NCBI GenBank assembly: GCA_010365215.1
Contig: JAAFGT010000006.1
Coordinates: forward strand, 1 to 64,000
Direction of reading: 5' to 3'
DNA: 64,000 nt
DNA from: Acidipila sp.
Lineage (GTDB): Bacteria; Acidobacteriota; Terriglobia; Acidiferrales; UBA7541
This document shows, piece by piece, positions 1 through 64,000 of the stretch (its first letter is position 1; each line of letters starts with the position of its first letter). The translations under genes were made by a program, and so were the position numbers. The notes beneath the pieces are model-generated. The model was given only the letters and a program-made list of their open reading frames with translations. It was not told the origin of the DNA and made no database searches.

Positions 1-741
1 GCGGGTGCCGGCGGAATTGAGCACGCCCCAGAAAAGGCTGCGGCCGTTGGCCTGGTTGATGAGAGAGAACATTTGATCGTTTTGCAAAATGCTGTCGGCG
101 GCGCCGCTGCGGACCTCGATGAGGCGTTCGAGCGAATGGCGCGGGCCGAAGGCGATAGTGCTGGAGTCGAGGAAGGTGATGTACAGGCCGGAGCAGGGAG
201 AGCCGCAGGAGTAGAGAGTGAATCCGCGGTCCTGAAAGCCGCGCAGCTTGCGGGCTTTGAAGCTGGCGGTAGCGGCGCCGGGGTCGAAAGAGCCGAGGGC
301 CAGGCCGATGAGCTGGTCGCTATTTGTTGGAGTGAGTTTTGAAATGGAGGTGGGCGTGGGAGTGGCTTGGACGCTCTTTGCTTGCGTGGATTTGGTTTCA
401 GATTGTGGGGGCTGGGTGTCAGGTTGTGGGGGCTGGGGAGCCTCGTCGCCGGAGGCTAGCGCCCAAGCTAGTTCATCAACTTGCGTGGGGGCGACGCCGG
501 CGGAGGCCAGGAACTGTTCCAGCTCGATGAAACGCGGCGGAAGCGACTGCGATTTGAACTGCGGATACCAGGAAGACTTGCGGGCTTCGGCCAGATCGGC
601 GTAGGCGAATTCGGAAACGTTTTTGGGGAACATGGCAATGAGGTTGGCTTTGAGCGAGCCGGCGGTTAGCGCGGGGGCGAGCGAGAGAGTGACGAGCGCA
701 AGGACTGCTGGGAGAAGAAGTTTTTTATTCATGGGGATCAT
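1..741 (-). CDS. Secreted hypothetical protein, C-terminus beyond window
   Basis: The reading frame stays open from an ATG at 741 to the window edge, about 247 codons, so the C-terminus is missing. An AAGGG lies 6 nt before this ATG and favours it over the in-frame ATG at 732. The N-terminus (MIPMNKKLLLPAVLALV...) is a typical signal peptide ending near ALTAGS, so the protein is probably periplasmic or exported. A proline-rich linker near residues 98-115 carries two QPPQ repeats and separates an N-terminal part from a part containing CGSPCSG. I do not recognise the family. The gene lies downstream of the beta-barrel gene on the same strand, separated by a strong hairpin, so it is probably a separate transcript. 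Confidence 0.6.
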   Translation of the reverse strand, partial: MIPMNKKLLLPAVLALVTLSLAPALTAGSLKANLIAMFPKNVSEFAYADLAEARKSSWYPQFKSQSLPPRFIELEQFLASAGVAPTQVDELAWALASGDEAPQPPQPDTQPPQSETKSTQAKSVQATPTPTSISKLTPTNSDQLIGLALGSFDPGAATASFKARKLRGFQDRGFTLYSCGSPCSGLYITFLDSSTIAFGPRHSLERLIEVRSGAADSILQNDQMFSLINQANGRSLFWGVLNSAGTR

Positions 742-791
742 TGGGAACCCTTGAGATGGAAGCTTTGAGATTTTGCGCCCGGCGGAAAACA

Positions 792-832
792 GGCGCGCGC
801 GGGTGTGATTTTTTACTCACACCCGGCGCGCT
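792..832 (-). terminator. Strong stem-loop after the beta-barrel gene
   Basis: GGGTGTGA at 801-808 pairs perfectly with 817-824, and the stem extends through a GC-rich part (792-800 with 825-832) with one bulged base. It sits 48 nt downstream of the stop of the minus-strand beta-barrel gene. The sequence beyond it on the minus strand (CTGTTTTCC) has only a short T run, so it is a plausible but not classical intrinsic terminator. Confidence 0.5.
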
Positions 833-879
833 TGTTGGGTACTCCTGCTTGCGGAGCAGGTTTTGTACAGTGCAGGTGA

Positions 880-1503
880 TTAGAACCGGAACACGGGACC
901 GAAGGTGACGCGCAGATTGTGGTGCGCGCCGTGGTTGAAGTAAATTTCATCGCCTACGTCGGCGCGCAAACCTATCGGGCCGATGTGGCCTTCGAGGCCC
1001 CCGCCGGGATAGAGCACGGGGCTGACGCTGTTGACGCGCAGGTTGCCAACGTTGTGGCCGAAAGTGCCGAAAGTGACGGGGGCGTTGTCGAGACTGAAGG
1101 CCATGCCGCCGCCCTTAATAGTGACGAAGGGTTGAATGTTGTGCACGCCCAGGTTGATGCGCGGCCCGAAGAGGCCGTGGATGACGCGCACGTTGGTGCG
1201 CACGACGGAAATGATTCCCGCGTTGTTGGTCTGACCTTCGGTGAAGGCGCGGCTGAAGTCGTAGGCGGCTTCGGCTTCGAATTTGAGGCGTTTGTAGCCG
1301 ATCACCGACGCCCGGCCGCCGATTCCGACCAGGTTTGAATCGGTCTGAGAGAGGCGGAAATAATCGGCGAAGACGCCCACTTGAACATGTTCGTTTTCGC
1401 TTTGCGCGAAGGCATCGGTGACCAGGCAGCCACCGAGAACTAATAGAATTGCCGCGAATTGAATGAAATAGCTTCCAAAGGAAGCTAATTTTTTACCTGA
1501 CAT
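880..1503 (-). CDS. Outer-membrane beta-barrel protein
   Basis: This 207-residue protein has a signal peptide with a hydrophobic core at about residues 13-31 and cleavage probable after DAFA. The rest alternates polar and hydrophobic residues in short strands (VQVGVFADYF, FEAEAAYDF, LRVTFGPVFRF) and ends in phenylalanine, the usual recognition end for BAM-inserted barrels. This fits a small 8-strand OmpA/opacity-type barrel in the outer membrane. A GGGGG-type ribosome site precedes the ATG. The leader carries a small hairpin (TGCACT at 1536-1541 with AGTGCA at 1546-1551). No enzymatic motif is visible; the precise role is unknown. Confidence 0.7.
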   Translation of the reverse strand: MSGKKLASFGSYFIQFAAILLVLGGCLVTDAFAQSENEHVQVGVFADYFRLSQTDSNLVGIGGRASVIGYKRLKFEAEAAYDFSRAFTEGQTNNAGIISVVRTNVRVIHGLFGPRINLGVHNIQPFVTIKGGGMAFSLDNAPVTFGTFGHNVGNLRVNSVSPVLYPGGGLEGHIGPIGLRADVGDEIYFNHGAHHNLRVTFGPVFRF

Positions 1504-1609
1504 CTGGTTCCCCCTTGAATGAAATTAGATCCTCCTGCACTTTCCAGTGCACCACACGCAACGACTAATACAGGAAGTTAAGAATCCAGAAAATGTGCTG
1601 CGGTTGCTT

Positions 1610-1638
1610 GGGGTGCGGACTTTTTCAGACCGCACCCC
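1610..1638 (-). terminator. Perfect 9-bp stem-loop after ferritin-like gene
   Basis: GGGGTGCGG at 1610-1618 pairs perfectly with CCGCACCCC at 1630-1638 around an 11-nt loop. It lies 20 nt beyond the stop of the minus-strand ferritin-like gene. No T tract follows on the minus strand, so it could be an RNA-stabilising hairpin rather than an intrinsic terminator. Confidence 0.45.
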
Positions 1639-1657
1639 GTCGTGTGTGTGGGTGGTG

Positions 1658-2509
1658 CTAGACGGTCTTGATGTTGCCGTTGAGACCGTTGGGGAAAAAG
1701 CCGCCCTTGTTGGTGCCGGGGGTGGCATTGCCGTAGACGATGGCGAGAACCTGGGAGGGAGTGCGCTTGATGGCCAGGGCATTCGAGTCCACGGGGAAAT
1801 AATGAGTCATGTCGGGGAGAACGTCCTGGGCGTCGAGTTTGAAGAGGCCGGGGACACTCTGCTGCACGACGTTGAGGCGAATGTTGCCGGCGTGGTAGGC
1901 CTCGGTGCCAAGAATTTGCGCGGCGGCTTGCAGGTTATTCCCGGTGAGCAGCGTGGCGGCTCCAGCGTAAGCGCTGACGCCGGTGTCTTCGAGGGCGCGT
2001 GAGGCCAGCAGGAAGAGAGGTTGCGTGTTGATGACGCCGAGAGCGTCGAGGTTGATCACGGGTTCGGCGACGGCCACGCCGCCGAGAGCGGAGCGGAGGA
2101 ATTTTACGTGGAGCGCTTCGTCCATGGCGATTTCAGTGGCGATGGCCTTGGTGGCGGCGTCGGTGAAGATAACTTGTGCGCCGCCGGTGGCCATGGCGGC
2201 GGAGCCGAGGGTGGAAGCGTCCAGGTAAACGCCGTTGACCGTTTTGCTGTAGAACTCCGCTTCGAGGTATTCGAGGTTGAGCGCGAAATTGAGGACATCC
2301 GTCTCGGGAATTCCCTGAGCGTGGCTGCGGGAATCGTCTGAGCATCCCTGAATTACGACGCCGGCGGCGAGGCCGGCTGAGGCCAAACCGACGTTTTTGA
2401 GAAAATTGCGGCGGGCGGAAGTTCTTTTTTCGCCGGCGGCGATTAGTTGACGTTTCGCTTCGGCGGGGTCAAGGAGCCCGTCGAAAGTTGGAGCTGGCTT
2501 GGTGGTCAT
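1658..2509 (-). CDS. Tat-exported ferritin-like domain protein
   Basis: This 283-residue protein belongs to the ferritin-like (Ferritin_2/desiccation-related) type. The N-terminal region carries a twin-arginine motif (SARRNFLKNVG, about residues 31-41), then a hydrophobic stretch and a lipobox-like IQGC, so export by Tat and lipid anchoring are likely. Metal-ligand candidates follow in helical segments: LNLEYLEAEFY, MDEALHVKFL, and later ALEDTG and LGTEAYHAGNIR. That E...ExxH...E...ExxH layout is what a carboxylate-bridged di-iron four-helix bundle needs. Iron storage or oxidative and desiccation protection is a family-based guess. An AGGAG site precedes the ATG. The upstream region carries the block shared with the two response-regulator genes. 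Confidence 0.85.
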   Translation of the reverse strand: MTTKPAPTFDGLLDPAEAKRQLIAAGEKRTSARRNFLKNVGLASAGLAAGVVIQGCSDDSRSHAQGIPETDVLNFALNLEYLEAEFYSKTVNGVYLDASTLGSAAMATGGAQVIFTDAATKAIATEIAMDEALHVKFLRSALGGVAVAEPVINLDALGVINTQPLFLLASRALEDTGVSAYAGAATLLTGNNLQAAAQILGTEAYHAGNIRLNVVQQSVPGLFKLDAQDVLPDMTHYFPVDSNALAIKRTPSQVLAIVYGNATPGTNKGGFFPNGLNGNIKTV

Positions 2510-2890
2510 TCACTCTCTCCTTTAATTTTTATTTAAATCTGCAAATTCAAATGTAAAGAAACAACCCACTTCAGACGTACGGAAGACCGGGGGTCACTGG
2601 ATGTCCGAAAGGCCTACAAAGCTGAAACTTTCTGTAGTTACCTCAGAGGAGGTCCGAACGCGGCCACAGCACCCACTTTTATAGTGCTGCAACCTTTATA
2701 AGGGAGTAAACAGACAGCAACCATACGTGGAATTTGGTAGGGGACTGTTGGGAAACACGTTAAACGGCTGTTGGAATTTGATTGACCCACTTGAGGAAAA
2801 CCTCGGGGACTCATTCAGGGCTGCCGCCGCCGATTGCTGCGGAGGCGGAGGCGAGGCGTGGTAACAGCTACCTGCTTAACTGGGGGCGTG
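2510..2890. other. Intergenic region of 381 bp with regulatory block
   Basis: I see no convincing gene in this stretch. It contains the leader of the ferritin-like gene, an inverted repeat CAGCAC/GTGCTG (2667-2672 and 2684-2689) and the first copy of a conserved block at 2693-2740. The part nearest 2890 is the 3' flank of the response regulator gene and shows nothing recognisable. Confidence 0.6.
2693..2740 (-). promoter_or_regulatory. Shared upstream block, copy 1 (ferritin-like gene)
   Basis: Read on the minus strand, the core CTACCAAATTCCACGTATGG (2740 to 2721) is followed 20 nt later by TATAAAGG (2700 to 2693), a possible -10. Copies 2 and 3 match at TAC, AATT and GTATGG in the same positions. 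The core is an imperfect dyad around AATT, as expected for a dimeric regulator. It lies about 210 nt before the ferritin-like start codon. Confidence 0.55.
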
Positions 2891-3262
2891 TCAGGCGACT
2901 GCCAGCAGGCGTTCGACTTGGCTGGCGAGAGCTCCACAGCCGCCAATTTTTGCGACTACAGCGTCGATGCCGGCGGCGGAAGCTTGCACCGGCGAAACCA
3001 CGTCGGCGTGCAGGGTAAAGAGAATAATGGGCACGCGGCTGCCGGTGGCGCGCAAGGCGCGTGCAGCCTCGAAGCCGTTCAAGCGGGGCATGGCCAAGTC
3101 CAGGATTACCAGATCGGGGGCGAGCTGACGTGCTTTTTCGACGGCTTCAACGCCGTCCGCTGCCTCGCCGCACACGGCGAATCCGGGCATGCTCTCGACC
3201 ACTTTGCGCGCCATCAATCGCATCTGCGCGCTATCATCAGCAATGAGAATCGACTTGGACAT
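2891..3262 (-). CDS. Single-domain response regulator (copy 1)
   Basis: This 123-residue protein is a stand-alone CheY-like receiver. It begins MSKSILIADD, giving the acidic pair at residues 9-10. The phospho-acceptor Asp lies in VILDLAMP near residue 54, the conserved Thr in ILFTLHAD, and the conserved Lys in AVVAKIGG. No output domain is present, so it probably acts by protein contact or as a phosphate relay or sink. It is closely similar to the next gene (3450-3818), which points to tandem duplication. No kinase is adjacent. The shared upstream block (copy 2) lies about 135 nt before its start. Confidence 0.9.
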   Translation of the reverse strand: MSKSILIADDSAQMRLMARKVVESMPGFAVCGEAADGVEAVEKARQLAPDLVILDLAMPRLNGFEAARALRATGSRVPIILFTLHADVVSPVQASAAGIDAVVAKIGGCGALASQVERLLAVA

Positions 3263-3369
3263 TCTCTCCCGTCTGCTTTCTACTCCGCACGACGGCCGGT
3301 TCGAGTCTCCAGGCCAAATCCCCGGGGAAGTCCAAGCGCCGCGAGAACAGTTGCTACCTCGTGCTACAG

Positions 3370-3417
3370 CCTTTATGAGGGAATGTACAGCCGTTAACCA
3401 TACTGGAAATTCGGTAC
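3370..3417 (-). promoter_or_regulatory. Shared upstream block, copy 2 (receiver gene 1)
   Basis: On the minus strand the core GTACCGAATTTCCAGTATGG (3417 to 3398) is followed, with the same 20-nt spacing as copy 1, by CATAAAGG. Similarity to copy 1 extends beyond the core into GTGCTACAGC on the gene-proximal side. Fifteen of 20 core positions match copy 1. Confidence 0.55.
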
Positions 3418-3449
3418 GGCACCTTAGACGGTTGACGGCGGGACGCCTG

Positions 3450-3818
3450 TCAGACAGCAGCGAGGAGGTGTTTGACCTGGGTCATGAGCCGTTCGACGCC
3501 CATTTTGGGAACGACCGCATCAATGCCGGCGTAAGAGATTTGCGCAGGTGAGATGAGGCTGTCATACCCGGTGAAGAGAATAATGGGCACGTGGCTGCCC
3601 GTGATTCTGAGGGCGCGCGCAGCGTCGAAGCCATTCATGTGCGGCATGGCCAGATCCATGATGACCAAATCGGGCTCGAGCTCGCGCGCCTTCTGGACTG
3701 CGTCGGCGCCGTCAACGGCCTCGGCGCAGACTACGCAACCGGGGATGGATTCGATTATCTTGCGCGTGGCTTTGCGTACTTCGCCGCGATCGTCCGCTAT
3801 CAGAACTGTTTTCGACAT
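3450..3818 (-). CDS. Single-domain response regulator (copy 2)
   Basis: The frame is open further upstream to 4007, but the protein clearly starts at the ATG at 3818 (MSKTVLIADD), matching its paralogue; the longer N-terminus has no receiver similarity. Length is 122 residues. The acidic pair is at residues 9-10, the phospho-acceptor Asp in VIMDLAMP near residue 54, Thr in ILFTGYD and Lys in AVVPKMG. There is no output domain and no adjacent kinase. An AGG lies about 6 nt before the start. Like its neighbour it has the conserved block upstream (copy 3). Confidence 0.88.
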   Translation of the reverse strand: MSKTVLIADDRGEVRKATRKIIESIPGCVVCAEAVDGADAVQKARELEPDLVIMDLAMPHMNGFDAARALRITGSHVPIILFTGYDSLISPAQISYAGIDAVVPKMGVERLMTQVKHLLAAV

Positions 3819-3862
3819 TGCACACCTGCCCGAGACGAGCGGGCCAATTCGTTGGCCAGGCG

Positions 3863-3919
3863 CCTCTATAAGCAGCTTGGCTGACTGGACGGGGCGCGGC
3901 CATACCGTGAATTGTGTAG
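3863..3919 (-). promoter_or_regulatory. Shared upstream block, copy 3 (receiver gene 2)
   Basis: On the minus strand the core CTACACAATTCACGGTATGG (3919 to 3900) keeps TAC, AATT and GTATGG at the same positions as the other two copies. A TATAGAGG follows after 29 nt rather than 20 nt. The core lies about 80 nt before the start of receiver gene 2. Confidence 0.5.
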
Positions 3920-4043
3920 AGAGGGCCGTGGGAAGCTTCACGCGGAGGCGTCGGCGAGCGTCTTTAAGAAGGGGAAACTTTACTCCCCCGGTGGCCTGCG
4001 CTAGCATCTCTCAGTTTTCACGACACCTGTTACGGAGGTTGGC

Positions 4044-5243
4044 ATGATTCCGTCCGTGAGGCGTTTTTCTTCTGGAAGGGCATGGTGGAATCACTACGCC
4101 ATGCTGTTGGGGGCTGCCGTGCTGTCGGGGTTGCTTGTTTTGGGACTGCAACCGCTGGGCGGCGCCGAGCCAGGACCATGGATGTTTGCCGTGTCGGGCG
4201 ACTCGCGCAACTGCGGGGACGTGGTGATGCCGGCGATCGCAACGAGCGTGTTAAGCCACAATCCGGCGTTCTACTGGCACCTCGGCGATTTCCGCAAAAT
4301 CTACGCGATCGATGAAGATATGAAACAGCAGCCACTCTATCGGGCGAGCGGGCTTACCGATGCGCAATATCAGGCGCATGCGTGGGAGGACTTTCTTAGG
4401 AGTCAGATCGATCCGTTTGGGGATCTTCGCGTTTATCTGGGAATTGGAAATCACGAACTTAATAATTTTCCCCAGACAAATCCAGAGGCGCCGGCAAACA
4501 CGGTGGGGCGGGCTAACTCGGCGATGCCGACACGAGGGTGGACGCGCGGGGAGTACTTGCGCGACTTTGACAGGTGGATGAACTGGCCCAATCTCGCCGC
4601 GCAGCGCGCCAAGGACAATCCTCGGGACCTAAAGCCGCGAACTTATTATCACTGGGTGGAACGCGGCGTGGATTTCATCAATCTGGACAACGCGAGTTCC
4701 GAGCAGTTTGACGAAGAGCAGATGAGATGGCTGGGAAAGGTGATCGATCGCGACCGCGTCGATCCCGCGGTGAAGGCGCTGGTGCTGGGCATGCACGCCG
4801 CATTGCCGGGCAGCATTTCCGCCGATCACAGCATGGAGCAGTCATCGGCAGGAATGCAGAGCGGCCGGCTGCTCTACTCCGACCTGCTGGCCCTGCATTA
4901 TGAAACGCACAAACCGGTGTACCTACTGGCCAGCCATTCGCACTTTTATATGGCAGGCATTTTCCGCACGGAATATTGGCGGCTGCACGGAGGAGTGCTG
5001 CCGGGATGGATCGTCGGGACGGCCGGTGCGCAGAGCTACGCTTTGCCGGGCACTCGAGGCGACGCGCTGGAAAGCCTGGAAAACACCTATGGTTATCTGG
5101 TGGGGACAGTGAGCGCTGGGGGCGAGATTACCTTCGCTTTCCAAAAGATCGAGGAGAAGGACGTCCCCAAGACCGTCTCCGAGATGTACACCGGAGGCTT
5201 TGTCCACACGTGCTTTGACGACAATACCCGAGTCGCGAAATGA
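4044..5243 (+). CDS. Exported calcineurin-like metallophosphoesterase
   Basis: This 399-residue protein has a single N-terminal hydrophobic segment (about residues 19-36), so it is exported or anchored with the catalytic part outside the cytoplasm. Metallophosphoesterase motifs follow in order: SGDSRN near residue 53, LGDFRK near 82, GNHE near 136, GMH near 249 and SHSHFY near 298. These are the usual two-metal ligand positions (GD-x, GD-xx, GNH[DE], H, HxH). The substrate cannot be read from sequence; phosphomonoesters, diesters or nucleotides are all possible. The start is supported by GGAGG 7 nt upstream. It faces away from the receiver genes and precedes the export locus without obvious link. 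Confidence 0.85.
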   Translation: MIPSVRRFSSGRAWWNHYAMLLGAAVLSGLLVLGLQPLGGAEPGPWMFAVSGDSRNCGDVVMPAIATSVLSHNPAFYWHLGDFRKIYAIDEDMKQQPLYRASGLTDAQYQAHAWEDFLRSQIDPFGDLRVYLGIGNHELNNFPQTNPEAPANTVGRANSAMPTRGWTRGEYLRDFDRWMNWPNLAAQRAKDNPRDLKPRTYYHWVERGVDFINLDNASSEQFDEEQMRWLGKVIDRDRVDPAVKALVLGMHAALPGSISADHSMEQSSAGMQSGRLLYSDLLALHYETHKPVYLLASHSHFYMAGIFRTEYWRLHGGVLPGWIVGTAGAQSYALPGTRGDALESLENTYGYLVGTVSAGGEITFAFQKIEEKDVPKTVSEMYTGGFVHTCFDDNTRVAK

Positions 5244-5407
5244 CGCCTTTACCCTGAGGGCACGGGAAGGGTGTCCGGTATTGCGACAAGGAATCCCACC
5301 AACGGGCAAGGGCCTCTGGAGTAGCCGGCAGTAGGTAACTATAACGTCCATCTTTGCAAGTAGTTACGTGGATTTCCACCTCGGCATACTGCGTGCACCT
5401 TCAAACG

Positions 5408-6712
5408 ATGGCAGAGTCGTTCTATTCCAATTTACCAGGGAGAACCAAGTCTACTGTGGACGTAGCGCGACCAGCTTCGGTCGGTAAGAACAAACGGATG
5501 CGCCGGGTGGCGTATGCGGCCGGCACGGTGGTGCTTGTTGCCTTGGTGACGTTGGGGTTGGCGCGCCTGAAGCCGGCGGCGCCTACGGTGGATAGCGCGA
5601 CAGTCTGGAAGGACACCGTGAAGCGCGGAGAGATGCACCGGCAGGTGCGGGGGTTGGGAACGCTGGTGCCGGAAGACATTCGATGGATACCGGCGCTGAC
5701 GGATGGGCGCGTGGAGCGGCTGGTGCTGCGGCCTGGGGCCAAGGTGCAGCCGGACTCCGTGATCCTGGAGCTGAGCAATCCCGAGCTGCAGCAGACCACG
5801 TTTGACGCAGGCTGGCAGCGCAAGGGCGCGGAAGCGGAACTAAACAATTTGAAGGCGCAACTGGAGACCGAGCTGCTGAACCAGCGGGCAGCGGCCGCTA
5901 CCGTGGAATCGGATTACCAGCAAGCCAAGCTAGCGAACGAGACCAACGAGCAGCTGTACAAAGGCGGGCTGGCCTCGGAGCTGGTGCTGAAGCAGTCGCA
6001 GGTGCGCGCGCGGGAGCTGGCGCTACGGAACCAAATCGAGCAGGAGCGCGTAGCTAGCTACAAGAAATCGGCGCTGGCGCGGATTGCGGTGCAAGAGGCG
6101 CGCGTGGAGCAGTTGCGGGCGCTGGAAGGACTGCGCATGAGCCAGATGGGGGCGCTGAAACTGCGCGCCGGAGTCAGCGGCATTCTGCAGCTGGTGCAAG
6201 TGGAAGAGGGGCAGAGGTTTACGGCAGGAACAAATTTAGCGCGGGTTGCCGATCCGTCACGTCTAAAGGCCCAAGTGCGCATCGCCGAGACGCAGGCTAA
6301 GGATATTCAGATCGGGCAGTCGGCGACTATCGATACGCGAAACGGAATCGTGACCGGGCACGTGGCACGCATTGACCCATCGGTGGTGAATGGGACGGTG
6401 ACGGTGGACGTAACGTTTGAGGGGCCGCTGCCGCAGGGCGCGCGGCCGGACTTGACGGTGGACGGGACGATTGAGATCGAGCGGCTGGCGGACGTGGTGT
6501 ATGTAGGGCGCCCGGCATTCGGCCAGGAACACAGCACGGTGGGACTCTTCAAGATAACGGATGGCGGGCAGGGAGCGGTGCGCGTGCAGGTGAAGCTGGG
6601 GCGCAGCTCGGTGAATACAATCGAGATTGTCGAGGGACTGGTGCCCGGCGATCAGGTGATCCTTTCCGATATGTCGGCTATGGACAATTACGACCGCATC
6701 CGTTTGCGGTAG
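5408..6712 (+). CDS. HlyD/MacA-type periplasmic adaptor subunit
   Basis: I choose the ATG at 5408 (MAESFYSNLPG..., 434 residues); an ATG at 5354 is in frame but lacks a ribosome site. One transmembrane segment lies near residues 33-50, leaving a periplasmic body. A barrel-sandwich half (DGRVERLVLRPGAKV, with ILELSNPEL) is followed by a long helical hairpin of about 110 residues rich in Glu, Gln and Leu, then the second lipoyl half (LRAGVSGILQLVQVEEGQ) and beta-barrel and membrane-proximal parts (VEGLVPGDQVI). This is the adaptor that links inner-membrane transporters to an outer-membrane duct. It is followed 30 bp later by an ABC ATPase, as in MacA-MacB loci. No outer-membrane TolC-like gene is in the window. 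Confidence 0.9.
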   Translation: MAESFYSNLPGRTKSTVDVARPASVGKNKRMRRVAYAAGTVVLVALVTLGLARLKPAAPTVDSATVWKDTVKRGEMHRQVRGLGTLVPEDIRWIPALTDGRVERLVLRPGAKVQPDSVILELSNPELQQTTFDAGWQRKGAEAELNNLKAQLETELLNQRAAAATVESDYQQAKLANETNEQLYKGGLASELVLKQSQVRARELALRNQIEQERVASYKKSALARIAVQEARVEQLRALEGLRMSQMGALKLRAGVSGILQLVQVEEGQRFTAGTNLARVADPSRLKAQVRIAETQAKDIQIGQSATIDTRNGIVTGHVARIDPSVVNGTVTVDVTFEGPLPQGARPDLTVDGTIEIERLADVVYVGRPAFGQEHSTVGLFKITDGGQGAVRVQVKLGRSSVNTIEIVEGLVPGDQVILSDMSAMDNYDRIRLR

Positions 6713-6742
6713 ATTCGCGGACTTTTGCAGCAGGGAGAAGAT

Positions 6743-7462
6743 ATGGCCACTGGCGAGACTTTGATTCATCTGGACGGCGTGACCAAAGTTTTCTACACGG
6801 ATGAAGTGGAGACGCACGCGCTGGCGGGAATCCATCTGGAGATACGCAAGGGCGATTACATTGCCATCGCCGGGCCATCGGGCTGCGGCAAGTCCACGCT
6901 GCTATCGATTCTGGGGCTGCTGGATTCGCCGACCGGCGGCGAATACCGGTTGAAGGGCCAGCCGGTGGCGCAGTTGACGCTTTCGGAGCGCACGCGCATA
7001 CGCAACCGCGAGATTGGTTTCGTGTTCCAGGCGTTCAACCTGATCGGGGACTTGAACGTATATGAGAACGCCGAGCTGCCGCTGACCTATCGCGGGTTGT
7101 CGTCCGTGGAGCGCAAGAAGCGCGTGCAGGAAGTGCTGGAGCGCGTGGGGATGGCGCACCGCATGAAGCACTACCCGTCGCAACTCTCAGGCGGCCAACA
7201 GCAGCGCGTGGCCGTGGCCCGCGCTTTGGTGGGGCAGCCGGCGATTCTGCTGGCCGACGAGCCCACCGGAAACCTCGACTCGAAGAATGGCGAAGCGGTG
7301 ATGGACCTGCTGCACCAGCTGCACAGTGAAGGGGCGACGATCTGCATGGTGACGCACGATCCGCGCTACGAAGACTTCGCCGACCGCAGCGTGCACCTGT
7401 TTGACGGGCGCGTGGTGGAAGATACGGTGACCTCGGGAGTGAAAACGCAGGGGGTGCGCTAA
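6743..7462 (+). CDS. MacB/LolD-type ABC transporter ATPase
   Basis: This 239-residue protein carries all ABC ATPase motifs: Walker A GPSGCGKST, Q-loop in VFQAFNL, signature LSGGQQQR, Walker B AILLADEP, D-loop GNLD and H-loop VTHDP. Its size and sequence fit the MacB/LolD/FtsE type that drives FtsX-like permeases by mechanotransmission. The ATG at 6743 has GGGAG about 8 nt upstream. Its stop codon overlaps the start of a decayed permease gene (TAATG), so the original partner permease was translationally coupled. It is the likely energiser for at least part of the ADOP array that follows. Confidence 0.93.
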   Translation: MATGETLIHLDGVTKVFYTDEVETHALAGIHLEIRKGDYIAIAGPSGCGKSTLLSILGLLDSPTGGEYRLKGQPVAQLTLSERTRIRNREIGFVFQAFNLIGDLNVYENAELPLTYRGLSSVERKKRVQEVLERVGMAHRMKHYPSQLSGGQQQRVAVARALVGQPAILLADEPTGNLDSKNGEAVMDLLHQLHSEGATICMVTHDPRYEDFADRSVHLFDGRVVEDTVTSGVKTQGVR

Positions 7463-7914
7463 TGCGAAGTGTGCGCCAGGAATTGAGGGACGCGGGACAG
7501 CTTTTTGCGAAGAACCCGGCGATGGCATTTTTTACGGTGCTGATCGCGGCTCTGGCGGTGTCTTCGATCTCGGGAAGCGTGTGCCCCAACCGAAGCAATT
7601 TTCAGGTGACGCGCGTGATCACGGCCGGCGGGCCGCTGTCGCACTTGGGCGCACTGCGACGCGGAGCCAAATTTCACGGGGTGATGCTGCGCATGGTGGC
7701 TTTGCCGCGTTCGCCAAGAGGGCACGCAGCGACGGGAAAGCCCGCGGTCCCGCGCGATATTCCTGTGAATGCTGGTCCTGCGAAAGCTGCAAAGGCGCCA
7801 TGGAGTGCGACAGCGGGAAAAGTAAATTCAGCCGGAGCGCAACCGACCTGCGCGGGCATGAAATTGTCGGACATGCGTTTTCCGGAATTCACCTTTTTAA
7901 CACCACTTCTATAA
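7462..7914 (+). pseudogene. Decayed ADOP-type permease remnant
   Basis: The first ~33 codons (MRSVRQELRDAGQLFAKNPA then a hydrophobic run FFTVLIAALAV) resemble the start of the ADOP permeases downstream. After that, the conserved GIGANTAIF motif and everything else of the family is missing. The remaining ~115 codons (many Pro, Ala, Gly and Lys, no membrane segments) match nothing I recognise. The ATG overlaps the stop of the ATPase gene as TAATG. The simplest reading is a permease truncated by deletion, leaving about 100 bp of its 5' end fused to unrelated sequence. A small independent protein is possible but less likely. Confidence 0.6.
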
Positions 7915-8008
7915 CCGCGGAGTAACGTAAGATGCCGGTGCACATGGGCGCTGGGAGAGAAATCGACCAGGCGCCAGTTGCTAATGGTGTGCCCGGAGGA
8001 TGCAGGAA

Positions 8009-10468
8009 ATGGAGACCTTCTTACAGGATTTGCGGCACAGCGCCCGGCTGCTGTTGAAGACGCCGGGAGTCACCCTGGTGGTGGTGATTTCGCTGGCGCT
8101 CGGAATCGGCGCGAACACCGCCATCTTCAGCGTGGTGAATGCGGTGCTGCTGCGGCCACTGGCGGTGGAGCGGCCGCAGCGGCTGATCGCGCTGGGTTCC
8201 AGTGATTCGCACAGCGTTTTTCCTCATGGCGTTTCTTACCTCGATTACCAGGATTACCGCCGGCGGAGCGAGGTCATTTCGGACGCGATGCTTTTTGCTC
8301 CGGAGCCCTTCAGCCTGAATCGCAATGGCCAGAGCGAACGGCTATGGGGCGACATTGCCACGGAAAATTATTTTTCCATGCTGGGTGTGCGGCCGGCCGT
8401 GGGGCGATTTTTTCAGCCGGAGGACGGAAGCGCGCCGGGCGCCGATCCTGTAGTGGTGCTCAGTTACCGCTACTGGCAGCGGCGATTCGCGGGCGACAGT
8501 GGGGTGATCGGCCAGGCGGTGCAGATCAACAGCCAGCCATTTACGGTGATCGGGGTGGCGCCGCGCGAATTTCTGGGAACGGAAATTTATTTCGCGCCGG
8601 ACATCTGGGTTCCCATGCTGATGGCCGAGCCGCTGTTTCCTTCGCATCCCAAGCTGCTGGAAGAACGCGACGCGCACGATTTCCGCTGCTGGGCGCGCCT
8701 GCGCGACGGGGTGAGCATAGCCCAGGCCAGCGCGGCCATCGCCACGCGCGCGCGGCAGTTGGAGCTGGCGTATCCGGAATCGAATAAGAACGTGAAGGCG
8801 CTGGTGTTCCCCGAATGGGAGGCGCGATTCGAAGCGGGCACCGGGAAAGTGCTGGCTATGGCTTCGGCCATGCTGCTGGCAGTGGTGGTGCTGGTGCTGC
8901 TGATTGCCTGCGCCAACGTGGCCAATCTGATGCTGGCGCGAGCCACCTCGCGACGGCGGGAATTCAGCATCCGCCAGGTGCTGGGAGCGGGGCGCGGGCG
9001 GCTGATCCGCCAACTGCTGACCGAAAGCATGCTGATGGCAATGCTGGGCGGAGCTGCCGGCGTGGTGCTGGCGGTGTGGGTTACGGGACTGCTTTCATCG
9101 TTTCGCCCGGCGACCGACATACCGATTTTTTTCGACCTCCGCCCGGACATTCGCGTGCTGGTATTCACGTTTTTTGTTGCCGTGCTGACTGGCGTGATTT
9201 TCGGACTGGCGCCGGCGCTGCAGGCCTCCAAACCCAATCTGGTGCCGTCACTGAAAGGGCAAGAATATTCCCCGAGGAAAAGATTCCGCGGCTGGACATT
9301 GCGCAACCTGCTGGTGGTGGGTCAGGTGTCCGTCTCGCTGCTGCTGCTGGTGTGCGCCGGACTGTTTTTCCGGAGCCTACAGAATGCGGCAAACACGGAG
9401 ACGGGGTTTCGCAACCGCAATCTTCTGCTGTTCTCGATGAGCCTGCGGCAGCAGGGGTACGACGAGACGCGCGGGCTGGAGTTCTACCGGCAGTTTCTGG
9501 AGAAGGCTGCGGCGCTGCCGGGAGTGAAAGGCGTGAGCCTGGCGTTTCCGCTGCCGCTGGATTTTTTCTCGAGCTTCGATGACGTGTACGTGGAGGGCTA
9601 CCAGCCGAAGAAGGACGAAGGGAAACTCAGTTACGGATACACCGCCGTCTCGCAGGGATTTTTTGTCACCTCGGGAACTCCGCTGCTGAAAGGCCGGGAT
9701 TTCTCGAGCCGGGACACGAAAGACCAGCCCGGCGTGGTGATCGTGAACGAGACGTTTGCGCGGCGATTCTGGCCGGGGCAAGAGGCCCTCGGCAAACGTA
9801 TCCGCGTGAGCGAGGAGAACGCGCCGTACCTCACCGTGGTGGGCCTGGCGCGGGACGCGAAGTACCGCAACCTGTCGGAAAGTCCGCAACCTTACTTGTA
9901 CTTTCCCATGCAGCAGCAATATCCGCCGGAAGCGAGTTTCGTGGCGGAGACTTCGGGCGATCCGCTGTCCATGGTGCCGGGAATTCGCGGAGTGGTGCGG
10001 GAGCTCGACGCCAACGTCCCGGTGTATGCGGTGAAGACGGTGGCCGACCACATCAACGGGCGCGCGCTGTTGCCTTTCCGCATCGCTTCGGGAGCGCTGA
10101 CGATTTTTGGCGGCCTGGGATTGGTGCTGGCGGCGGTGGGGCTGTATGGCGTGATGTCTTATTCGGTGCGGCTGCGCACGAAAGAGATTGGCATCCGCAT
10201 GGCGATCGGCGCGCAGCCGCGCCAGATTCTCAAACAGGTAGTGGGGCAGGGACTGGTGCTGACGCTGATCGGGCTGGGAATTGGACTGGTGGCCACGCTG
10301 GTGGCCACGCGAGCCATTTCCAGCATTTTATTTGGAGTGAGCGCGGCGGACCCGGCGACTTTCGGCGCCATACCGTTTGTGCTGCTGCTGGTGGCGCTGG
10401 TGGCGTGTTATCTGCCGGCCAGGCGGGCGATGAAAGTGGATCCCATTAGGGCGTTGCGACACGAGTGA
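8009..10468 (+). CDS. ADOP-family ABC permease 1
   Basis: This 819-residue permease starts at 8009 (METFLQDLRHSAR), with GGAGG 9 nt upstream; the ATG at 8000 directly abuts that site and is unlikely. The order is: first membrane helix with [17 protein letters not shown] (about 21-50), MacB-like periplasmic core, FtsX-type helices with [14 protein letters not shown] (about 295-310), a linker helix (VVGQVSVSLLLL), a second periplasmic core and a C-terminal FtsX half with GVMSYSVRLRTKEIGIR, ending ALRHE. The text EFLGTEI after the first core and GYDETRG in the second core place it with permeases 4, 6 and 10 rather than with the majority. The substrate is unknown. Confidence 0.92.
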   Translation: METFLQDLRHSARLLLKTPGVTLVVVISLALGIGANTAIFSVVNAVLLRPLAVERPQRLIALGSSDSHSVFPHGVSYLDYQDYRRRSEVISDAMLFAPEPFSLNRNGQSERLWGDIATENYFSMLGVRPAVGRFFQPEDGSAPGADPVVVLSYRYWQRRFAGDSGVIGQAVQINSQPFTVIGVAPREFLGTEIYFAPDIWVPMLMAEPLFPSHPKLLEERDAHDFRCWARLRDGVSIAQASAAIATRARQLELAYPESNKNVKALVFPEWEARFEAGTGKVLAMASAMLLAVVVLVLLIACANVANLMLARATSRRREFSIRQVLGAGRGRLIRQLLTESMLMAMLGGAAGVVLAVWVTGLLSSFRPATDIPIFFDLRPDIRVLVFTFFVAVLTGVIFGLAPALQASKPNLVPSLKGQEYSPRKRFRGWTLRNLLVVGQVSVSLLLLVCAGLFFRSLQNAANTETGFRNRNLLLFSMSLRQQGYDETRGLEFYRQFLEKAAALPGVKGVSLAFPLPLDFFSSFDDVYVEGYQPKKDEGKLSYGYTAVSQGFFVTSGTPLLKGRDFSSRDTKDQPGVVIVNETFARRFWPGQEALGKRIRVSEENAPYLTVVGLARDAKYRNLSESPQPYLYFPMQQQYPPEASFVAETSGDPLSMVPGIRGVVRELDANVPVYAVKTVADHINGRALLPFRIASGALTIFGGLGLVLAAVGLYGVMSYSVRLRTKEIGIRMAIGAQPRQILKQVVGQGLVLTLIGLGIGLVATLVATRAISSILFGVSAADPATFGAIPFVLLLVALVACYLPARRAMKVDPIRALRHE

Positions 10469-10478
10469 GGATTAGAAA

Positions 10479-12929
10479 ATGGATACGCTTTGGCAGGACT
10501 TGAGATATGCCGTGCGCACCTTGGCGAAGTCGCCGGGCTTTACGGCGGTGGTGGTGCTGACTCTGGCGCTGGGCATTGGTGCGAACACGGCGCTTTTTTC
10601 GGTGATCAACGGGGTGCTGCTGAACCCGCTTCCTTATCCTGAGCCGAGCCAACTGGTGACGCTGCACGAGAGCAAACCGAATTTCGAAACGGGCTCGATC
10701 TCCTATCCGAATTTCCGCGACTGGCAGAAAGACAATCACACCTTTTCGGCCATAGCCGTCAGCCGCGGCACCACCTTAATTCTTACGGGCATGGGCGAGG
10801 CCGAGCAGTTGCGCGGGCGATTCGTTTCCTCGGATTTTTTCCCGCTACTCGGAGTGAAGCCGGTGATCGGGCGAACCTTTGCGCCGGGTGAGGATGAGAT
10901 CGGAGCCGGACCGATTGCCATCGTCAGCGTAGCCCTGTGGAAGCGCAAGTTCAATTCCTCGCCGGAAATTCTGGGAAAGGGCATCACTCTCGACGGCAAG
11001 GAGTTCACGATCGTCGGGGTGATTCCGGCGAATTTCGATCTACTCCTCCGAAGCTTTCGAGTCGGAGAAGTGTATTTGCCCATCGGCCAATGGGGCAATC
11101 CTCTGCTTACCCACCGGACCGCTGGCCTGGGAATTCACGGCGTCGGGCGATTGAAGCTCGGAGTCAGCGTCGAGCAGGCGCAGGCCGACATGGATCGTGT
11201 CACGCGGAATCTCGCGGCAGCGTATCCCAACGAGGACAAAGGGATCGGCGCAAAACTCTTCCCGCTCCGGGAGGAGATGCTGGGCTCGATACAACCGGTC
11301 CTGCTCGTGCTCCTCGGCGCCGTTGGATTTGTTCTGCTGATTGCTTGCGTGAATGTCGCCAATCTCCTGCTGGCGCGCTCTGCGGGCCGCAGCCGCGAAT
11401 TTGCCATTCGTGCCGCGCTGGGCGCGGGCCAGGGGCGGCTGATCCGCCAGCTTTTAACCGAGAGCGTCCTGCTGGCCCTGGCCGGCGGAGGGTTGGGCTT
11501 GCTCCTGGCGGCCTGGGGCACGAAGGCCGCGCGCGGAGTTCTGCCCGCAATGATGCCGCGCGCGGGAGATATCGGCCTCGACTCGCACGTGCTGATCTTC
11601 ACCATGGCCATTTCGCTTCTGGCGGGAATTCTGTTCGGGCTGGCCCCGGCGCTCAGGACGTCGCAGCCGGACCTGCACCGAACGCTCAAGGAAGGCGGCC
11701 GCGGGTCGAGTGGTAGGCGGCACCACACGCAGGGTGTGTTTGTCGTGGTCGAATTGTCCATGGCGCTGGTGCTGCTGATCGGAGCGGGTTTGATGATCCG
11801 CAGCCTTCAGCGGCTCTGGGATGTCGACCCGGGTTTCAACCCGCGAAATGTTTTAACGTTTGGAGCTTCGCTTTCGCCGTCGATGGCGAAAGCCAAACCC
11901 GACGCGATTCGCGCTGCCTTTCGCGAACTCGACGACAAACTTGGGGCGATTCCGGGCGTGCAGGCGGTCTCGCTCTCCTGGGGCGCCATGCCGATGAGCG
12001 GCGACGACGAGCTTTTGTTCTGGCTCGACGGGAAGCCAAGACCGGCGAGCGTTCACGAAATGAACTGGGCGCTGAAGTACGTCGTTGATCCGGATTATCT
12101 GAAGGTCATGCGGATTCCTCTTCTGCGAGGCCGGTTCCTCACGGACCGGGATAACGCGCAGTCGCCGCCCGTTCTGGTGATCGACGAGGCCTTTGCGCAA
12201 AAATATTTCCCCAACCAGGATCCCATTGGGAAACGCCTGAGTCACGATGATTACAATCACGCTGAGATCGTCGGCGTAGTGGGTCACGTCAACCAGTGGG
12301 GACTGGATCGGGACGCCACTCAAGAGCTGCGCGCGCAGGCCTACGTTTCAATCCGGCAGTTGCCGGACGAAGTGATCTCGTTGACCCCCGGCGGCGTTTC
12401 CGTGCTGCTGCGGTCGGAGGGTGAGCTGACGGGTCTGTTTGACTCCGTCCGGCGCACCGTTCAACAGATCAACAGCGAGGAGGTCGTCTACGGAGCCCAG
12501 ACGATGGAGGAGATCATTTCCGATTCGCTCGCAGCGCGGCGATTCTCGATGATTCTGCTCGGCGTGTTTGCATCCCTGGCGCTGTTGCTTTCGAGCGTGG
12601 GGATTTACGGGGTGATTTCCTACCTGGTGGGACAGCGCACGCACGAGATTGGAATCCGCGTGGCGCTGGGAGCGCAGCGCGGGGACGTGTTGCGCCTGGT
12701 GCTGGGCGAGGGCGCGAAGATGGCGCTGCTGGGCGTGGGCATTGGCGTTGTGGCGGCGCTGGGATTGACGCGGCTGATGGCGCACATGCTTTACGGCGTG
12801 AGCGCCACCGATCCGCTGACATTTACAGCGGTGGCGACATTGTTGACCGGCGTGTCGCAGGCGGCGTGCTACGTGCCGGCGCGGAGAGCGATGCGCGTCG
12901 ATCCGCTGGAAGCCCTGCGATACGAATAA
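10479..12929 (+). CDS. ADOP-family ABC permease 2
   Basis: This 816-residue permease begins [15 protein letters not shown] only 10 bp after the previous stop, with GAGG about 8 nt upstream. It shows both FtsX halves: [20 protein letters not shown] in the first and GVISYLVGQRTHEIGIR in the second, ending ALRYE. The periplasmic cores are distinct from those of the neighbours (HESKPNFETGS, FDLLLRSFRVG). From about 10900 to 12560 the codons favour C-ending forms (CTC, GCC, GTC), whereas the two ends and the neighbouring genes favour CTG and GCG, so the gene may be mosaic. It is in the majority lineage of the array. Confidence 0.92.
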   Translation: MDTLWQDLRYAVRTLAKSPGFTAVVVLTLALGIGANTALFSVINGVLLNPLPYPEPSQLVTLHESKPNFETGSISYPNFRDWQKDNHTFSAIAVSRGTTLILTGMGEAEQLRGRFVSSDFFPLLGVKPVIGRTFAPGEDEIGAGPIAIVSVALWKRKFNSSPEILGKGITLDGKEFTIVGVIPANFDLLLRSFRVGEVYLPIGQWGNPLLTHRTAGLGIHGVGRLKLGVSVEQAQADMDRVTRNLAAAYPNEDKGIGAKLFPLREEMLGSIQPVLLVLLGAVGFVLLIACVNVANLLLARSAGRSREFAIRAALGAGQGRLIRQLLTESVLLALAGGGLGLLLAAWGTKAARGVLPAMMPRAGDIGLDSHVLIFTMAISLLAGILFGLAPALRTSQPDLHRTLKEGGRGSSGRRHHTQGVFVVVELSMALVLLIGAGLMIRSLQRLWDVDPGFNPRNVLTFGASLSPSMAKAKPDAIRAAFRELDDKLGAIPGVQAVSLSWGAMPMSGDDELLFWLDGKPRPASVHEMNWALKYVVDPDYLKVMRIPLLRGRFLTDRDNAQSPPVLVIDEAFAQKYFPNQDPIGKRLSHDDYNHAEIVGVVGHVNQWGLDRDATQELRAQAYVSIRQLPDEVISLTPGGVSVLLRSEGELTGLFDSVRRTVQQINSEEVVYGAQTMEEIISDSLAARRFSMILLGVFASLALLLSSVGIYGVISYLVGQRTHEIGIRVALGAQRGDVLRLVLGEGAKMALLGVGIGVVAALGLTRLMAHMLYGVSATDPLTFTAVATLLTGVSQAACYVPARRAMRVDPLEALRYE

Positions 12930-12984
12930 CTGGGACTGGTGGCGAGCGAAGAAGAGGTCCCCTTAGAACCGGCGAGGAGAAGTG

Positions 12985-15453
12985 ATGGATACCATCTGGC
13001 AGGACATTAAATATGCGGCGCGGATGCTGGCGAAGAAGCCGGGGTTCACGACTATTGCGGTGCTGACGCTGGCGCTGGGCATCGGCGCGAACACGGCGAT
13101 CTTCAGCGTGGTAAATGCCGTGCTGCTGCAATCGCTTCCCTTTCGTCAACCGGACCAGCTCGTGGACTTGTGGATGACCGGGTTGAAAGGAGGGTCCGCC
13201 AACAAGGGGCACCTTTCGTATCCGGATTTCGCAGATTTCCGCTCGCAGAACCGCACCTTGCAGCACATGGCGGCGTTCGACGAAGACAGCTTTACGCTCA
13301 CGGGAGACGGCGAGCCTACGCGGCTGCAGACGGCAATCGTTTCCCCCGATCTTTTTCCGCTGCTGGGTGTCTCGGCGCAGGTGGGAAGAACTTTTCTGCC
13401 GGAAGAAGATAACCCGCCGGGCGTAAGAGGAAATCATGCCGTGCTGCTCAGCCATCGTCTGTGGCAGCAGCGGTTCGGATCCGATCCCCACGCGGTGGGG
13501 CGGACGCTGACATTGAATGGCCGGAGCTTTACCGTGGTGGGTGTCATGCCGGCAAGTTTCCAATTCCCGATCAAGGCCGCGGCTTCCGATATCTGGGTGA
13601 CACAAGCGGTGGAGAAGGAAACCGCCGACGGCACCAAGCCCATGAGCGATGAGCGCGGCGCGCATTTTCTTGCGGTGATCGGGCGGCTCAAGCCCGGGGT
13701 AACGCTGCCGCAGGCGCAAGCGGATATTTCAAGCATTGCCGCGCAACTGGAGAAACAGTATCCCGACAGCAACGCGCGCAAGGGAGCCGTGCTGATTCCC
13801 ACGCACAAGGATCTGGTGGGAGACGTGCGGCCCGCGCTGCTGGTGCTCTTTGGCGCAGTGGGCTGCGTGCTTTTAATTGCGTGCGCGAACGTGGTGAACC
13901 TGCTGCTGGCACGCGCGACCACGCGGCAGAAAGAGATGGCCATTCGCTCGGCACTGGGCGCAGGGCGCGGGCGGGTGATCCAACAGTTGCTGACGGAGAG
14001 CATATTGCTGGGGCTGGTCGGCGGACTTTTCGGCGTACTGCTCGCGCTGTGGGGCACCGACGCGCTGATCAGCTTGAGCCCGGCGGATATACCGCGGCTG
14101 GCGAATGCGCGGGTGAATGGCCCGGTGTTGGGGTTTACGTTCCTGGTGTCGCTGGTTACCGGCGTGCTGTTCGGGTTGGCTCCGGCATTTCAGGGCGCGC
14201 AGGCGGATTTGGGGGAGTCACTGAAGGAAGGGGGGCGGGGCAACAGCGATGGCTCGGCGCACGGGCGGATGAGAAGCGCGCTGGTGGTGGCGGAAGTGGC
14301 CATGGCGCTGGTGCTGCTAGTGGGCGCGGGACTGGCCATCCAGACGTTTCTGCGGCTGCAGTCCGTGAATCCTGGATTTGATCCGCACAACGTGCTGACC
14401 ATGAATATTTCCCTGCCTTCCATCCGCTACTCGGCTAACGAGCAGATTGCCGAGACCAGCCGTCAATTGCTGGCCGGCATTCAGGCAATTCCCGGGGTGA
14501 GCTCGGCCAGCATGGTGTTTCCGCTGCCGCTCAGCCACAACATGATGGGACTGATTTTCGACGTGGAAACCCACCCCATCGAGAAAACCGACCGGCCAGG
14601 AACTGTGTTCCGCGTTATCCAGCCAGGATATTTCCGCACCATGGCCATTCCACTCAGGGCCGGACGCGACTTTAACGAACGGGACAATGCCAAGAGCACG
14701 CCGGTGGTGATCATCAACGAGACGCTGGCCAAGAAATATTTTCCGAACGAGGACCCGATCGGCAAGCGCATTCAACCTTCGATCAAGATCGACGACACGC
14801 CGGGACCAGAACCGATGCGGGAAATCGTCGGAGTAGTGGGCGACGTGAAGGTGGTGAACCTGCGTACCGACCCGGGCCCGGAAGTTTACGGCCCGCAGAA
14901 TCAGATCCCGTTCAACGGTATGACCATCGTCCTGCGCACGGCACGCGATGCCGCCAGCGTGACCGCGGCGGTACGCGACGTAGTAAAGCGCCTTGATACG
15001 GATATGCCCATCTACGAGGTGCAGCCGCTCGAGCACTATCTGGCGGAAACCGTGGCGCAGTCGCGGTTCAACAGCCTGTTGCTGGGAACGTTCGCGGGCC
15101 TGGCGCTGCTGCTGACGGCCATTGGACTCTATGGCGTGACCTCTTACTCGGTGGAGCAGCGAACACAGGAGATCGGCATACGCGTGGCGCTGGGCGCGCA
15201 GTCTGCGGACGTACTAAAGATGGTGGTCGGCCAGGGACTGCGGCAAGCAGGCCTGGGAATGGCGCTGGGCCTGGCGGGCGCAGTCGCGCTTACGCGTACG
15301 ATGGCCAGCCTGCTTTACGGGGTGAGCGCAACCGATCCACCGACGTTTGGCGGGACCTCCCTGCTGCTGCTGCTGGTGGCGTGCGTGGCCTGCTACATCC
15401 CGGCGCGGCGAGCGACGCGCGTCGATCCGCTGGTGGCGCTGCGGTATGAATAA
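12985..15453 (+). CDS. ADOP-family ABC permease 3
   Basis: This 822-residue permease begins MDTIWQDIKYAARML; the ATG at 12985 is preferred over the in-frame GTG just before it, with AGGAG 6 nt upstream. Membrane motifs are [38 protein letters not shown] and GVTSYSVEQRTQEIGIR, and the end is ALRYE. The first periplasmic core includes LWMTGLKGGSANKGH and a PASFQFP turn typical of the majority lineage. The gap to permease 2 is 55 bp. The 185 bp that follow hold a long inverted repeat, so transcription may be modulated here. Confidence 0.92.
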   Translation: MDTIWQDIKYAARMLAKKPGFTTIAVLTLALGIGANTAIFSVVNAVLLQSLPFRQPDQLVDLWMTGLKGGSANKGHLSYPDFADFRSQNRTLQHMAAFDEDSFTLTGDGEPTRLQTAIVSPDLFPLLGVSAQVGRTFLPEEDNPPGVRGNHAVLLSHRLWQQRFGSDPHAVGRTLTLNGRSFTVVGVMPASFQFPIKAAASDIWVTQAVEKETADGTKPMSDERGAHFLAVIGRLKPGVTLPQAQADISSIAAQLEKQYPDSNARKGAVLIPTHKDLVGDVRPALLVLFGAVGCVLLIACANVVNLLLARATTRQKEMAIRSALGAGRGRVIQQLLTESILLGLVGGLFGVLLALWGTDALISLSPADIPRLANARVNGPVLGFTFLVSLVTGVLFGLAPAFQGAQADLGESLKEGGRGNSDGSAHGRMRSALVVAEVAMALVLLVGAGLAIQTFLRLQSVNPGFDPHNVLTMNISLPSIRYSANEQIAETSRQLLAGIQAIPGVSSASMVFPLPLSHNMMGLIFDVETHPIEKTDRPGTVFRVIQPGYFRTMAIPLRAGRDFNERDNAKSTPVVIINETLAKKYFPNEDPIGKRIQPSIKIDDTPGPEPMREIVGVVGDVKVVNLRTDPGPEVYGPQNQIPFNGMTIVLRTARDAASVTAAVRDVVKRLDTDMPIYEVQPLEHYLAETVAQSRFNSLLLGTFAGLALLLTAIGLYGVTSYSVEQRTQEIGIRVALGAQSADVLKMVVGQGLRQAGLGMALGLAGAVALTRTMASLLYGVSATDPPTFGGTSLLLLLVACVACYIPARRATRVDPLVALRYE

Positions 15454-15501
15454 AGCGGCGAGTGAATAGGGGACAGCATTGAGGATGATGAAAAAGGTCA
15501 G

Positions 15502-15608
15502 CCGGTGGCCGGTGCGGAGTGACGAGCAGACATTCATAACCAGTGCGTCACATTGCTCACATTATGGCGATGGTCGTTTATATCTCGTCACTCCGAACTG
15601 GCCACCGG
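15502..15608. repeat. Inverted-repeat (MITE-like) element between permeases 3 and 4
   Basis: A 25-bp arm at 15502-15526 is matched by its reverse complement at 15584-15608 with only two mismatches; the arms begin CCGGTGGCC and end GTGACGAG. The 57-bp centre has no obvious coding capacity or symmetry. The RNA would form a long stem with a large loop. The size and structure resemble a small non-autonomous element, but I see no clear target-site duplication and no transposase in the window. Confidence 0.7.
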
Positions 15609-15638
15609 AAGATTGAAAATTTTCACGGGTGAAATTAA

Positions 15639-18113
15639 ATGGATGCGTTTCTGCAGGATTTAAAATACGCGGCGCGAATGCTGGCGAGAAATCCGGCTTT
15701 CACGACGGTAGCGGTGTTGACGCTGGCGCTGGGTATTGGCGCCAACTCAACGATTTTCACGTGGGTGAAGGCCGTGATCCTGCAGCCGCTGCCGGGCGTG
15801 GCGCGCAGTGGTGAGCTGGTGTCGATGAATGGGCGCAAGGGCGAGCACAACGGATTATCGAACCATTACCCCGAATACGTTTACTTCCGCGAGCACAACA
15901 ACGTGTTTTCCGGAGCCACCGCCCACGAACTCATCAGTCTAAGCCTTAGCAGCCTGGGCACGAACGATGAACCCAGTGGGGACGGCGGAAGCAGACCGGA
16001 ATTGGTGACGGCGGGAATCGTCTCCGGAAACTTTTTTGACGTTCTCGAGGTGAAGCCCGCGCTGGGGAGGACGTTTCTCGCGGAGGAAGATGCCACACCG
16101 GAGACGCATCCCGTGGTGGTGATCGGCGACCGTTTGTGGCGGCGGCGGTTTGCCGCCGATCCGCGAGTGATCGGCAGCCAAGTGATGCTCAACCGCCACC
16201 GCTTTACCATCATCGGCGTAACCCCGCAGGGCTTTGCCGGGAATTACGGCGGGCTGGCGGAAGAGTTGTGGGTACCGTTGATGATGCAGGGACAGATTCT
16301 GCCCGGCGGAGATCTGCTGCAGGGCAAATTCGGAATTCAGATTATGGCGCGGCTGAAGCCGGGGGTGAGTATTGCTTCGGCATCGGCGGAGATGCATCTG
16401 CTGGCGAGGCAGTTCGCGCAGGGGCATGCAGAGTGGTACAGAGGATGGGATGTTTTCGTGGATCCGCTTTCACAGTCTCAGCGCGGAATCGAGTCTTCGA
16501 TTGCGCAAGTAGTCGTGCTGCTGATGGCGGTGGCCGGACTGGTGCTGCTGATTGCCTGCGGAAATGTGGCCAATCTTCTGCTGGCGCGCGCTTTTTCGCG
16601 GCGCAAAGAAGTGGCGATACGCCTGGCGATGGGCGCCGGCCGTGGACGGCTGGCACAACAACTTCTGACCGAGAGCGCTCTGCTGGCCCTGCTCGGAGGG
16701 GTGGCCGCTCTGGTGGCAACGGAATGGACGGGCGGCGCGCTGCTGGGGCTGTTGCCGTCGTTCGGGATGCCGATGGGAATGGACTTGCGCGTGGACTACC
16801 GCGTGATGGGATTCACGCTGCTGATCTCGCTGGTCACTGGAGTGCTTTTCGGATTTGCGCCGGTGTTCCAATCGTCAAAAGTAGATCTGGTGGAGACGCT
16901 GAAAGGTGAAAGCGGCTCGATTGCGGGGGGCTACCGGAAATCACGCATACGCACCGTGCTCGTAGTAGCGCAGCTCTCGCTTTCCGTCGTGGTGCTCGTG
17001 GGCACGGGACTTCTTGGCCGGGCGCTGCTGCACGCGGTAAAAACCGATACCGGATTCAAGAGCGCCCACGTGCAGATGGCGCAATTCGATCTGTTCCTGA
17101 ACGGCTACGACGAAGCGCGCGGCCGCGAATTCGATCGCCAGGTAATCGAAAAGATTAAAACCGTGCCGGGGGTGACCGACGCCAGCCTGACCAGCTACGT
17201 TCCCATGGGTTTATACGGCGGGGGAAATTCGCGGCGCGTGACGATCGATGGCTACACGCCGGGTCCCGCGGAAAGCCCAGACCTCGACATCGTCACCGAC
17301 TACGTCGGACCCGGATATCTGCGCACGATGGGGATTGCGCTCGAGGCCGGGCGCGAGTTTAGTTTTGACGATAACGAGCTGGCGCCCGCCAAGGTGATCA
17401 TTAATGAAGCCATGGCGCGGCGTTACTGGCCGGGAAAAGATCCCACTGGACGCAGCCTGGTCACCGGAAAGAAGTCGCGCGAAATTGTCGGCGTGGCGCG
17501 GGATATTGTTTACCGGGTAGTGGGCGAATCGCCCGAACCGCAAATGTACCTGCCGGTTTTGCAGGAATTTCAGCCCGAGATGACTATCTTGGCGCGCACC
17601 GCCGGCGCGCCCGGCGCGGTGTGGCCGCAGATCGAGCGCGCCGTTCACACGCTGGACCCGACATTGCCGTTTTCGCGGGTCGGCCCGCTCGACGCGCATA
17701 TTGCCACATCGTTCTGGACGCAGAAATCAGCGGCGGCGCTGCTGGCGGCCTTTGGCGCGGTGGCTCTAGTGCTGGCGGGCACCGGGCTTTACGGGTTGAT
17801 GGCGTTTTGGGTCAGCCAGCGGACTCATGAAATGGGAATTCGCGCGGCGCTGGGCGCGGGGAGCGGCGACGTCATCGGGCTGGTGATGGGGCAGGCTATG
17901 AAATTAACAGCCTGGGGAATTGGAATCGGACTCGCGGGCGCGTTTGCAGTCACGCGGCTGCTTTCGAGCCTGCTTCTGGGCGTGAGCGCTACGGACCCGC
18001 TTACGTTTGTGGCCGTGCCGGTGGTCTTGGCGGTGGTGGCCATGGGGGCAGCGTTTATCCCGGTGCGGCGGGCCATGCAGGTCGATCCGGCGATTGCCTT
18101 GAGGCATGAGTGA
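15639..18113 (+). CDS. ADOP-family ABC permease 4
   Basis: This 824-residue permease begins [20 protein letters not shown]. The first helix motif is altered to [18 protein letters not shown]. The first FtsX half has [20 protein letters not shown], the second [17 protein letters not shown], ending [15 protein letters not shown] after the first core and NGYDEARG in the second core tie it to permeases 1, 6 and 10. The first core has an extra acidic, serine-rich insertion ([10 protein letters not shown]). The ribosome site is weak (ACGGGTG), and the gene sits 30 bp after the inverted-repeat element, so it may be translated or transcribed differently from the rest. Confidence 0.92.
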
Positions 18114-18150
18114 GCGCGGTCGAGTTTTTTTTTGAATGACAGGAGCGATC

Positions 18151-20580
18151 ATGGAATCGCTGTGGCAGGACCTGAAATATGCGGTGCGTGTGTTGCGGAA
18201 GAGTCCCGGCTTTACGGTGTTGGGGGTGCTGGCGCTGGCGCTGGGGATTGGGGCGAACACGGCGATCTTCAGCGTGGCGGACGCCTTTCTGCTGAAGCCG
18301 CTTCCCTTCCATGAGCTGGAGCGCCTGGCCATGGTGCTGGAGCTGCGGCCGCACGAGACGCAGGACACCACCAGCACATCGGCGGCGACGTATTTCGACT
18401 GGCAGGCTCAGAGCAGGTCGTTCGCGGAGATGGGCGCCTATCGCTGGGCGGAAGTGAATCTTACCGGCTCGGGCGCGGCTGCAAAGGCGCAGGGATTTGA
18501 CGTCACCACGAATTTTTTTGGAATTGTGGGCGCGCAGCCGGCGATGGGACGGATATTTCGCGAGGGGGAAGACCAGCCCGGCCATGAGCAGGAAGCGATT
18601 CTGAGCCACGGATTGTGGGTGCGGCGGTTCGGCGCAGACCCGGCGGTGCTGGGGAAGACGGCGCGCCTCGACGGCAAGACCTACACGATTATCGGAGTGA
18701 TGCGGAAAGATTTTAATTTTCCGCAGACCGCGGAAATCTGGATGCCGCTGGTGTTGGACGCCAAGCAGCGCACCGACCGCGCCGCGCGCGGGCTGCTTCC
18801 CGTTGCGCGCTTAAAGCCGGGGATTACGCAGCAACAGGCGCAGGCGGAAATGAACGGCATCGCCGCGCAGATTTCCGGGCAGTATCCCGAAACGAATCGC
18901 GGGTGGGGGGTGCGCGTAATTCCGCTGCGCCGGTTTGTGATGGGAGACCTGACCGAACAGTTCACGCTGCTGCTGATGGGGGCGGTGGGATTTGTACTGC
19001 TGATCGTCTGCGCCAATGTGGCCAATCTGCAGTTCGCGCGCGCCGCGGGGCGCCAGAAGGAGGTGGCCATACGTACCGCGCTCGGTGCCAGCCGCTGGAG
19101 AATCGTGCGGCAACTGCTGACGGAAAGCGTGCTGCTGGCGCTGGGCGGTGCGGCGCTGGGACTTCTTTTCGCGCGCTGGGCGGTGACGCTGATCCTAAGT
19201 TATATGCCCCCTGACGTAGCCAAATGGATTCCGGGATGGGAGCAGATTCACCTGGACGCACGCGCGCTGGTGTTTACCATCGGCGTTGCGGTGATTGCCG
19301 GGATTGTGGCCGGGCTCGCGCCGGCGCTGCGGAGTTCGCAGCCCGACCTAGAGCAAACATTGAAAGAAGGAGGACGCAGCGGGTTTACCAGCCGGTCTAC
19401 ACATAGGCTGCGCAGCGTTCTGGTGGTGGCGCAAGTCTCGCTGGCACTGATCCTGATGGCGGGAGCGGGGCTGATGGTCAAGGGTTTCCGCTCGCTGGTC
19501 GCCATTCATAGCAGCGTTTCGCCGGAAAGCATCCTGACGATGCAAGCCGACCTGCCCAAGGGCGACCGCTACAAGACCCCGCAGCAGCGCGGCGCGTTTT
19601 TTGAGAACAGCCTGGCGCAATTGCGGACGGTTCCGCAGGTGCGCGAAGCCAGCGTGACCAGCAGCGCCCCTTTCGACAACAGCTTCAGCGAGCGCACTTT
19701 TTTCCCCGAGGGCCGGCAGACCGAAAGCGAAGAACCATTGGCGATCTATGAAAGCGTGAGCCCGGACTACTTCCGGATGATGAGCATTCCGCTGCGCGCG
19801 GGGCGGCTGATCGACGACCGCGACCGGCTGGAGAGCACGCTGGCGGTGGTTATCAGCGAAAACGTGGCGCGGCGTTACTGGCCGGGCGGGGATTCACTGG
19901 GGCACCGCCTGCGCATCGGGCCGCCAGCGCCCGAAAATCCGTGGCTGACCGTGGTGGGCGTGGTGGGCGATTTGAAATACCAGTGGATTCGCTCGGCGCC
20001 GGAGATGGCGCTTTACCGGCCCTATCTGCAAGCGGCGCGGTCACGGACGACTTTTCTACTGAGAGTGGCGGGCGATCCAGCGCTGGTGGTGGACGCGGCG
20101 CGAACGCGGATGGAAACGGTGGATCCGGACGTGCCGCTGTACGCGGTGAAGACGCTGGCGGAGGTGATCCACAACTCTACGCTCGGCATCGGCTACGTGG
20201 CGGTGATGCTCGGGGTGATCGGGATTCTCGGCCTGCTGCTCTCGGCGGTGGGCGTCTACGGGGTGATGGCCTACGCGGTACAGGAGCGCACGCATGAGTT
20301 CGGCATCCGCATGGCGCTCGGGGCCGGGCCACGCGACGTGCTGAGTCTGGCTCTGCGGCGCGGCGTAATCATGATGGCGCTGGGATTTGCCATTGGCATC
20401 CCGGTGGCGTTGGGGCTCTCGCGAATGCTGGCCAGCTTGATTTTTGGCGTGGGCGCGGGCGATATTCCAACGTTTGCAGGAATTTCCGCGATGCTGGCGG
20501 CGGTGGCTGGAGCGGCCTGCTACATACCGGCGCGCCGGGCAACGCGAGTGGATCCGATGGTGGCACTTCGCTACGAATGA
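18151..20580 (+). CDS. ADOP-family ABC permease 5
   Basis: This 809-residue permease starts at 18151 (MESLWQDLKYAVRVL), with AGGAG about 7 nt upstream; the in-frame ATG at 18136 precedes that site and is not used. Motifs are [38 protein letters not shown] and GVMAYAVQERTHEFGIR, ending ALRYE. The first core carries ELRPHETQDTTSTS and a RKDFNFP turn, which puts it in the majority lineage. A run of nine T residues lies upstream near 18125, after the previous stop, without a clear stem. Confidence 0.92.
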   Translation: MESLWQDLKYAVRVLRKSPGFTVLGVLALALGIGANTAIFSVADAFLLKPLPFHELERLAMVLELRPHETQDTTSTSAATYFDWQAQSRSFAEMGAYRWAEVNLTGSGAAAKAQGFDVTTNFFGIVGAQPAMGRIFREGEDQPGHEQEAILSHGLWVRRFGADPAVLGKTARLDGKTYTIIGVMRKDFNFPQTAEIWMPLVLDAKQRTDRAARGLLPVARLKPGITQQQAQAEMNGIAAQISGQYPETNRGWGVRVIPLRRFVMGDLTEQFTLLLMGAVGFVLLIVCANVANLQFARAAGRQKEVAIRTALGASRWRIVRQLLTESVLLALGGAALGLLFARWAVTLILSYMPPDVAKWIPGWEQIHLDARALVFTIGVAVIAGIVAGLAPALRSSQPDLEQTLKEGGRSGFTSRSTHRLRSVLVVAQVSLALILMAGAGLMVKGFRSLVAIHSSVSPESILTMQADLPKGDRYKTPQQRGAFFENSLAQLRTVPQVREASVTSSAPFDNSFSERTFFPEGRQTESEEPLAIYESVSPDYFRMMSIPLRAGRLIDDRDRLESTLAVVISENVARRYWPGGDSLGHRLRIGPPAPENPWLTVVGVVGDLKYQWIRSAPEMALYRPYLQAARSRTTFLLRVAGDPALVVDAARTRMETVDPDVPLYAVKTLAEVIHNSTLGIGYVAVMLGVIGILGLLLSAVGVYGVMAYAVQERTHEFGIRMALGAGPRDVLSLALRRGVIMMALGFAIGIPVALGLSRMLASLIFGVGAGDIPTFAGISAMLAAVAGAACYIPARRATRVDPMVALRYE

Positions 20581-20631
20581 ACGTGAATCGTGAATAGCGA
20601 TTAGTGGCTGAGGCAAAGGAGAAGGTCGGCT

Positions 20632-23097
20632 ATGGACACGCTGCTGCAGGACATTCGCTACGCGATGCGCATGTTGATCAAGAAGCCGGGCTTTTCTTTT
20701 GTGGCGGTGCTGACGCTGGCGCTGGCCATCGGCGCCAACACCACGATTTTTACCTTGATCAACGCCGTGTTTCTGAATCCATTGCCGGTGCGCGACGCGT
20801 CGACGCTGGTGGAGGTGAATACGGTCGACGCAAAAAATGCGGTGGCAAATTTCGAACGGATGCCCATTTCCTGGGACAACTTTAAAGACTACGAAACGCA
20901 GAACGATGTCTTTTCGGGAATGACGGCGTTTCAAGGCGTTCCGCTGACGCTATCCGGGCGCGGCGAAGCCCAGCAACTCAATGGCAATGTGGTCACCGGG
21001 AACTACTTCGACGTGCTGGGCGTGAAGGCGGAGAAGGGACGCACGTTTTTCGCGGACGAAGGCAAGACCGAGGGCGCGAGCCCTGTGGTGGTGCTCAGCC
21101 ACAGCCTGTGGGCCAACAAATTTGGCGCCGATGCGAATTTAATCGGTCAGAGCATCACGCTGAATGGCGCCGCGTTCACGGTGATTGGAATCGGGCCCGC
21201 CGGTTTCAAGGGAACATTTCTTTTGAATCCGCCGGAGCAACTGTGGATTCCGCTGAGCATGCACAAAGCGGTGCTCACCGGAGTGTTCGAAGAGCTGCTG
21301 GAATCGCGCCGCGCGCTGTTCCTCAACGTGGACGCGCGCCTGAAGCCGGGAGTCGGAATCGCGCAGGCCCAGGCCGCGCTGAAAACGATCGCGTCGCGCC
21401 TGGAGAAAACTTATCCCAACGACAATGAAGGCCGCAGCGTGATACTGGCGCCGATGTCGATGGCCGCGCTGGGGGTAAATAATCGCACGCAGTTCGTGGC
21501 TGCGGGCGGAATGTTGATGGGCGTGACCGGGGTGGTGCTGCTGATCGCCTGCGTGAACCTGGCCAACCTGCTGCTGGCACGCGCGGCCACCCGCGAAAAA
21601 GAGATCAGCGTGCGCACGGCGCTGGGCGCCAATCGCAACCGCCTGATCCGCCAATTGCTGACCGAGAGCCTGGTGCTTTCCGCCGCGGGGGGCCTGGCCG
21701 GGCTGGCCGTGGCGTATTGGAGCCGCGATCTATTGTGGTCTTACCGGCCGCCGTTCCTGACTGCCGATACCGTGGCGTTGCAACTGGACTGGCACGTGCT
21801 GGCTTACACCTTTGGCATCGCCATGTTCACAGGAGTTGTGTTCGGGCTGATTCCGGCGTTGCGCGCCTCGCGGCCGGATCTGAACGAATCGCTCAAAGTG
21901 GGCGGCCGTCAGGGCGGAAGCGCGGGCCACAATCGCATGCGCAGCGCGTTGGTGATCGCGGAAATCGCCCTGGCGCTGGTGGCGCTGGTGGGCGCGGGGC
22001 TTTTTATACGCAGCATGCAGCAGGCGCAATTAATCGACCCGGGTTTCGAAGCCAAGAACCTGGGCGTGATGGGCTTTGACCTGGGGGCTCAGCGCTACAG
22101 CGATCAGCAGGGTCAACAGTTCTTTAAGCAGGCCATGGAACGCGCGCGCGCCATCGCCGGCGTGGAATCGGCGACGGTGAGTTCCAATTTTCCATTGGGC
22201 GGGGGCTTCCTGCGCAGCGTGTTTCCGGAAGGCACGGAGAAAGATCCCAAGCGGCGCGGCGTGCTGGTGACGACGAACATGATTGCGCCGAACTATTTCG
22301 AGACGTTGCGGATTCCTTTGCGCAAAGGCCGGTTGTTCACCGATTTCGATACGGACAAGACCACGCTGGTGACCATCATCAATGAAGCGATGGCCAAAAA
22401 ATTCTGGCCGAATGAAGATCCATTGGGCAAGCGATTCACGTTTTTCGGCAGTGCGGATCTGCACGAGGTGGTGGGCGTGGCGGGCAATTCGGTTATCGGG
22501 CAGATTGGCGAAGATCCCCAGCCGCAGGTTTATCTTCCGGTTCCGCAGTATTACCAGGCCGCCGCCACGCTGCAGATTCGCACTACGGGAAATCCCACGG
22601 CGGTACTGGGAACCGTGCGCCGCGCGGTGCAGCAGATCGATCCGAACCTGCCTCTGGTGTTCGTGCAAACGATTGGTGAACTGATGGACCAGGCGCTGTG
22701 GGCGCCGCGCATGGGCGCTGCGCTGCTCAGCCTGTTCGGGCTGCTCTCGTTGACGCTCGCCGCAGTTGGCGTTTACGGGGTGATGTCCTACTCGGTGACG
22801 CAGCGGACGCAGGAGTTTGGCATTCGCATGGCGCTCGGTGCGGAGGGCGGCAACATTTTACGGCTGGTGGTGACGGAAGGGCTGTGGCTCGCGGGGATCG
22901 GCCTGGCGATTGGGATCGTGATCGCGGCATTCGTGTCGCGGATGCTGACTGGACTGCTGTACGGCGTGAGCCCGGGAGATTTCGTGACGTTTGGCGGTGT
23001 GTCGGTGCTGCTGGCCACGGTGGCGATACTGGCCTGCTACGTGCCGGCGCGGCGAGCGACGCGCGTCGATCCGCTGGTGGCTTTGCGATACGAATAA
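20632..23097 (+). CDS. ADOP-family ABC permease 6
   Basis: This 821-residue permease begins MDTLLQDIRYAMRMLIKKPG and has the first-helix variant AIGANTTIFTLINAVFLN. The FtsX halves show [20 protein letters not shown] and GVMSYSVTQRTQEFGIR, and the end is ALRYE. The turn PAGFKGTFLL and the text DLGAQRYSDQQG in the second core place it with permeases 1, 4 and 10. It lies 51 bp after permease 5, with AAGGAGAAGG upstream of the start. Confidence 0.92.
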   Translation: MDTLLQDIRYAMRMLIKKPGFSFVAVLTLALAIGANTTIFTLINAVFLNPLPVRDASTLVEVNTVDAKNAVANFERMPISWDNFKDYETQNDVFSGMTAFQGVPLTLSGRGEAQQLNGNVVTGNYFDVLGVKAEKGRTFFADEGKTEGASPVVVLSHSLWANKFGADANLIGQSITLNGAAFTVIGIGPAGFKGTFLLNPPEQLWIPLSMHKAVLTGVFEELLESRRALFLNVDARLKPGVGIAQAQAALKTIASRLEKTYPNDNEGRSVILAPMSMAALGVNNRTQFVAAGGMLMGVTGVVLLIACVNLANLLLARAATREKEISVRTALGANRNRLIRQLLTESLVLSAAGGLAGLAVAYWSRDLLWSYRPPFLTADTVALQLDWHVLAYTFGIAMFTGVVFGLIPALRASRPDLNESLKVGGRQGGSAGHNRMRSALVIAEIALALVALVGAGLFIRSMQQAQLIDPGFEAKNLGVMGFDLGAQRYSDQQGQQFFKQAMERARAIAGVESATVSSNFPLGGGFLRSVFPEGTEKDPKRRGVLVTTNMIAPNYFETLRIPLRKGRLFTDFDTDKTTLVTIINEAMAKKFWPNEDPLGKRFTFFGSADLHEVVGVAGNSVIGQIGEDPQPQVYLPVPQYYQAAATLQIRTTGNPTAVLGTVRRAVQQIDPNLPLVFVQTIGELMDQALWAPRMGAALLSLFGLLSLTLAAVGVYGVMSYSVTQRTQEFGIRMALGAEGGNILRLVVTEGLWLAGIGLAIGIVIAAFVSRMLTGLLYGVSPGDFVTFGGVSVLLATVAILACYVPARRATRVDPLVALRYE

Positions 23098-23249
23098 GGC
23101 TGAGAAATAGACTTATTCAGCCCGCCTGCTATTGCGGCGCGGATTAGGTCTAACAGTTTTGTGAATGCTCAGTGATGGTGAACGAGGGGTTGCGCGCCTG
23201 AGTGAGGCACTCCCCGGAATGCGCGACGAGCCCGAATTGGAGACGGCCC

Positions 23250-25706
23250 ATGGATGCTCTCTGGCAAGACGTTAAATATGCGGTGCGAGCGCTGTGGCGC
23301 AGTCGCGGCTTTACCGTGGTTGCCATTCTTACGCTGGCGCTGGGCATCGGCGCGAACACGGCGATCTTCAGCGTGGTGAATGCGGTGATGCTGCGTCCAT
23401 TGCCGTATCCGCACCCGGAGCGCCTGGTGACTCTGTGGGAGAGCGTCGGAAAAAACGGCGCGAATCCGGTGAGCTATCCGAACTACCTGGACTGGCGCGC
23501 GCAAAATCAGGTGTTCGAAGAACTGGCTGCTTTTTCTCTGGACGACTTCAACCTGGCCGGCGACGGAAAAGCGGAAAGAGTTCTGGGCGAGGTAGTGACG
23601 GATTCTTATTTTCCGCTGCTCGGCGTCAAGGCGGCGCTGGGGCGGACATTTCTGCCGGAAGAAAACCAGACGCCGATGGCGCGGCCGGTGGCGCTCATCG
23701 GATACGGCGTGTGGCAGAGGCGGTACGGAGCCGACCCGTCGGTGCTGGGCAAGACGCTCGACATCAATGAGACGCGATACACCATTGTGGGGGTGATGCC
23801 GCAGGGCTTCCACGGATTCAGAGCGCAAGCGGAAATCTGGATACCCATGATGATGCGTGACGCCGCCTGGCCGCAGGCGGCGAAATTCGATTTTCTGCAT
23901 AACCGCGACATTCACTGGCATCGCGCGATTGGCCGGCTGAAGCCCGGCATCACTGTGGAGCGCGCACGCGCAGACATGGAGGCTATTGGCGCGCGGCTGG
24001 CCGCGGCATATCCCAAAGAAAATAACGGGCGCGGCGTGGGCCTGGCCGCGTCGCAGGCGCGCATGATAAGCGATCTGCGTTCGCCGCTTTATGTGCTGCT
24101 GGGGGCGGTGGGGTTTGTGCTGCTGATCTCGTGCGCCAATGTCGCCAACCTGCTGCTGGTACGCGCCGCGGGACGCCAGCGGGAGATTGCCGTGCGCCTG
24201 GCGCTGGGCGCAGGGCGCGGGCGGCTGCTGCGGCTGCTGTTGACGGAGGGCGTGCTACTGGCGCTTTCCGGCGGGCTGCTGGGCGTCGTGCTTAGTTTTG
24301 AAGGCGTGCAACTGCTGTCCGCGATGTTTGCATCGCGACTGCCGGGGTTCGTGCAGATCCAGGTGGATGGCGCTGTGCTGCTGTTCACTTTTATTGTGTC
24401 GGTGGCCACGGGCGCGTTGCTGGCGCTGCTGCCGGCGCTCCACGCTACACGCGTGAATTTAAATGACACGCTGAAAGAAGGCGCAAAAAGCACCGAGGGA
24501 GTGCATGGCCAGCGCGTGGGCGGGATGCTGGTGATATCGGAAGTGGCTTTGGCGCTGGTGCTGATGGTGGGCGCGGGGCTGCTGCTGCGCAGCTTTGAGA
24601 GTTTGTTGCACGTCAATCCGGGCTTCCGCACGGACCATCTGCTGACGCTGCGCTTCGACGTTCCCAACGGAAAATACGCCGGGGAAGCCAGGGCGCGGGT
24701 TGCCCAGCAGGTGCTCGATCACGCGGCCGGCATGCCGGGAGTAGAAACGGCCGCGCTGACCTACACCGATCCTTATGTGTGGGACGGCATTAATCGCGGC
24801 TTCTCGGTGGAAGGGCACGCGGCCATCCACGATGATGAAAGCGATTCCGTGTTTTACCAGGAAATTTCGCCGAACTATTTTCATACCCTGGGCATGTCCA
24901 TTATCGCAGGAAGGGATTTTTCAGCGGCGGACACAGCAACGGCACCGAAAGTGGTGATGGTCAACGAAGCTTTTGCGCGGCACATGTGGCCGGGGCAGAG
25001 TGCCGTCGGCAAGCGCATCAAGTATGGGCCGCTGGAGCAGAATGACCCGAAATATGGATGGATGCCGGTGGTCGGCGTAGTCAGCAATATTAAATTTAGC
25101 TCGCTGCAGCAGGACGCGAATGCCGCTCCGGTGATCTACGGGCCGCTGCAGCAGAGCGAAGTGATCATCAATCTGAGCCTGCTGGTGCGTACCAAGGGCG
25201 AGGCTCTGGGCATGGCCGATACGATGCGGCGCGCGATTCAGAGTGTCGACGCGGACATGCCGGTCTACAGCGTGGCCAGCCTGGAGGAAAGGATTGCCGG
25301 GCAGGCCGGCGACACCAGATCCTACGCCGTGCTGCTGGGGCTTTTCGCGCTACTGGCGTTGCTGCTTTCCGCCGTGGGAATTTATGGCGTGATGGCCTAC
25401 GGGGTGGCGCGGCGCACGCACGAGATGGGCATTCGCATGGCGCTCGGCGCGCAACCCGGGGATTTATTGCGCCTGGTGGCGAAGCGCGGACTGGCGCTGA
25501 CCGTTGCCGGCATCGGCATTGGTCTCGCCGCGGCGTTTGCGCTGACGCGCCTGATGGCTTCGCTGCTGTTCGGAGTCACGCCTACCGATGTGCTGACATT
25601 CGCGGTTGTGGCGCTGCTGCTCGGGAGCGTGGCGCTGCTGGCTTGCTACATACCGGCGCGACGCGCGGCCCGCGTGGACCCGCTGGTGGCCTTGCGATAC
25701 GAGTAA
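23250..25706 (+). CDS. ADOP-family ABC permease 7
   Basis: This 818-residue permease starts at 23250 ([20 protein letters not shown]), with GGAGA 8 nt upstream; the frame extends back to 23202 but that part has no family similarity. Motifs are [38 protein letters not shown] and [17 protein letters not shown], ending ALRYE. Its first core ([17 protein letters not shown]) fits the majority lineage although the turn PQGFHGFRA is intermediate. The upstream gap of about 150 bp holds a weak stem (GGCTGA/TCAGCC, 23099-23124) but no gene. Confidence 0.92.
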
Positions 25707-25714
25707 GGAGAAGC

Positions 25715-28105
25715 ATGGAAACACTCTGGCAAGACCTCAGGTATGCCGCGCGATCGTTGAGAAAGAATGCCGGGTTCACGGCGGTTGCGGTGCTGACGCT
25801 GGCGCTAGGCATCGGCGCGAATACGGCTATTTTCAGTTTTGTGTACGGCATCCTGCTGCGACCGCTGCCTTACGCGCACCCTGAACGGCTGGTGGTGCTG
25901 GAGGATTATCAGGCCAACTACGGAAAGGCGCCGTCGTCGTATCCAGAATACGTGGACTGGAAGGACCAGAAACAGATCTTCGAGCAGGTCGACACGTTTT
26001 TTATGTCTTCGGCTGCGCTCACGGGAACGCGCCAGCCCGAGCAGGTGCGCGTTGTGCAGGCTTCCGCGGGACTGGCGGCTTTGCTTGGCGCGCAGCCGTT
26101 TTTGGGCCGCAGTTTTTTGGGCGATGAAGACAAGCCCAGCGCGCCGCGTGTGGTGATGCTGGAATACGGCTTCTGGCAGAAACAGTTTGGCGGGGACCGC
26201 AACATCATTGGGCAGACGCTGCAGATCGAAGCCAACCCGTACACGGTGATCGGAATTTTACCAGCGAGTTTCCATTTCGAACGGCCTGCGGATGTGTGGA
26301 TGGGGCTGCGCCTCGATGAAAGCATCTCCGAGCGCGGCCTGCATTACCTGACCGTGATGGGCCGGCTGCGGCCGGGGCTAAGCCTTGCGGCGGCGCGGCA
26401 GGAAGCGGCGAGCGTCGAGAAGCGGCTGCAGGAGCAGCGCAAGACCACGCACGGGTTGCGGCTGACCGACGCGCAGACTTTCCGCGTGGGCGACGCGCGT
26501 CCCTCGTTATTGGCGCTGCTGGGCGCGGTGGGCTTTCTGCTGCTGATCGCCTGCGCCAACGTCGCGAACCTTTTGCTGGCTCGGGCCAGCGCGCGGCAGC
26601 GGGAAATGGCGGTGCGGCGGGCGTTGGGCGCGAGCCGGGGAAGATTGATCCGGCAGCTATTGACGGAGAGCTTGCTGCTTTCCGCCCTGGGCGGAGCGCT
26701 GGGCGCGCTGCTGGCGTGGTGGGGCGTGGACCTGATGACCGCCGCAGCGGCGCACAGCATAGCGCGAATCGAGGAGGTGCGGCTGGGCGGCGGAGTGCTG
26801 CTGTTCACTCTGTTTGTCTCCGTCGCTACGGGTGTTTTGTTTGGACTGGCGCCGGCGCTACGTGCGACGCAGAGCTCGCTTGGCGCGTCGCTGAAAGCAG
26901 GAGGACGTTCGGGAAGCGAGGGGGCGCACAGCCGCGGCCTGCGCAGCCTGCTGGTGGTGAGCGAGGTGGCGCTTTCGCTGGTGCTGCTGGTGGGCGCCGG
27001 CCTGATGATCCATAGCTTTACGCGGCTGATGCGCGTTCCGCGCGGATTCGACTCCAGCGGCGTGCTGAGCTTCCAAGTTTCATTGCCCAAGGCGCGTTAT
27101 GAGAAGGCCGAGCAACAGCGGCAATTTTTTCAGGCCACACTCGAGCGGCTGCGCGCGCTGCCGGGAGTGACCTCGGTGGGGCTGACCAGCGCGTTGCCGG
27201 CGAGCGGCGACGGCGCGAATGGCGGCGTTGGCGTCGAGGGGCTCGCTGCCGATCCGGAGAACTTGCCGATGGCCGAGAAGACGATCACCGGAGGCAACTA
27301 CTTCAGCGCGATGCGCATTCCCTTGCGGCGCGGGCGCTACTTCAGCGAGAAGGACACGGCCACGTCGCCGCAAACGGCGATTGTCAATGAGGCGTTCGCG
27401 CGGCGCTTCTTCCCGAATCAAGACCCGATCGGCAAGCGATTGGACTTTATGTGGGAAACAAAAGGTATGCAGGAGATCGTCGGCGTGGTGGCGGACGTGA
27501 ATTATCACGGCATGGAGTCGCAGATCACGCCGCAGATCTACGTGCCGTATGTGCAGAGGCCCGACCCCTACGCCACGATTGTGGTGCGGTCGTCCGGCGA
27601 CCTGGCTGCACTGCCTGCCGCAGCGCGCGAGGCGGTGCTGGCCGTGGATGCGAGCCAGCCCATTTCCGATGTGCGCACTGCCGACGCGGTAGTCGCCCGG
27701 TCGCTGGCGCCGCGCAATCTTTCCGTGACTCTTTTCGCGCTTTTTGGCGGACTGGGGCTGGCGCTGGTGGCGGTGGGAATTTTTGGAGTGATCTCGTATT
27801 CGGTGAGCCAGCGGACGCGAGAGATCGGCGTGCGCGTGGCGTTCGGGGCGCAGCAGCGGGACATCGTTAACCTGGTGGTGGGACAGGGGCTGCGGCTGGT
27901 GGTGGCGGGCGTCGGCGTGGGGCTGCTGGCATCCTTTGTACTCACCAGGCTTATGGCGGGATTGCTTTACAGCGTGACGCCGACGGACCCGGTTACATTC
28001 GGCGGCGTGACCGTCCTGCTTGGCGCGATCGCCCTGGCGGCATGCTATGTGCCTGCGCGGCGCGCCATGCGCGTGGACGCGATGGTGGCGCTGCGGTACG
28101 AGTGA
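25715..28105 (+). CDS. ADOP-family ABC permease 8
   Basis: At 796 residues this is the shortest intact permease of the array. It starts at 25715 ([20 protein letters not shown]), 8 bp after the previous stop, with the ribosome site AAGGAG placed on that stop codon, which suggests coupled translation. Motifs are [38 protein letters not shown] and [17 protein letters not shown], ending ALRYE. The first core is abbreviated around [18 protein letters not shown]. It is the last permease before the second ATPase. Confidence 0.92.
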
Positions 28106-28205
28106 CGCAGTCTGGAGTGTCAACTTCCGGGAGACAAGCGGCGAGCGAAAGCAAAAACGTCGGCATGCTGTTGGGTACGCCGAAGGAAAAGGTCAGGGAG
28201 GCGAA

Positions 28206-28886
28206 GTGATCAAGCTGCACAACGTTGAGAAATCTTATGAAGTGGGAGCGGGGCGCACCTGGGTTTTGCGGCGGATCGATCTGGAGATCAAAGAAGGCGA
28301 GTTCCTGACGATTATGGGGCCGTCGGGCGCGGGCAAGTCAACGCTGCTGGCTATCCTGGGGATGCTCGACGGCGCCTGGACTGGCGAGTACAACCTGTTT
28401 GAGCACGCCGTACACAAGCTCAAGAATCAGCAGCGCGTGGAGCTGCACAAGCGCTACATCGGTTTCGTTTTCCAGCAATATCACCTGCTCGACAACCTGA
28501 CCGTGGCCGAAAACCTGGACTTGCCGCTTTCGTACCGCGACCTGAAAAAATCGGAGAGGCAGTCCACCGTCGCCGATGTGCTGGACCGCTTTCAGATTGT
28601 CGGAAAAAAAGATTTGTATCCCAGCCAGCTTTCCGGAGGCCAGCAGCAACTGGTGGCCGTAGCGCGCGCGGTAATTGGCAATCCTAAAGTGCTGCTGGCG
28701 GATGAGCCGACGGGAAGTCTGCACTCCAGCCACGGAAAAATGATTATGGATCTTTTGAAGGAACTCAACCGCCAGGGCACAACGATTATTCAGGTGACGC
28801 ACAACGATGCCTGGGCGGCGTACGGCGGGCGCATCCTGAATTTGCTGGATGGATGGATCGCCAAGGAAGACCGGCCGGGCGCGTAG
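28206..28886 (+). CDS. Second ABC ATPase inside the permease array
   Basis: This 226-residue ATPase most likely starts at GTG 28206 ([14 protein letters not shown]), with GGGAGG about 6 nt upstream; the frame is open earlier but overlaps permease 8 without similarity. Motifs are Walker [11 protein letters not shown]-loop VFQQYHL, signature LSGGQQQ, Walker B VLLADEP and H-loop VTHND. Two departures stand out: the usual Arg after LSGGQQQ is Leu, and the D-loop reads GSLHSS instead of GNLD. It is related to but clearly different from the ATPase at 6743. It divides the array into eight and four permeases and may serve the last four. Altered D-loop chemistry could slow or uncouple hydrolysis. Confidence 0.9.
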
Positions 28887-28897
28887 AGATCCTTCCT

Positions 28898-28915
28898 CGG
28901 CTCCTTGCGGAGCCG
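28898..28915 (+). terminator. Short GC stem-loop after second ATPase
   Basis: CGGCTCC at 28898-28904 pairs with GGAGCCG at 28909-28915 around a TTGC loop, 12 nt after the ATPase stop. No T tract follows, so it is more likely an attenuating or RNA-processing hairpin than a full terminator. Confidence 0.35.
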
Positions 28916-28970
28916 TCCGAGAGAACAAAAGACAAGACCCGGGATATAGGAATGAGGCGAGGAGAAGTTG

Positions 28971-31418
28971 ATGGAAACTTTTTGGCAGGATTTGAAATAC
29001 GCGGCGCGCATGCTGGTCAAGAGGCCGGTGTTCACGGCGATTGCGGTGCTCACCCTGGCGCTGGGCATCGGCGCGAATACCGCCATCTTTACGGTGGTGA
29101 ATGCGGTGCTGCTGCGCCAGCTGCCTTTCCCGCATGCCGAGCGGCTGGTGATGCTGTGGGAGCAGGACAAAGACCGGCAGCCGTCAAACACTTCATTCGC
29201 CACGTATGTGGACTGGCGCAATGAAAGCCAGTCCCTTGAAAATGTCGCCGCGCTCAGTGATTGGTCGCCGACGATTACCGGGCAAAATCCTGCGGAGAGG
29301 CTGGACGGGCTGCGCGTTTCGGCAAGTTTCTTCCGCATTCTGGGCGTGAAGCCGGTTCTGGGCCGGGATTTTCTGGCGGAGGAAGACCATCGCGGAAACA
29401 ACCGCGTGGCCATCCTCAGCAACGGGCTGTGGATTCGAAAATTCGGCAGCGACCCGGCGATTGTCGGCAAGACCATCACCATGGACAGTTTTCATTACGT
29501 CGTGGTGGGAGTTCTGCCCGCAGGGTTTGAATCGCCGTTCGCCAATTTCCGCCAAAAGACGACGGAAATCTGGTCGCCGCTGGCTTATAACGCGACGCTG
29601 CCATGGGCCTGCCGCGACTGCCGACATCTGCGAGCGGTTGGGCGGCTAAAGCCCGGAGTGCCGCTCGAGCAGGCGCGCGCGGAGATGAATACCATCTCGC
29701 ACAACCTGTTCCTGGAATATCCGCACGAATATTCCGCCGAAGGCGTGATTGTGACTCCGCTTCAAGAAGAGCTCGTCGGAGATGTGCGCGGTGCGCTTTT
29801 CGCGCTGCTGGGTGCGGTGGGATTCGTATTGCTGATCGCTTGCGGGAACGTGGCCAATCTGCTGCTGGGGCTGGCGGCACAGCGTAGCAGAGAAATAGCG
29901 ATTCGCTCGGCGCTGGGCAGCGGGAGAGGCCGCCTGGTCCGGCAACTGTTTACGGAAAGCGTGCTGCTGGCAATGCTGGGAGGGGCGGCGGGCCTTTTGC
30001 TAGCGCTGTGGGGAGTGGATTTTCTCATCTCGCTGGCGCCAGGCAATCTTCCGCGCCTCAACGAGATTCATCTCGATGGCCAGGTGCTGGCGTACACGCT
30101 AGGCCTTTGTCTGCTGACCAGCCTGCTTTTCGGGATGGCGCCGGCGTGGCAGATTTTCCGCATGGACCCCAATGAGTCGCTGAAGAAAGGCGGAAGGCAG
30201 ACGGGGGCCGGTCGGCGGCACCCGATGCGTGGCGCCCTGGTGGTTTCAGGAGTGGCGCTCGCGTTGATGCTACTGATTGGATCGAGTCTTATGCTGCGAA
30301 GTGTGAACAGCTTGCTGGGCGTGAACCCGGGATTCGATCCGCAACACCTGCTGACCATGGAGATCGACGTGAGCGGCGTGAGCTATGAGGAAGATGTTCC
30401 GTGCGTTGCAGGGCCCTGCCGCACGGTGCTGAATTTTTATCAACAGGCGCTTGCGCGCATACGCGCGCTGCCGGGTGTGGAAGCGGCGGGCACGGCCAGC
30501 CAACTGCCCCTGGGCGGAAACTTGGATATGTATGGCATGCATGTAGAGGGAAAACTCTCGGCGAATCCGCAAGACGACCCCAACGCGGATCGTTACGGGA
30601 TCAGCCTGGGATATTTGCGAGCCATGCGCATTCCGGTTTTACGCGGGCGCGAGTTCACGGAGCAGGACCGCGCGGATAGCCCGCCGGTGGTGCTGATCAG
30701 CGACACGTTTGCGCGGCGTATGTGGCCGGGCGAAGACCCGCTGGGCCATCGCATCAAGATGGGCGCGGACGCGCGGCCGTGGCGCACGATTGTTGGAGTG
30801 GTAGGAGATGTGCGGCACAAGGGTCTCGATGCGCCGCATACCATGCAGATCTACTTGCCGCAGACGCAGTGGCTGGACTCTTCCACCGCGCTGGTGGTGC
30901 GCTCCACGGGCGATCCGTTGGCGCTGGCGAGCGCGGTGCGCAACGCGGTTTGGAGCGTGGACAGCAACCAACCGATCTCCAACACGGCGACGATGGACCG
31001 GGTAATCGCCACATCCATGGCGCAGCGGCGATTCGCCATGACACTGTTTGGAATTTTTGCGGGGCTGGCGCTGGTGCTTGCGGCCGTGGGCCTCTACGGC
31101 GTGCTCACGCACAACGTCAGCACCAGGACAAATGAGATTGGCGTGCGCATCGCGCTCGGCGCGCAGAGCGGCCATATCGTTCGCCTGGTGGTGAATGAAG
31201 GTCTGTTGCTCACAGGTATCGGGATTGTGATCGGGCTGGCCGGGGCCGCGGCACTCTCGCGCTTTCTTGCCAGCCAGCTCTTCGGGGTTACTCCCACCGA
31301 TGCCATGACGTTTGCAGGAGTGCCACTTTTGCTGGCTGCGGTGGCCCTGCTGGCCTGCTACGTGCCGGCGCGGCGAGCCACGCGCGTGGATCCGATGGTA
31401 GCGTTGCGATACGAGTAA
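28971..31418 (+). CDS. ADOP-family ABC permease 9, cysteine-bearing
   Basis: This 815-residue permease starts at 28971 ([20 protein letters not shown]), with GAGGAG about 7 nt upstream. Motifs are [38 protein letters not shown] and GVLTHNVSTRTNEIGVR, ending ALRYE. Unlike the others it has two cysteine pairs in the predicted periplasmic cores: WACRDCRH in the first and VPCVAGPCR in the second. These could form disulphides or bind metal. It is the first permease after the second ATPase. Confidence 0.92.
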   Translation: METFWQDLKYAARMLVKRPVFTAIAVLTLALGIGANTAIFTVVNAVLLRQLPFPHAERLVMLWEQDKDRQPSNTSFATYVDWRNESQSLENVAALSDWSPTITGQNPAERLDGLRVSASFFRILGVKPVLGRDFLAEEDHRGNNRVAILSNGLWIRKFGSDPAIVGKTITMDSFHYVVVGVLPAGFESPFANFRQKTTEIWSPLAYNATLPWACRDCRHLRAVGRLKPGVPLEQARAEMNTISHNLFLEYPHEYSAEGVIVTPLQEELVGDVRGALFALLGAVGFVLLIACGNVANLLLGLAAQRSREIAIRSALGSGRGRLVRQLFTESVLLAMLGGAAGLLLALWGVDFLISLAPGNLPRLNEIHLDGQVLAYTLGLCLLTSLLFGMAPAWQIFRMDPNESLKKGGRQTGAGRRHPMRGALVVSGVALALMLLIGSSLMLRSVNSLLGVNPGFDPQHLLTMEIDVSGVSYEEDVPCVAGPCRTVLNFYQQALARIRALPGVEAAGTASQLPLGGNLDMYGMHVEGKLSANPQDDPNADRYGISLGYLRAMRIPVLRGREFTEQDRADSPPVVLISDTFARRMWPGEDPLGHRIKMGADARPWRTIVGVVGDVRHKGLDAPHTMQIYLPQTQWLDSSTALVVRSTGDPLALASAVRNAVWSVDSNQPISNTATMDRVIATSMAQRRFAMTLFGIFAGLALVLAAVGLYGVLTHNVSTRTNEIGVRIALGAQSGHIVRLVVNEGLLLTGIGIVIGLAGAAALSRFLASQLFGVTPTDAMTFAGVPLLLAAVALLACYVPARRATRVDPMVALRYE

Positions 31419-31454
31419 GGAAAGTGCCAGGAATAGTTTTTTGTAGGAGGCGTC

Positions 31455-33959
31455 ATGGAAACGCTCTGGCAGGATTTGCACTACGCGGTGCGGATGTTGC
31501 GCAAGAGTCCGGGCTTCACGCTGGTGGCGGTGATCACGCTGGCGCTGGGGATTGGCGCCAACACAGCTATTTTTTCAATGACTGACCAGGTGCTGCTGCG
31601 GCTGCTGCCGGTGAAAAATCCACGCGAGCTGGTGGTGCTGCGCTCACCGGGACCCAAACGCGGGCACACCAGCACGGACGGCGACGAAGCGGCATCATTT
31701 TCTTATCCGCTCTACAAGGAACTGCGCGACCAGGGTCAGGTATTCAGCGGGCTGCTGGCTTCCTTCGATGCGCCGCTCAGCGTTTCGTTCAAGGGCCAGA
31801 CGGAGCGCGCCAGCGGCCAGCTTGTTTCCGGAAATTATTTTGAGGTGCTGGGAGTCTCCCCGGTTGTGGGACGCACATTTACGCAGGACGATGATCGCGT
31901 TCCCGGGGGGCATCCTCTGGCCGTGCTGAGTTACGGCTACTGGAAACGCCGGTTTGCTTCCGACCCGGGAGTCCTTAACCAGCAGCTCTTGATCAACGGA
32001 AACCTGATGACCGTAGTGGGCGTTTCCCGCGCGGGATTTTCCGGCGTGCAGGTGGGTGAGACTCCCGACATTTTTATTCCCATCACAATGAAAGCGCAGA
32101 TTACCCCCCACTGGGATGGACTCAACGACCGGCTCGATCATTGGCTGGCGATTATCGGACGCTTGAAACCGGGTGTCTCCCGCCAGCAGGCGCAGGCGGC
32201 CATGACCGGCGTCCTGCGCGCCAGCCTTCAGGAAGAAGTGAAGCTATCCACTTACTCCGACGAGCAGCGCAAAGTATTTTTGGGGCGCGCGATGATACTC
32301 GATGAGGGAGCTGCCGGGCGGCCGATTCTGCAAGATAACGCGGGAGGTCCGCTGCTGGCGCTGGCCGGGATGGTGGGGCTGGTGCTGCTGATCGCGTGCA
32401 CCAACGTAGCTAACCTGCTGCTGGCGCGCGGAGCATTCCGCCAGCGCGAGTTTGCCGTTCGACTGGCCTTGGGCGCGGGGCGCTGGCGACTGGTGCGACA
32501 ACTCCTTTCGGAAAGTTTGCTGCTGGCGCTGCTCGGCGGGGCGCTCGGACTGGCGATTGCTTCCGCGACGTTAGGCCTGCTAGTGCGGACGCTGAACGCC
32601 AGCCAGGGAATCGAAGGCCTTTCCGAGCAACTCGACTACCGCGTACTGGGATTCAGCTTACTATTGACGCTGCTGACCGGCGTGATTTTCGGACTTCTTC
32701 CCGCGTTGCAGTCCACGCGCCCGCAACTTGCGGAAACGTTAAAGGACCAGAGCGCGAAGGCGTCTTCAGGACACGCGCAGGTGCGCGTGCGAAAGGCTCT
32801 GGTGGTGGGGCAGGTGGCGCTGACACTTTTGCTGCTGCTGGGTGCGGGGCTGTTCGCTAGAACCCTTTACAATTTGAGCCGGGTGGACCTGGGATTGTCA
32901 CCCGAGCGCGTCATTACTTTTTCCGTGGCTCCGGCGCTTAGCGGTTACACGCCGGAGCGCACAACCGCTTTGGTTGAGGATCTGCGCCGTGGAATTGTCG
33001 CTTTGCCCGGCGTGCAGTCCGTGAGCGGAGCAACCGTAGCCGTGCTGGCCAACGAAGACGAAGGATCGAACCTTACCGTCGAGGGCTTTCAGACCGGGCC
33101 GGACGAAGAGCTGCACGTACTAAATAATAAAATAGCTCCGAATTATTTTTTGACCTTCGGCATCCCGCTGGTGGCCGGGCGCGAGTTCGATGAACGGGAC
33201 AATGCAGCGGGACCCCCCGTGGCGATCATCAATGAAACGCTGGCGCGCAAAGCCTTTGCCGGTCGCAATCCGATCGGGGGCAGGATCGCGTTCGGCGGGG
33301 GGAAAAAAGCGCAGACGCAAATGGAAGTGGTTGGCGTAGCGAAGGACAGCAAGCACCAGAATGTGCGCGACGCTGTCGTGCCGTTTGTCTACACGCCCTA
33401 TACGCAGCTCGCGACGCTCGGGCATTTCACGTTTTATGTCCGCACTGTGCAGGCGCCGGGAACGCTGGCCACAGCGCTGCGCGCGGAAGTGCAGCGGCAG
33501 GCTCCCAACGTGCCGGTGTTTGATTTGAAGACGCTCGGTGCGCAGATTCAGGAATCGCTTTACGCCGAGCAACTGCTCGCCGGATTGTCCTTCTGTTTTG
33601 GACTACTCGCCGCGCTGCTCTCCGCGGTGGGAATTTTTGGGTTGATGGCGTACACGGTTACCCAGCGCACACGCGAGATCGGAATTCGCATGGCCTTGGG
33701 CGCGCGGCAAGCGGACGTTTCCTGGATGATCCTGCGCGAGGTCGGCCGGATGGCCGTGCTGGGAGTTTTGCTGGGGCTTCCCGCCGCACTGTTGCTGGGC
33801 CATCTCGCGGAATCGTTGCTCTACGGTGTGCATGCGACGGACCTGCCGGTAATCGCTGCGTCGATTTTCCTGGTTTCGGCGATCGCTCTTACGGCGGGAT
33901 ATTTTCCGGCGCGCAGCGCATCGCGAACCGACCCGCTGGTTGCGTTGCGGTACGAATAA
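31455..33959 (+). CDS. ADOP-family ABC permease 10
   Basis: At 834 residues this is the longest member. It begins [20 protein letters not shown], with AGGAGG 5 nt upstream. The first helix motif is [18 protein letters not shown] followed by LLPVKNPRELVVL. FtsX motifs are [20 protein letters not shown] and GLMAYTVTQRTREIGIR, ending ALRYE. The turn RAGFSGVQVG and the text APALSGYTPER place it with permeases 1, 4 and 6. The second core has a lysine- and glycine-rich insertion (FGGGKKAQTQ). Confidence 0.92.
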   Translation: METLWQDLHYAVRMLRKSPGFTLVAVITLALGIGANTAIFSMTDQVLLRLLPVKNPRELVVLRSPGPKRGHTSTDGDEAASFSYPLYKELRDQGQVFSGLLASFDAPLSVSFKGQTERASGQLVSGNYFEVLGVSPVVGRTFTQDDDRVPGGHPLAVLSYGYWKRRFASDPGVLNQQLLINGNLMTVVGVSRAGFSGVQVGETPDIFIPITMKAQITPHWDGLNDRLDHWLAIIGRLKPGVSRQQAQAAMTGVLRASLQEEVKLSTYSDEQRKVFLGRAMILDEGAAGRPILQDNAGGPLLALAGMVGLVLLIACTNVANLLLARGAFRQREFAVRLALGAGRWRLVRQLLSESLLLALLGGALGLAIASATLGLLVRTLNASQGIEGLSEQLDYRVLGFSLLLTLLTGVIFGLLPALQSTRPQLAETLKDQSAKASSGHAQVRVRKALVVGQVALTLLLLLGAGLFARTLYNLSRVDLGLSPERVITFSVAPALSGYTPERTTALVEDLRRGIVALPGVQSVSGATVAVLANEDEGSNLTVEGFQTGPDEELHVLNNKIAPNYFLTFGIPLVAGREFDERDNAAGPPVAIINETLARKAFAGRNPIGGRIAFGGGKKAQTQMEVVGVAKDSKHQNVRDAVVPFVYTPYTQLATLGHFTFYVRTVQAPGTLATALRAEVQRQAPNVPVFDLKTLGAQIQESLYAEQLLAGLSFCFGLLAALLSAVGIFGLMAYTVTQRTREIGIRMALGARQADVSWMILREVGRMAVLGVLLGLPAALLLGHLAESLLYGVHATDLPVIAASIFLVSAIALTAGYFPARSASRTDPLVALRYE

Positions 33960-34022
33960 ATTGGTCGCGCCGTAACACGCATGACGTGTGGCGGACGAGA
34001 AAAAGGCGCGAGGAGAGAAATT

Positions 34023-36455
34023 ATGGAAACGCTGCTGCAGGATCTGCGATTTGCGGTACGCATGCTGCGTAAGAACATCGGCTTCACCGCCATCGCCGTG
34101 CTTACGCTGGCGCTGGGGATCGGCGCGAACACAGCCATCTTCAGCGTGGTGAATGCGGTGTTACTGCGCCCGCTGCCTTATCCGGAGCCCAACCGGTTGG
34201 TGTTCCTGCGAGAAACGCTTCGCGAGTCCACCTCTTCGGTGGCGTATCCGAATTTTTTGGACTGGCGCGAGCAGAGCCGGACGTTCGCCTCGATGGGCGC
34301 ATCGCGTGTAGATAGCTTCAACCTCACGCAGTCCGGAGAGGCCGAGCGCTTGCCGGGGAGGATGATTTCGGCGGGTTGGCTGGAAACGATCGGGATCCCT
34401 CCGGCGCTGGGCCGGCCCATCGCAGCCGCGGACGACCAGGCTGGCGCCAGTCCGGTGGTGATGATCAGCTATTCGCTATGGCAACGCCGTTTCGGGGGTG
34501 ACGCGGCGATTGTCGGTAAAACAATCTGGCTCAACGGACTGAGCCACACGGTAATTGCTGTCCTGCCGAAAACTTTCCGGCATTACTCGTTTGCTCCAGT
34601 GGATGTTTTTGTTCCCATCGGCCTGGAGTTGAGCGATGCGCGCGAACGCCAGAATCATCCCGGCATCTCCGTGCTGGCAAGGTTGAAGCCGGGGGCCACG
34701 GTGGAGCAAGCGCACGCGGAAATGAATACCATCGCGGCGCGGCTAGAAAAGCAGTATCCGGACACCAATCACCAACGCGGCATCAGCATTACTCCCATGC
34801 GAGAAAATATTTTGGGTGACGTGCAGCCGGCGCTGCTGGTGCTTTTGGCCGCGGTGGCCCTGGTGCTGCTGATCGCCTGCGCGAATGTCTCCAACCTGCT
34901 ACTGGCGCGGGCCACCGCCCGGCAAAGGGAAATCACCATTCGCCGGGCGCTGGGTGCGAGCCCGGCGCGGCTGATCCGCCAGTTCCTGACGGAGAGCGTT
35001 CTCTTGTCGTTGGCGGGAGGGGCACTGGGAGTGCTGCTCGCCTCCTGGACGCTGCAGGCGCTGCACGCTTTTCCGCCCGCAAATATTCCTCGCGTGGATG
35101 AGATCCATCTGGACGGCAGCGTGCTGGGATTTGTGCTTCTGCTCTCCATGTTCACGGGAATTTTATTCGGGCTGGTGCCGGCGTTGAAGAGCGCGGCGAT
35201 GGACCTGGCGGGATCGCTCAAGGGCGCGTCGGGACAATCCACGGGAACACGGACACATCAGCGGCTGCGGCACATCCTGGTGGTGTCCGAATTTGCGTTG
35301 ACGCTCATGCTGCTGGTGGGCGCGGGACTGCTGGTGAAGAGTTTCGCAACGCTGCGCGGCATCGACCCGGGCTACGACCCTCGAGGACTGCTTACCGTCG
35401 GAGTTTCTCTGCCAGAAATGAAATACCAGGGGCGCAAGCCACTCGATTTTTATGAAGATGTGCGGCAGCGTGCCGCGGCCCTCCCCGGAGTGGAGGCGGT
35501 CGCTTACACAAACGACATGCCGTTTGTGACCGACGACGAGGAACCATTCCACGTCGATGGGCAACCTCTGCCCAAGCAGGGAGAATTTCCATTTGCCCTT
35601 GAATACATCACCAGCCCCAGCTATTTCGCCGCCATGAAGACGCGTCTGGTGGAGGGCCGCTTTTATAATGAAACCGATACGGCGGCGACTGTACCGGTGA
35701 TTGTGATAGATGAAAATCTGGCGAGTAAATTTTACCAGGGCAAAGCTGTGGGCAAGTACCTGCGCTTGAGCCACGACGATACAACGCCGCCGTACCAGAT
35801 TATCGGCGTGGCTGGACACGCAGCGCATACCAGCCTGGACGGTCCCCAGCCGAGCCCTTACCAGATGTATCTGCCGTACCAGCAGATCCCGGAAACATTT
35901 CTCTACCAGGCGGGGCGCGCGATGAGCCTGCTGATACGCGCAAAGGGCGATCCGATGAATCTGGCGCCCGCAGTGCGAACACTGGTGCGCGGGATCGATG
36001 CGGACCTTCCGCTCTATGACATTCAGACCATGGAATCCGTTGTCGCGGATTCCATCGCCCCCGACCGCTTTTCGGCAATTCTGCTGGGAGCGTTTGCCGC
36101 GGTTGCGCTGCTGCTTGCGGCGGCGGGACTCTACGGCGTGATTTCTTACTCTGTGTCGCAACGCACGCAGGAGATCGGCATCCGCATGGCGCTGGGCGCG
36201 AAATCGGAGAGCGTGTTGCGGTTGGTGCTGGGCGAAGGACTCAAGCTGGCTACGACGGGCCTGGCCTTGGGACTTGTGGGCAGTCTGGCGCTGACCAGGC
36301 TGATCGCCAGCCAACTTCACGGCGTGCGTGCAGCGGACCCGGCCACGTTCATTGGCGTTGCGCTGCTGCTGGCGGCTACTGCCTTGGCGGCGTGCTACGT
36401 GCCGGCGCGAAGAGCGATGCGCGTGGATCCGATGGTGGCGCTGCGTCACGAATAA
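34023..36455 (+). CDS. ADOP-family ABC permease 11
   Basis: This 810-residue permease starts at 34023 (METLLQDLRFAVRMLRKNIG), with GAGGAG 8 nt upstream. Motifs are [38 protein letters not shown] and [17 protein letters not shown], ending ALRHE. The first core (LRETLRESTSSVAYPN) and the turn PKTFRHYSF belong to the majority lineage. The second core includes a HDDTTPPYQ insertion and an extended YQQIPETFLYQ segment. Confidence 0.92.
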   Translation: METLLQDLRFAVRMLRKNIGFTAIAVLTLALGIGANTAIFSVVNAVLLRPLPYPEPNRLVFLRETLRESTSSVAYPNFLDWREQSRTFASMGASRVDSFNLTQSGEAERLPGRMISAGWLETIGIPPALGRPIAAADDQAGASPVVMISYSLWQRRFGGDAAIVGKTIWLNGLSHTVIAVLPKTFRHYSFAPVDVFVPIGLELSDARERQNHPGISVLARLKPGATVEQAHAEMNTIAARLEKQYPDTNHQRGISITPMRENILGDVQPALLVLLAAVALVLLIACANVSNLLLARATARQREITIRRALGASPARLIRQFLTESVLLSLAGGALGVLLASWTLQALHAFPPANIPRVDEIHLDGSVLGFVLLLSMFTGILFGLVPALKSAAMDLAGSLKGASGQSTGTRTHQRLRHILVVSEFALTLMLLVGAGLLVKSFATLRGIDPGYDPRGLLTVGVSLPEMKYQGRKPLDFYEDVRQRAAALPGVEAVAYTNDMPFVTDDEEPFHVDGQPLPKQGEFPFALEYITSPSYFAAMKTRLVEGRFYNETDTAATVPVIVIDENLASKFYQGKAVGKYLRLSHDDTTPPYQIIGVAGHAAHTSLDGPQPSPYQMYLPYQQIPETFLYQAGRAMSLLIRAKGDPMNLAPAVRTLVRGIDADLPLYDIQTMESVVADSIAPDRFSAILLGAFAAVALLLAAAGLYGVISYSVSQRTQEIGIRMALGAKSESVLRLVLGEGLKLATTGLALGLVGSLALTRLIASQLHGVRAADPATFIGVALLLAATALAACYVPARRAMRVDPMVALRHE

Positions 36456-36519
36456 TTCGAGGAATAATTAGCAACGGGTAAGCAGCAAATCGTAGAAAAC
36501 GGATCCATCGAGGGCAGCA

Positions 36520-38943
36520 ATGGAAACGCTGTTGCAGGATGTGAAGTACGCGGCGCGCACGCTGGCCAAGAGTCCCGGCTTCACGCTTTTCGCTGTGGCG
36601 GTGGTTGCCATAGGGATTGCGGCGAATACGGGGATCTTCCGCGTAGTCGATGCGGTTCTGCTTCAGGCGCTGCCTTACTCCAACCCTGATCGCCTAGTGA
36701 TGGTATGGGAAGACGCAGCCTTTATGGGCTTTCCGCACGGCACCCCCGCTCCGGGGAACTATGCGGAGTGGAAAGCACAGAACCGCGTGTTTGAGGATAT
36801 GGCGGGCATTCGCTATACCTCTCTGAGCCTGACCGGCGAGGGCGAACCGGAGCAGATTCAAGGCCCGGCGGTGACAGCAAACTTTTTTTCGATCCTGGGA
36901 GTGCCGCCCCAGCTCGGCCGCGTGTTCAATGCGGAGGAAGACCGGCCCGGCGGCGCGCATGTAGCGGTGCTGAGTCACCGCCTGTGGCTGCGGCGCTACG
37001 GCGCGGATCCGCAAGTCATTGGAAAGGAAGTGCGGCTGAATTCCGAGAAATATATTGTGATCGGGGTCATGCCGCGAAGATTCGCATTCCCGGATCGCGA
37101 CGCGGAGCTGTGGGTGCCCGCGGCCTTTACCAGCGAGACGCTGGGGAACCACGATTCGCATTATCTGAACGTTGTCGCGCGCTTGAAGCCGGGGATCACG
37201 CTGCGGCAGGCGAATGAGGACCTGGGCGCGATCGCCAGGCATTTGGCGGAGAAGTATCCGGCTAGCAATACACACCTCGGAGCGTTCGCGGTGCCGCTTC
37301 GCGAAGAGCTAGTGGGAGGCTACCGGCGCGCGATTCTGGTGCTGATGGGCGCGGTGGCTTTTGTGCTGCTGATCGCGTGCGGAAATGTTGCCAACATGGT
37401 GCTGGCGCGGTCACTTTCGCGGCGCAAGGAGCTGGCCGTACGCATGGCGTTGGGCGCGGGGCGCTCCAGAATTATGCGGCTGCTGCTGACGGAAAGCGTT
37501 TTGCTGTCATCGGTGGCCGGGCTGGCTGGGCTGCTGCTCTCATTCTGGAGCATGGCAGTAGTTGCCAAACTCATTCCCGTAGGCCTGGTCACCACTCCGG
37601 GAGGCATGAATAGCAGCGTGCTCGCTTTTACCGTGGCAATTTCCGTAGCCGCTGGGGCGCTTTTCGGCGTGGCGCCCGCGCTGCGCATCGCGCGGATGGA
37701 TTTGAACTCCTCGCTGAAGCAGGGCGGCGGCGGAAGCGGTCCGCTCTCCGGCGGAGCACGGATGCGAAGTGTCTTGGTGGTATCGGAGATCGCGCTTTCG
37801 CTGGTGCTGCTGACCGGCGCCGCGCTGATGGCGGAAAGTTTTTTGAAGCTGAGGGGAGTCGATCCGGGATTCCGCGCGGAAAATGTGTTGAAGCTGCGAA
37901 CGACGCGGACACTTGCCGCCTACCCGAAGTCCAGCGAACGTATCGCGTTTTTTGATCAGGTGCTGGCGCGCGTGGAAGCGCTGCCCGGCGTGGTCTCCGC
38001 TGGCTACACCAGCTTGCTGCCGCTGACCACCCGCGGAGGAACCCAGGGCATTACCATCGAGGGGCGGCCCGCCCCGCTGCCCGGAGAAGTAAATGACGCC
38101 AACGCGCGCGTGGTCAGCCCGGACTATATGAAGACTCTCGGTGTGCCGCTGATCGCCGGACGGTATATCGACCGCCACGACCGGGAGACTTCTCTCCCAG
38201 TTGCGACGATTAATCAGACCATGGCGCGCCGGTTCTGGCCGCGCGAAACCGCTCTCGGAAAACGGTTCAAGGTGGGCGAGTACGGGGAGGCGGTGCCGTG
38301 GATCACCGTGGTGGGCGTGGTGGGCGATGTACATCAGATGGGACTCGAGGTGCCCGCGCGCGCCGAGATGTATTTTCCCTATCCGCAGCGAATGGACTTT
38401 TTCTCGCCCAGGGACTTGGCGATCAAGACCGCCGGCGACCCCTGGCAGGTGGCTGCGGCCGTACGCCAGCAGATCTGGGCGGTGGATAAAGACCAGCCCA
38501 TTTCCGCAATGATGCCTCTGCAGGATTTGCTTGACGAAGAAGTTGCTCCGCGGAAGTTGCAAGCGTCGCTGCTGAGCGCGTTTGCGGCGCTTGCATTGCT
38601 GCTGGCTTCGCTGGGAACTTATGCCGTGGTGTCGTACTCCGTGACGCAACGCACGCAGGAATTGGGAGTGCGCATGGCGCTGGGGGCGCAGCGCCGCAAT
38701 ATTCTGGGGATGGTGCTGGCGTCAGGGCTTAGGCTGGCAGTGATCGGCGTGGTAGTGGGCGTGGCTGGGGCTGCGGCGCTCAGTCGCGTGTTGGCAGGCA
38801 TCCTTTACGGCGTAACGGCTACCGATCCTCGTATGTTCGCGCTGGCGGCGTGTTTGCTGGTGGGCGTGGCTTTAGTGGCGTCGTTCGTCCCGGCACGGCG
38901 GGCCATGCGAGTGGATCCGATAGTGGCGTTGCGCAATGAGTGA
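36520..38943 (+). CDS. ADOP-family ABC permease 12, divergent first helix
   Basis: This 807-residue permease begins METLLQDVKYAARTLAKSPG, with GAGGG about 6 nt upstream. Its first helix is unusual: VVAIGIAANTGIFRVVDAV instead of the [20 protein letters not shown] seen in most of the array. FtsX motifs are [20 protein letters not shown] and AVVSYSVTQRTQELGVR, and it ends ALRNE. It is the last permease; the sigma-54 activator follows in the same direction after about 120 bp. Confidence 0.92.
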   Translation: METLLQDVKYAARTLAKSPGFTLFAVAVVAIGIAANTGIFRVVDAVLLQALPYSNPDRLVMVWEDAAFMGFPHGTPAPGNYAEWKAQNRVFEDMAGIRYTSLSLTGEGEPEQIQGPAVTANFFSILGVPPQLGRVFNAEEDRPGGAHVAVLSHRLWLRRYGADPQVIGKEVRLNSEKYIVIGVMPRRFAFPDRDAELWVPAAFTSETLGNHDSHYLNVVARLKPGITLRQANEDLGAIARHLAEKYPASNTHLGAFAVPLREELVGGYRRAILVLMGAVAFVLLIACGNVANMVLARSLSRRKELAVRMALGAGRSRIMRLLLTESVLLSSVAGLAGLLLSFWSMAVVAKLIPVGLVTTPGGMNSSVLAFTVAISVAAGALFGVAPALRIARMDLNSSLKQGGGGSGPLSGGARMRSVLVVSEIALSLVLLTGAALMAESFLKLRGVDPGFRAENVLKLRTTRTLAAYPKSSERIAFFDQVLARVEALPGVVSAGYTSLLPLTTRGGTQGITIEGRPAPLPGEVNDANARVVSPDYMKTLGVPLIAGRYIDRHDRETSLPVATINQTMARRFWPRETALGKRFKVGEYGEAVPWITVVGVVGDVHQMGLEVPARAEMYFPYPQRMDFFSPRDLAIKTAGDPWQVAAAVRQQIWAVDKDQPISAMMPLQDLLDEEVAPRKLQASLLSAFAALALLLASLGTYAVVSYSVTQRTQELGVRMALGAQRRNILGMVLASGLRLAVIGVVVGVAGAAALSRVLAGILYGVTATDPRMFALAACLLVGVALVASFVPARRAMRVDPIVALRNE

Positions 38944-38953
38944 GACCTCTCCA

Positions 38954-38983
38954 GCGGGCCACTTGTACTTTGCGGGCCACTTG
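38954..38983. repeat. Two 12-bp direct repeats upstream of the NtrC-type gene
   Basis: GCGGGCCACTTG occurs at 38954-38965 and again at 38972-38983, 18 bp apart, just after the last permease stop and about 85 bp before the activator start. Two direct sites of this kind could bind a regulator, possibly the activator itself. I find no matching -24/-12 sequence beside them. Confidence 0.5.
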
Positions 38984-39066
38984 CCGCTGCACTGGTGACG
39001 CCGACCCGGGGTAAGATGGAAACTGCGAATCCTGTTCAAGCTGCCACTTATGAAAAAATTGGGCCG

Positions 39067-40437
39067 ATGAAGACTAACGATCAGCTTGCTCCGCGTGTGC
39101 TGATTGCCGACGACCAGCCGGACGTCCGCGAAGCTTTGCGGCTGCTGTTGAAAGGCGAGGGCTACCAGACGGACAGCGCGGCTTCGCCGGCGGCGGTGCT
39201 GGAGGCCATCGGCAAGCGGGAATTCGACGCGGCGCTGATTGATTTGAACTACACGCGCGACACCACGTCAGGGCAAGAAGGGCTGGACCTGCTCACGCGC
39301 ATACAGTCGAGCGACAGCACGCTTCCCGTGGTAGTGATGACGGCGTGGGGCAGCGTGCAACTGGCGGTAGAAGCGATGCGGCGCGGAGCGCGCGACTTTG
39401 TTCCCAAGCCCTGGGAAAACGCGCGGCTGCTAGCCATTCTGCGCACGCAGATCGCTTTGCAGCGCGCACTGCGCGAAAGCCGGCGGCTGGAGGCGGAGAA
39501 TCGCCTGCTCAAGGCGGAAGGGCGGCCGACGCTGATCGCCGAATCGCCGGCGATGCGGCCGGTGATGGATTTAATCGCGCGCATCGGGCCTTCCGACGCC
39601 AACGTGCTGATCACCGGCGAACATGGCTCGGGGAAAGAGGTGATCGCGCGCACGCTGCATGCGCTGTCGGCGCGGGCCTCGGCCTCAATGGTCACGGTGA
39701 ATGCGGGCGGCCTCTCCGAAGGAATTTTTGAGAGCGAGCTTTTTGGCCACGTGCGCGGCGCATTTACCGACGCCAAGGTGGACCGCGTGGGGCGCTTCGA
39801 GCTGGCCGAGGGCGGTACGCTTTTCCTGGACGAGATAGCCAACGTGCCCATGAACCTGCAAGCCAAGCTGCTGCGCGTGCTGGAAACGCGGGAGCTGGAG
39901 CGCGTCGGGTCGTCGAAAACGGTGCGCGTGGACGTGCGCGTGATCTCCGCGACGAATGCCGACCTGGGCGTGGAGGTTTCCGCAGGGCGCTTCCGCGAAG
40001 ACCTGCTGTTCCGCCTGAATACCATCGAGATTCATCTGCCGCCGCTGCGCGATCGGCGGGAAGACATCCCGCTGCTGGCCATGCATTTTCTGAATCGTTA
40101 CGCGCAGCGCTACCGCAACGGCGTGCGGGCGTTCGATGATGCGGCGCTGCAGGCGTTGCAGGAGCATCCCTGGCCCGGCAACGTCCGGGAGCTGGACCAC
40201 ACCGTGGAGCGCGCCGTGCTGCTGACGCATGAAAGCATGGTGCACACCAGCCAATTGGGGCTGCGCGGGCCGCGCGAGAGCAGCCAGAAACTCGAGGAGA
40301 TGAGCCTGGAAGACGTGGAACGCGTGCTGATTCAGAAGGCGCTGGCGCGCTACAGCGGCAACGTAAGCCAGGCGGCTCTGGCTCTGGGACTCAGCCGCAG
40401 CGGCCTCTACCGGCGGCTGCAGAAATATGGTTTATGA
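39067..40437 (+). CDS. NtrC-type sigma-54-dependent response regulator
   Basis: The likely start is ATG 39067 (MKTNDQLAPRVLIADDQ, 456 residues); ATG 39016 is an in-frame alternative and neither has a strong ribosome site. Three domains follow: a receiver with the acidic pair in IADDQ and phospho-acceptor in LIDLNY; an AAA+ domain with Walker A GEHGSGKE near residue 185, the sigma-54-contacting GAFTDA loop near 231 and Walker B LFLDE near 251; and a Fis-type helix-turn-helix (NVSQAALALGLSRSGLYRRL) at the end. It would activate sigma-54 promoters when phosphorylated by the kinase encoded next. Position suggests control of the export array, but this is inference. Confidence 0.93.
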   Translation: MKTNDQLAPRVLIADDQPDVREALRLLLKGEGYQTDSAASPAAVLEAIGKREFDAALIDLNYTRDTTSGQEGLDLLTRIQSSDSTLPVVVMTAWGSVQLAVEAMRRGARDFVPKPWENARLLAILRTQIALQRALRESRRLEAENRLLKAEGRPTLIAESPAMRPVMDLIARIGPSDANVLITGEHGSGKEVIARTLHALSARASASMVTVNAGGLSEGIFESELFGHVRGAFTDAKVDRVGRFELAEGGTLFLDEIANVPMNLQAKLLRVLETRELERVGSSKTVRVDVRVISATNADLGVEVSAGRFREDLLFRLNTIEIHLPPLRDRREDIPLLAMHFLNRYAQRYRNGVRAFDDAALQALQEHPWPGNVRELDHTVERAVLLTHESMVHTSQLGLRGPRESSQKLEEMSLEDVERVLIQKALARYSGNVSQAALALGLSRSGLYRRLQKYGL

Positions 40438-40462
40438 ACTAGCGCATTTCTAAACCTGTGAA

Positions 40463-41791
40463 TTGCCGCAATCTTTGAACCGCCTTAACCACGAACGCCA
40501 TGTACTTCTGCTTGCGTTGCTCACCGGGCTGCCCGGCTCGGTGACTGCTGTCGCGCTGCTGTGGCACATGGGCCTGAGCTCGAAGCTGCAGTGGACGCTT
40601 ACCGTGGTCATCCTGTGGACCTGGCTGGGGTTTGCATTTGCCGTGCGCAATCGCGTGGTGTTTCCCCTGCGCACGCTCTCCAATCTGCTGGCAGCGCTGC
40701 GCGAGGGAGATTTTTCCATTCGCGCGCGGTTGCCGGTGTACGACGACGCGCTGGGCGAGCTGACTACCGAAGTGAATGCCCTGGCCGGAACGCTGCGCCA
40801 GCAGCGGCTGGGCGCCGTCGAGGCCACGGCCCTGCTGGGCAAGGTGATGGAACAGATCGACGTGGCCGTGTTCGCATTCAATCCGGAGCACAGCCTGCGC
40901 CTGGTGAATCGCGCGGGGGAACGTCTGCTGGGGCAATCGGATGGAGTGGGACTGCTGGGCGCTTCGGCGAAGGAGCTGGGCCTGGAAGAATGCCTGGCCG
41001 AAGAAAGCCTGCGGACGGTGGAGATGAGTTTCCCCGGCGGCACGGGCCGCTGGCAGATTCGCCGCAGCACGATTCGCGAAGGCGGACTCCCCCACCAGAT
41101 GATTGTCATCACCGATCTGAGCCGGGCGCTGCGCGAAGAAGAGCGCCAGGCGTGGCGCCGCCTGATTCGCGTGCTGGGTCATGAGCTGAATAATTCGCTG
41201 GCGCCGATTAAGTCGGTGGCGGACAGCCTGGCAACTTTGCTCTCGCGTGAAAATCTGCCCTCGGACTGGCGCGATGACACGTACCGCGGACTGGCGGTAA
41301 TCGGCGCGCGCGCCGACGCGCTGGGACGCTTCACCAGCTCCTACGCGCGCTGGACCAAGCTGCCACCGCCGAAATTGGCGCCGGTGGAAATTGAACCCTG
41401 GGTGCGCCGCGTGGTGGGACTGGAGACGCGAGTGCCGGTGCACGTGACCAGCACTGAAAACGTAACCGTGCAGGCTGACGCCGACCAGCTCGATCAACTG
41501 CTGATCAATCTGGTGAAGAATGCGGCGGAGGCGTCGCAGGAGACCGGCGGCGGAGTTAACGTGCGCTGGAAAATAGAAGGGGAATTTGTGGAAGTGCGGG
41601 TGGAGGACGAAGGGCCGGGCCTGCCCAATACCGGCAATCTGTTTGTTCCGTTTTTTACCACCAAGCCGGGAGGGTCGGGGATTGGCCTGGTGCTCAGCCG
41701 GGAGATTGCCGAGGGACACGGGGGGACCTTGACGCTGGAAAATCGTTCGGACACGCGTGGGTGCGTGGCGCGGTTGCGGTTGCCGGTTTGA
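40463..41791 (+). CDS. NtrY-like membrane histidine kinase
   Basis: The frame opens after a stop at 40451; TTG 40463 or TTG 40475 is the probable start, giving about 440 residues. Two hydrophobic helices lie near residues 15-33 and 42-60, followed by a HAMP-like linker (FPLRTLSNLLAALREGDFS) and a PAS-like region. The phospho-acceptor His is in VLGHELNNSLAPIKS near residue 240. The ATPase domain shows NLVKNAAEA, DEGPGL, FVPFFTTK and GSGIGL. There is almost no periplasmic part, so the signal is probably cytoplasmic or membrane-derived. The gene starts 25 bp after the response regulator stop, so the two form one operon. Confidence 0.9.
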   Translation: MPQSLNRLNHERHVLLLALLTGLPGSVTAVALLWHMGLSSKLQWTLTVVILWTWLGFAFAVRNRVVFPLRTLSNLLAALREGDFSIRARLPVYDDALGELTTEVNALAGTLRQQRLGAVEATALLGKVMEQIDVAVFAFNPEHSLRLVNRAGERLLGQSDGVGLLGASAKELGLEECLAEESLRTVEMSFPGGTGRWQIRRSTIREGGLPHQMIVITDLSRALREEERQAWRRLIRVLGHELNNSLAPIKSVADSLATLLSRENLPSDWRDDTYRGLAVIGARADALGRFTSSYARWTKLPPPKLAPVEIEPWVRRVVGLETRVPVHVTSTENVTVQADADQLDQLLINLVKNAAEASQETGGGVNVRWKIEGEFVEVRVEDEGPGLPNTGNLFVPFFTTKPGGSGIGLVLSREIAEGHGGTLTLENRSDTRGCVARLRLPV

Positions 41792-41846
41792 AAGGACCCG
41801 GGGACGGGATTCTTGCCGAATGACGGAGTTGAGGGGTATTGGGCGC

Positions 41847-41866
41847 GGGCACGGCATGCCGTGCCC
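41847..41866. repeat. Perfect 20-bp palindrome between convergent genes
   Basis: GGGCACGGCATGCCGTGCCC is its own reverse complement and is followed by CTAC. It lies between the 3' ends of the kinase gene and the BNR-protein gene. Position fits a bidirectional terminator or a dispersed palindromic repeat; there is no T tract on either side. Confidence 0.6.
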
Positions 41867-41907
41867 CTACGAACAGACCCGCGCGAGTTAACGGGCTCCC
41901 GGGATCG

Positions 41908-44900
41908 CTAGCCTTTATTTTCGTTTTGCTTTTTCCACTCTTCCTGCGTCTGGATTTTTAGTGGGGGAATATTTTTCTTTTCCAGTTGTGGATTGAGTGC
42001 GGCGACGTCTTTCGTCACGAAGGCGTTGAGTTCAGATGCGGCTTTGTCGAGCTGTTTGTCGAGTACGGCGACCTGCGCCAACTGCGAGCCGGTGGGTTTG
42101 CCGTCGTAGCCATTCACAGCGCCGTAAAGGCCGACCACTTTTTCGCGCAGCTCGATTTCGCCGGAGAATCCGCCTTCGCGCGAGGCGGCCAAGCCCTGGC
42201 TAAGCTTCTTCACGGAATCGTGCAGGGCTTCGAGCTTCTTGCGGAGCGGGTCGTTCGCCGGCAGCTTGGCGGCGCGATCGGCAGCCTGGTCGCGCAGACT
42301 TCCGGCAGCGGATGCCAGATAGCTCAAGCGCTCTACCATACCGAAAACTTGCGTGGCCGCTTTTCGTTCAGCGGCGCGGTCTTCAGAAGTAATGCCGGAA
42401 TCCGGCTCGCCGGCGACCTGGAACTTCGTTGTATAAGTCTGGCTGCCCTTGATCAGTTTCACCGTGTAGGTGCCTTCCGCAGCCAGCGGCCCGACGAATG
42501 TAGCGAAGTCAGGGACCAGGACGGTGGCCTGAGGCGTCTTGGGCCCTTTGCTGCGCAGGCTCCACTCCACGCGGTTCAGGCCGCGGCGACGCTCCCCGGG
42601 CACGGAATAGACCATCTGACCCTGCGCGTCGTAAATCTCGAGGCGCAGATCGCCGATCATGTGGCGCTTCTTCATGTAGTAATTGATGGTCACGCCGTCG
42701 TTGGGCGAGTCGCCAACAAACTCTCCATCGCCATCGAAGCGTTGCTCGAGAGTGGGCACTCTGAGCACGCCCGGCCGCGCGGGAAGAAAAGTCAGATCCG
42801 CATCGAGAACTTCCGGCGTGAGGCTGCGCAGCGCAGTGATGTCGTCGATAATGTAAATACCGCGGCCGTGCGTGGCCAGAATCAGATCCTCATCGCGCGG
42901 ATGGATGGCGATGTCGCGGACGGCCACCTCGGGAACGCCGCCGGTGAATTGCGCCCAGTTGGCGCCGCCATCGATGGAAATGAACAGGCCGAATTCCGTG
43001 CCCAGGAACAGCAGGTTGGGCTTGACGATGTCTTCGCGAATTACGTGGGCGTAGCCTTTCAGGTCCGTTGTAGCCAGCGCCTGCCAGGTCTTTCCGAAAT
43101 CTTTTGTGCGATAGACGTAGGGCTTGAGGTCTCCCACCTGATGGCCGTCAAATGTGGCATAGGCGGTGCCTTCGTCAAAATTACTGGCTTCGACGCTGGA
43201 GACCCAGGTGCCGGCCGGGACGCCCGAAAAGTTAGCGGCCACATTGGTCCAGGTTTTTCCGTCGTCCCGGGTTACCTGCACGTTTCCGTCGTCCGTGCCT
43301 GCCCAGATCACGCTGGAATTCTTGGGCGACTCGCTGATCGTAAAAATGGTGCAAAACTTTTCCGCGTCGGTATTGTCCACGGTCAGGCCGCCGGACTGCT
43401 CCTGCTTGAGCTTGGTGGGGTCGTTGGTGGTCAGGTCGGGCGAAATGCGCTGCCACGATTCGCCGTGGTCGGTGGTACGAAAAAGATATTGCGCCCCCAT
43501 ATAGAGCTCGCCGCCATGACTGGGGCGGGACTGGAGCGGCGTGTTCCAATTAAAGCGCAGATCCGGCTCACCGCTTGCCGCGTAGGGCCCGATCTGTTTC
43601 GACTTCCCTGTAGATTTGTTGACGCGCACCAGATGGCCGCCCTGATATTCCACGTAGGCCAGGTCGGGGTCCTTGGAATCCATCTGCGCCCAGAATCCGT
43701 CGCCCGAACCCAATACGCGCCAGTGGCGCGATGAAATTCCCCCGTCATGGCGCGAGGGCGCGGCCCATGTGCCGTTGTCCTGCAATCCGCCGTAGACGTT
43801 GTACGGTTTTTCCATGTCGTAAGTGACGTGATAGAACTGCCCCACCGGGAGGCCGGGGAGTTGGCGCCAGCGCGCTCCGCGGTCTTCTGATTTGTAGACG
43901 CCGCCGTCGGTGGCCAGCAACAGAATGTTGGAGTCCTTCGGATCGATCCAAAGCGCGTGGGTGTCGCCGTGAAAACCGCCGCCGCCAAAATTTGCCCCGC
44001 CCACGGTCACGCTGCCGAATGTTTTCCCCGCGTCGTCGCTCGCGGTCAGAAAAAAACCGGGTTTGTAGACGCGTTTAAAATCCTTGGGATCCACAACAAC
44101 GGTTGCAAAATAAAATGGGCGCCCCTGGACGTTGAAGGAGGAGTTCATCTCCTGCCAGCTCTCACCCAGATCATCCGAGCGGTACAGTGCCGTCTTTTTG
44201 GCCTCGACCACGGCATAGACGGTGCTCGGGCGCGAAGGGGCAGGGGCAATACCGATGCGGCCGAGGTCGCCTTCGGGGAGTCCCTTACTCATTTTCTGCC
44301 AGGTGTCGCCGCCATCCATCGAGCGGTACAGGCCGCTGCCCGGCCCGCCGGAGGAAAACGTCCAGGGCTTGCGCCGCACTTGCCACATGCCCGCGTAGAG
44401 AATGCGGGAGTCCTGCGGATCAGCGGAGACATCGGCGCACCCTGTATCGGCGTTGACGAATAAAACTTTCTTCCACGTCTTGCCGCCATCGGTGGTGCGG
44501 AACACTCCGCGTTCTTCGTTGGCGTTCCACAGGTGGCCCAGCGCACAGACGAATACTTTGTTGCCGTCGCGCGGATCCACCACGATGCGGCTGATATGCT
44601 CGGACTCCGGAAGTCCCATGAGCTGCCAGTTTTCTCCGGCGTCGGTGGATTTGTAAACTCCGGTGCCCACCGAGACGCTGTTGCGCACCCAGGACTCTCC
44701 GGTTCCCACCCACACGGTATTCGTGCTCGAAGGATCGATGGCGATGGCGCCGATGGACTGCGTATTTTTCTCGAAGACGGGGTCGAAATTGAGTCCGCCG
44801 TTGGTGGACTTCCAGACTCCACCGCCCGCTGCTCCCACGTAAATGGTCAACCGGTCCCCCTGCGTGGCGGCGATCGCGGCAATGCGGCCGCTGGTCACCG

Positions 44901-45066
44901 CGGGGCCGATGGCCCGCGCCTTCAGCCCGCCGAAGGTTTGCGAGTCGATCTTGGCGTTGGTTGTAACCTCGGTCTTGACGTCAGCGGCGGAGGCGTAAAG
45001 ACCCAGCGCCAAGACTCCGCACAGTGCCAGCGAACCCTTTCGATAGCTAAAAAACGCACGCAACAT
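41908..45066 (-). CDS. Large secreted BNR/VPS10-repeat beta-propeller protein
   Basis: I start it at ATG 45066 (MLRAFFSYRKG, 1052 residues) because GGAGG lies 8 nt upstream; the ORF extends 7 codons further. A signal peptide ends near ASAAD. Over about residues 40-750 there are many copies of the Asp-box form S/T-x-D-x-G-x-T/N-W (STDAGENW, TTDGGKTW, SMDGGDTW, TTDHGESW, TRDDGKTW, SIDGGANW), as in sortilin/VPS10 and sialidase propellers. A beta-sandwich region follows, then a charged helical C-terminus (EEWKKQNENKG). No sialidase catalytic signature is evident, so glycan or protein binding is more likely than a defined enzyme activity. It lies just downstream of a LolA-like gene. Confidence 0.85.
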   Translation of the reverse strand: MLRAFFSYRKGSLALCGVLALGLYASAADVKTEVTTNAKIDSQTFGGLKARAIGPAVTSGRIAAIAATQGDRLTIYVGAAGGGVWKSTNGGLNFDPVFEKNTQSIGAIAIDPSSTNTVWVGTGESWVRNSVSVGTGVYKSTDAGENWQLMGLPESEHISRIVVDPRDGNKVFVCALGHLWNANEERGVFRTTDGGKTWKKVLFVNADTGCADVSADPQDSRILYAGMWQVRRKPWTFSSGGPGSGLYRSMDGGDTWQKMSKGLPEGDLGRIGIAPAPSRPSTVYAVVEAKKTALYRSDDLGESWQEMNSSFNVQGRPFYFATVVVDPKDFKRVYKPGFFLTASDDAGKTFGSVTVGGANFGGGGFHGDTHALWIDPKDSNILLLATDGGVYKSEDRGARWRQLPGLPVGQFYHVTYDMEKPYNVYGGLQDNGTWAAPSRHDGGISSRHWRVLGSGDGFWAQMDSKDPDLAYVEYQGGHLVRVNKSTGKSKQIGPYAASGEPDLRFNWNTPLQSRPSHGGELYMGAQYLFRTTDHGESWQRISPDLTTNDPTKLKQEQSGGLTVDNTDAEKFCTIFTISESPKNSSVIWAGTDDGNVQVTRDDGKTWTNVAANFSGVPAGTWVSSVEASNFDEGTAYATFDGHQVGDLKPYVYRTKDFGKTWQALATTDLKGYAHVIREDIVKPNLLFLGTEFGLFISIDGGANWAQFTGGVPEVAVRDIAIHPRDEDLILATHGRGIYIIDDITALRSLTPEVLDADLTFLPARPGVLRVPTLEQRFDGDGEFVGDSPNDGVTINYYMKKRHMIGDLRLEIYDAQGQMVYSVPGERRRGLNRVEWSLRSKGPKTPQATVLVPDFATFVGPLAAEGTYTVKLIKGSQTYTTKFQVAGEPDSGITSEDRAAERKAATQVFGMVERLSYLASAAGSLRDQAADRAAKLPANDPLRKKLEALHDSVKKLSQGLAASREGGFSGEIELREKVVGLYGAVNGYDGKPTGSQLAQVAVLDKQLDKAASELNAFVTKDVAALNPQLEKKNIPPLKIQTQEEWKKQNENKG

Positions 45067-45151
45067 GAGCAAATCCTCCGGAAACAATTTTCATCTCGCC
45101 GGGCCACTGCCCGAACAGCAGCAATGACCAGGCGAGAAAAGCGCAGGCAAT

Positions 45152-45913
45152 TTACGGTTTGGGCGCCGGTTCCGCAGGTTTCGCGGGTGCGGGGGCCGGC
45201 ATCTTAAAGCGGGCGTCGTCGATGGGGACGTTCAGCTCGATCTTTTCGATGATGATGTGCTGTTTCTGGGCGCTGCCCTTGGCACCCTGCTCCATCAGGA
45301 ACGGGAATAGGAGACCGTCTACGTCCTTATAGTTGCTGGCGGTGCTCTCCTGCTCCACCTCGGTGCCGTTCTGCATAATCTTGCTGACGTCCTTGACCTC
45401 CAGGAAGGAATCGGCATCGATGAAGATGGTGTGCACGCTTCCGTTCTTGAGCGTGGCTTTCAGCTTGTAGGCGTCGGAACCTTCCAGTTTTTCTTTTCCG
45501 AGCAGCTCTACCTGGTTGCCTTTGGACTTGTAGTCCATCAGCGGCCCGTCGAAATCGGCCTGTTCCTGCATCTGTTTCAGGTCGTCGCCAGACATGGGTT
45601 CAGCATCTTTTTTACCCATGAAAGGCATCACCTGCCAGCCGGTAGTGCCGTCATAACCGGTGATCCCGGTGAGCCCCTGCACAATAAATTCAACGCGCAC
45701 CCATTCCGGGCGCTTGTTCTCGATGATAATTGGGATTTCCCCTCCCTGTCCGGCTGCTCGGCCGGTCATGCGCATGGTCTTCACGGCCTTGATCTTCTCT
45801 ACACCGCCTCGCGCGGCGAAGTGCTTGGCAATAATTTCGTCGACGGTTTGTGCAGTGGCGGGCATACACAGGACCACCGCCGCGCCTGCCACCATCAGTA
45901 TCCTCTTGAGCAT
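45152..45913 (-). CDS. LolA-like periplasmic protein
   Basis: This 253-residue protein has a signal peptide ending PATAQT and begins its mature part VDEIIAKHFAARGG, which is the usual start of the outer-membrane lipoprotein-sorting (LolA/LolB-fold) superfamily. Alternating strands such as WVRVEFIVQGLTGITGY, AYKLKATLKNG and HTIFIDADSFLEVK fit the half-barrel of that fold. The end is a Pro-Ala-Lys tail (APAPAKPAEPAPKP), often seen on periplasmic proteins that span a gap. Role: probably binding a lipid or lipidated partner; not classical LolA. AGGAG lies 7 nt before the ATG. It is probably cotranscribed with the BNR gene 85 bp downstream. Confidence 0.7.
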   Translation of the reverse strand: MLKRILMVAGAAVVLCMPATAQTVDEIIAKHFAARGGVEKIKAVKTMRMTGRAAGQGGEIPIIIENKRPEWVRVEFIVQGLTGITGYDGTTGWQVMPFMGKKDAEPMSGDDLKQMQEQADFDGPLMDYKSKGNQVELLGKEKLEGSDAYKLKATLKNGSVHTIFIDADSFLEVKDVSKIMQNGTEVEQESTASNYKDVDGLLFPFLMEQGAKGSAQKQHIIIEKIELNVPIDDARFKMPAPAPAKPAEPAPKP

Positions 45914-46119
45914 CGAAACACTCCTTTTCGTCTATTGATTAGGTGAATTTTATTCCGGGCTGATATCTACTACGCGCGGGCGAACCTGAAAGTTTCACCC
46001 GCAGGAGCTACCGAGGCGCAAATCAACGCGCCCGTGGCTGGGCGAAGCAGTATAGAACAGATGCCGGTTTTGAGTCAGCAGTTGTCGGCCAGCGGGGCAA
46101 GTCGAAACCTTACTCCGCA

Positions 46120-46920
46120 TTGACCACCGCGCTGGAGCTCTACTCAAGATTGACCGGACGCCTGCCAGCCATTACTCTTTTCCTCCCCATGAAGAGAGTC
46201 GTCGAGCGGGAAGCGAATAAGGGATATTACCGGCTGCTCCACGTCCCTATCTGGATCTGGGTATTTTTTATTCTGCCCGGGCATTTGACGTTCGCGTTAT
46301 ACGCGCACGGGCCCGACCGGCGTCACGCTTGGTGGCTGGCGATGGTGACCGCGGGATGCGCGTGGCGCGGCTGGGCGGCGCGCCTGCCGGGCGCGGAGAC
46401 GCGGCCTTACATCACGCACTACGGAGTGCACCAGCCCAACCTGCCATTTCGCGTGGTGTGCTATACCGCCGCCTGGATCGATCTGCTGGTGCCTTTCGCG
46501 CTGAATGCCATCGGGCTGGCGATTGCGGTGACCGATGGCCGCTGGATCATTGCGGACCTTTATCGCTGGCTGTACTATCCGTTTGCGCTGGCCATTGTGG
46601 CCGCGACGGCGCTTAATTTGACGCCACGCGCGAAGCGCTCGACGCAATATGAAGGCGCGGAGCGCGGATGGTTTTACGTGGCCATCTGGACGGTAGTGGC
46701 TTCGCAATTAGCTGCCTGGGCGGCGTGGCGGCTGGGGGGATCGTTCCACCTGGACGCGGGCCCACTGGCGTGGATACGGTTCGTGGTTTTTTACGCGGTT
46801 GCCGGCGTGCTATTTTTTCTGGGAGTGCGCGGGATTCTGCCGCGCACTGACCGCTATCACCTGGAAGACCCCGTTTCCCCCAGCGTGCCGCGCGTGGTTG
46901 ACGATTACCGGGATAGATAA
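46120..46920 (+). CDS. Multi-pass membrane protein of unknown function
   Basis: About 266 residues if TTG 46120 is the start; ATG 46189 is an alternative that would still keep all membrane helices. About six hydrophobic segments are visible (VPIWIWVFFILPGHLTF, WWLAMVTAGCAW, LLVPFALNAIGLAIAV, YYPFALAIVAATAL, IWTVVASQLAAWAAW and VVFYAVAGVLFFLGV). A short conserved-looking text THYGVHQPNLPFR lies between helices 2 and 3. I do not recognise the family. It is transcribed away from the LolA-like gene, with a 200-bp divergent spacer. Confidence 0.6.
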   Translation: MTTALELYSRLTGRLPAITLFLPMKRVVEREANKGYYRLLHVPIWIWVFFILPGHLTFALYAHGPDRRHAWWLAMVTAGCAWRGWAARLPGAETRPYITHYGVHQPNLPFRVVCYTAAWIDLLVPFALNAIGLAIAVTDGRWIIADLYRWLYYPFALAIVAATALNLTPRAKRSTQYEGAERGWFYVAIWTVVASQLAAWAAWRLGGSFHLDAGPLAWIRFVVFYAVAGVLFFLGVRGILPRTDRYHLEDPVSPSVPRVVDDYRDR

Positions 46921-47051
46921 CGGAAGACGGTAACGCACGGTAATCGCGCCCGGAGGTAGCGCCGGTTTCAAAGCAGTTCGCGCGTGAGAAGCCGGCCCGT
47001 GCTGCATTGAACGCGAGAAAAGCCGCGTTACAGATCATCCTGAGAGGCTTC

Positions 47052-48257
47052 ATGCCGGAACAAGTAGTGAATATGCGCGCGCGCGGGTTTATCTGCATCA
47101 ATGCCCATCCGCAAGGGTGCGCGAATAATGTTGCGCGGCAGGTGGACGCGGCCCAACGCGAGGGACGGCACGCGAAGATTACGCCGGAGACGCGCGTAAA
47201 AAACGCGCTGATCCTGGGCGGCTCCACGGGTTACGGGCTGGCGTCGCGCATCGCTGTGGCCTGGGGATTCCAGGCACGCACACTGGGAGTATTTTTCGAG
47301 CGGCCTCCGGAGGACGATCGCACGGCCACGGCAGGATGGTACAACACGGTGGCGCTCGACCGGCTGGCCAAGCGCGACAAACTTTTCGCCGCGCACATCA
47401 ACGGTGACGCGTTTTCCGATGAAGTGAAGCGCGAGGCGGTGGAACTGATCCGCCGCGAAATGGCGCCGATCGATCTGGTGGTGTATAGCCTGGCGTCGCC
47501 GCGGCGCGTTCATCCGCGCACCGGCGAGACCCATAATTCCGTGCTCAAACCTATCGGCGCTGCGTACACAAATAAGACCATCGACCTGAGCACGCGAAAA
47601 GTGACGGAAGTGACCATCGCTCCCGCCAGCGAAAAAGAGATTGAAGACACGGTGGCGGTGATGGGCGGCGAGGATTGGGAGATGTGGGTGCGGCTCCTCG
47701 AGGCGGAAGGCCTTCTGGCGCCCGGCGCACGCACCGTGGCTTACAGCTACATCGGCCCTTCGCTTACCTGGCCGGTGTATCGAGACGGCACGATCGGCCG
47801 AGCCAAAGTGGACCTGGAGAATGCCGCGGCGCGGCTGGACGCGCTGCTGCAAAAAAAGATCGGCGGCCACGCCTGGGTGGCGGTCAACAAAGCGGTGGTG
47901 ACGCAGGCCTCCGCGGCAATCCCCGTAGTCCCGCTGTACATGAGCCTGCTGTTCCGCGTGATGGGCGAAAAGAAAACTGACGAAGATACGGCGGCGCAGA
48001 TGCGCCGGCTGTTTTTCGAGATTCTCGCGGGGAAAATGCCCGCCCTGGATGAAGCCCGGCGCATCCGCGTGGACGACCGCGAGATGCGCGAAGACGTCCA
48101 GAACGAAGTGGCGGCGCTGTGGCCGCAGGTGAATACCGAAAACCTCTCCACGATTTCAGGCTATGCCACTTTCGAGCGCGGATTTCGAAACCTGTTTGGC
48201 TTTGAAGTGGACGGCGTGGATTACTCGTTACCGGCGGAGACAGATCTCCGCTGGTGA
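47052..48257 (+). CDS. fabV: Trans-2-enoyl-ACP/CoA reductase FabV
   Basis: This protein (401 residues from ATG 47052) reduces trans-2-enoyl thioesters with NAD(P)H in fatty-acid synthesis and belongs to the FabV/TER branch of the short-chain dehydrogenase superfamily. Diagnostic features: the opening RGFICINAHPQGC, the nucleotide-binding text GGSTGYGLASRI, VVYSLASPRR, the catalytic Tyr in AYSYIGP and Lys in NKAVVTQASAAIPVVPLY, and the C-terminal substrate-binding part. The length fits the family (about 400). The start is chosen from family alignment and GAGAGG 4 nt upstream; the frame is open back to 47007. FabV is insensitive to triclosan in characterised members. It stands alone here, without other fab genes. 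Confidence 0.93.
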   Translation: MPEQVVNMRARGFICINAHPQGCANNVARQVDAAQREGRHAKITPETRVKNALILGGSTGYGLASRIAVAWGFQARTLGVFFERPPEDDRTATAGWYNTVALDRLAKRDKLFAAHINGDAFSDEVKREAVELIRREMAPIDLVVYSLASPRRVHPRTGETHNSVLKPIGAAYTNKTIDLSTRKVTEVTIAPASEKEIEDTVAVMGGEDWEMWVRLLEAEGLLAPGARTVAYSYIGPSLTWPVYRDGTIGRAKVDLENAAARLDALLQKKIGGHAWVAVNKAVVTQASAAIPVVPLYMSLLFRVMGEKKTDEDTAAQMRRLFFEILAGKMPALDEARRIRVDDREMREDVQNEVAALWPQVNTENLSTISGYATFERGFRNLFGFEVDGVDYSLPAETDLRW

Positions 48258-48303
48258 GGACGCGCAGGGACTGAATGCCGTGGGCGCGAGGCCACGTCCC
48301 GAA

Positions 48304-49416
48304 TCAGGCGGGCCGCTTCCGTGAAGTGTGCGTGGCTTGGAACTCCTTCATGAAACCCGCCAACGCCTCTACCGCCTGGAGCGGCACGGCATTGTAGAGC
48401 GAGGCGCGGACGCCGCCGATGGAGCGGTGCCCCTTCAGCTCGAGCAGATGACTCGCCGCAGCCTCGCGCAGAAACAGATTCTCGAGATCCGGCCCGGGAA
48501 AACGCCAGGTTACGTTCATCAAGGAGCGGCTGTCGCGCTGCGCGTGCCCGCGATAGAAATCATTGCTCGCGTCAATCACGTCATAGAGCAGCTTGGCTTT
48601 GCGGCGATTGAGTGCGGCCATTTGTTCCAAACCGCCCACGCTGTCGCGAAGCCAGCGCGTCACCAGGTCGACGACATAGATGGCGAAGACCGGCGGGGTG
48701 TTATAGAGCGAGCGTTCGCGCGCGAAGACTAAATAGTCGAGCATGGCTGGCAAGTTCTTGGGCACGCGGTCCAGAAGATCGTCGCGAACGATAACGATGG
48801 TGACGCCGGCCGGTCCGGCATTTTTTTGTGCCCCGGCATAGAGCAGCGCGTAGCGGCTGACCTCCAGGGGACGCGAGAGAAAGTCCGACGAACAGTCGCA
48901 GATGAGCTTCGTGGAACGGGTGACCGGCTCGGCGGCAAATTCCACGCCCTGAATGGTTTCATTCGATGTGAAGTGGAGGTAGGCGGCGCGAGGGTCGACT
49001 TCGGAAAGCTCGCCGGCTCCCGGCACGCGAATATAAGACTCGCCTTTCCCGCTCCAAGCCGCGCGCGCCGCACCCAGCTTCTTCGCTTCTTCCAGGGCCT
49101 TCTCACCCCACGAGCCGGTGACGATGTATTCAGCGGTGGCGCCGGCGGGGAGAAAATTCATAGGCACCATTGCAAATTGCAGACTGGCGCCGCCCTGCAG
49201 AAAGAGGATGCGGTAGTTGTCCGGCACGGCAAGCAGCCGCCGAAGATTCTCTACCGCCGACGCCAGAACGCCTTCGAACCACTTGGAGCGGTGGCTGATC
49301 TCCAAAACGGAAACGCCCAGCTCGGGAAGCGCGAGCAGGTCGCGCTGCACCTCTTCCAGCACCGCCAGCGGCAGGGCGCCGGGCCCAGGTGAAAAATTAA
49401 ATGCGCGCTGTACCAA
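48304..49416 (-). CDS. serC: Phosphoserine aminotransferase
   Basis: This 370-residue class V aminotransferase would convert 3-phosphohydroxypyruvate and glutamate to phosphoserine in serine synthesis (and the matching step of pyridoxal phosphate synthesis in some bacteria). It opens with NFSPGPGALP, has SHRSKWFEG, LFLQGGASLQF and the PLP-binding Lys in YAGAQKNAGPAG, and near the end GHRSIGGVRASLYNA, all typical of SerC. The start is TTG at 49416, supported by GAGG 7 nt upstream and by the absence of an earlier ATG. No other serine gene is adjacent. Confidence 0.93.
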   Translation of the reverse strand: MVQRAFNFSPGPGALPLAVLEEVQRDLLALPELGVSVLEISHRSKWFEGVLASAVENLRRLLAVPDNYRILFLQGGASLQFAMVPMNFLPAGATAEYIVTGSWGEKALEEAKKLGAARAAWSGKGESYIRVPGAGELSEVDPRAAYLHFTSNETIQGVEFAAEPVTRSTKLICDCSSDFLSRPLEVSRYALLYAGAQKNAGPAGVTIVIVRDDLLDRVPKNLPAMLDYLVFARERSLYNTPPVFAIYVVDLVTRWLRDSVGGLEQMAALNRRKAKLLYDVIDASNDFYRGHAQRDSRSLMNVTWRFPGPDLENLFLREAAASHLLELKGHRSIGGVRASLYNAVPLQAVEALAGFMKEFQATHTSRKRPA

Positions 49417-49591
49417 TGGATGGCCTCGTGTGTGAATGGGCGGTCAGATTCTGGCGCCGTATGACTATCTTAACCCACATAGCCTTTTTGAACTCCCTAC
49501 AGGTAGATCGAGGAGCCCTGAGACAGCAAGTGGAGTGGCTCAATGACCAGCCCGGCGTGTGGTACTATGGCGTTTTCTTACAGACTTAGGG

Positions 49592-49603
49592 GCCCGGCCG
49601 GGC
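49592..49603 (+). promoter_or_regulatory. 12-bp GC palindrome just before the KaiC-like gene
   Basis: GCCCGGCCGGGC is a perfect palindrome 13 nt before the start codon and directly upstream of the GAAGGA ribosome site. It could be an operator or a small RNA hairpin affecting translation. The rest of the 200-bp spacer (49417-49616) has no gene I can support. Confidence 0.4.
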
Positions 49604-49616
49604 GAAGGATTACCAA

Positions 49617-51143
49617 ATGCCTAGAACTCCCAAGAAAAGAACTGCCTCTATTGGCAAGCAATTACCTAAGTGCCCCACCGGGATCAAAGGCTTTGACGAA
49701 ATAACTGAAGGGGGGCTTCCTAAAAACAGAATCACATTATTTAGTGGAAGCACGGGCACTGGAAAAACCCTTTTGGGGATTGATTTTTTGATCCATGGTG
49801 CGATCAAGTACAACGAGCCGGGCGTCTTTATGTCCTTTGAAGAAACGGAAGACGAACTTTATAAAGACGTGGCCTCTCTCAATCAGAATTTGCCAAGGTT
49901 GGTTTCACAAAAAAAGATTTTGCTTGAGCACATTGTCCTGGAGCGCAGAGATATTCTAGAGAAAGGTGACTTCAATCTTGAAGGACTATTTATTCGTTTA
50001 GAACATGCGATTGATTCTATCGGGGCCAAACGCGTTGTTTTAGATTCGATTGAATCTCTATTTGCAGGCGTCAAAGACGCCGGCATTCTTCGCCTGGAGA
50101 TCAAAAGACTTTTTCGTTGGCTTAAGGAAAGAAATGTTACGACGATCGTTACCGGTGAGCTGGCGCAGGGCTTTTATACTCGTCACGGCCTGGAGGAGTA
50201 CGTCTCCGATTGCATCATTCTCCTGGATAACCGGGTTAGGGAACAGATTTCCACCCGTAGAATTCGTGTAATTAAATATCGTGGTTCCAAGCACGGAACA
50301 AACGAATACCCCTTCGTAATCGATAAAGGCGGACTTTCCGTAATTCCTATCACTTCCGCAGGACTCGAGCAACCCGGCACAGCGAAGAGAGTTTCGACAG
50401 GAATCCCATCGTTAGACAAAATGTTCAAGCGTGCAGGGTATACCAGAGGCAGCACGGTACTCGCTTCAGGTACCGCAGGCACCGGAAAGACAAGCCTCGC
50501 GGCAGCATTCGCAATAGAAAGCTGCAAACGTGGAGAACGCTGTCTTTTCTTGTCTTACGAAGAATCTTCGGGGCAACTCACTCAAAATATGAACTCTATA
50601 AGTTTGCACTTTAAACCGCCTATCAAGAAGGGACTCTTAAAGATTGTGTCCACGAGACCTTCGTTTTTTGGCTTAGAGATGCATTTACTCGAGGTCTACA
50701 AGATCATTGCGGATTTCAAACCACAAGCCGTAGTCATAGATCCCCTGACAAGTCTCATCGGACAGGGGAACCAACTTGAACTTCAATCGATGCTCACCCG
50801 CATGATTGATCACTTGAAGTCCCGCGGCATAACCGCCTTTTTTACAAGTCTTGTTTCTTCAACCGCACAAAATGACACAAGCGGCGAGATCGGGGTCTCC
50901 TCTTTAATTGACACTTGGATCGTAGTCAGAGAATTAGAAGAAAATGAGGGTAAAAGACGGGTTCGTGGACTTTACATTGTCAAGTCTCGCGGCATGGGCC
51001 ACTCCAGCGACGTACATAAATTGATTTTGAGCGATGAGGGAATTCACTTAATACCAATGGATGCGGATGCCACCGCAAGCCCCAAACAGAAGATGAAGAT
51101 CGGTAAAGGAGTTTCTGTTAGTCACGAATTAATCCAAAAGTAA
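49617..51143 (+). CDS. Double-domain KaiC-like RecA-family ATPase
   Basis: This 508-residue protein has two KaiC domains in tandem, as in cyanobacterial KaiC (about 519). The N-terminal domain has Walker A GSTGTGKT at residues 44-51, the paired catalytic Glu in FEETED at 75-76 and Walker B VVLDSIE. The C-terminal domain has Walker A GTAGTGKT near 284-291, paired Glu in YEESSG near 314 and Walker B VVIDPL. The region equivalent to the KaiC phosphosites is Ser/Thr-rich (SLVSSTAQNDTSGEIG). No kaiA or kaiB is present, so a clock role is unlikely. ATP-dependent signalling is the family-based inference. GAAGGA precedes the ATG. The gene is visibly less GC-rich than its neighbours and is followed 37 bp later by the CheB-Crp fusion. 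Confidence 0.92.
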   Translation: MPRTPKKRTASIGKQLPKCPTGIKGFDEITEGGLPKNRITLFSGSTGTGKTLLGIDFLIHGAIKYNEPGVFMSFEETEDELYKDVASLNQNLPRLVSQKKILLEHIVLERRDILEKGDFNLEGLFIRLEHAIDSIGAKRVVLDSIESLFAGVKDAGILRLEIKRLFRWLKERNVTTIVTGELAQGFYTRHGLEEYVSDCIILLDNRVREQISTRRIRVIKYRGSKHGTNEYPFVIDKGGLSVIPITSAGLEQPGTAKRVSTGIPSLDKMFKRAGYTRGSTVLASGTAGTGKTSLAAAFAIESCKRGERCLFLSYEESSGQLTQNMNSISLHFKPPIKKGLLKIVSTRPSFFGLEMHLLEVYKIIADFKPQAVVIDPLTSLIGQGNQLELQSMLTRMIDHLKSRGITAFFTSLVSSTAQNDTSGEIGVSSLIDTWIVVRELEENEGKRRVRGLYIVKSRGMGHSSDVHKLILSDEGIHLIPMDADATASPKQKMKIGKGVSVSHELIQK

Positions 51144-51180
51144 AAGTACCGGACGGAGAAGCGGAGATCCGGAGTATTTT

Positions 51181-52407
51181 ATGGGGCAATTACATCCCAA
51201 TTTCATAGTTGGCATCGGCGGTTCAGCGGGGGCTCTTAACGCCTATAAGGCTCTCTTGGATGCCCTGCCGCCTAAAACAGATATGGCGTTTGTCCTTATT
51301 TCTCGTATTCACCCCACGGCCAACGTTCAGTTAGCTCAAATTCTGTCGAGTCACACGAAAATGCGGGTGCTGGGAGCTTCCCCGGCCATGCAAATCCGGG
51401 CGAATCACGTCTACGTGATTCCTCCGGACGCGGATCTTCGAATAAAGAGCTATACCTTCAAAGCGGCATCCCCGCGCACGAAGACGAACAAGCAAATAGA
51501 TCGATTGTTCATTTCTTTAGCAGAGAATATGGGGACGCGTGCGATCGGCATACTCCTCTCTGGGTATCCAGGCGACGGTACCGAGGGATGCAGGCACATT
51601 AAGGCAAATGGAGGCACAACGTTTGCTCAGGATATGTCGGCCGAAGTAGGCGGCATGCCTCTCAGCGCTCAGGCTTCGGGCTGTGTTGATTTCGTTCTGC
51701 CACCTGACAAAATTCCAGCAGCACTACAAAGATTGGTACGGACGATTGGAACTAAGAAGAAACAGGAGTTCGATCCGAAGACGTTCCTGGCCACCATCGG
51801 TGAGGGCCGGAGAATTGACCTGGTTGCAAAGAAACACGCAGTTTACTCTCAAGGGCAGGCAGCCGATGCGGTGTTTTATATCCAGAAGGGCACGGTGAGA
51901 CTGTCCGTCGTTTCGAAGGACGGCAAGGAAGCTACAATTGGCATGTTAAATCCGGGCGATTTCTGCGGAGAAGGTTGCCTTGCAGGACAGCCTCTGCGCA
52001 TCGGGTCGGCAACCGCGATAACAGAATGTGAACTCATGCGCATCGACAAGAAGGCGATGATGTTAGCGCTTCACCGCGAACATACATTGTCCGACATGTT
52101 TACGGCATATTTGTTGGTGCGGAACATCCGGTATGAAGCGGACTTGGTTGACCAACTCTTTAGCTCCACGGAAAAGAGGCTCGCTCGGATTCTGCTCCTG
52201 CTTTCTAAATTCGGGAAGGAAGGGGCTCCCGAGGTTGTAGTCCCCAAGCTCAGCCAGGAGACCCTCGCCGAGATGGTGGGCACAACCCGGTCACGGGTCA
52301 ACTTCTTCATGAACAAATTCAGGAAGTTGGGTTTTATTCATTACAACGGTGGGTTGGAAGTCCACAGTTCACTTCTCAATGTTGTGGTCCACGACAAATC
52401 TAACTAG
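51181..52407 (+). CDS. CheB-methylesterase-like domain fused to Crp/Fnr regulator
   Basis: This 408-residue protein is one uninterrupted frame. Residues about 7-185 resemble the CheB methylesterase domain of hybrid chemotaxis proteins: nucleophile Ser15 in GIGGSAGA, HTKMRV, HVYVIPPDADL, and Asp132 in SGYPGDGTEG, then FVLPPDKIP. The usual catalytic His appears to be Arg42, with His44 two residues later. Residues about 200-408 are a whole Crp/Fnr protein: cyclic-nucleotide-type barrel (AVFYIQKGTVRLSVV, GDFCGEGCLAGQPLR), dimer helix, and winged helix-turn-helix (LSQETLAEMVGTTRSRVNFF). No receiver domain precedes the CheB part. A transcription factor whose input is a CheB-like domain is inferred, probably working with the KaiC-like ATPase in the same operon. 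Confidence 0.9.
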   Translation: MGQLHPNFIVGIGGSAGALNAYKALLDALPPKTDMAFVLISRIHPTANVQLAQILSSHTKMRVLGASPAMQIRANHVYVIPPDADLRIKSYTFKAASPRTKTNKQIDRLFISLAENMGTRAIGILLSGYPGDGTEGCRHIKANGGTTFAQDMSAEVGGMPLSAQASGCVDFVLPPDKIPAALQRLVRTIGTKKKQEFDPKTFLATIGEGRRIDLVAKKHAVYSQGQAADAVFYIQKGTVRLSVVSKDGKEATIGMLNPGDFCGEGCLAGQPLRIGSATAITECELMRIDKKAMMLALHREHTLSDMFTAYLLVRNIRYEADLVDQLFSSTEKRLARILLLLSKFGKEGAPEVVVPKLSQETLAEMVGTTRSRVNFFMNKFRKLGFIHYNGGLEVHSSLLNVVVHDKSN

Positions 52408-52484
52408 GGCGCGCGTGAAGCCAACCAGTGGATTGCCCTTTTTGCGAATTAGGCCCGCGCCTCGTGCGGATGACGGAAAGCTCC

Positions 52485-53363
52485 TCAGCGCTTACCTGCT
52501 CCAGCGCCGGCGCGACGTGAAATATATTCAGCGATGTAAGCAGCGAAAACTTTTTCAAGTCCTAACGTGACCGGGCCGGGAGCGCGCGCGAATTCGTGCT
52601 GTTCGATGGTGCCGACGCCGAGTACGTTGCGATTGGTGGAGGAGATGAAAACCTCCTCCGCGCTGTAGAGATCATCGGGAGTGAGGGTGCGCTCGTCCAC
52701 GGGAAATCCGGCGGCGGGAGCAATTTCGAACAGCACCGCGCGAGTGACGCCTTCCAGGCAGCCGGACGTGAGCGGAGGCGTAAGCACGCGCCCGCCACGC
52801 GCCAGAAAAATGTTGGCCGCGGTGCATTCGGACACTTCGCCGCGCTCGTTGAGCAGCAGGACCTCATCGAATCCCGCTTTCTGCGCTTCCTGGAGGTGCC
52901 AGACGTTGTTGAGCCACGCCGTGGTCTTGACGCCCGCCAGCGGCGACGCGGCGTGACGGCCCTGCGCGCGCAGACCGAGGCGCACCGGCTCGCGGTAAGG
53001 CGGCAAGCCCGCAGAATAGATCATCAGGTCCACTTCTGGTAATTTCTCATCGCTGGTCCAGAAGCCTGCACGGTTATAAATAATATAAATTCGCGCGGTG
53101 CCGTCGAGAACTTTATTGGCGCGCAGCAGCTCGCCAAGTTGCACGCGCACGCGCGCGGACTCGAAGGGCAGCGGAATGCGCGTGCGTTGAGCGTCTTTTT
53201 CAATGCGCCGCCAGTGGCGCTCGAACGCGAACGCCTCGCCTTCCACGATGCGCACCGTAGTGAAGAGTCCCCAACCGTTCAACAGGCCGGCTTGGCCGGG
53301 GGAGAGACGCACCTGGTCGACAGGCACCAGACGGTCATTGTGGTAGACGAAGCGATGAATCAT
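52485..53363 (-). CDS. Class IV PLP aminotransferase (BCAT / ADC lyase-like)
   Basis: This 292-residue protein has the fold-type IV signature: early GLLNGWGLFTTVRI, FERHWRRI, the PLP Lys in LAGVKTTAWLNN near residue 147, and NERGEVSECTAANIF, then SGCLEGVTRAVL. Such enzymes are branched-chain aminotransferases, D-amino acid aminotransferases or aminodeoxychorismate lyases (PabC). The early GLFTTVRI and lack of pab or ilv neighbours leave the choice open; a PabC-like or BCAT-like role is equally possible. GGAGG lies 5 nt before the ATG. It converges with the CheB-Crp gene. Confidence 0.85.
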   Translation of the reverse strand: MIHRFVYHNDRLVPVDQVRLSPGQAGLLNGWGLFTTVRIVEGEAFAFERHWRRIEKDAQRTRIPLPFESARVRVQLGELLRANKVLDGTARIYIIYNRAGFWTSDEKLPEVDLMIYSAGLPPYREPVRLGLRAQGRHAASPLAGVKTTAWLNNVWHLQEAQKAGFDEVLLLNERGEVSECTAANIFLARGGRVLTPPLTSGCLEGVTRAVLFEIAPAAGFPVDERTLTPDDLYSAEEVFISSTNRNVLGVGTIEQHEFARAPGPVTLGLEKVFAAYIAEYISRRAGAGAGKR

Positions 53364-53436
53364 TCCGACCTCCGAGGCGAGCAGCTATTCTACCGCAGAG
53401 AAGGCTGCCGCGCCGCTTACAGGAAGAGATCAAAGG

Positions 53437-53453
53437 GCCGGCTGGAAGCCGGC
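53437..53453 (-). repeat. GCCGGC stem-loop after M20 peptidase gene
   Basis: GCCGGC at 53437-53442 and 53448-53453 flank TGGAA, and the hairpin directly adjoins the M20 stop codon. GGCTGGAAGCCGGCGCTAC-type text often occurs as an intergenic repeat; here it could also end transcription. No T tract follows. Confidence 0.4.
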
Positions 53454-53454
53454 G

Positions 53455-54888
53455 CTACTTGGGGTCGGGAATATCCGGCTTGGGGTAGACCGTTTCCAAA
53501 GCTTTCTGGTAATCGCCGAAAAGCGTCTTTATGCGGGTGAACTCGGATTTAACGGCGTCGCGCAACTCGGAGTGGGTGGCAAAATCGTAAAGGATGGCCG
53601 CCTCGGTCTCTGCGTCGATCAGAAAACCTTTATGACCGACGTCCGTGAGTGCGTCAGCCTCCATACCGTAAGTGTGATTGGAGAAATTGGAGGATTTCGC
53701 GGTCACGTCGACGCCGGGAAGCTGGCTGGAGAGGCTGCCGGTCTCCTCGAAGCCGCGGGGCTTCCCGGCATCGGGCTCAATTCCCGTGGCGCCGAACAGT
53801 TTCATGTATGAGAAGGAAAGCTCCTCGAGAGTGGCGGGCGAGATGCCGTCGCGGTCTTCGCCCTGGTGCTCGATCTTGACCTTGGTTCCGGTGGCGAGCG
53901 CGGCGGCGCGGGCGCAATCGTCTACCCACTGCGTGACCTGCTGAAGATAAACAGAGTCGGGATAGCGGATGTAGAAATCGGCGGAAGCTTTGTCGGGCAC
54001 GACGTTTGGCGCCGCGCCCCCTTCCGAAATGATTCCCTGAATGCGAGCTTCCGGGCGGATATTGCTGCGCACGCTGTCAATGTTATTGAAGAGTTTTATC
54101 ACCGCTTCGAGCGCGTTGCGGCCGTTCCATGCGGTCATCTGGTGCGCGGGTGCGCCGTAGAAGGTGTATTTCACGGTGTCGATATTCAGGCAGCAGGTAC
54201 CGAAGCCGGCAGCCGCCCGCGTGGTGCTGATGGAAGAATGGCTGCGGACGATGATGTCCGCGCCCTGAAACACTCCCGCCTTGTACATCACCGTCTTGGA
54301 ATCGGGCGGCGACATCTCTTCGGCTGGCGTGCCGTAGAACGTGACTGTGCCTGGGGTGTTTGAACGCGTCAGGAATTCAGCGATAGCGATTCCTGCGGCT
54401 ATTCCCACCGGGCCTTGCGCGCTGTGCTGGTCGCCGTGGAAGGCTCCCTTGGTGCCGCGCAGCGCGTCGTATTCGAGAATCACGCCGAGATTCGGGCCAG
54501 GCGTGCCGCGACGGTATTTGGCAATGAAGGCAGTGGGCAGGCCGGCCACGCCAGCGGTTACGTCGAAATCGTGCGCGCGCAGGTACGCGGTGAGCTTCTC
54601 GACGGCCTGCGTTTCCTGGAAGCCAATTTCGGGGTGCTGGGTGATCCAATCGCTCATGGGCAGAAGTTCGGTCTGCATCAGTTGTTTGACGCGGGCAATC
54701 ACTTCGTCGCGGGTCGTGTCGGGAAGCGTCAGCTGGGCGGCCATCTGTGGCACGCCGAGCGATTGGTCGAGCTCGTGGATCTGCTTCACGATGTCGCGCG
54801 CCGCTTCGCGTTCTGTGGGAGTGTCCTGCGCGGCGGCCGCACCAGCCGCGAACAGCAGCGCGAGTCCCGCGATCAAAACTTTACTCAC
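53455..54888 (-). CDS. Exported M20-family amidohydrolase/peptidase
   Basis: This 477-residue protein starts at GTG 54888, with AGGAGG 6 nt upstream, and has a signal peptide ending AAAAQ. M20 features are HPEIGFQET at about 85, GVILEYDAL with the metal-site region FHGDQHSAQGP, the PAEEMSPP Glu pair, and a dimerisation lid with GAPAHQMTAWNGRNALEAV. The closest characterised style is the AbgB/p-aminobenzoyl-glutamate and aminoacylase-like group, which cleaves amide bonds of N-acyl amino acids. The metal site appears intact. The exact substrate cannot be deduced. A small gene on the same strand ends 31 bp upstream. Confidence 0.88.
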   Translation of the reverse strand: MSKVLIAGLALLFAAGAAAAQDTPTEREAARDIVKQIHELDQSLGVPQMAAQLTLPDTTRDEVIARVKQLMQTELLPMSDWITQHPEIGFQETQAVEKLTAYLRAHDFDVTAGVAGLPTAFIAKYRRGTPGPNLGVILEYDALRGTKGAFHGDQHSAQGPVGIAAGIAIAEFLTRSNTPGTVTFYGTPAEEMSPPDSKTVMYKAGVFQGADIIVRSHSSISTTRAAAGFGTCCLNIDTVKYTFYGAPAHQMTAWNGRNALEAVIKLFNNIDSVRSNIRPEARIQGIISEGGAAPNVVPDKASADFYIRYPDSVYLQQVTQWVDDCARAAALATGTKVKIEHQGEDRDGISPATLEELSFSYMKLFGATGIEPDAGKPRGFEETGSLSSQLPGVDVTAKSSNFSNHTYGMEADALTDVGHKGFLIDAETEAAILYDFATHSELRDAVKSEFTRIKTLFGDYQKALETVYPKPDIPDPK

Positions 54889-54919
54889 AATTCCTCCTCA
54901 CTGGAATAAAGCCGGAAAA

Positions 54920-55129
54920 TCAAGCGGCTGCCTTGATTCGCTCGGGCGGGACTTCCACTTCGTTCACGCCGCGAAACGAGAATAGCAGGCGCACCAAATA
55001 CATGGGCGGCTCCTGCGAGGTTTGCCGGATGATATTGCCCACGGCATCGGTGACGGCGGATTGAAAGGTCACGTCTTTAACGCGCAGCCCGGAGAGATTC
55101 ACGCGCACGGTTTGGCCGGGCTCGAACAC
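54920..55129 (-). CDS. Small protein of unknown function
   Basis: A short frame of about 69 residues from GTG 55129 (VFEPGQTVRVNLSG) with a regular pattern of hydrophobic and charged residues (VKDVTFQSAVTDAVGNIIRQ, MYLVRLLFSFRGVNEVEV) that looks coding. The frame extends to 55480, but that upstream part contains non-triplet 14-bp repeats and has no protein-like pattern, so I do not include it; GTG 55264 is a possible earlier start. There is no strong ribosome site. I do not recognise the family. It is probably cotranscribed with the M20 gene. Confidence 0.45.
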   Translation of the reverse strand: MFEPGQTVRVNLSGLRVKDVTFQSAVTDAVGNIIRQTSQEPPMYLVRLLFSFRGVNEVEVPPERIKAAA

Positions 55130-55167
55130 GCGCCGATTCTGGCCCTTGGGCGGGTGATTTGCAACTT

Positions 55168-55205
55168 GCGTTGCGACGTCGGCGTTGCGACTTGGGCGTT
55201 GCGAC
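55168..55205. repeat. Three 14-bp-spaced direct repeats in a divergent spacer
   Basis: GCGTTGCGAC occurs at 55168-55177, 55182-55191 and 55196-55205, exactly 14 bp apart. They lie between the small minus-strand gene and the plus-strand M28 peptidase. The period is not a multiple of three, which argues against coding. A regulator-binding array or a slippage-made repeat are both possible. Confidence 0.65.
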
Positions 55206-55343
55206 TTGGCCCCGCGCTCCGGCGGAGCTGAGAATGGTAAAATGGACAGAGTGTGCCCCGACACGGCCAGATGTGGCTGGTCACGGGAGGTATAGACACA
55301 GTAAGATGCGCGCACACGCTCGACCCTGGAGATTACAACTGTG

Positions 55344-57038
<1,695 letters not shown>

Positions 57039-57096
57039 TTGCGTAACTGGCTTGCTGCGTCAAAGCCAATTGCCCAGACATCGAGGCGCCGGGAAT

Positions 57097-57444
57097 TTAG
57101 CTGGTGAAACTGGCGAGCGCGACGGACTCGTCGGAATAGACGTCGAAGACGGTGAAGAGCTTGGTGATCTGCAAGAGGTCGTGGACTTTCTTGGTGAGGT
57201 GGAGAAGCTTCAGTTGGCCACCGCTGGTGCGCACCGTCTGGAAGCCGCTGACCAGCTCCCCGATTCCCGAGCTATCGATATAAGTGACGTCGCCGAGATT
57301 GAGGACGATGTGCTTGCGGCCTTTTCCCACCAGTTCTTTTATCATCTCCCGCAACATGGCGCTGCCTTCGCCGAGCGTAATGCGCCCGCTCAGGTCCATC
57401 ACCGTGGCGTCACCAATGTCGCGTGCCGTAGCTTTGAAAGACAT
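57097..57444 (-). CDS. STAS-domain anti-sigma factor antagonist
   Basis: This 115-residue single STAS domain is of the SpoIIAA/RsbV type. It shows DLSGRITLGEGS early, VLNLGDVTYIDSSGIGEL with the phosphorylatable Ser in the DSSG turn near residue 59, and GGQLKLLHLTKKVHDLLQ. In partner switching the unphosphorylated form binds the HATPase kinase and frees its target. GGGGAG lies 6 nt before the ATG. It follows the HATPase gene by 30 bp, so the two are probably one operon. Confidence 0.92.
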   Translation of the reverse strand: MSFKATARDIGDATVMDLSGRITLGEGSAMLREMIKELVGKGRKHIVLNLGDVTYIDSSGIGELVSGFQTVRTSGGQLKLLHLTKKVHDLLQITKLFTVFDVYSDESVALASFTS

Positions 57445-57474
57445 CTCGACTCCCCTCTGCGAACTTGAAACTTT

Positions 57475-57927
57475 CTATTTCGCCGGTTGCGCCCCGCCGG
57501 GCCCCGCCGGATACCGCTTGGCCATCACCAGCTCCGCGCCGCCAGCGGGGCCGGGATTGACTGCAAATTCATCCATAAAAGCTTTCATCAGGAACAAACC
57601 GCGACCCGAAGTCTTCAGCAGGTTTTCCTCCGCCAGCGGGTCGGGAACGTCGGCCAGCGAAAATCCGGGACCCTGATCGAGTACGCGGATGACCAGCTTC
57701 TCCGGGGTCAGCTCAAGAGTGAGAACGATTTTGCGATCGCGCTCCGCCTGGTTTCCGTACTGGTAGGCGTTGATGACGCCTTCGCGAACGGACATGCCGA
57801 TTCGATACCTCTGCTCTTCATCGAAGCCGGCGGCATCAGCCACCCGCATAGTTATATCTTCCGCAAGGTCTACGCTCTCGAGGAGCGTCTCCAACGTGAC
57901 CTCGACCCGATGTGTCTGTCCGCTCAT
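57475..57927 (-). CDS. RsbW/SpoIIAB-like anti-sigma HATPase
   Basis: I choose ATG 57927 (MSGQTHRVEV, 150 residues); the frame opens further up to TTG 57960. This HATPase_c domain has the N-box VREGVINAYQYGN, the G1 box VLDQGPGF and the G2 region SGRGLFLMKAFMDE. It fits serine kinases of the RsbW/SpoIIAB group that phosphorylate a STAS partner and bind a sigma factor or another target. Its STAS partner is encoded just downstream, but no sigma factor or PP2C phosphatase gene is nearby. The C-terminus has a Pro-Gly-Ala tail (RYPAGPGGAQPAK). Confidence 0.88.
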   Translation of the reverse strand: MSGQTHRVEVTLETLLESVDLAEDITMRVADAAGFDEEQRYRIGMSVREGVINAYQYGNQAERDRKIVLTLELTPEKLVIRVLDQGPGFSLADVPDPLAEENLLKTSGRGLFLMKAFMDEFAVNPGPAGGAELVMAKRYPAGPGGAQPAK

Positions 57928-57959
57928 CCAGCGGTAATAGTTCGAAAGAACGTGATTCA

Positions 57960-57988
57960 AGCATAGAGACCATCGAGAGTCAATGCAA
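57960..57988 (-). promoter_or_regulatory. Possible promoter for the HATPase-STAS pair
   Basis: On the minus strand TTGCAT (57988 to 57983) and TATGCT (57965 to 57960) are separated by 17 nt, close to a housekeeping -35/-10 layout but with weak hexamers. A CACACGTGTG palindrome lies further upstream at 58014-58023. The call is tentative. Confidence 0.3.
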
Positions 57989-58113
57989 CTTCCGCGTTAC
58001 GAAAACAATTGCACACACGTGTGACTTTGTTTGCGCGGTGGAGCGGGGGCCGCGCGACCCTGGCTTCGCTCCAACGCAGCCACAGGCCGCCAGCAGAGCG
58101 GAATAACGGGTCG

Positions 58114-59655
58114 TCAGGCCCAGTAGGTGCGGTCAAGAGTACGGTACTGGATGGCTTCGCTAAGGTGCTGCGGGGATATATCCGGCATTCCCGCCAGGTC
58201 GGCAATGGTCCGCGAGACCTTGAGGATGCGGTCATGGGCGCGGGCGGAGAGACCTAAGCGGGCGATGGCCGTCTCCATCAGCTTTTCGCCTGCGGCGGAG
58301 ATTGCGCAATGAGTGCGGATCAGCTTGGGGGGCATCAGCGCGTTCGAGTAGACGCGCTTCTCCGTGGCAAAGCGCTGGCGCTGACGCTCACGCGCGGCGA
58401 GGACGCGGGCGCGCACGTCTTTGGAGCCTTCAATCACCGTGTTCTCGCGCAGCTCACGATATTTCACCGTGGGAACTTCGATGTGGATGTCGATGCGGTC
58501 CAGCAGCGGGCCAGAGACGCGCGAGACGTAGCGCTGAATCTGCGGCGGCGAGCAGTGGCACTCGCGCGTGGTGTCCCCAAAATATCCGCAGGGGCAGGGG
58601 TTCATTGCCGCAGCCAGCATGAAGCGGGCGGGAAAGACCACGGAAATCGCCGCGCGGGCGATGGCCACGGTGCCTTCTTCGAGCGGCTGGCGCATCACTT
58701 CGAGGACATTGCGCTGAAATTCCGGAAGCTCATCGAGAAACAGCACGCCGTTATGCGCCAGAGAGACTTCGCCAGGTCGCGGCACGGCGCCGCCGCCGAT
58801 CAAGCCGGCATCGCTGATTGTGTGGTGCGGCGAGCGATAGGGGCGCGTGCCCACCAGGCCGCGGGAATCCTCCAGAACGCCGGCCACACTGTGGATGCGC
58901 GTGGTCTCAATGGCCTCGTCGAGGCTCATCGGCGGCAAGACGGTGGGGATGCGTTTGGCCAGCATGGTCTTGCCGGCGCCCGGCGGCCCGATCATCAGAA
59001 TGTTATGGCCGCCGGCGCAGGCCACCTCCAGCGCGCGCTTCGCGGCCATCTGCCCGCGCACATCTTTGAGGTCCACGGGATAGGCGCCGGCTTCCTGCAG
59101 CATGGCTTGCGCGTCCACTTTAACGGGCGCAAATGTTTCGGGCGCGTTGATCAGATCAACGGCTTGCAGCAGCGAGCGGACGGCATACACATCGACCCCG
59201 TCGACCACCGCCGCTTCGCGGGCATTCACTTCCGGCACCACCAGATTGCGGATGCCACGGTCGCGCGCGGCAATGGCGGCGGAAAGTGCGCCGCGCACGC
59301 TGCGCACGCCGCCATCGAGAGAGAGCTCACCGAGAAAAACAAATCCATCCAGCCGCTTGCCGAAGAAGGAGCCCTGGCAGCCCAGGATTCCCAGTGCCAT
59401 GGGCAGATCGAACACGGAGCCTTCCTTGCGCAGGTCCGCGGGCGCGAGATTGATGGTGACGCCCTGCGGTGCGGGAAAATCGAAGCCGCAATTCTTGAGC
59501 GCGGCCTTGATGCGTTCGCGGCTTTCCTTAACGGACGCGTCGGGAAGGCCCACGACGTTGAACTCGTTCATGCGACCGGAGCCGACATCCACCTCCACTT
59601 CGATGAGGTGCGCGTCGATGCCATACACGGCGGCGCTTAGTGATTTGAAAAGCAT
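58114..59655 (-). CDS. comM: ComM/YifB Mg-chelatase-like AAA+ ATPase
   Basis: This 513-residue protein matches the ComM/YifB family: the opening [38 protein letters not shown], then the Lon-like N-terminal part, Walker [14 protein letters not shown], Walker [11 protein letters not shown], the cysteine-bearing [10 protein letters not shown]...CHCS loop, and the C-terminal [18 protein letters not shown]. Characterised ComM promotes branch migration during natural transformation, so it is a helicase acting on recombination intermediates. The length fits the family (about 500). It is transcribed toward the HATPase-STAS pair, 150 bp away. Confidence 0.93.
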
Positions 59656-59773
59656 GCGAGTGAAAGAAAACGTTTCCGGAAATCTTTGAGAGCGTAACTC
59701 AAAAGGTATCTTTCCGCCAGACGGGGATTCGAGGAGAGTTTGGTTCAGCGAACAGTTTGTGCAGCGCCAACGC

Positions 59774-62236
59774 TTAATTTGGGCGCGTCGCGCCCGGTAG
59801 CGACCCTGCGAGGACGGGAAAATTCATGCGGCGAAGCAGAGCCTGAAACCTCGGGTCCGGCCGCAGACTGTCGAGCTCCGGATCGATCTGAATCAGGCTG
59901 AGGAAAAACGAGCGCTGCTGGTAGGCCTGCTCGAGCTCGGCAAAAGCCTGGTTCTTATCACCGAGCGCTGTGTAGACAGTGGCCATAATATATCGGGAGA
60001 TATAGCTGGTCTTGGAGCGCGCCAGCAGCTCCCGCATGGTACGCTGCGCCAAGGCCTGCTGGCCCGCGAGAGTGTAGGCGCGCACCAATTCCGCGGTGGC
60101 CGTGAGGCTGGAGTCGTCAATTTTTCGCACCAAATGGAGCGCTGCGATCGCCTGGTCAAAGCGGCCCAACTGCTCGTATACCTGGGCTGAGCAATATACC
60201 GCGGCCCAATAATTGGAATCGAGGTCCAGAGTACGGCGCAGTTCCGCAGCAGCCTGCTCGTAGCGACGCGCATAGAGCAGAGCGAACCCCACGATATAGG
60301 AAATTTCCGGAGACAGGGGATCGAGCGCTGCCGCGCGCCGAGCCTCCACCAGGCCCTCGTCGGTGCGGCCCAACAGGATGAGGTATACCGAGTAGAATTC
60401 ATGCGCGGCCGGGTAATTTGGATTGAGTTCGAGCGCGCGCTTATACTCACGATCCGCCAGGGCCCAGTCGTAATCGTACCAGGTGGCCACCATCCCAAGC
60501 TCGACATGCGCCTCAGCGAGCGTATCGTCGAGTTCTGCGGCGCGACGTGCCGCTTCTTTCGCTTTGGGCATGGCTTCTTTGGGAGGAGTGATCCAGTCGG
60601 AAGCCCAGTTATAGCTAAAAGCGATTCCGGCATAAGGGAGAGCGTAGTTGGGATCGACGGCGATGGCTTGCTGGAGGTAGTCCATACCCTTCTCGATACC
60701 GTCCCGCGTCCCCTTGCTCGCGTAAAATCTACCTTTCAAATAAAGTTGATACGCCTCCGGATTTCCGGTTTGGCGTTTCTCGAGCCGCGCCATTTGCTGG
60801 TTGCTGAGCCGCAGGCGCAGCTTTCCGGCGATCTGATGGGCGATCTCCTGCTGCACCTCCAGCGCATCGGCCAACCCGCGATCGTACTGTTCGCCCCACA
60901 GGTGGCTGTTGTCATCAACTTCCACCAGTTCGGCGTGGACGGAAAGCTTGTCACCGCGCTGAGTGATTCTGCCAGCCAGAACGGCACGGACGCCAAGCTC
61001 GCGGCCGGCAGTGCGCGGGTCGACGCCTTTACCCTTGTAACGGAACACTGCGTTACGCGACATCACTTTCAAATTGGGCAGCTCTGACAGACTATCGATA
61101 AGGCTCTCGGTGATGCCATCGCCCAGGTAGTCCGTTTCCGGGTTGCCGCCCGCGTCGACAAAAGGCAAAACCGCCAGCGAGTCGATGACTGCGCCACGCG
61201 AGCGGAAAAACGCAAACCAGGCTCCCAGCGCGAGCAGTGCGGCGAGTGCGATTCCGGCTGCCGCCAACGCCGTCCTTCCCGGCCACCAGGGTTTCGCCGC
61301 CACAGAGGAAACTACAACGTTCGACGCAGCGTTCGATGCAGAAACGCGTCCCGAGTCGCTATCGCGTTTCAAGCGCAGGAGATCTCCTCGCAAGTCTGAG
61401 GCGCTCTGATAACGAAGATTGCGATCCTTCTCCAGCGCTTTGTTGATGATTTCCTCGAGCTTTGCCGGTAATTCGGGGTTCAGCCTGTTTGCCGGGCTTG
61501 GCGCGCGGTTGAGGATGGAATCGAAGATGACGCCAGTAGTGTCGCCACGAAATGGAGGGAGGCCAGTAGCCATTTCATATAGCACCGCGCCAAAAGAGAA
61601 CAGATCGGTGCGGGTGTCGAGCTCCAGGCCGCGCACCTGCTCGGGTGACATATAGACGACAGTGCCGATGACGGCGCCCGGGCTGGTGAGGTGGTCCTGG
61701 GGAGTGTCCATCGTTGCGAGCGACGCCGCCCCTGGCGATTGTGGCTGCGTTTCCATTTTTGCCAGGCCGAAGTCGAGAATTTTTGCCCGGCCTCGGGCGG
61801 TGACAAATAGATTGGCCGGCTTGATGTCTCGATGAATGATCCCTTTCGCGTGTGCGCCATCAAGCGCATCGGCAATTTGCGCTCCCAGATCGAGAAGTGT
61901 TTCGGGGCCCAATGCTTTGCCGTTGATCAGGTGGCGGAGCGTTTGGCCTTCCAGCAGTTCCATGACGATAAAGGCGCGGCCATCGACTTCGTCAATTTCG
62001 TGGATCGTGCAAATATTTGGATGATTCAGCGCGGAAGCGGCGCGAGCTTCACGGCGGAACCGCTCTAGCGCCTGCGCATCGAGGGCCAGCGCATCGGGCA
62101 GAAACTTCAGCGCAACGTGACGCCCCAGCTTGAGGTCTTCTGCCTCGTACACCACGCCCATGCCGCCGCCACCGATGGCGCGAAGTATACGGTAGTGGGA
62201 AACGGTCTGGCCCACGGGTTGGTAGGGCGAGCTCAT
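59774..62236 (-). CDS. Membrane Ser/Thr kinase with TolB-like and TPR regions
   Basis: This 820-residue protein starts with a Hanks-type kinase domain: [18 protein letters not shown] glycine loop, VALKF lysine, HRDIKPAN catalytic loop near residue 138, DFGLAK and MSPEQVRG. A membrane helix follows near 327-345 ([20 protein letters not shown]). The outer part has a TolB-amino-terminal/FlgO-like region ([43 protein letters not shown]) and then about six to eight TPR-like repeats ([20 protein letters not shown] and similar). It is probably a sensor kinase for envelope signals. There is no ribosome site; the promoter just upstream suggests an almost leaderless mRNA. Confidence 0.9.
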
Positions 62237-62244
62237 TGGCCGAA

Positions 62245-62273
62245 ATGGTAGGTGCGCTTAAGCATAAGGTCAA
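62245..62273 (-). promoter_or_regulatory. Probable promoter of the Ser/Thr kinase gene
   Basis: On the minus strand TTGACC (62273 to 62268), a 17-nt spacer and TACCAT (62250 to 62245) form a good -35/-10 pair. Transcription would begin about 2-3 nt before the ATG at 62236, which agrees with the lack of a ribosome site. Confidence 0.5.
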
Positions 62274-62471
62274 TAGCTGGGAGTTGGCTTTAGCGGCGCA
62301 CCGCTGCACAGCGGGGCAGGACGTGCGAGCAAGACCGTTAAGTTGAATTACTTGTCAGGAACCATTCTGATGGCGCGCTGCTTTACACATGCCACGTCCA
62401 GCTTTATAGTGGCGCAGGTACAAATCTTCCGAGGGAATTCGAGACGCAGCAGCATCAGCGAGGTGCGAACC

Positions 62472-63041
62472 ATGGGATTACTGGTGGGCCTGGCGGTAGT
62501 AGTGGTGCTGGTGTTTGTGATGATCATCAGCATTTACAACGGGCTGGTGAGCCTGAAGCTGCAAGCCGAAAATGCCTGGGCGGACATTGACGTGCAGCTC
62601 AAGCGCCGGCACGACCTGATCCCGAACGTCATTGAGACGGTAAAAGGATATGCGGCTCATGAAAAGGGTACGCTCGAAGGCGTCATTGCCGCGCGCAATC
62701 GCGCCATGAGCGCACAGGGTCCGGCCGCGCAGGGCGAGGCCGAAGGCGTGCTCTCCGGCGCGCTGCGGCAGGTGTTCGCGCTGGCCGAAGCGTACCCACA
62801 GCTCCGCGCGGTGGAAAGCTTTACCAGCCTGCAGAAAACACTTGCGGACCTCGAAGAGACGCTGCAGAACGCGCGGCGGTATTACAACGCCGTGGTTCGC
62901 GACTTCAATACCAAGATCGAGCAGTTCCCTTCGAACATCATCGCCGGAATGTTTAATTTCAAAGAGCGCGAGTTCTTCGAGTTGAAAGACTCCGCGGAAC
63001 GTGAAACCCCCAAGGTCAGCTTCGACGCAAAGCCGGCGTAG
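62472..63041 (+). CDS. lemA: LemA-family membrane protein
   Basis: This 189-residue protein starts at ATG 62472 (MGLLVGLAVVVV), with GAGGTG 7 nt upstream; the frame extends earlier but without similarity. One N-terminal membrane helix is followed by the LemA pattern: YNGLVSLKLQAENAWADIDV, QLKRRHDLIPNVIETVKGYA, LQKTLADLEETLQNARRYYN, VRDFNTKIEQFPSNIIAG and FKEREFFEL. LemA proteins are small coiled-coil envelope proteins of unknown biochemical role. It is followed almost immediately by a DUF2207 gene, a pairing often seen in bacteria. Confidence 0.93.
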   Translation: MGLLVGLAVVVVLVFVMIISIYNGLVSLKLQAENAWADIDVQLKRRHDLIPNVIETVKGYAAHEKGTLEGVIAARNRAMSAQGPAAQGEAEGVLSGALRQVFALAEAYPQLRAVESFTSLQKTLADLEETLQNARRYYNAVVRDFNTKIEQFPSNIIAGMFNFKEREFFELKDSAERETPKVSFDAKPA

Positions 63042-63042
63042 C

Positions 63043-64000
63043 GTGCGATTGGCCGGATTATTTCGCTGGAAAACTGCACCTGACGGTTGTGGGACTTCTC
63101 GCAGCCGCAGCCTGCGGCGCCCGGCCGCTGCGTCGCATTTGCTGCTGGCATGTGTTCTGTTCGCGGGCATTTTGTTGGCCGCCGCGGCACCGGCTACAGC
63201 GCGCACGCTTACTATCGCCCGCTTCGATGCCGAGGTGACCGTCAACGCCGACGGCACGCTCGACGTCAGCGAACGAATTGACGCGCGCTTTGCCGGCACA
63301 TGGAACGGCATCTACCGTACGATCCCCATCGAGTACAAGACCCCGCAGGGATTCGACTACACGCTGCTGCTGGATGTGGTCAGCGTCACCGATGGAGATT
63401 ATGCCGCGCTGCGCTATGAGACCAGCCGCGAGCGCCATTATCTCAAACTGAAAATCTATGTGCCGGGCGCCACAGACGCGACCCGCACGGTGAATATCAC
63501 CTACAAGGTCCATAACGGCGTGAAGTTTTTCGAGGATCATGACGAGCTGTACTGGAACATTACCGGTGACGAGTGGCCGGTGAGTATCGAACAGGCCAGC
63601 GCGAAGATACAGTTGCCCGCGGGGGCCGGCGGCCTCCGCGCAGTGGCCTACACCGGAGCCTTCGGCGCGCGCGCGCAGGACGCCGACGTCACCGTCGAAG
63701 GAAATGAGGTTCGCCTGTCGATGCGGCGCGCGCTGGCCTTTCATGAAGGCCTGACCGCCGTGGTGGGGTGGGACAAGGGGTTGGTGCGGCAACCCAGCGC
63801 CAGTGAAAACCTGTGGCTTTTTCTGCGCAGCAACTGGCCGCTGGTCATTCCCGTGCTGGTGTGGATCGTGGTCTTATTTTTCTGGCTGAATTATGGCCGC
63901 GATCCCCGAATGCGCCCCATCGCCGCGCAGTACGCGCCACCCGAAACGTTAACGCCGGCCGAAGCGGGCACGCTGGCGGACAACCGCGCCGACATGCGCG
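63043..64000 (+). CDS. DUF2207 membrane protein, C-terminus beyond window
   Basis: The frame is open from GTG 63043, two bases after the LemA stop, to the window edge (319 codons seen). The first ~50 residues form a long basic leader and a signal-like hydrophobic run (LLLACVLFAGILLAAAAPATA). The DUF2207 extracellular domain follows: FDAEVTVNADGTLDVSERI, WNGIYRTIPIEYK and FFEDHDELYWNITGDEWP. A membrane helix lies near residues 269-284 (WPLVIPVLVWIVVLFF), then YGRDP and PPETLTPAEAG at the edge, which is the typical start of its cytoplasmic part. Start choice is uncertain because no strong ribosome site is present. Function is unknown; coupling with LemA suggests a shared envelope role. Confidence 0.85.
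   Translation, partial: MRLAGLFRWKTAPDGCGTSRSRSLRRPAAASHLLLACVLFAGILLAAAAPATARTLTIARFDAEVTVNADGTLDVSERIDARFAGTWNGIYRTIPIEYKTPQGFDYTLLLDVVSVTDGDYAALRYETSRERHYLKLKIYVPGATDATRTVNITYKVHNGVKFFEDHDELYWNITGDEWPVSIEQASAKIQLPAGAGGLRAVAYTGAFGARAQDADVTVEGNEVRLSMRRALAFHEGLTAVVGWDKGLVRQPSASENLWLFLRSNWPLVIPVLVWIVVLFFWLNYGRDPRMRPIAAQYAPPETLTPAEAGTLADNRADMR

Follow-up and report, generated by a model that had tools for sequence, protein, structure and literature searches.

What are the similar blocks of DNA that lie upstream of three consecutive genes in an Acidipila genome, and which protein, if any, reads them all? The genes, one for a ferritin-like protein and two for single-domain receivers, lie in a 64,000-nucleotide stretch of contig JAAFGT010000006.1, here called the window. 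A preliminary description had assigned to each of them a 20-bp core, TAC-N2-AATT-N4-GTATGG, forming an imperfect dyad, with a second element after 20 nt in two copies and 29 nt in the third, and had proposed a single regulator or an unusual sigma factor for stress protection and signalling.

The three blocks and the genes behind them

Three exact copies of the core, designated A, B and C, do precede these genes (Table 1), although the core as defined spans 19 bp and not 20. It is an imperfect dyad as described, with perfectly matched outer arms, TAC-N10-GTA, in each copy. The exact pattern occurs three times in the whole 4.1-Mb genome, always at this locus and on the minus strand, with no scatter of matches inside genes; the one-mismatch version gives a single match genome-wide. 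Within the window, five matches with at most two mismatches, including the three exact ones, compare with 0.35 expected from shuffles. The full block taken literally (core, N21, ATAAAGG, with up to two mismatches) was absent from 100 relatives and found in its own genome only, and in that literal form the block is therefore local.

Table 1. Positions of the blocks, the genes behind them and the candidate regulator; all but the last line refer to the window.
Feature	Position	Strand	Remark
Dyad site A, TACCAAATTCCACGTATGG	2721-2739	-	Exact core match; 5' of ferritin-like gene
Dyad site B, TACCGAATTTCCAGTATGG	3398-3416	-	Exact core match; 5' of receiver 1
Dyad site C, TACACAATTCACGGTATGG	3900-3918	-	Exact core match; 5' of receiver 2
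-10-like element TATAAA, copy A	2695-2700	-	20 nt past dyad block
-10-like element CATAAA, copy B	3372-3377	-	20 nt past dyad block
-10-like element CAAGCT, copy C	3874-3879	-	In conserved 20-nt slot
TATAGAGG of copy C	3863-3870	-	29 nt from site C; alternative element of the preliminary description
Stretch TCCCTTATAAAGGTTGCAGCAC around -10 of copy A	2684-2705	-	86% identity to copy B 3361-3382; absent in C
Ferritin-like protein gene (PF13668)	1658-2509	-	Downstream of site A; candidate regulated gene
Receiver 1, single-domain response regulator, 123 aa (PF00072)	2891-3262	-	
Receiver 2, single-domain response regulator, 122 aa (PF00072)	3450-3818	-	62% identity to receiver 1
Candidate regulator, VraR/NarL-like response regulator, 218 aa	G000:C12:4771-5424		54-59% identity to receiver-operon regulators

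The ferritin-like protein begins with a twin-arginine-like RRNFLK followed by a lipobox-like VIQGC, and by this N-terminus resembles a Tat-exported lipoprotein. Orthologs of it are nearly absent from the family: among 60 genomes there was one (G009), degenerate and with internal stops, and phylogenetic footprinting through that single relative yielded no convincing site. Both receivers, by reading of their sequences, retain the aspartate, Thr and Lys of a phosphorylatable receiver, and neither has a DNA-binding domain. Three further close paralogs occur in the same genome, and many in relatives.

Could the blocks be functionless relics of a tandem duplication of upstream regions? Copies A and B share 22 bp around their -10-like elements, and the two receivers are paralogs. 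The ferritin gene and the receivers, however, are not homologous, while copies B and C, which do precede true paralogs, are little alike outside the core, and the stretch shared by A and B has no counterpart in C. The motif also stands before unrelated genes in other genomes, with controls near zero (see below). We consider a duplication relic extremely unlikely.

A family motif with a fixed downstream hexamer

In the upstream regions of receiver paralogs, read by eye, GTATTG recurs. De novo motif finding with no prior, fitting 20 columns to the 250 bp that precede each of 30 related receiver genes, returned TACAGnATTnnCTGTATTG / TACAgnATTnnCtGTATTg with a log-likelihood of 162, compared to 65-76 in shuffled sets. 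This family motif is a dyad, TAC-N10-GTA, whose strongest sites read TACAGG-N4-CCTGTA. Judged by sequence, the window cores belong to this looser motif as variants and are not a local oddity, and the exact core offered for genome-wide scanning is itself one such local variant. A matrix built from relatives only scored copy C at 23.0 bits, the top site of the window on both strands, copy B at 12.3 bits (rank 2) and copy A at 11.0 bits (rank 4); the maximum in the reversed control was 12.1 bits, so that A and B, at 11-12 bits, lie near it and near the best chance match. Copy C is on its matrix score secure by itself as a family-motif site, the sole clear match of the three. A and B fit the matrix weakly, and their assignment as motif sites draws on their exact core identity with C, their position before genes and their spacing. 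One further pattern, CTAC-N10-GTATTG, was tried on the genome and set aside, as it gave one match compared to seven in the control, and the central TT is thus needed.

Tabulation of the sequence downstream of the sites, which lay outside the motif fit, brought out a -10-like YAnnnT. It begins exactly 20 nt after the motif in 17 of 24 sites and occurs no more than three times at any other offset (binomial 6e-22). The 20-nt spacing described for two copies of the window holds, with TATAAAGG in copy A and CATAAAGG in copy B, although neither hexamer ends in the T of the family consensus. The 29-nt spacing of the third copy fared less well: TATAGAGG is present at that distance, but copy C has CAAGCT, which fits YAnnnT, in the 20-nt slot, so that the more distant element is not needed. 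In relatives YAnnnT is not enriched at offset 29, and TATAGAGG is probably not the functional -10.

This geometry bears on what kind of element the blocks may be. Motif bases 17-22 read TTGcct in the family and TGG... in the window; they stand 17 bp upstream of the -10, the position of a sigma70 -35, and the centre of the dyad lies 31 bp from the -10, at about -43.5 if transcription start positions are assumed, abutting the -35. With the same assumed starts, a site at fixed distance, centred between -41 and -45, is combined with a -10, as in class II activator-dependent sigma70 promoters. The best reading of the blocks would accordingly make them promoters of sigma70 type carrying a NarL-type, 7-2-7-like site near -43.5.

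Two other kinds of element were weighed against this architecture. Two conserved boxes at a fixed 20-nt distance look like a -35/-10 pair, and each block might thus be a promoter recognised by an unusual alternative sigma factor, the second proposal of the preliminary description. Such a regulon would show paired boxes without a dyad and a -10 unlike TAnnnT; here the upstream box is a 16-bp dyad, superfluous for recognition by a sigma factor, and the downstream box is an ordinary sigma70 TAnnnT with TTG-like bases 17 bp before it, which makes an unusual sigma factor very unlikely. The distance from block to start codon would also allow leaders of about 50-190 nt, in which the blocks would act as RNA rather than as promoter DNA. 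An Rfam search of positions 2500-4100 gave no match even at E 5, and the dyad, given the conserved -10 at a constant spacing from it, lies upstream of the transcript; the probability that we attach to RNA leaders is close to negligible.

Genes behind the motif in this genome and in relatives

A relaxed core, TACN4TTN4GTATKG, matches six times in the genome, compared to once for the reversed pattern. The six matches precede four receivers, the ferritin-like gene and one stress operon; those beyond the window lie before a receiver (C16), a receiver beside a HAMP-domain protein (C44) and an operon (C77) containing a Phage_holin_3_6 gene and a DUF3618-like gene. Across 89 genomes of the family, TACANNNTTNNNTGTATTG found nine matches and none in the control, and the relaxed core with its -10 found 33, compared to two in the control. 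A minority of these matches, with no convincing gene behind them or situated inside open frames, are probably chance.

The genes behind the family sites include signalling genes (receivers and MEDS-domain kinases) and genes for YtxH, DUF1328, Ysc84, DUF6496, YflT-like, DUF2934-HSP20, aldo-keto reductase and TPP enzyme proteins. Apart from DUF6496, the latter count together with the ferritin-like gene as unrelated protective functions that share a promoter, as in a general stress regulon. Of the two proposals in the preliminary description, the single regulator for stress and signalling genes is well supported: receiver, kinase and stress genes repeatedly have the motif upstream, both in this genome and in relatives, and control counts stay close to zero. 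The unusual sigma factor gives way to a dyad with a weak sigma70-type -10. From the genes found behind the motif, the three promoters of the window appear to be part of a signalling and stress-protection regulon present in part of this acidobacterial family.

Of the 59 stretches returned by a strict scan of 85,000 genomes, 14 belong to Acidobacteriota. Some matches outside that phylum fall in conserved coding sequence (Nostoc, Cloacimonadota), and the non-acidobacterial matches were left out of the evidence. In 396 genomes sampled across the whole phylum the strict consensus had no match, and the strict form is therefore not phylum-wide. On contigs of Thiobacillus, Sulfuricella and Ferrigenium, the strict dyad with its -10 stands before what is apparently one orthologous lytic-transglycosylase-like gene, and possibly the same gene follows such a site on a Desulfobacteraceae contig. 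These upstream sequences suggest a related site outside Acidobacteriota. In two genomes a strict-type core precedes an open reading frame resembling ribosomal protein S15, followed by polynucleotide phosphorylase, with no -10 at 20 nt; these cores possibly reflect chance or a separate use.

A candidate regulator and its relation to known systems

Eight Acidobacteriota contigs carry a common locus in which a strict site is followed by a single-domain receiver and then, where the regulator is readable, by a full NarL-type response regulator. The genome studied here has seven GerE-domain matches. One of them, the C12 regulator (Table 1), has a recognition helix (SVKTAETHR) nearly identical to that of the operon regulators (STKTVETHR), and its best relatives of solved structure are VraR, DevR and NarL, with VraR matching over its full length at E 2e-39. 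Sites occur in 21 of the 45 genomes that have a close ortholog of this regulator and in 4 of the 44 others (p 1e-4), and in one of those four exceptions (G035) the ortholog is cut by a contig end. The co-occurrence persists on stratification by genus (p 9e-4); in one genus (g4), sites are found in 9 of 11 regulator-positive genomes and in one of the nine others. Within 108 kb around 30 regulator orthologs there are 29 sites of at least 14 bits, compared to one in reversed sequence. Several of these sites immediately precede the regulator gene, and many follow it at once, in front of a receiver-like or YflT-like gene. In several relatives a conserved, divergent receiver-like gene, with a start like MKAPAINERTAAASHT, follows the regulator gene with the site in between.

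In its own genome the C12 regulator gene is not preceded by a site and has none nearby, and it does not lie near the three genes of the window; regulator-positive genomes often have no relaxed match. Many relatives have paralogs within the regulator family, and another member could accordingly read the site. A second NarL-type regulator (C45) was dropped as a candidate, with no site nearby and only 33-36% identity to the operon regulators. The C45 regulator stands in a row with a secreted ice-binding-like protein and with a receiver that shares 62% identity with receiver 1; no motif lies in the vicinity. By sequence similarity, co-occurrence and linkage, the C12 regulator is the best candidate reader of the sites, and the three blocks are probably read by one two-component response regulator.

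The model that we favor treats each block as a complete promoter-operator, with the centre of its 16-bp dyad some 31 bp before a weak -10 of sigma70 type (YAnnnT). A phosphorylated dimer of the NarL/FixJ family, of NarL/VraR type, would bind the dyad and recruit RNA polymerase in class II fashion from beside the -35, so that the ferritin-like gene and both receivers would be switched on separately but together. The HTH-less receivers may then feed back on the phosphorelay. That the output is activation rather than repression, and that the signal is stress, are both suppositions of the model. In the model as a whole, comprising the promoter-operator blocks, a NarL/FixJ-type activator, C12 as its best candidate and a shared regulon, we have moderate confidence.

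A shared operator might instead be read by a different protein, such as a NarL-type paralog other than C12 or a dyad-binding protein of TetR/GntR-like kind, and that protein might activate or repress. A site by itself does not name its protein, the genome has GerE-domain matches besides C12, including C45 beside a receiver paralog, and a dyad abutting the -35 could equally obstruct polymerase. Yet co-occurrence within genera, the sites around C12 orthologs and the receiver-regulator operons converge on one subfamily, and weak -35 and -10 elements suit activation better than repression. We regard a different reader as unlikely, though well worth keeping in mind.

The NarL heptamer is TACYYMT, a sequence that the inner bases of the family site do not fit. 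The outer triplets nevertheless resemble those of NarL 7-2-7 sites (PMC9314961, PMC2718512), being inverted TAC/GTA with 10 bp between them in all three copies and in the family consensus; the family site is, on this comparison, NarL-like in architecture and not a NarL site. The ogt1052 promoter of Escherichia coli needs no more than one NarL 7-2-7 site for induction, located at -44.5 and 32 bp from the -10 (PMC9314961). The promoters described here would resemble such class II-like NarL-dependent promoters in having a single site near -44 and a putative NarL/FixJ-family regulator, but the genes concerned are stress and signalling genes, not those of nitrate respiration. The candidate regulator is closer to VraR, the cell-wall stress regulator of Staphylococcus aureus (PDB 7ve6, 4gvp), than to NarL. 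VraR controls a cell-envelope regulon in Firmicutes, and the evidence for its likeness to the C12 regulator concerns the protein, not site or signal. In the alphaproteobacterial PhyR-NepR-EcfG response (Sphingomonas melonis, PMC5898713), several kinases and single-domain receivers form a two-component network that governs stress genes, as would be the case here, but the output there is an ECF sigma factor, in place of the DNA-binding regulator with a dyad site proposed here.

A search largely confined to open-access literature turned up no account of the motif or of any general stress regulon in Acidobacteriota. We tentatively raise a broader possibility, which we think somewhat doubtful: in part of the Acidobacteriota a NarL/VraR-type regulator may be the master of a general stress response, and the HTH-less receivers and MEDS kinases in its own regulon may provide phosphorelay and feedback. 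Such a system would be the two-component equivalent of PhyR-EcfG, with no sigma factor dedicated to it. The Acidobacteriota are little-studied bacteria with high abundance in soils, and a site, a regulon and a candidate regulator together would offer a handle on how they may control stress. The same three would allow many single-domain receivers and DUF genes to be annotated as components of a single response.
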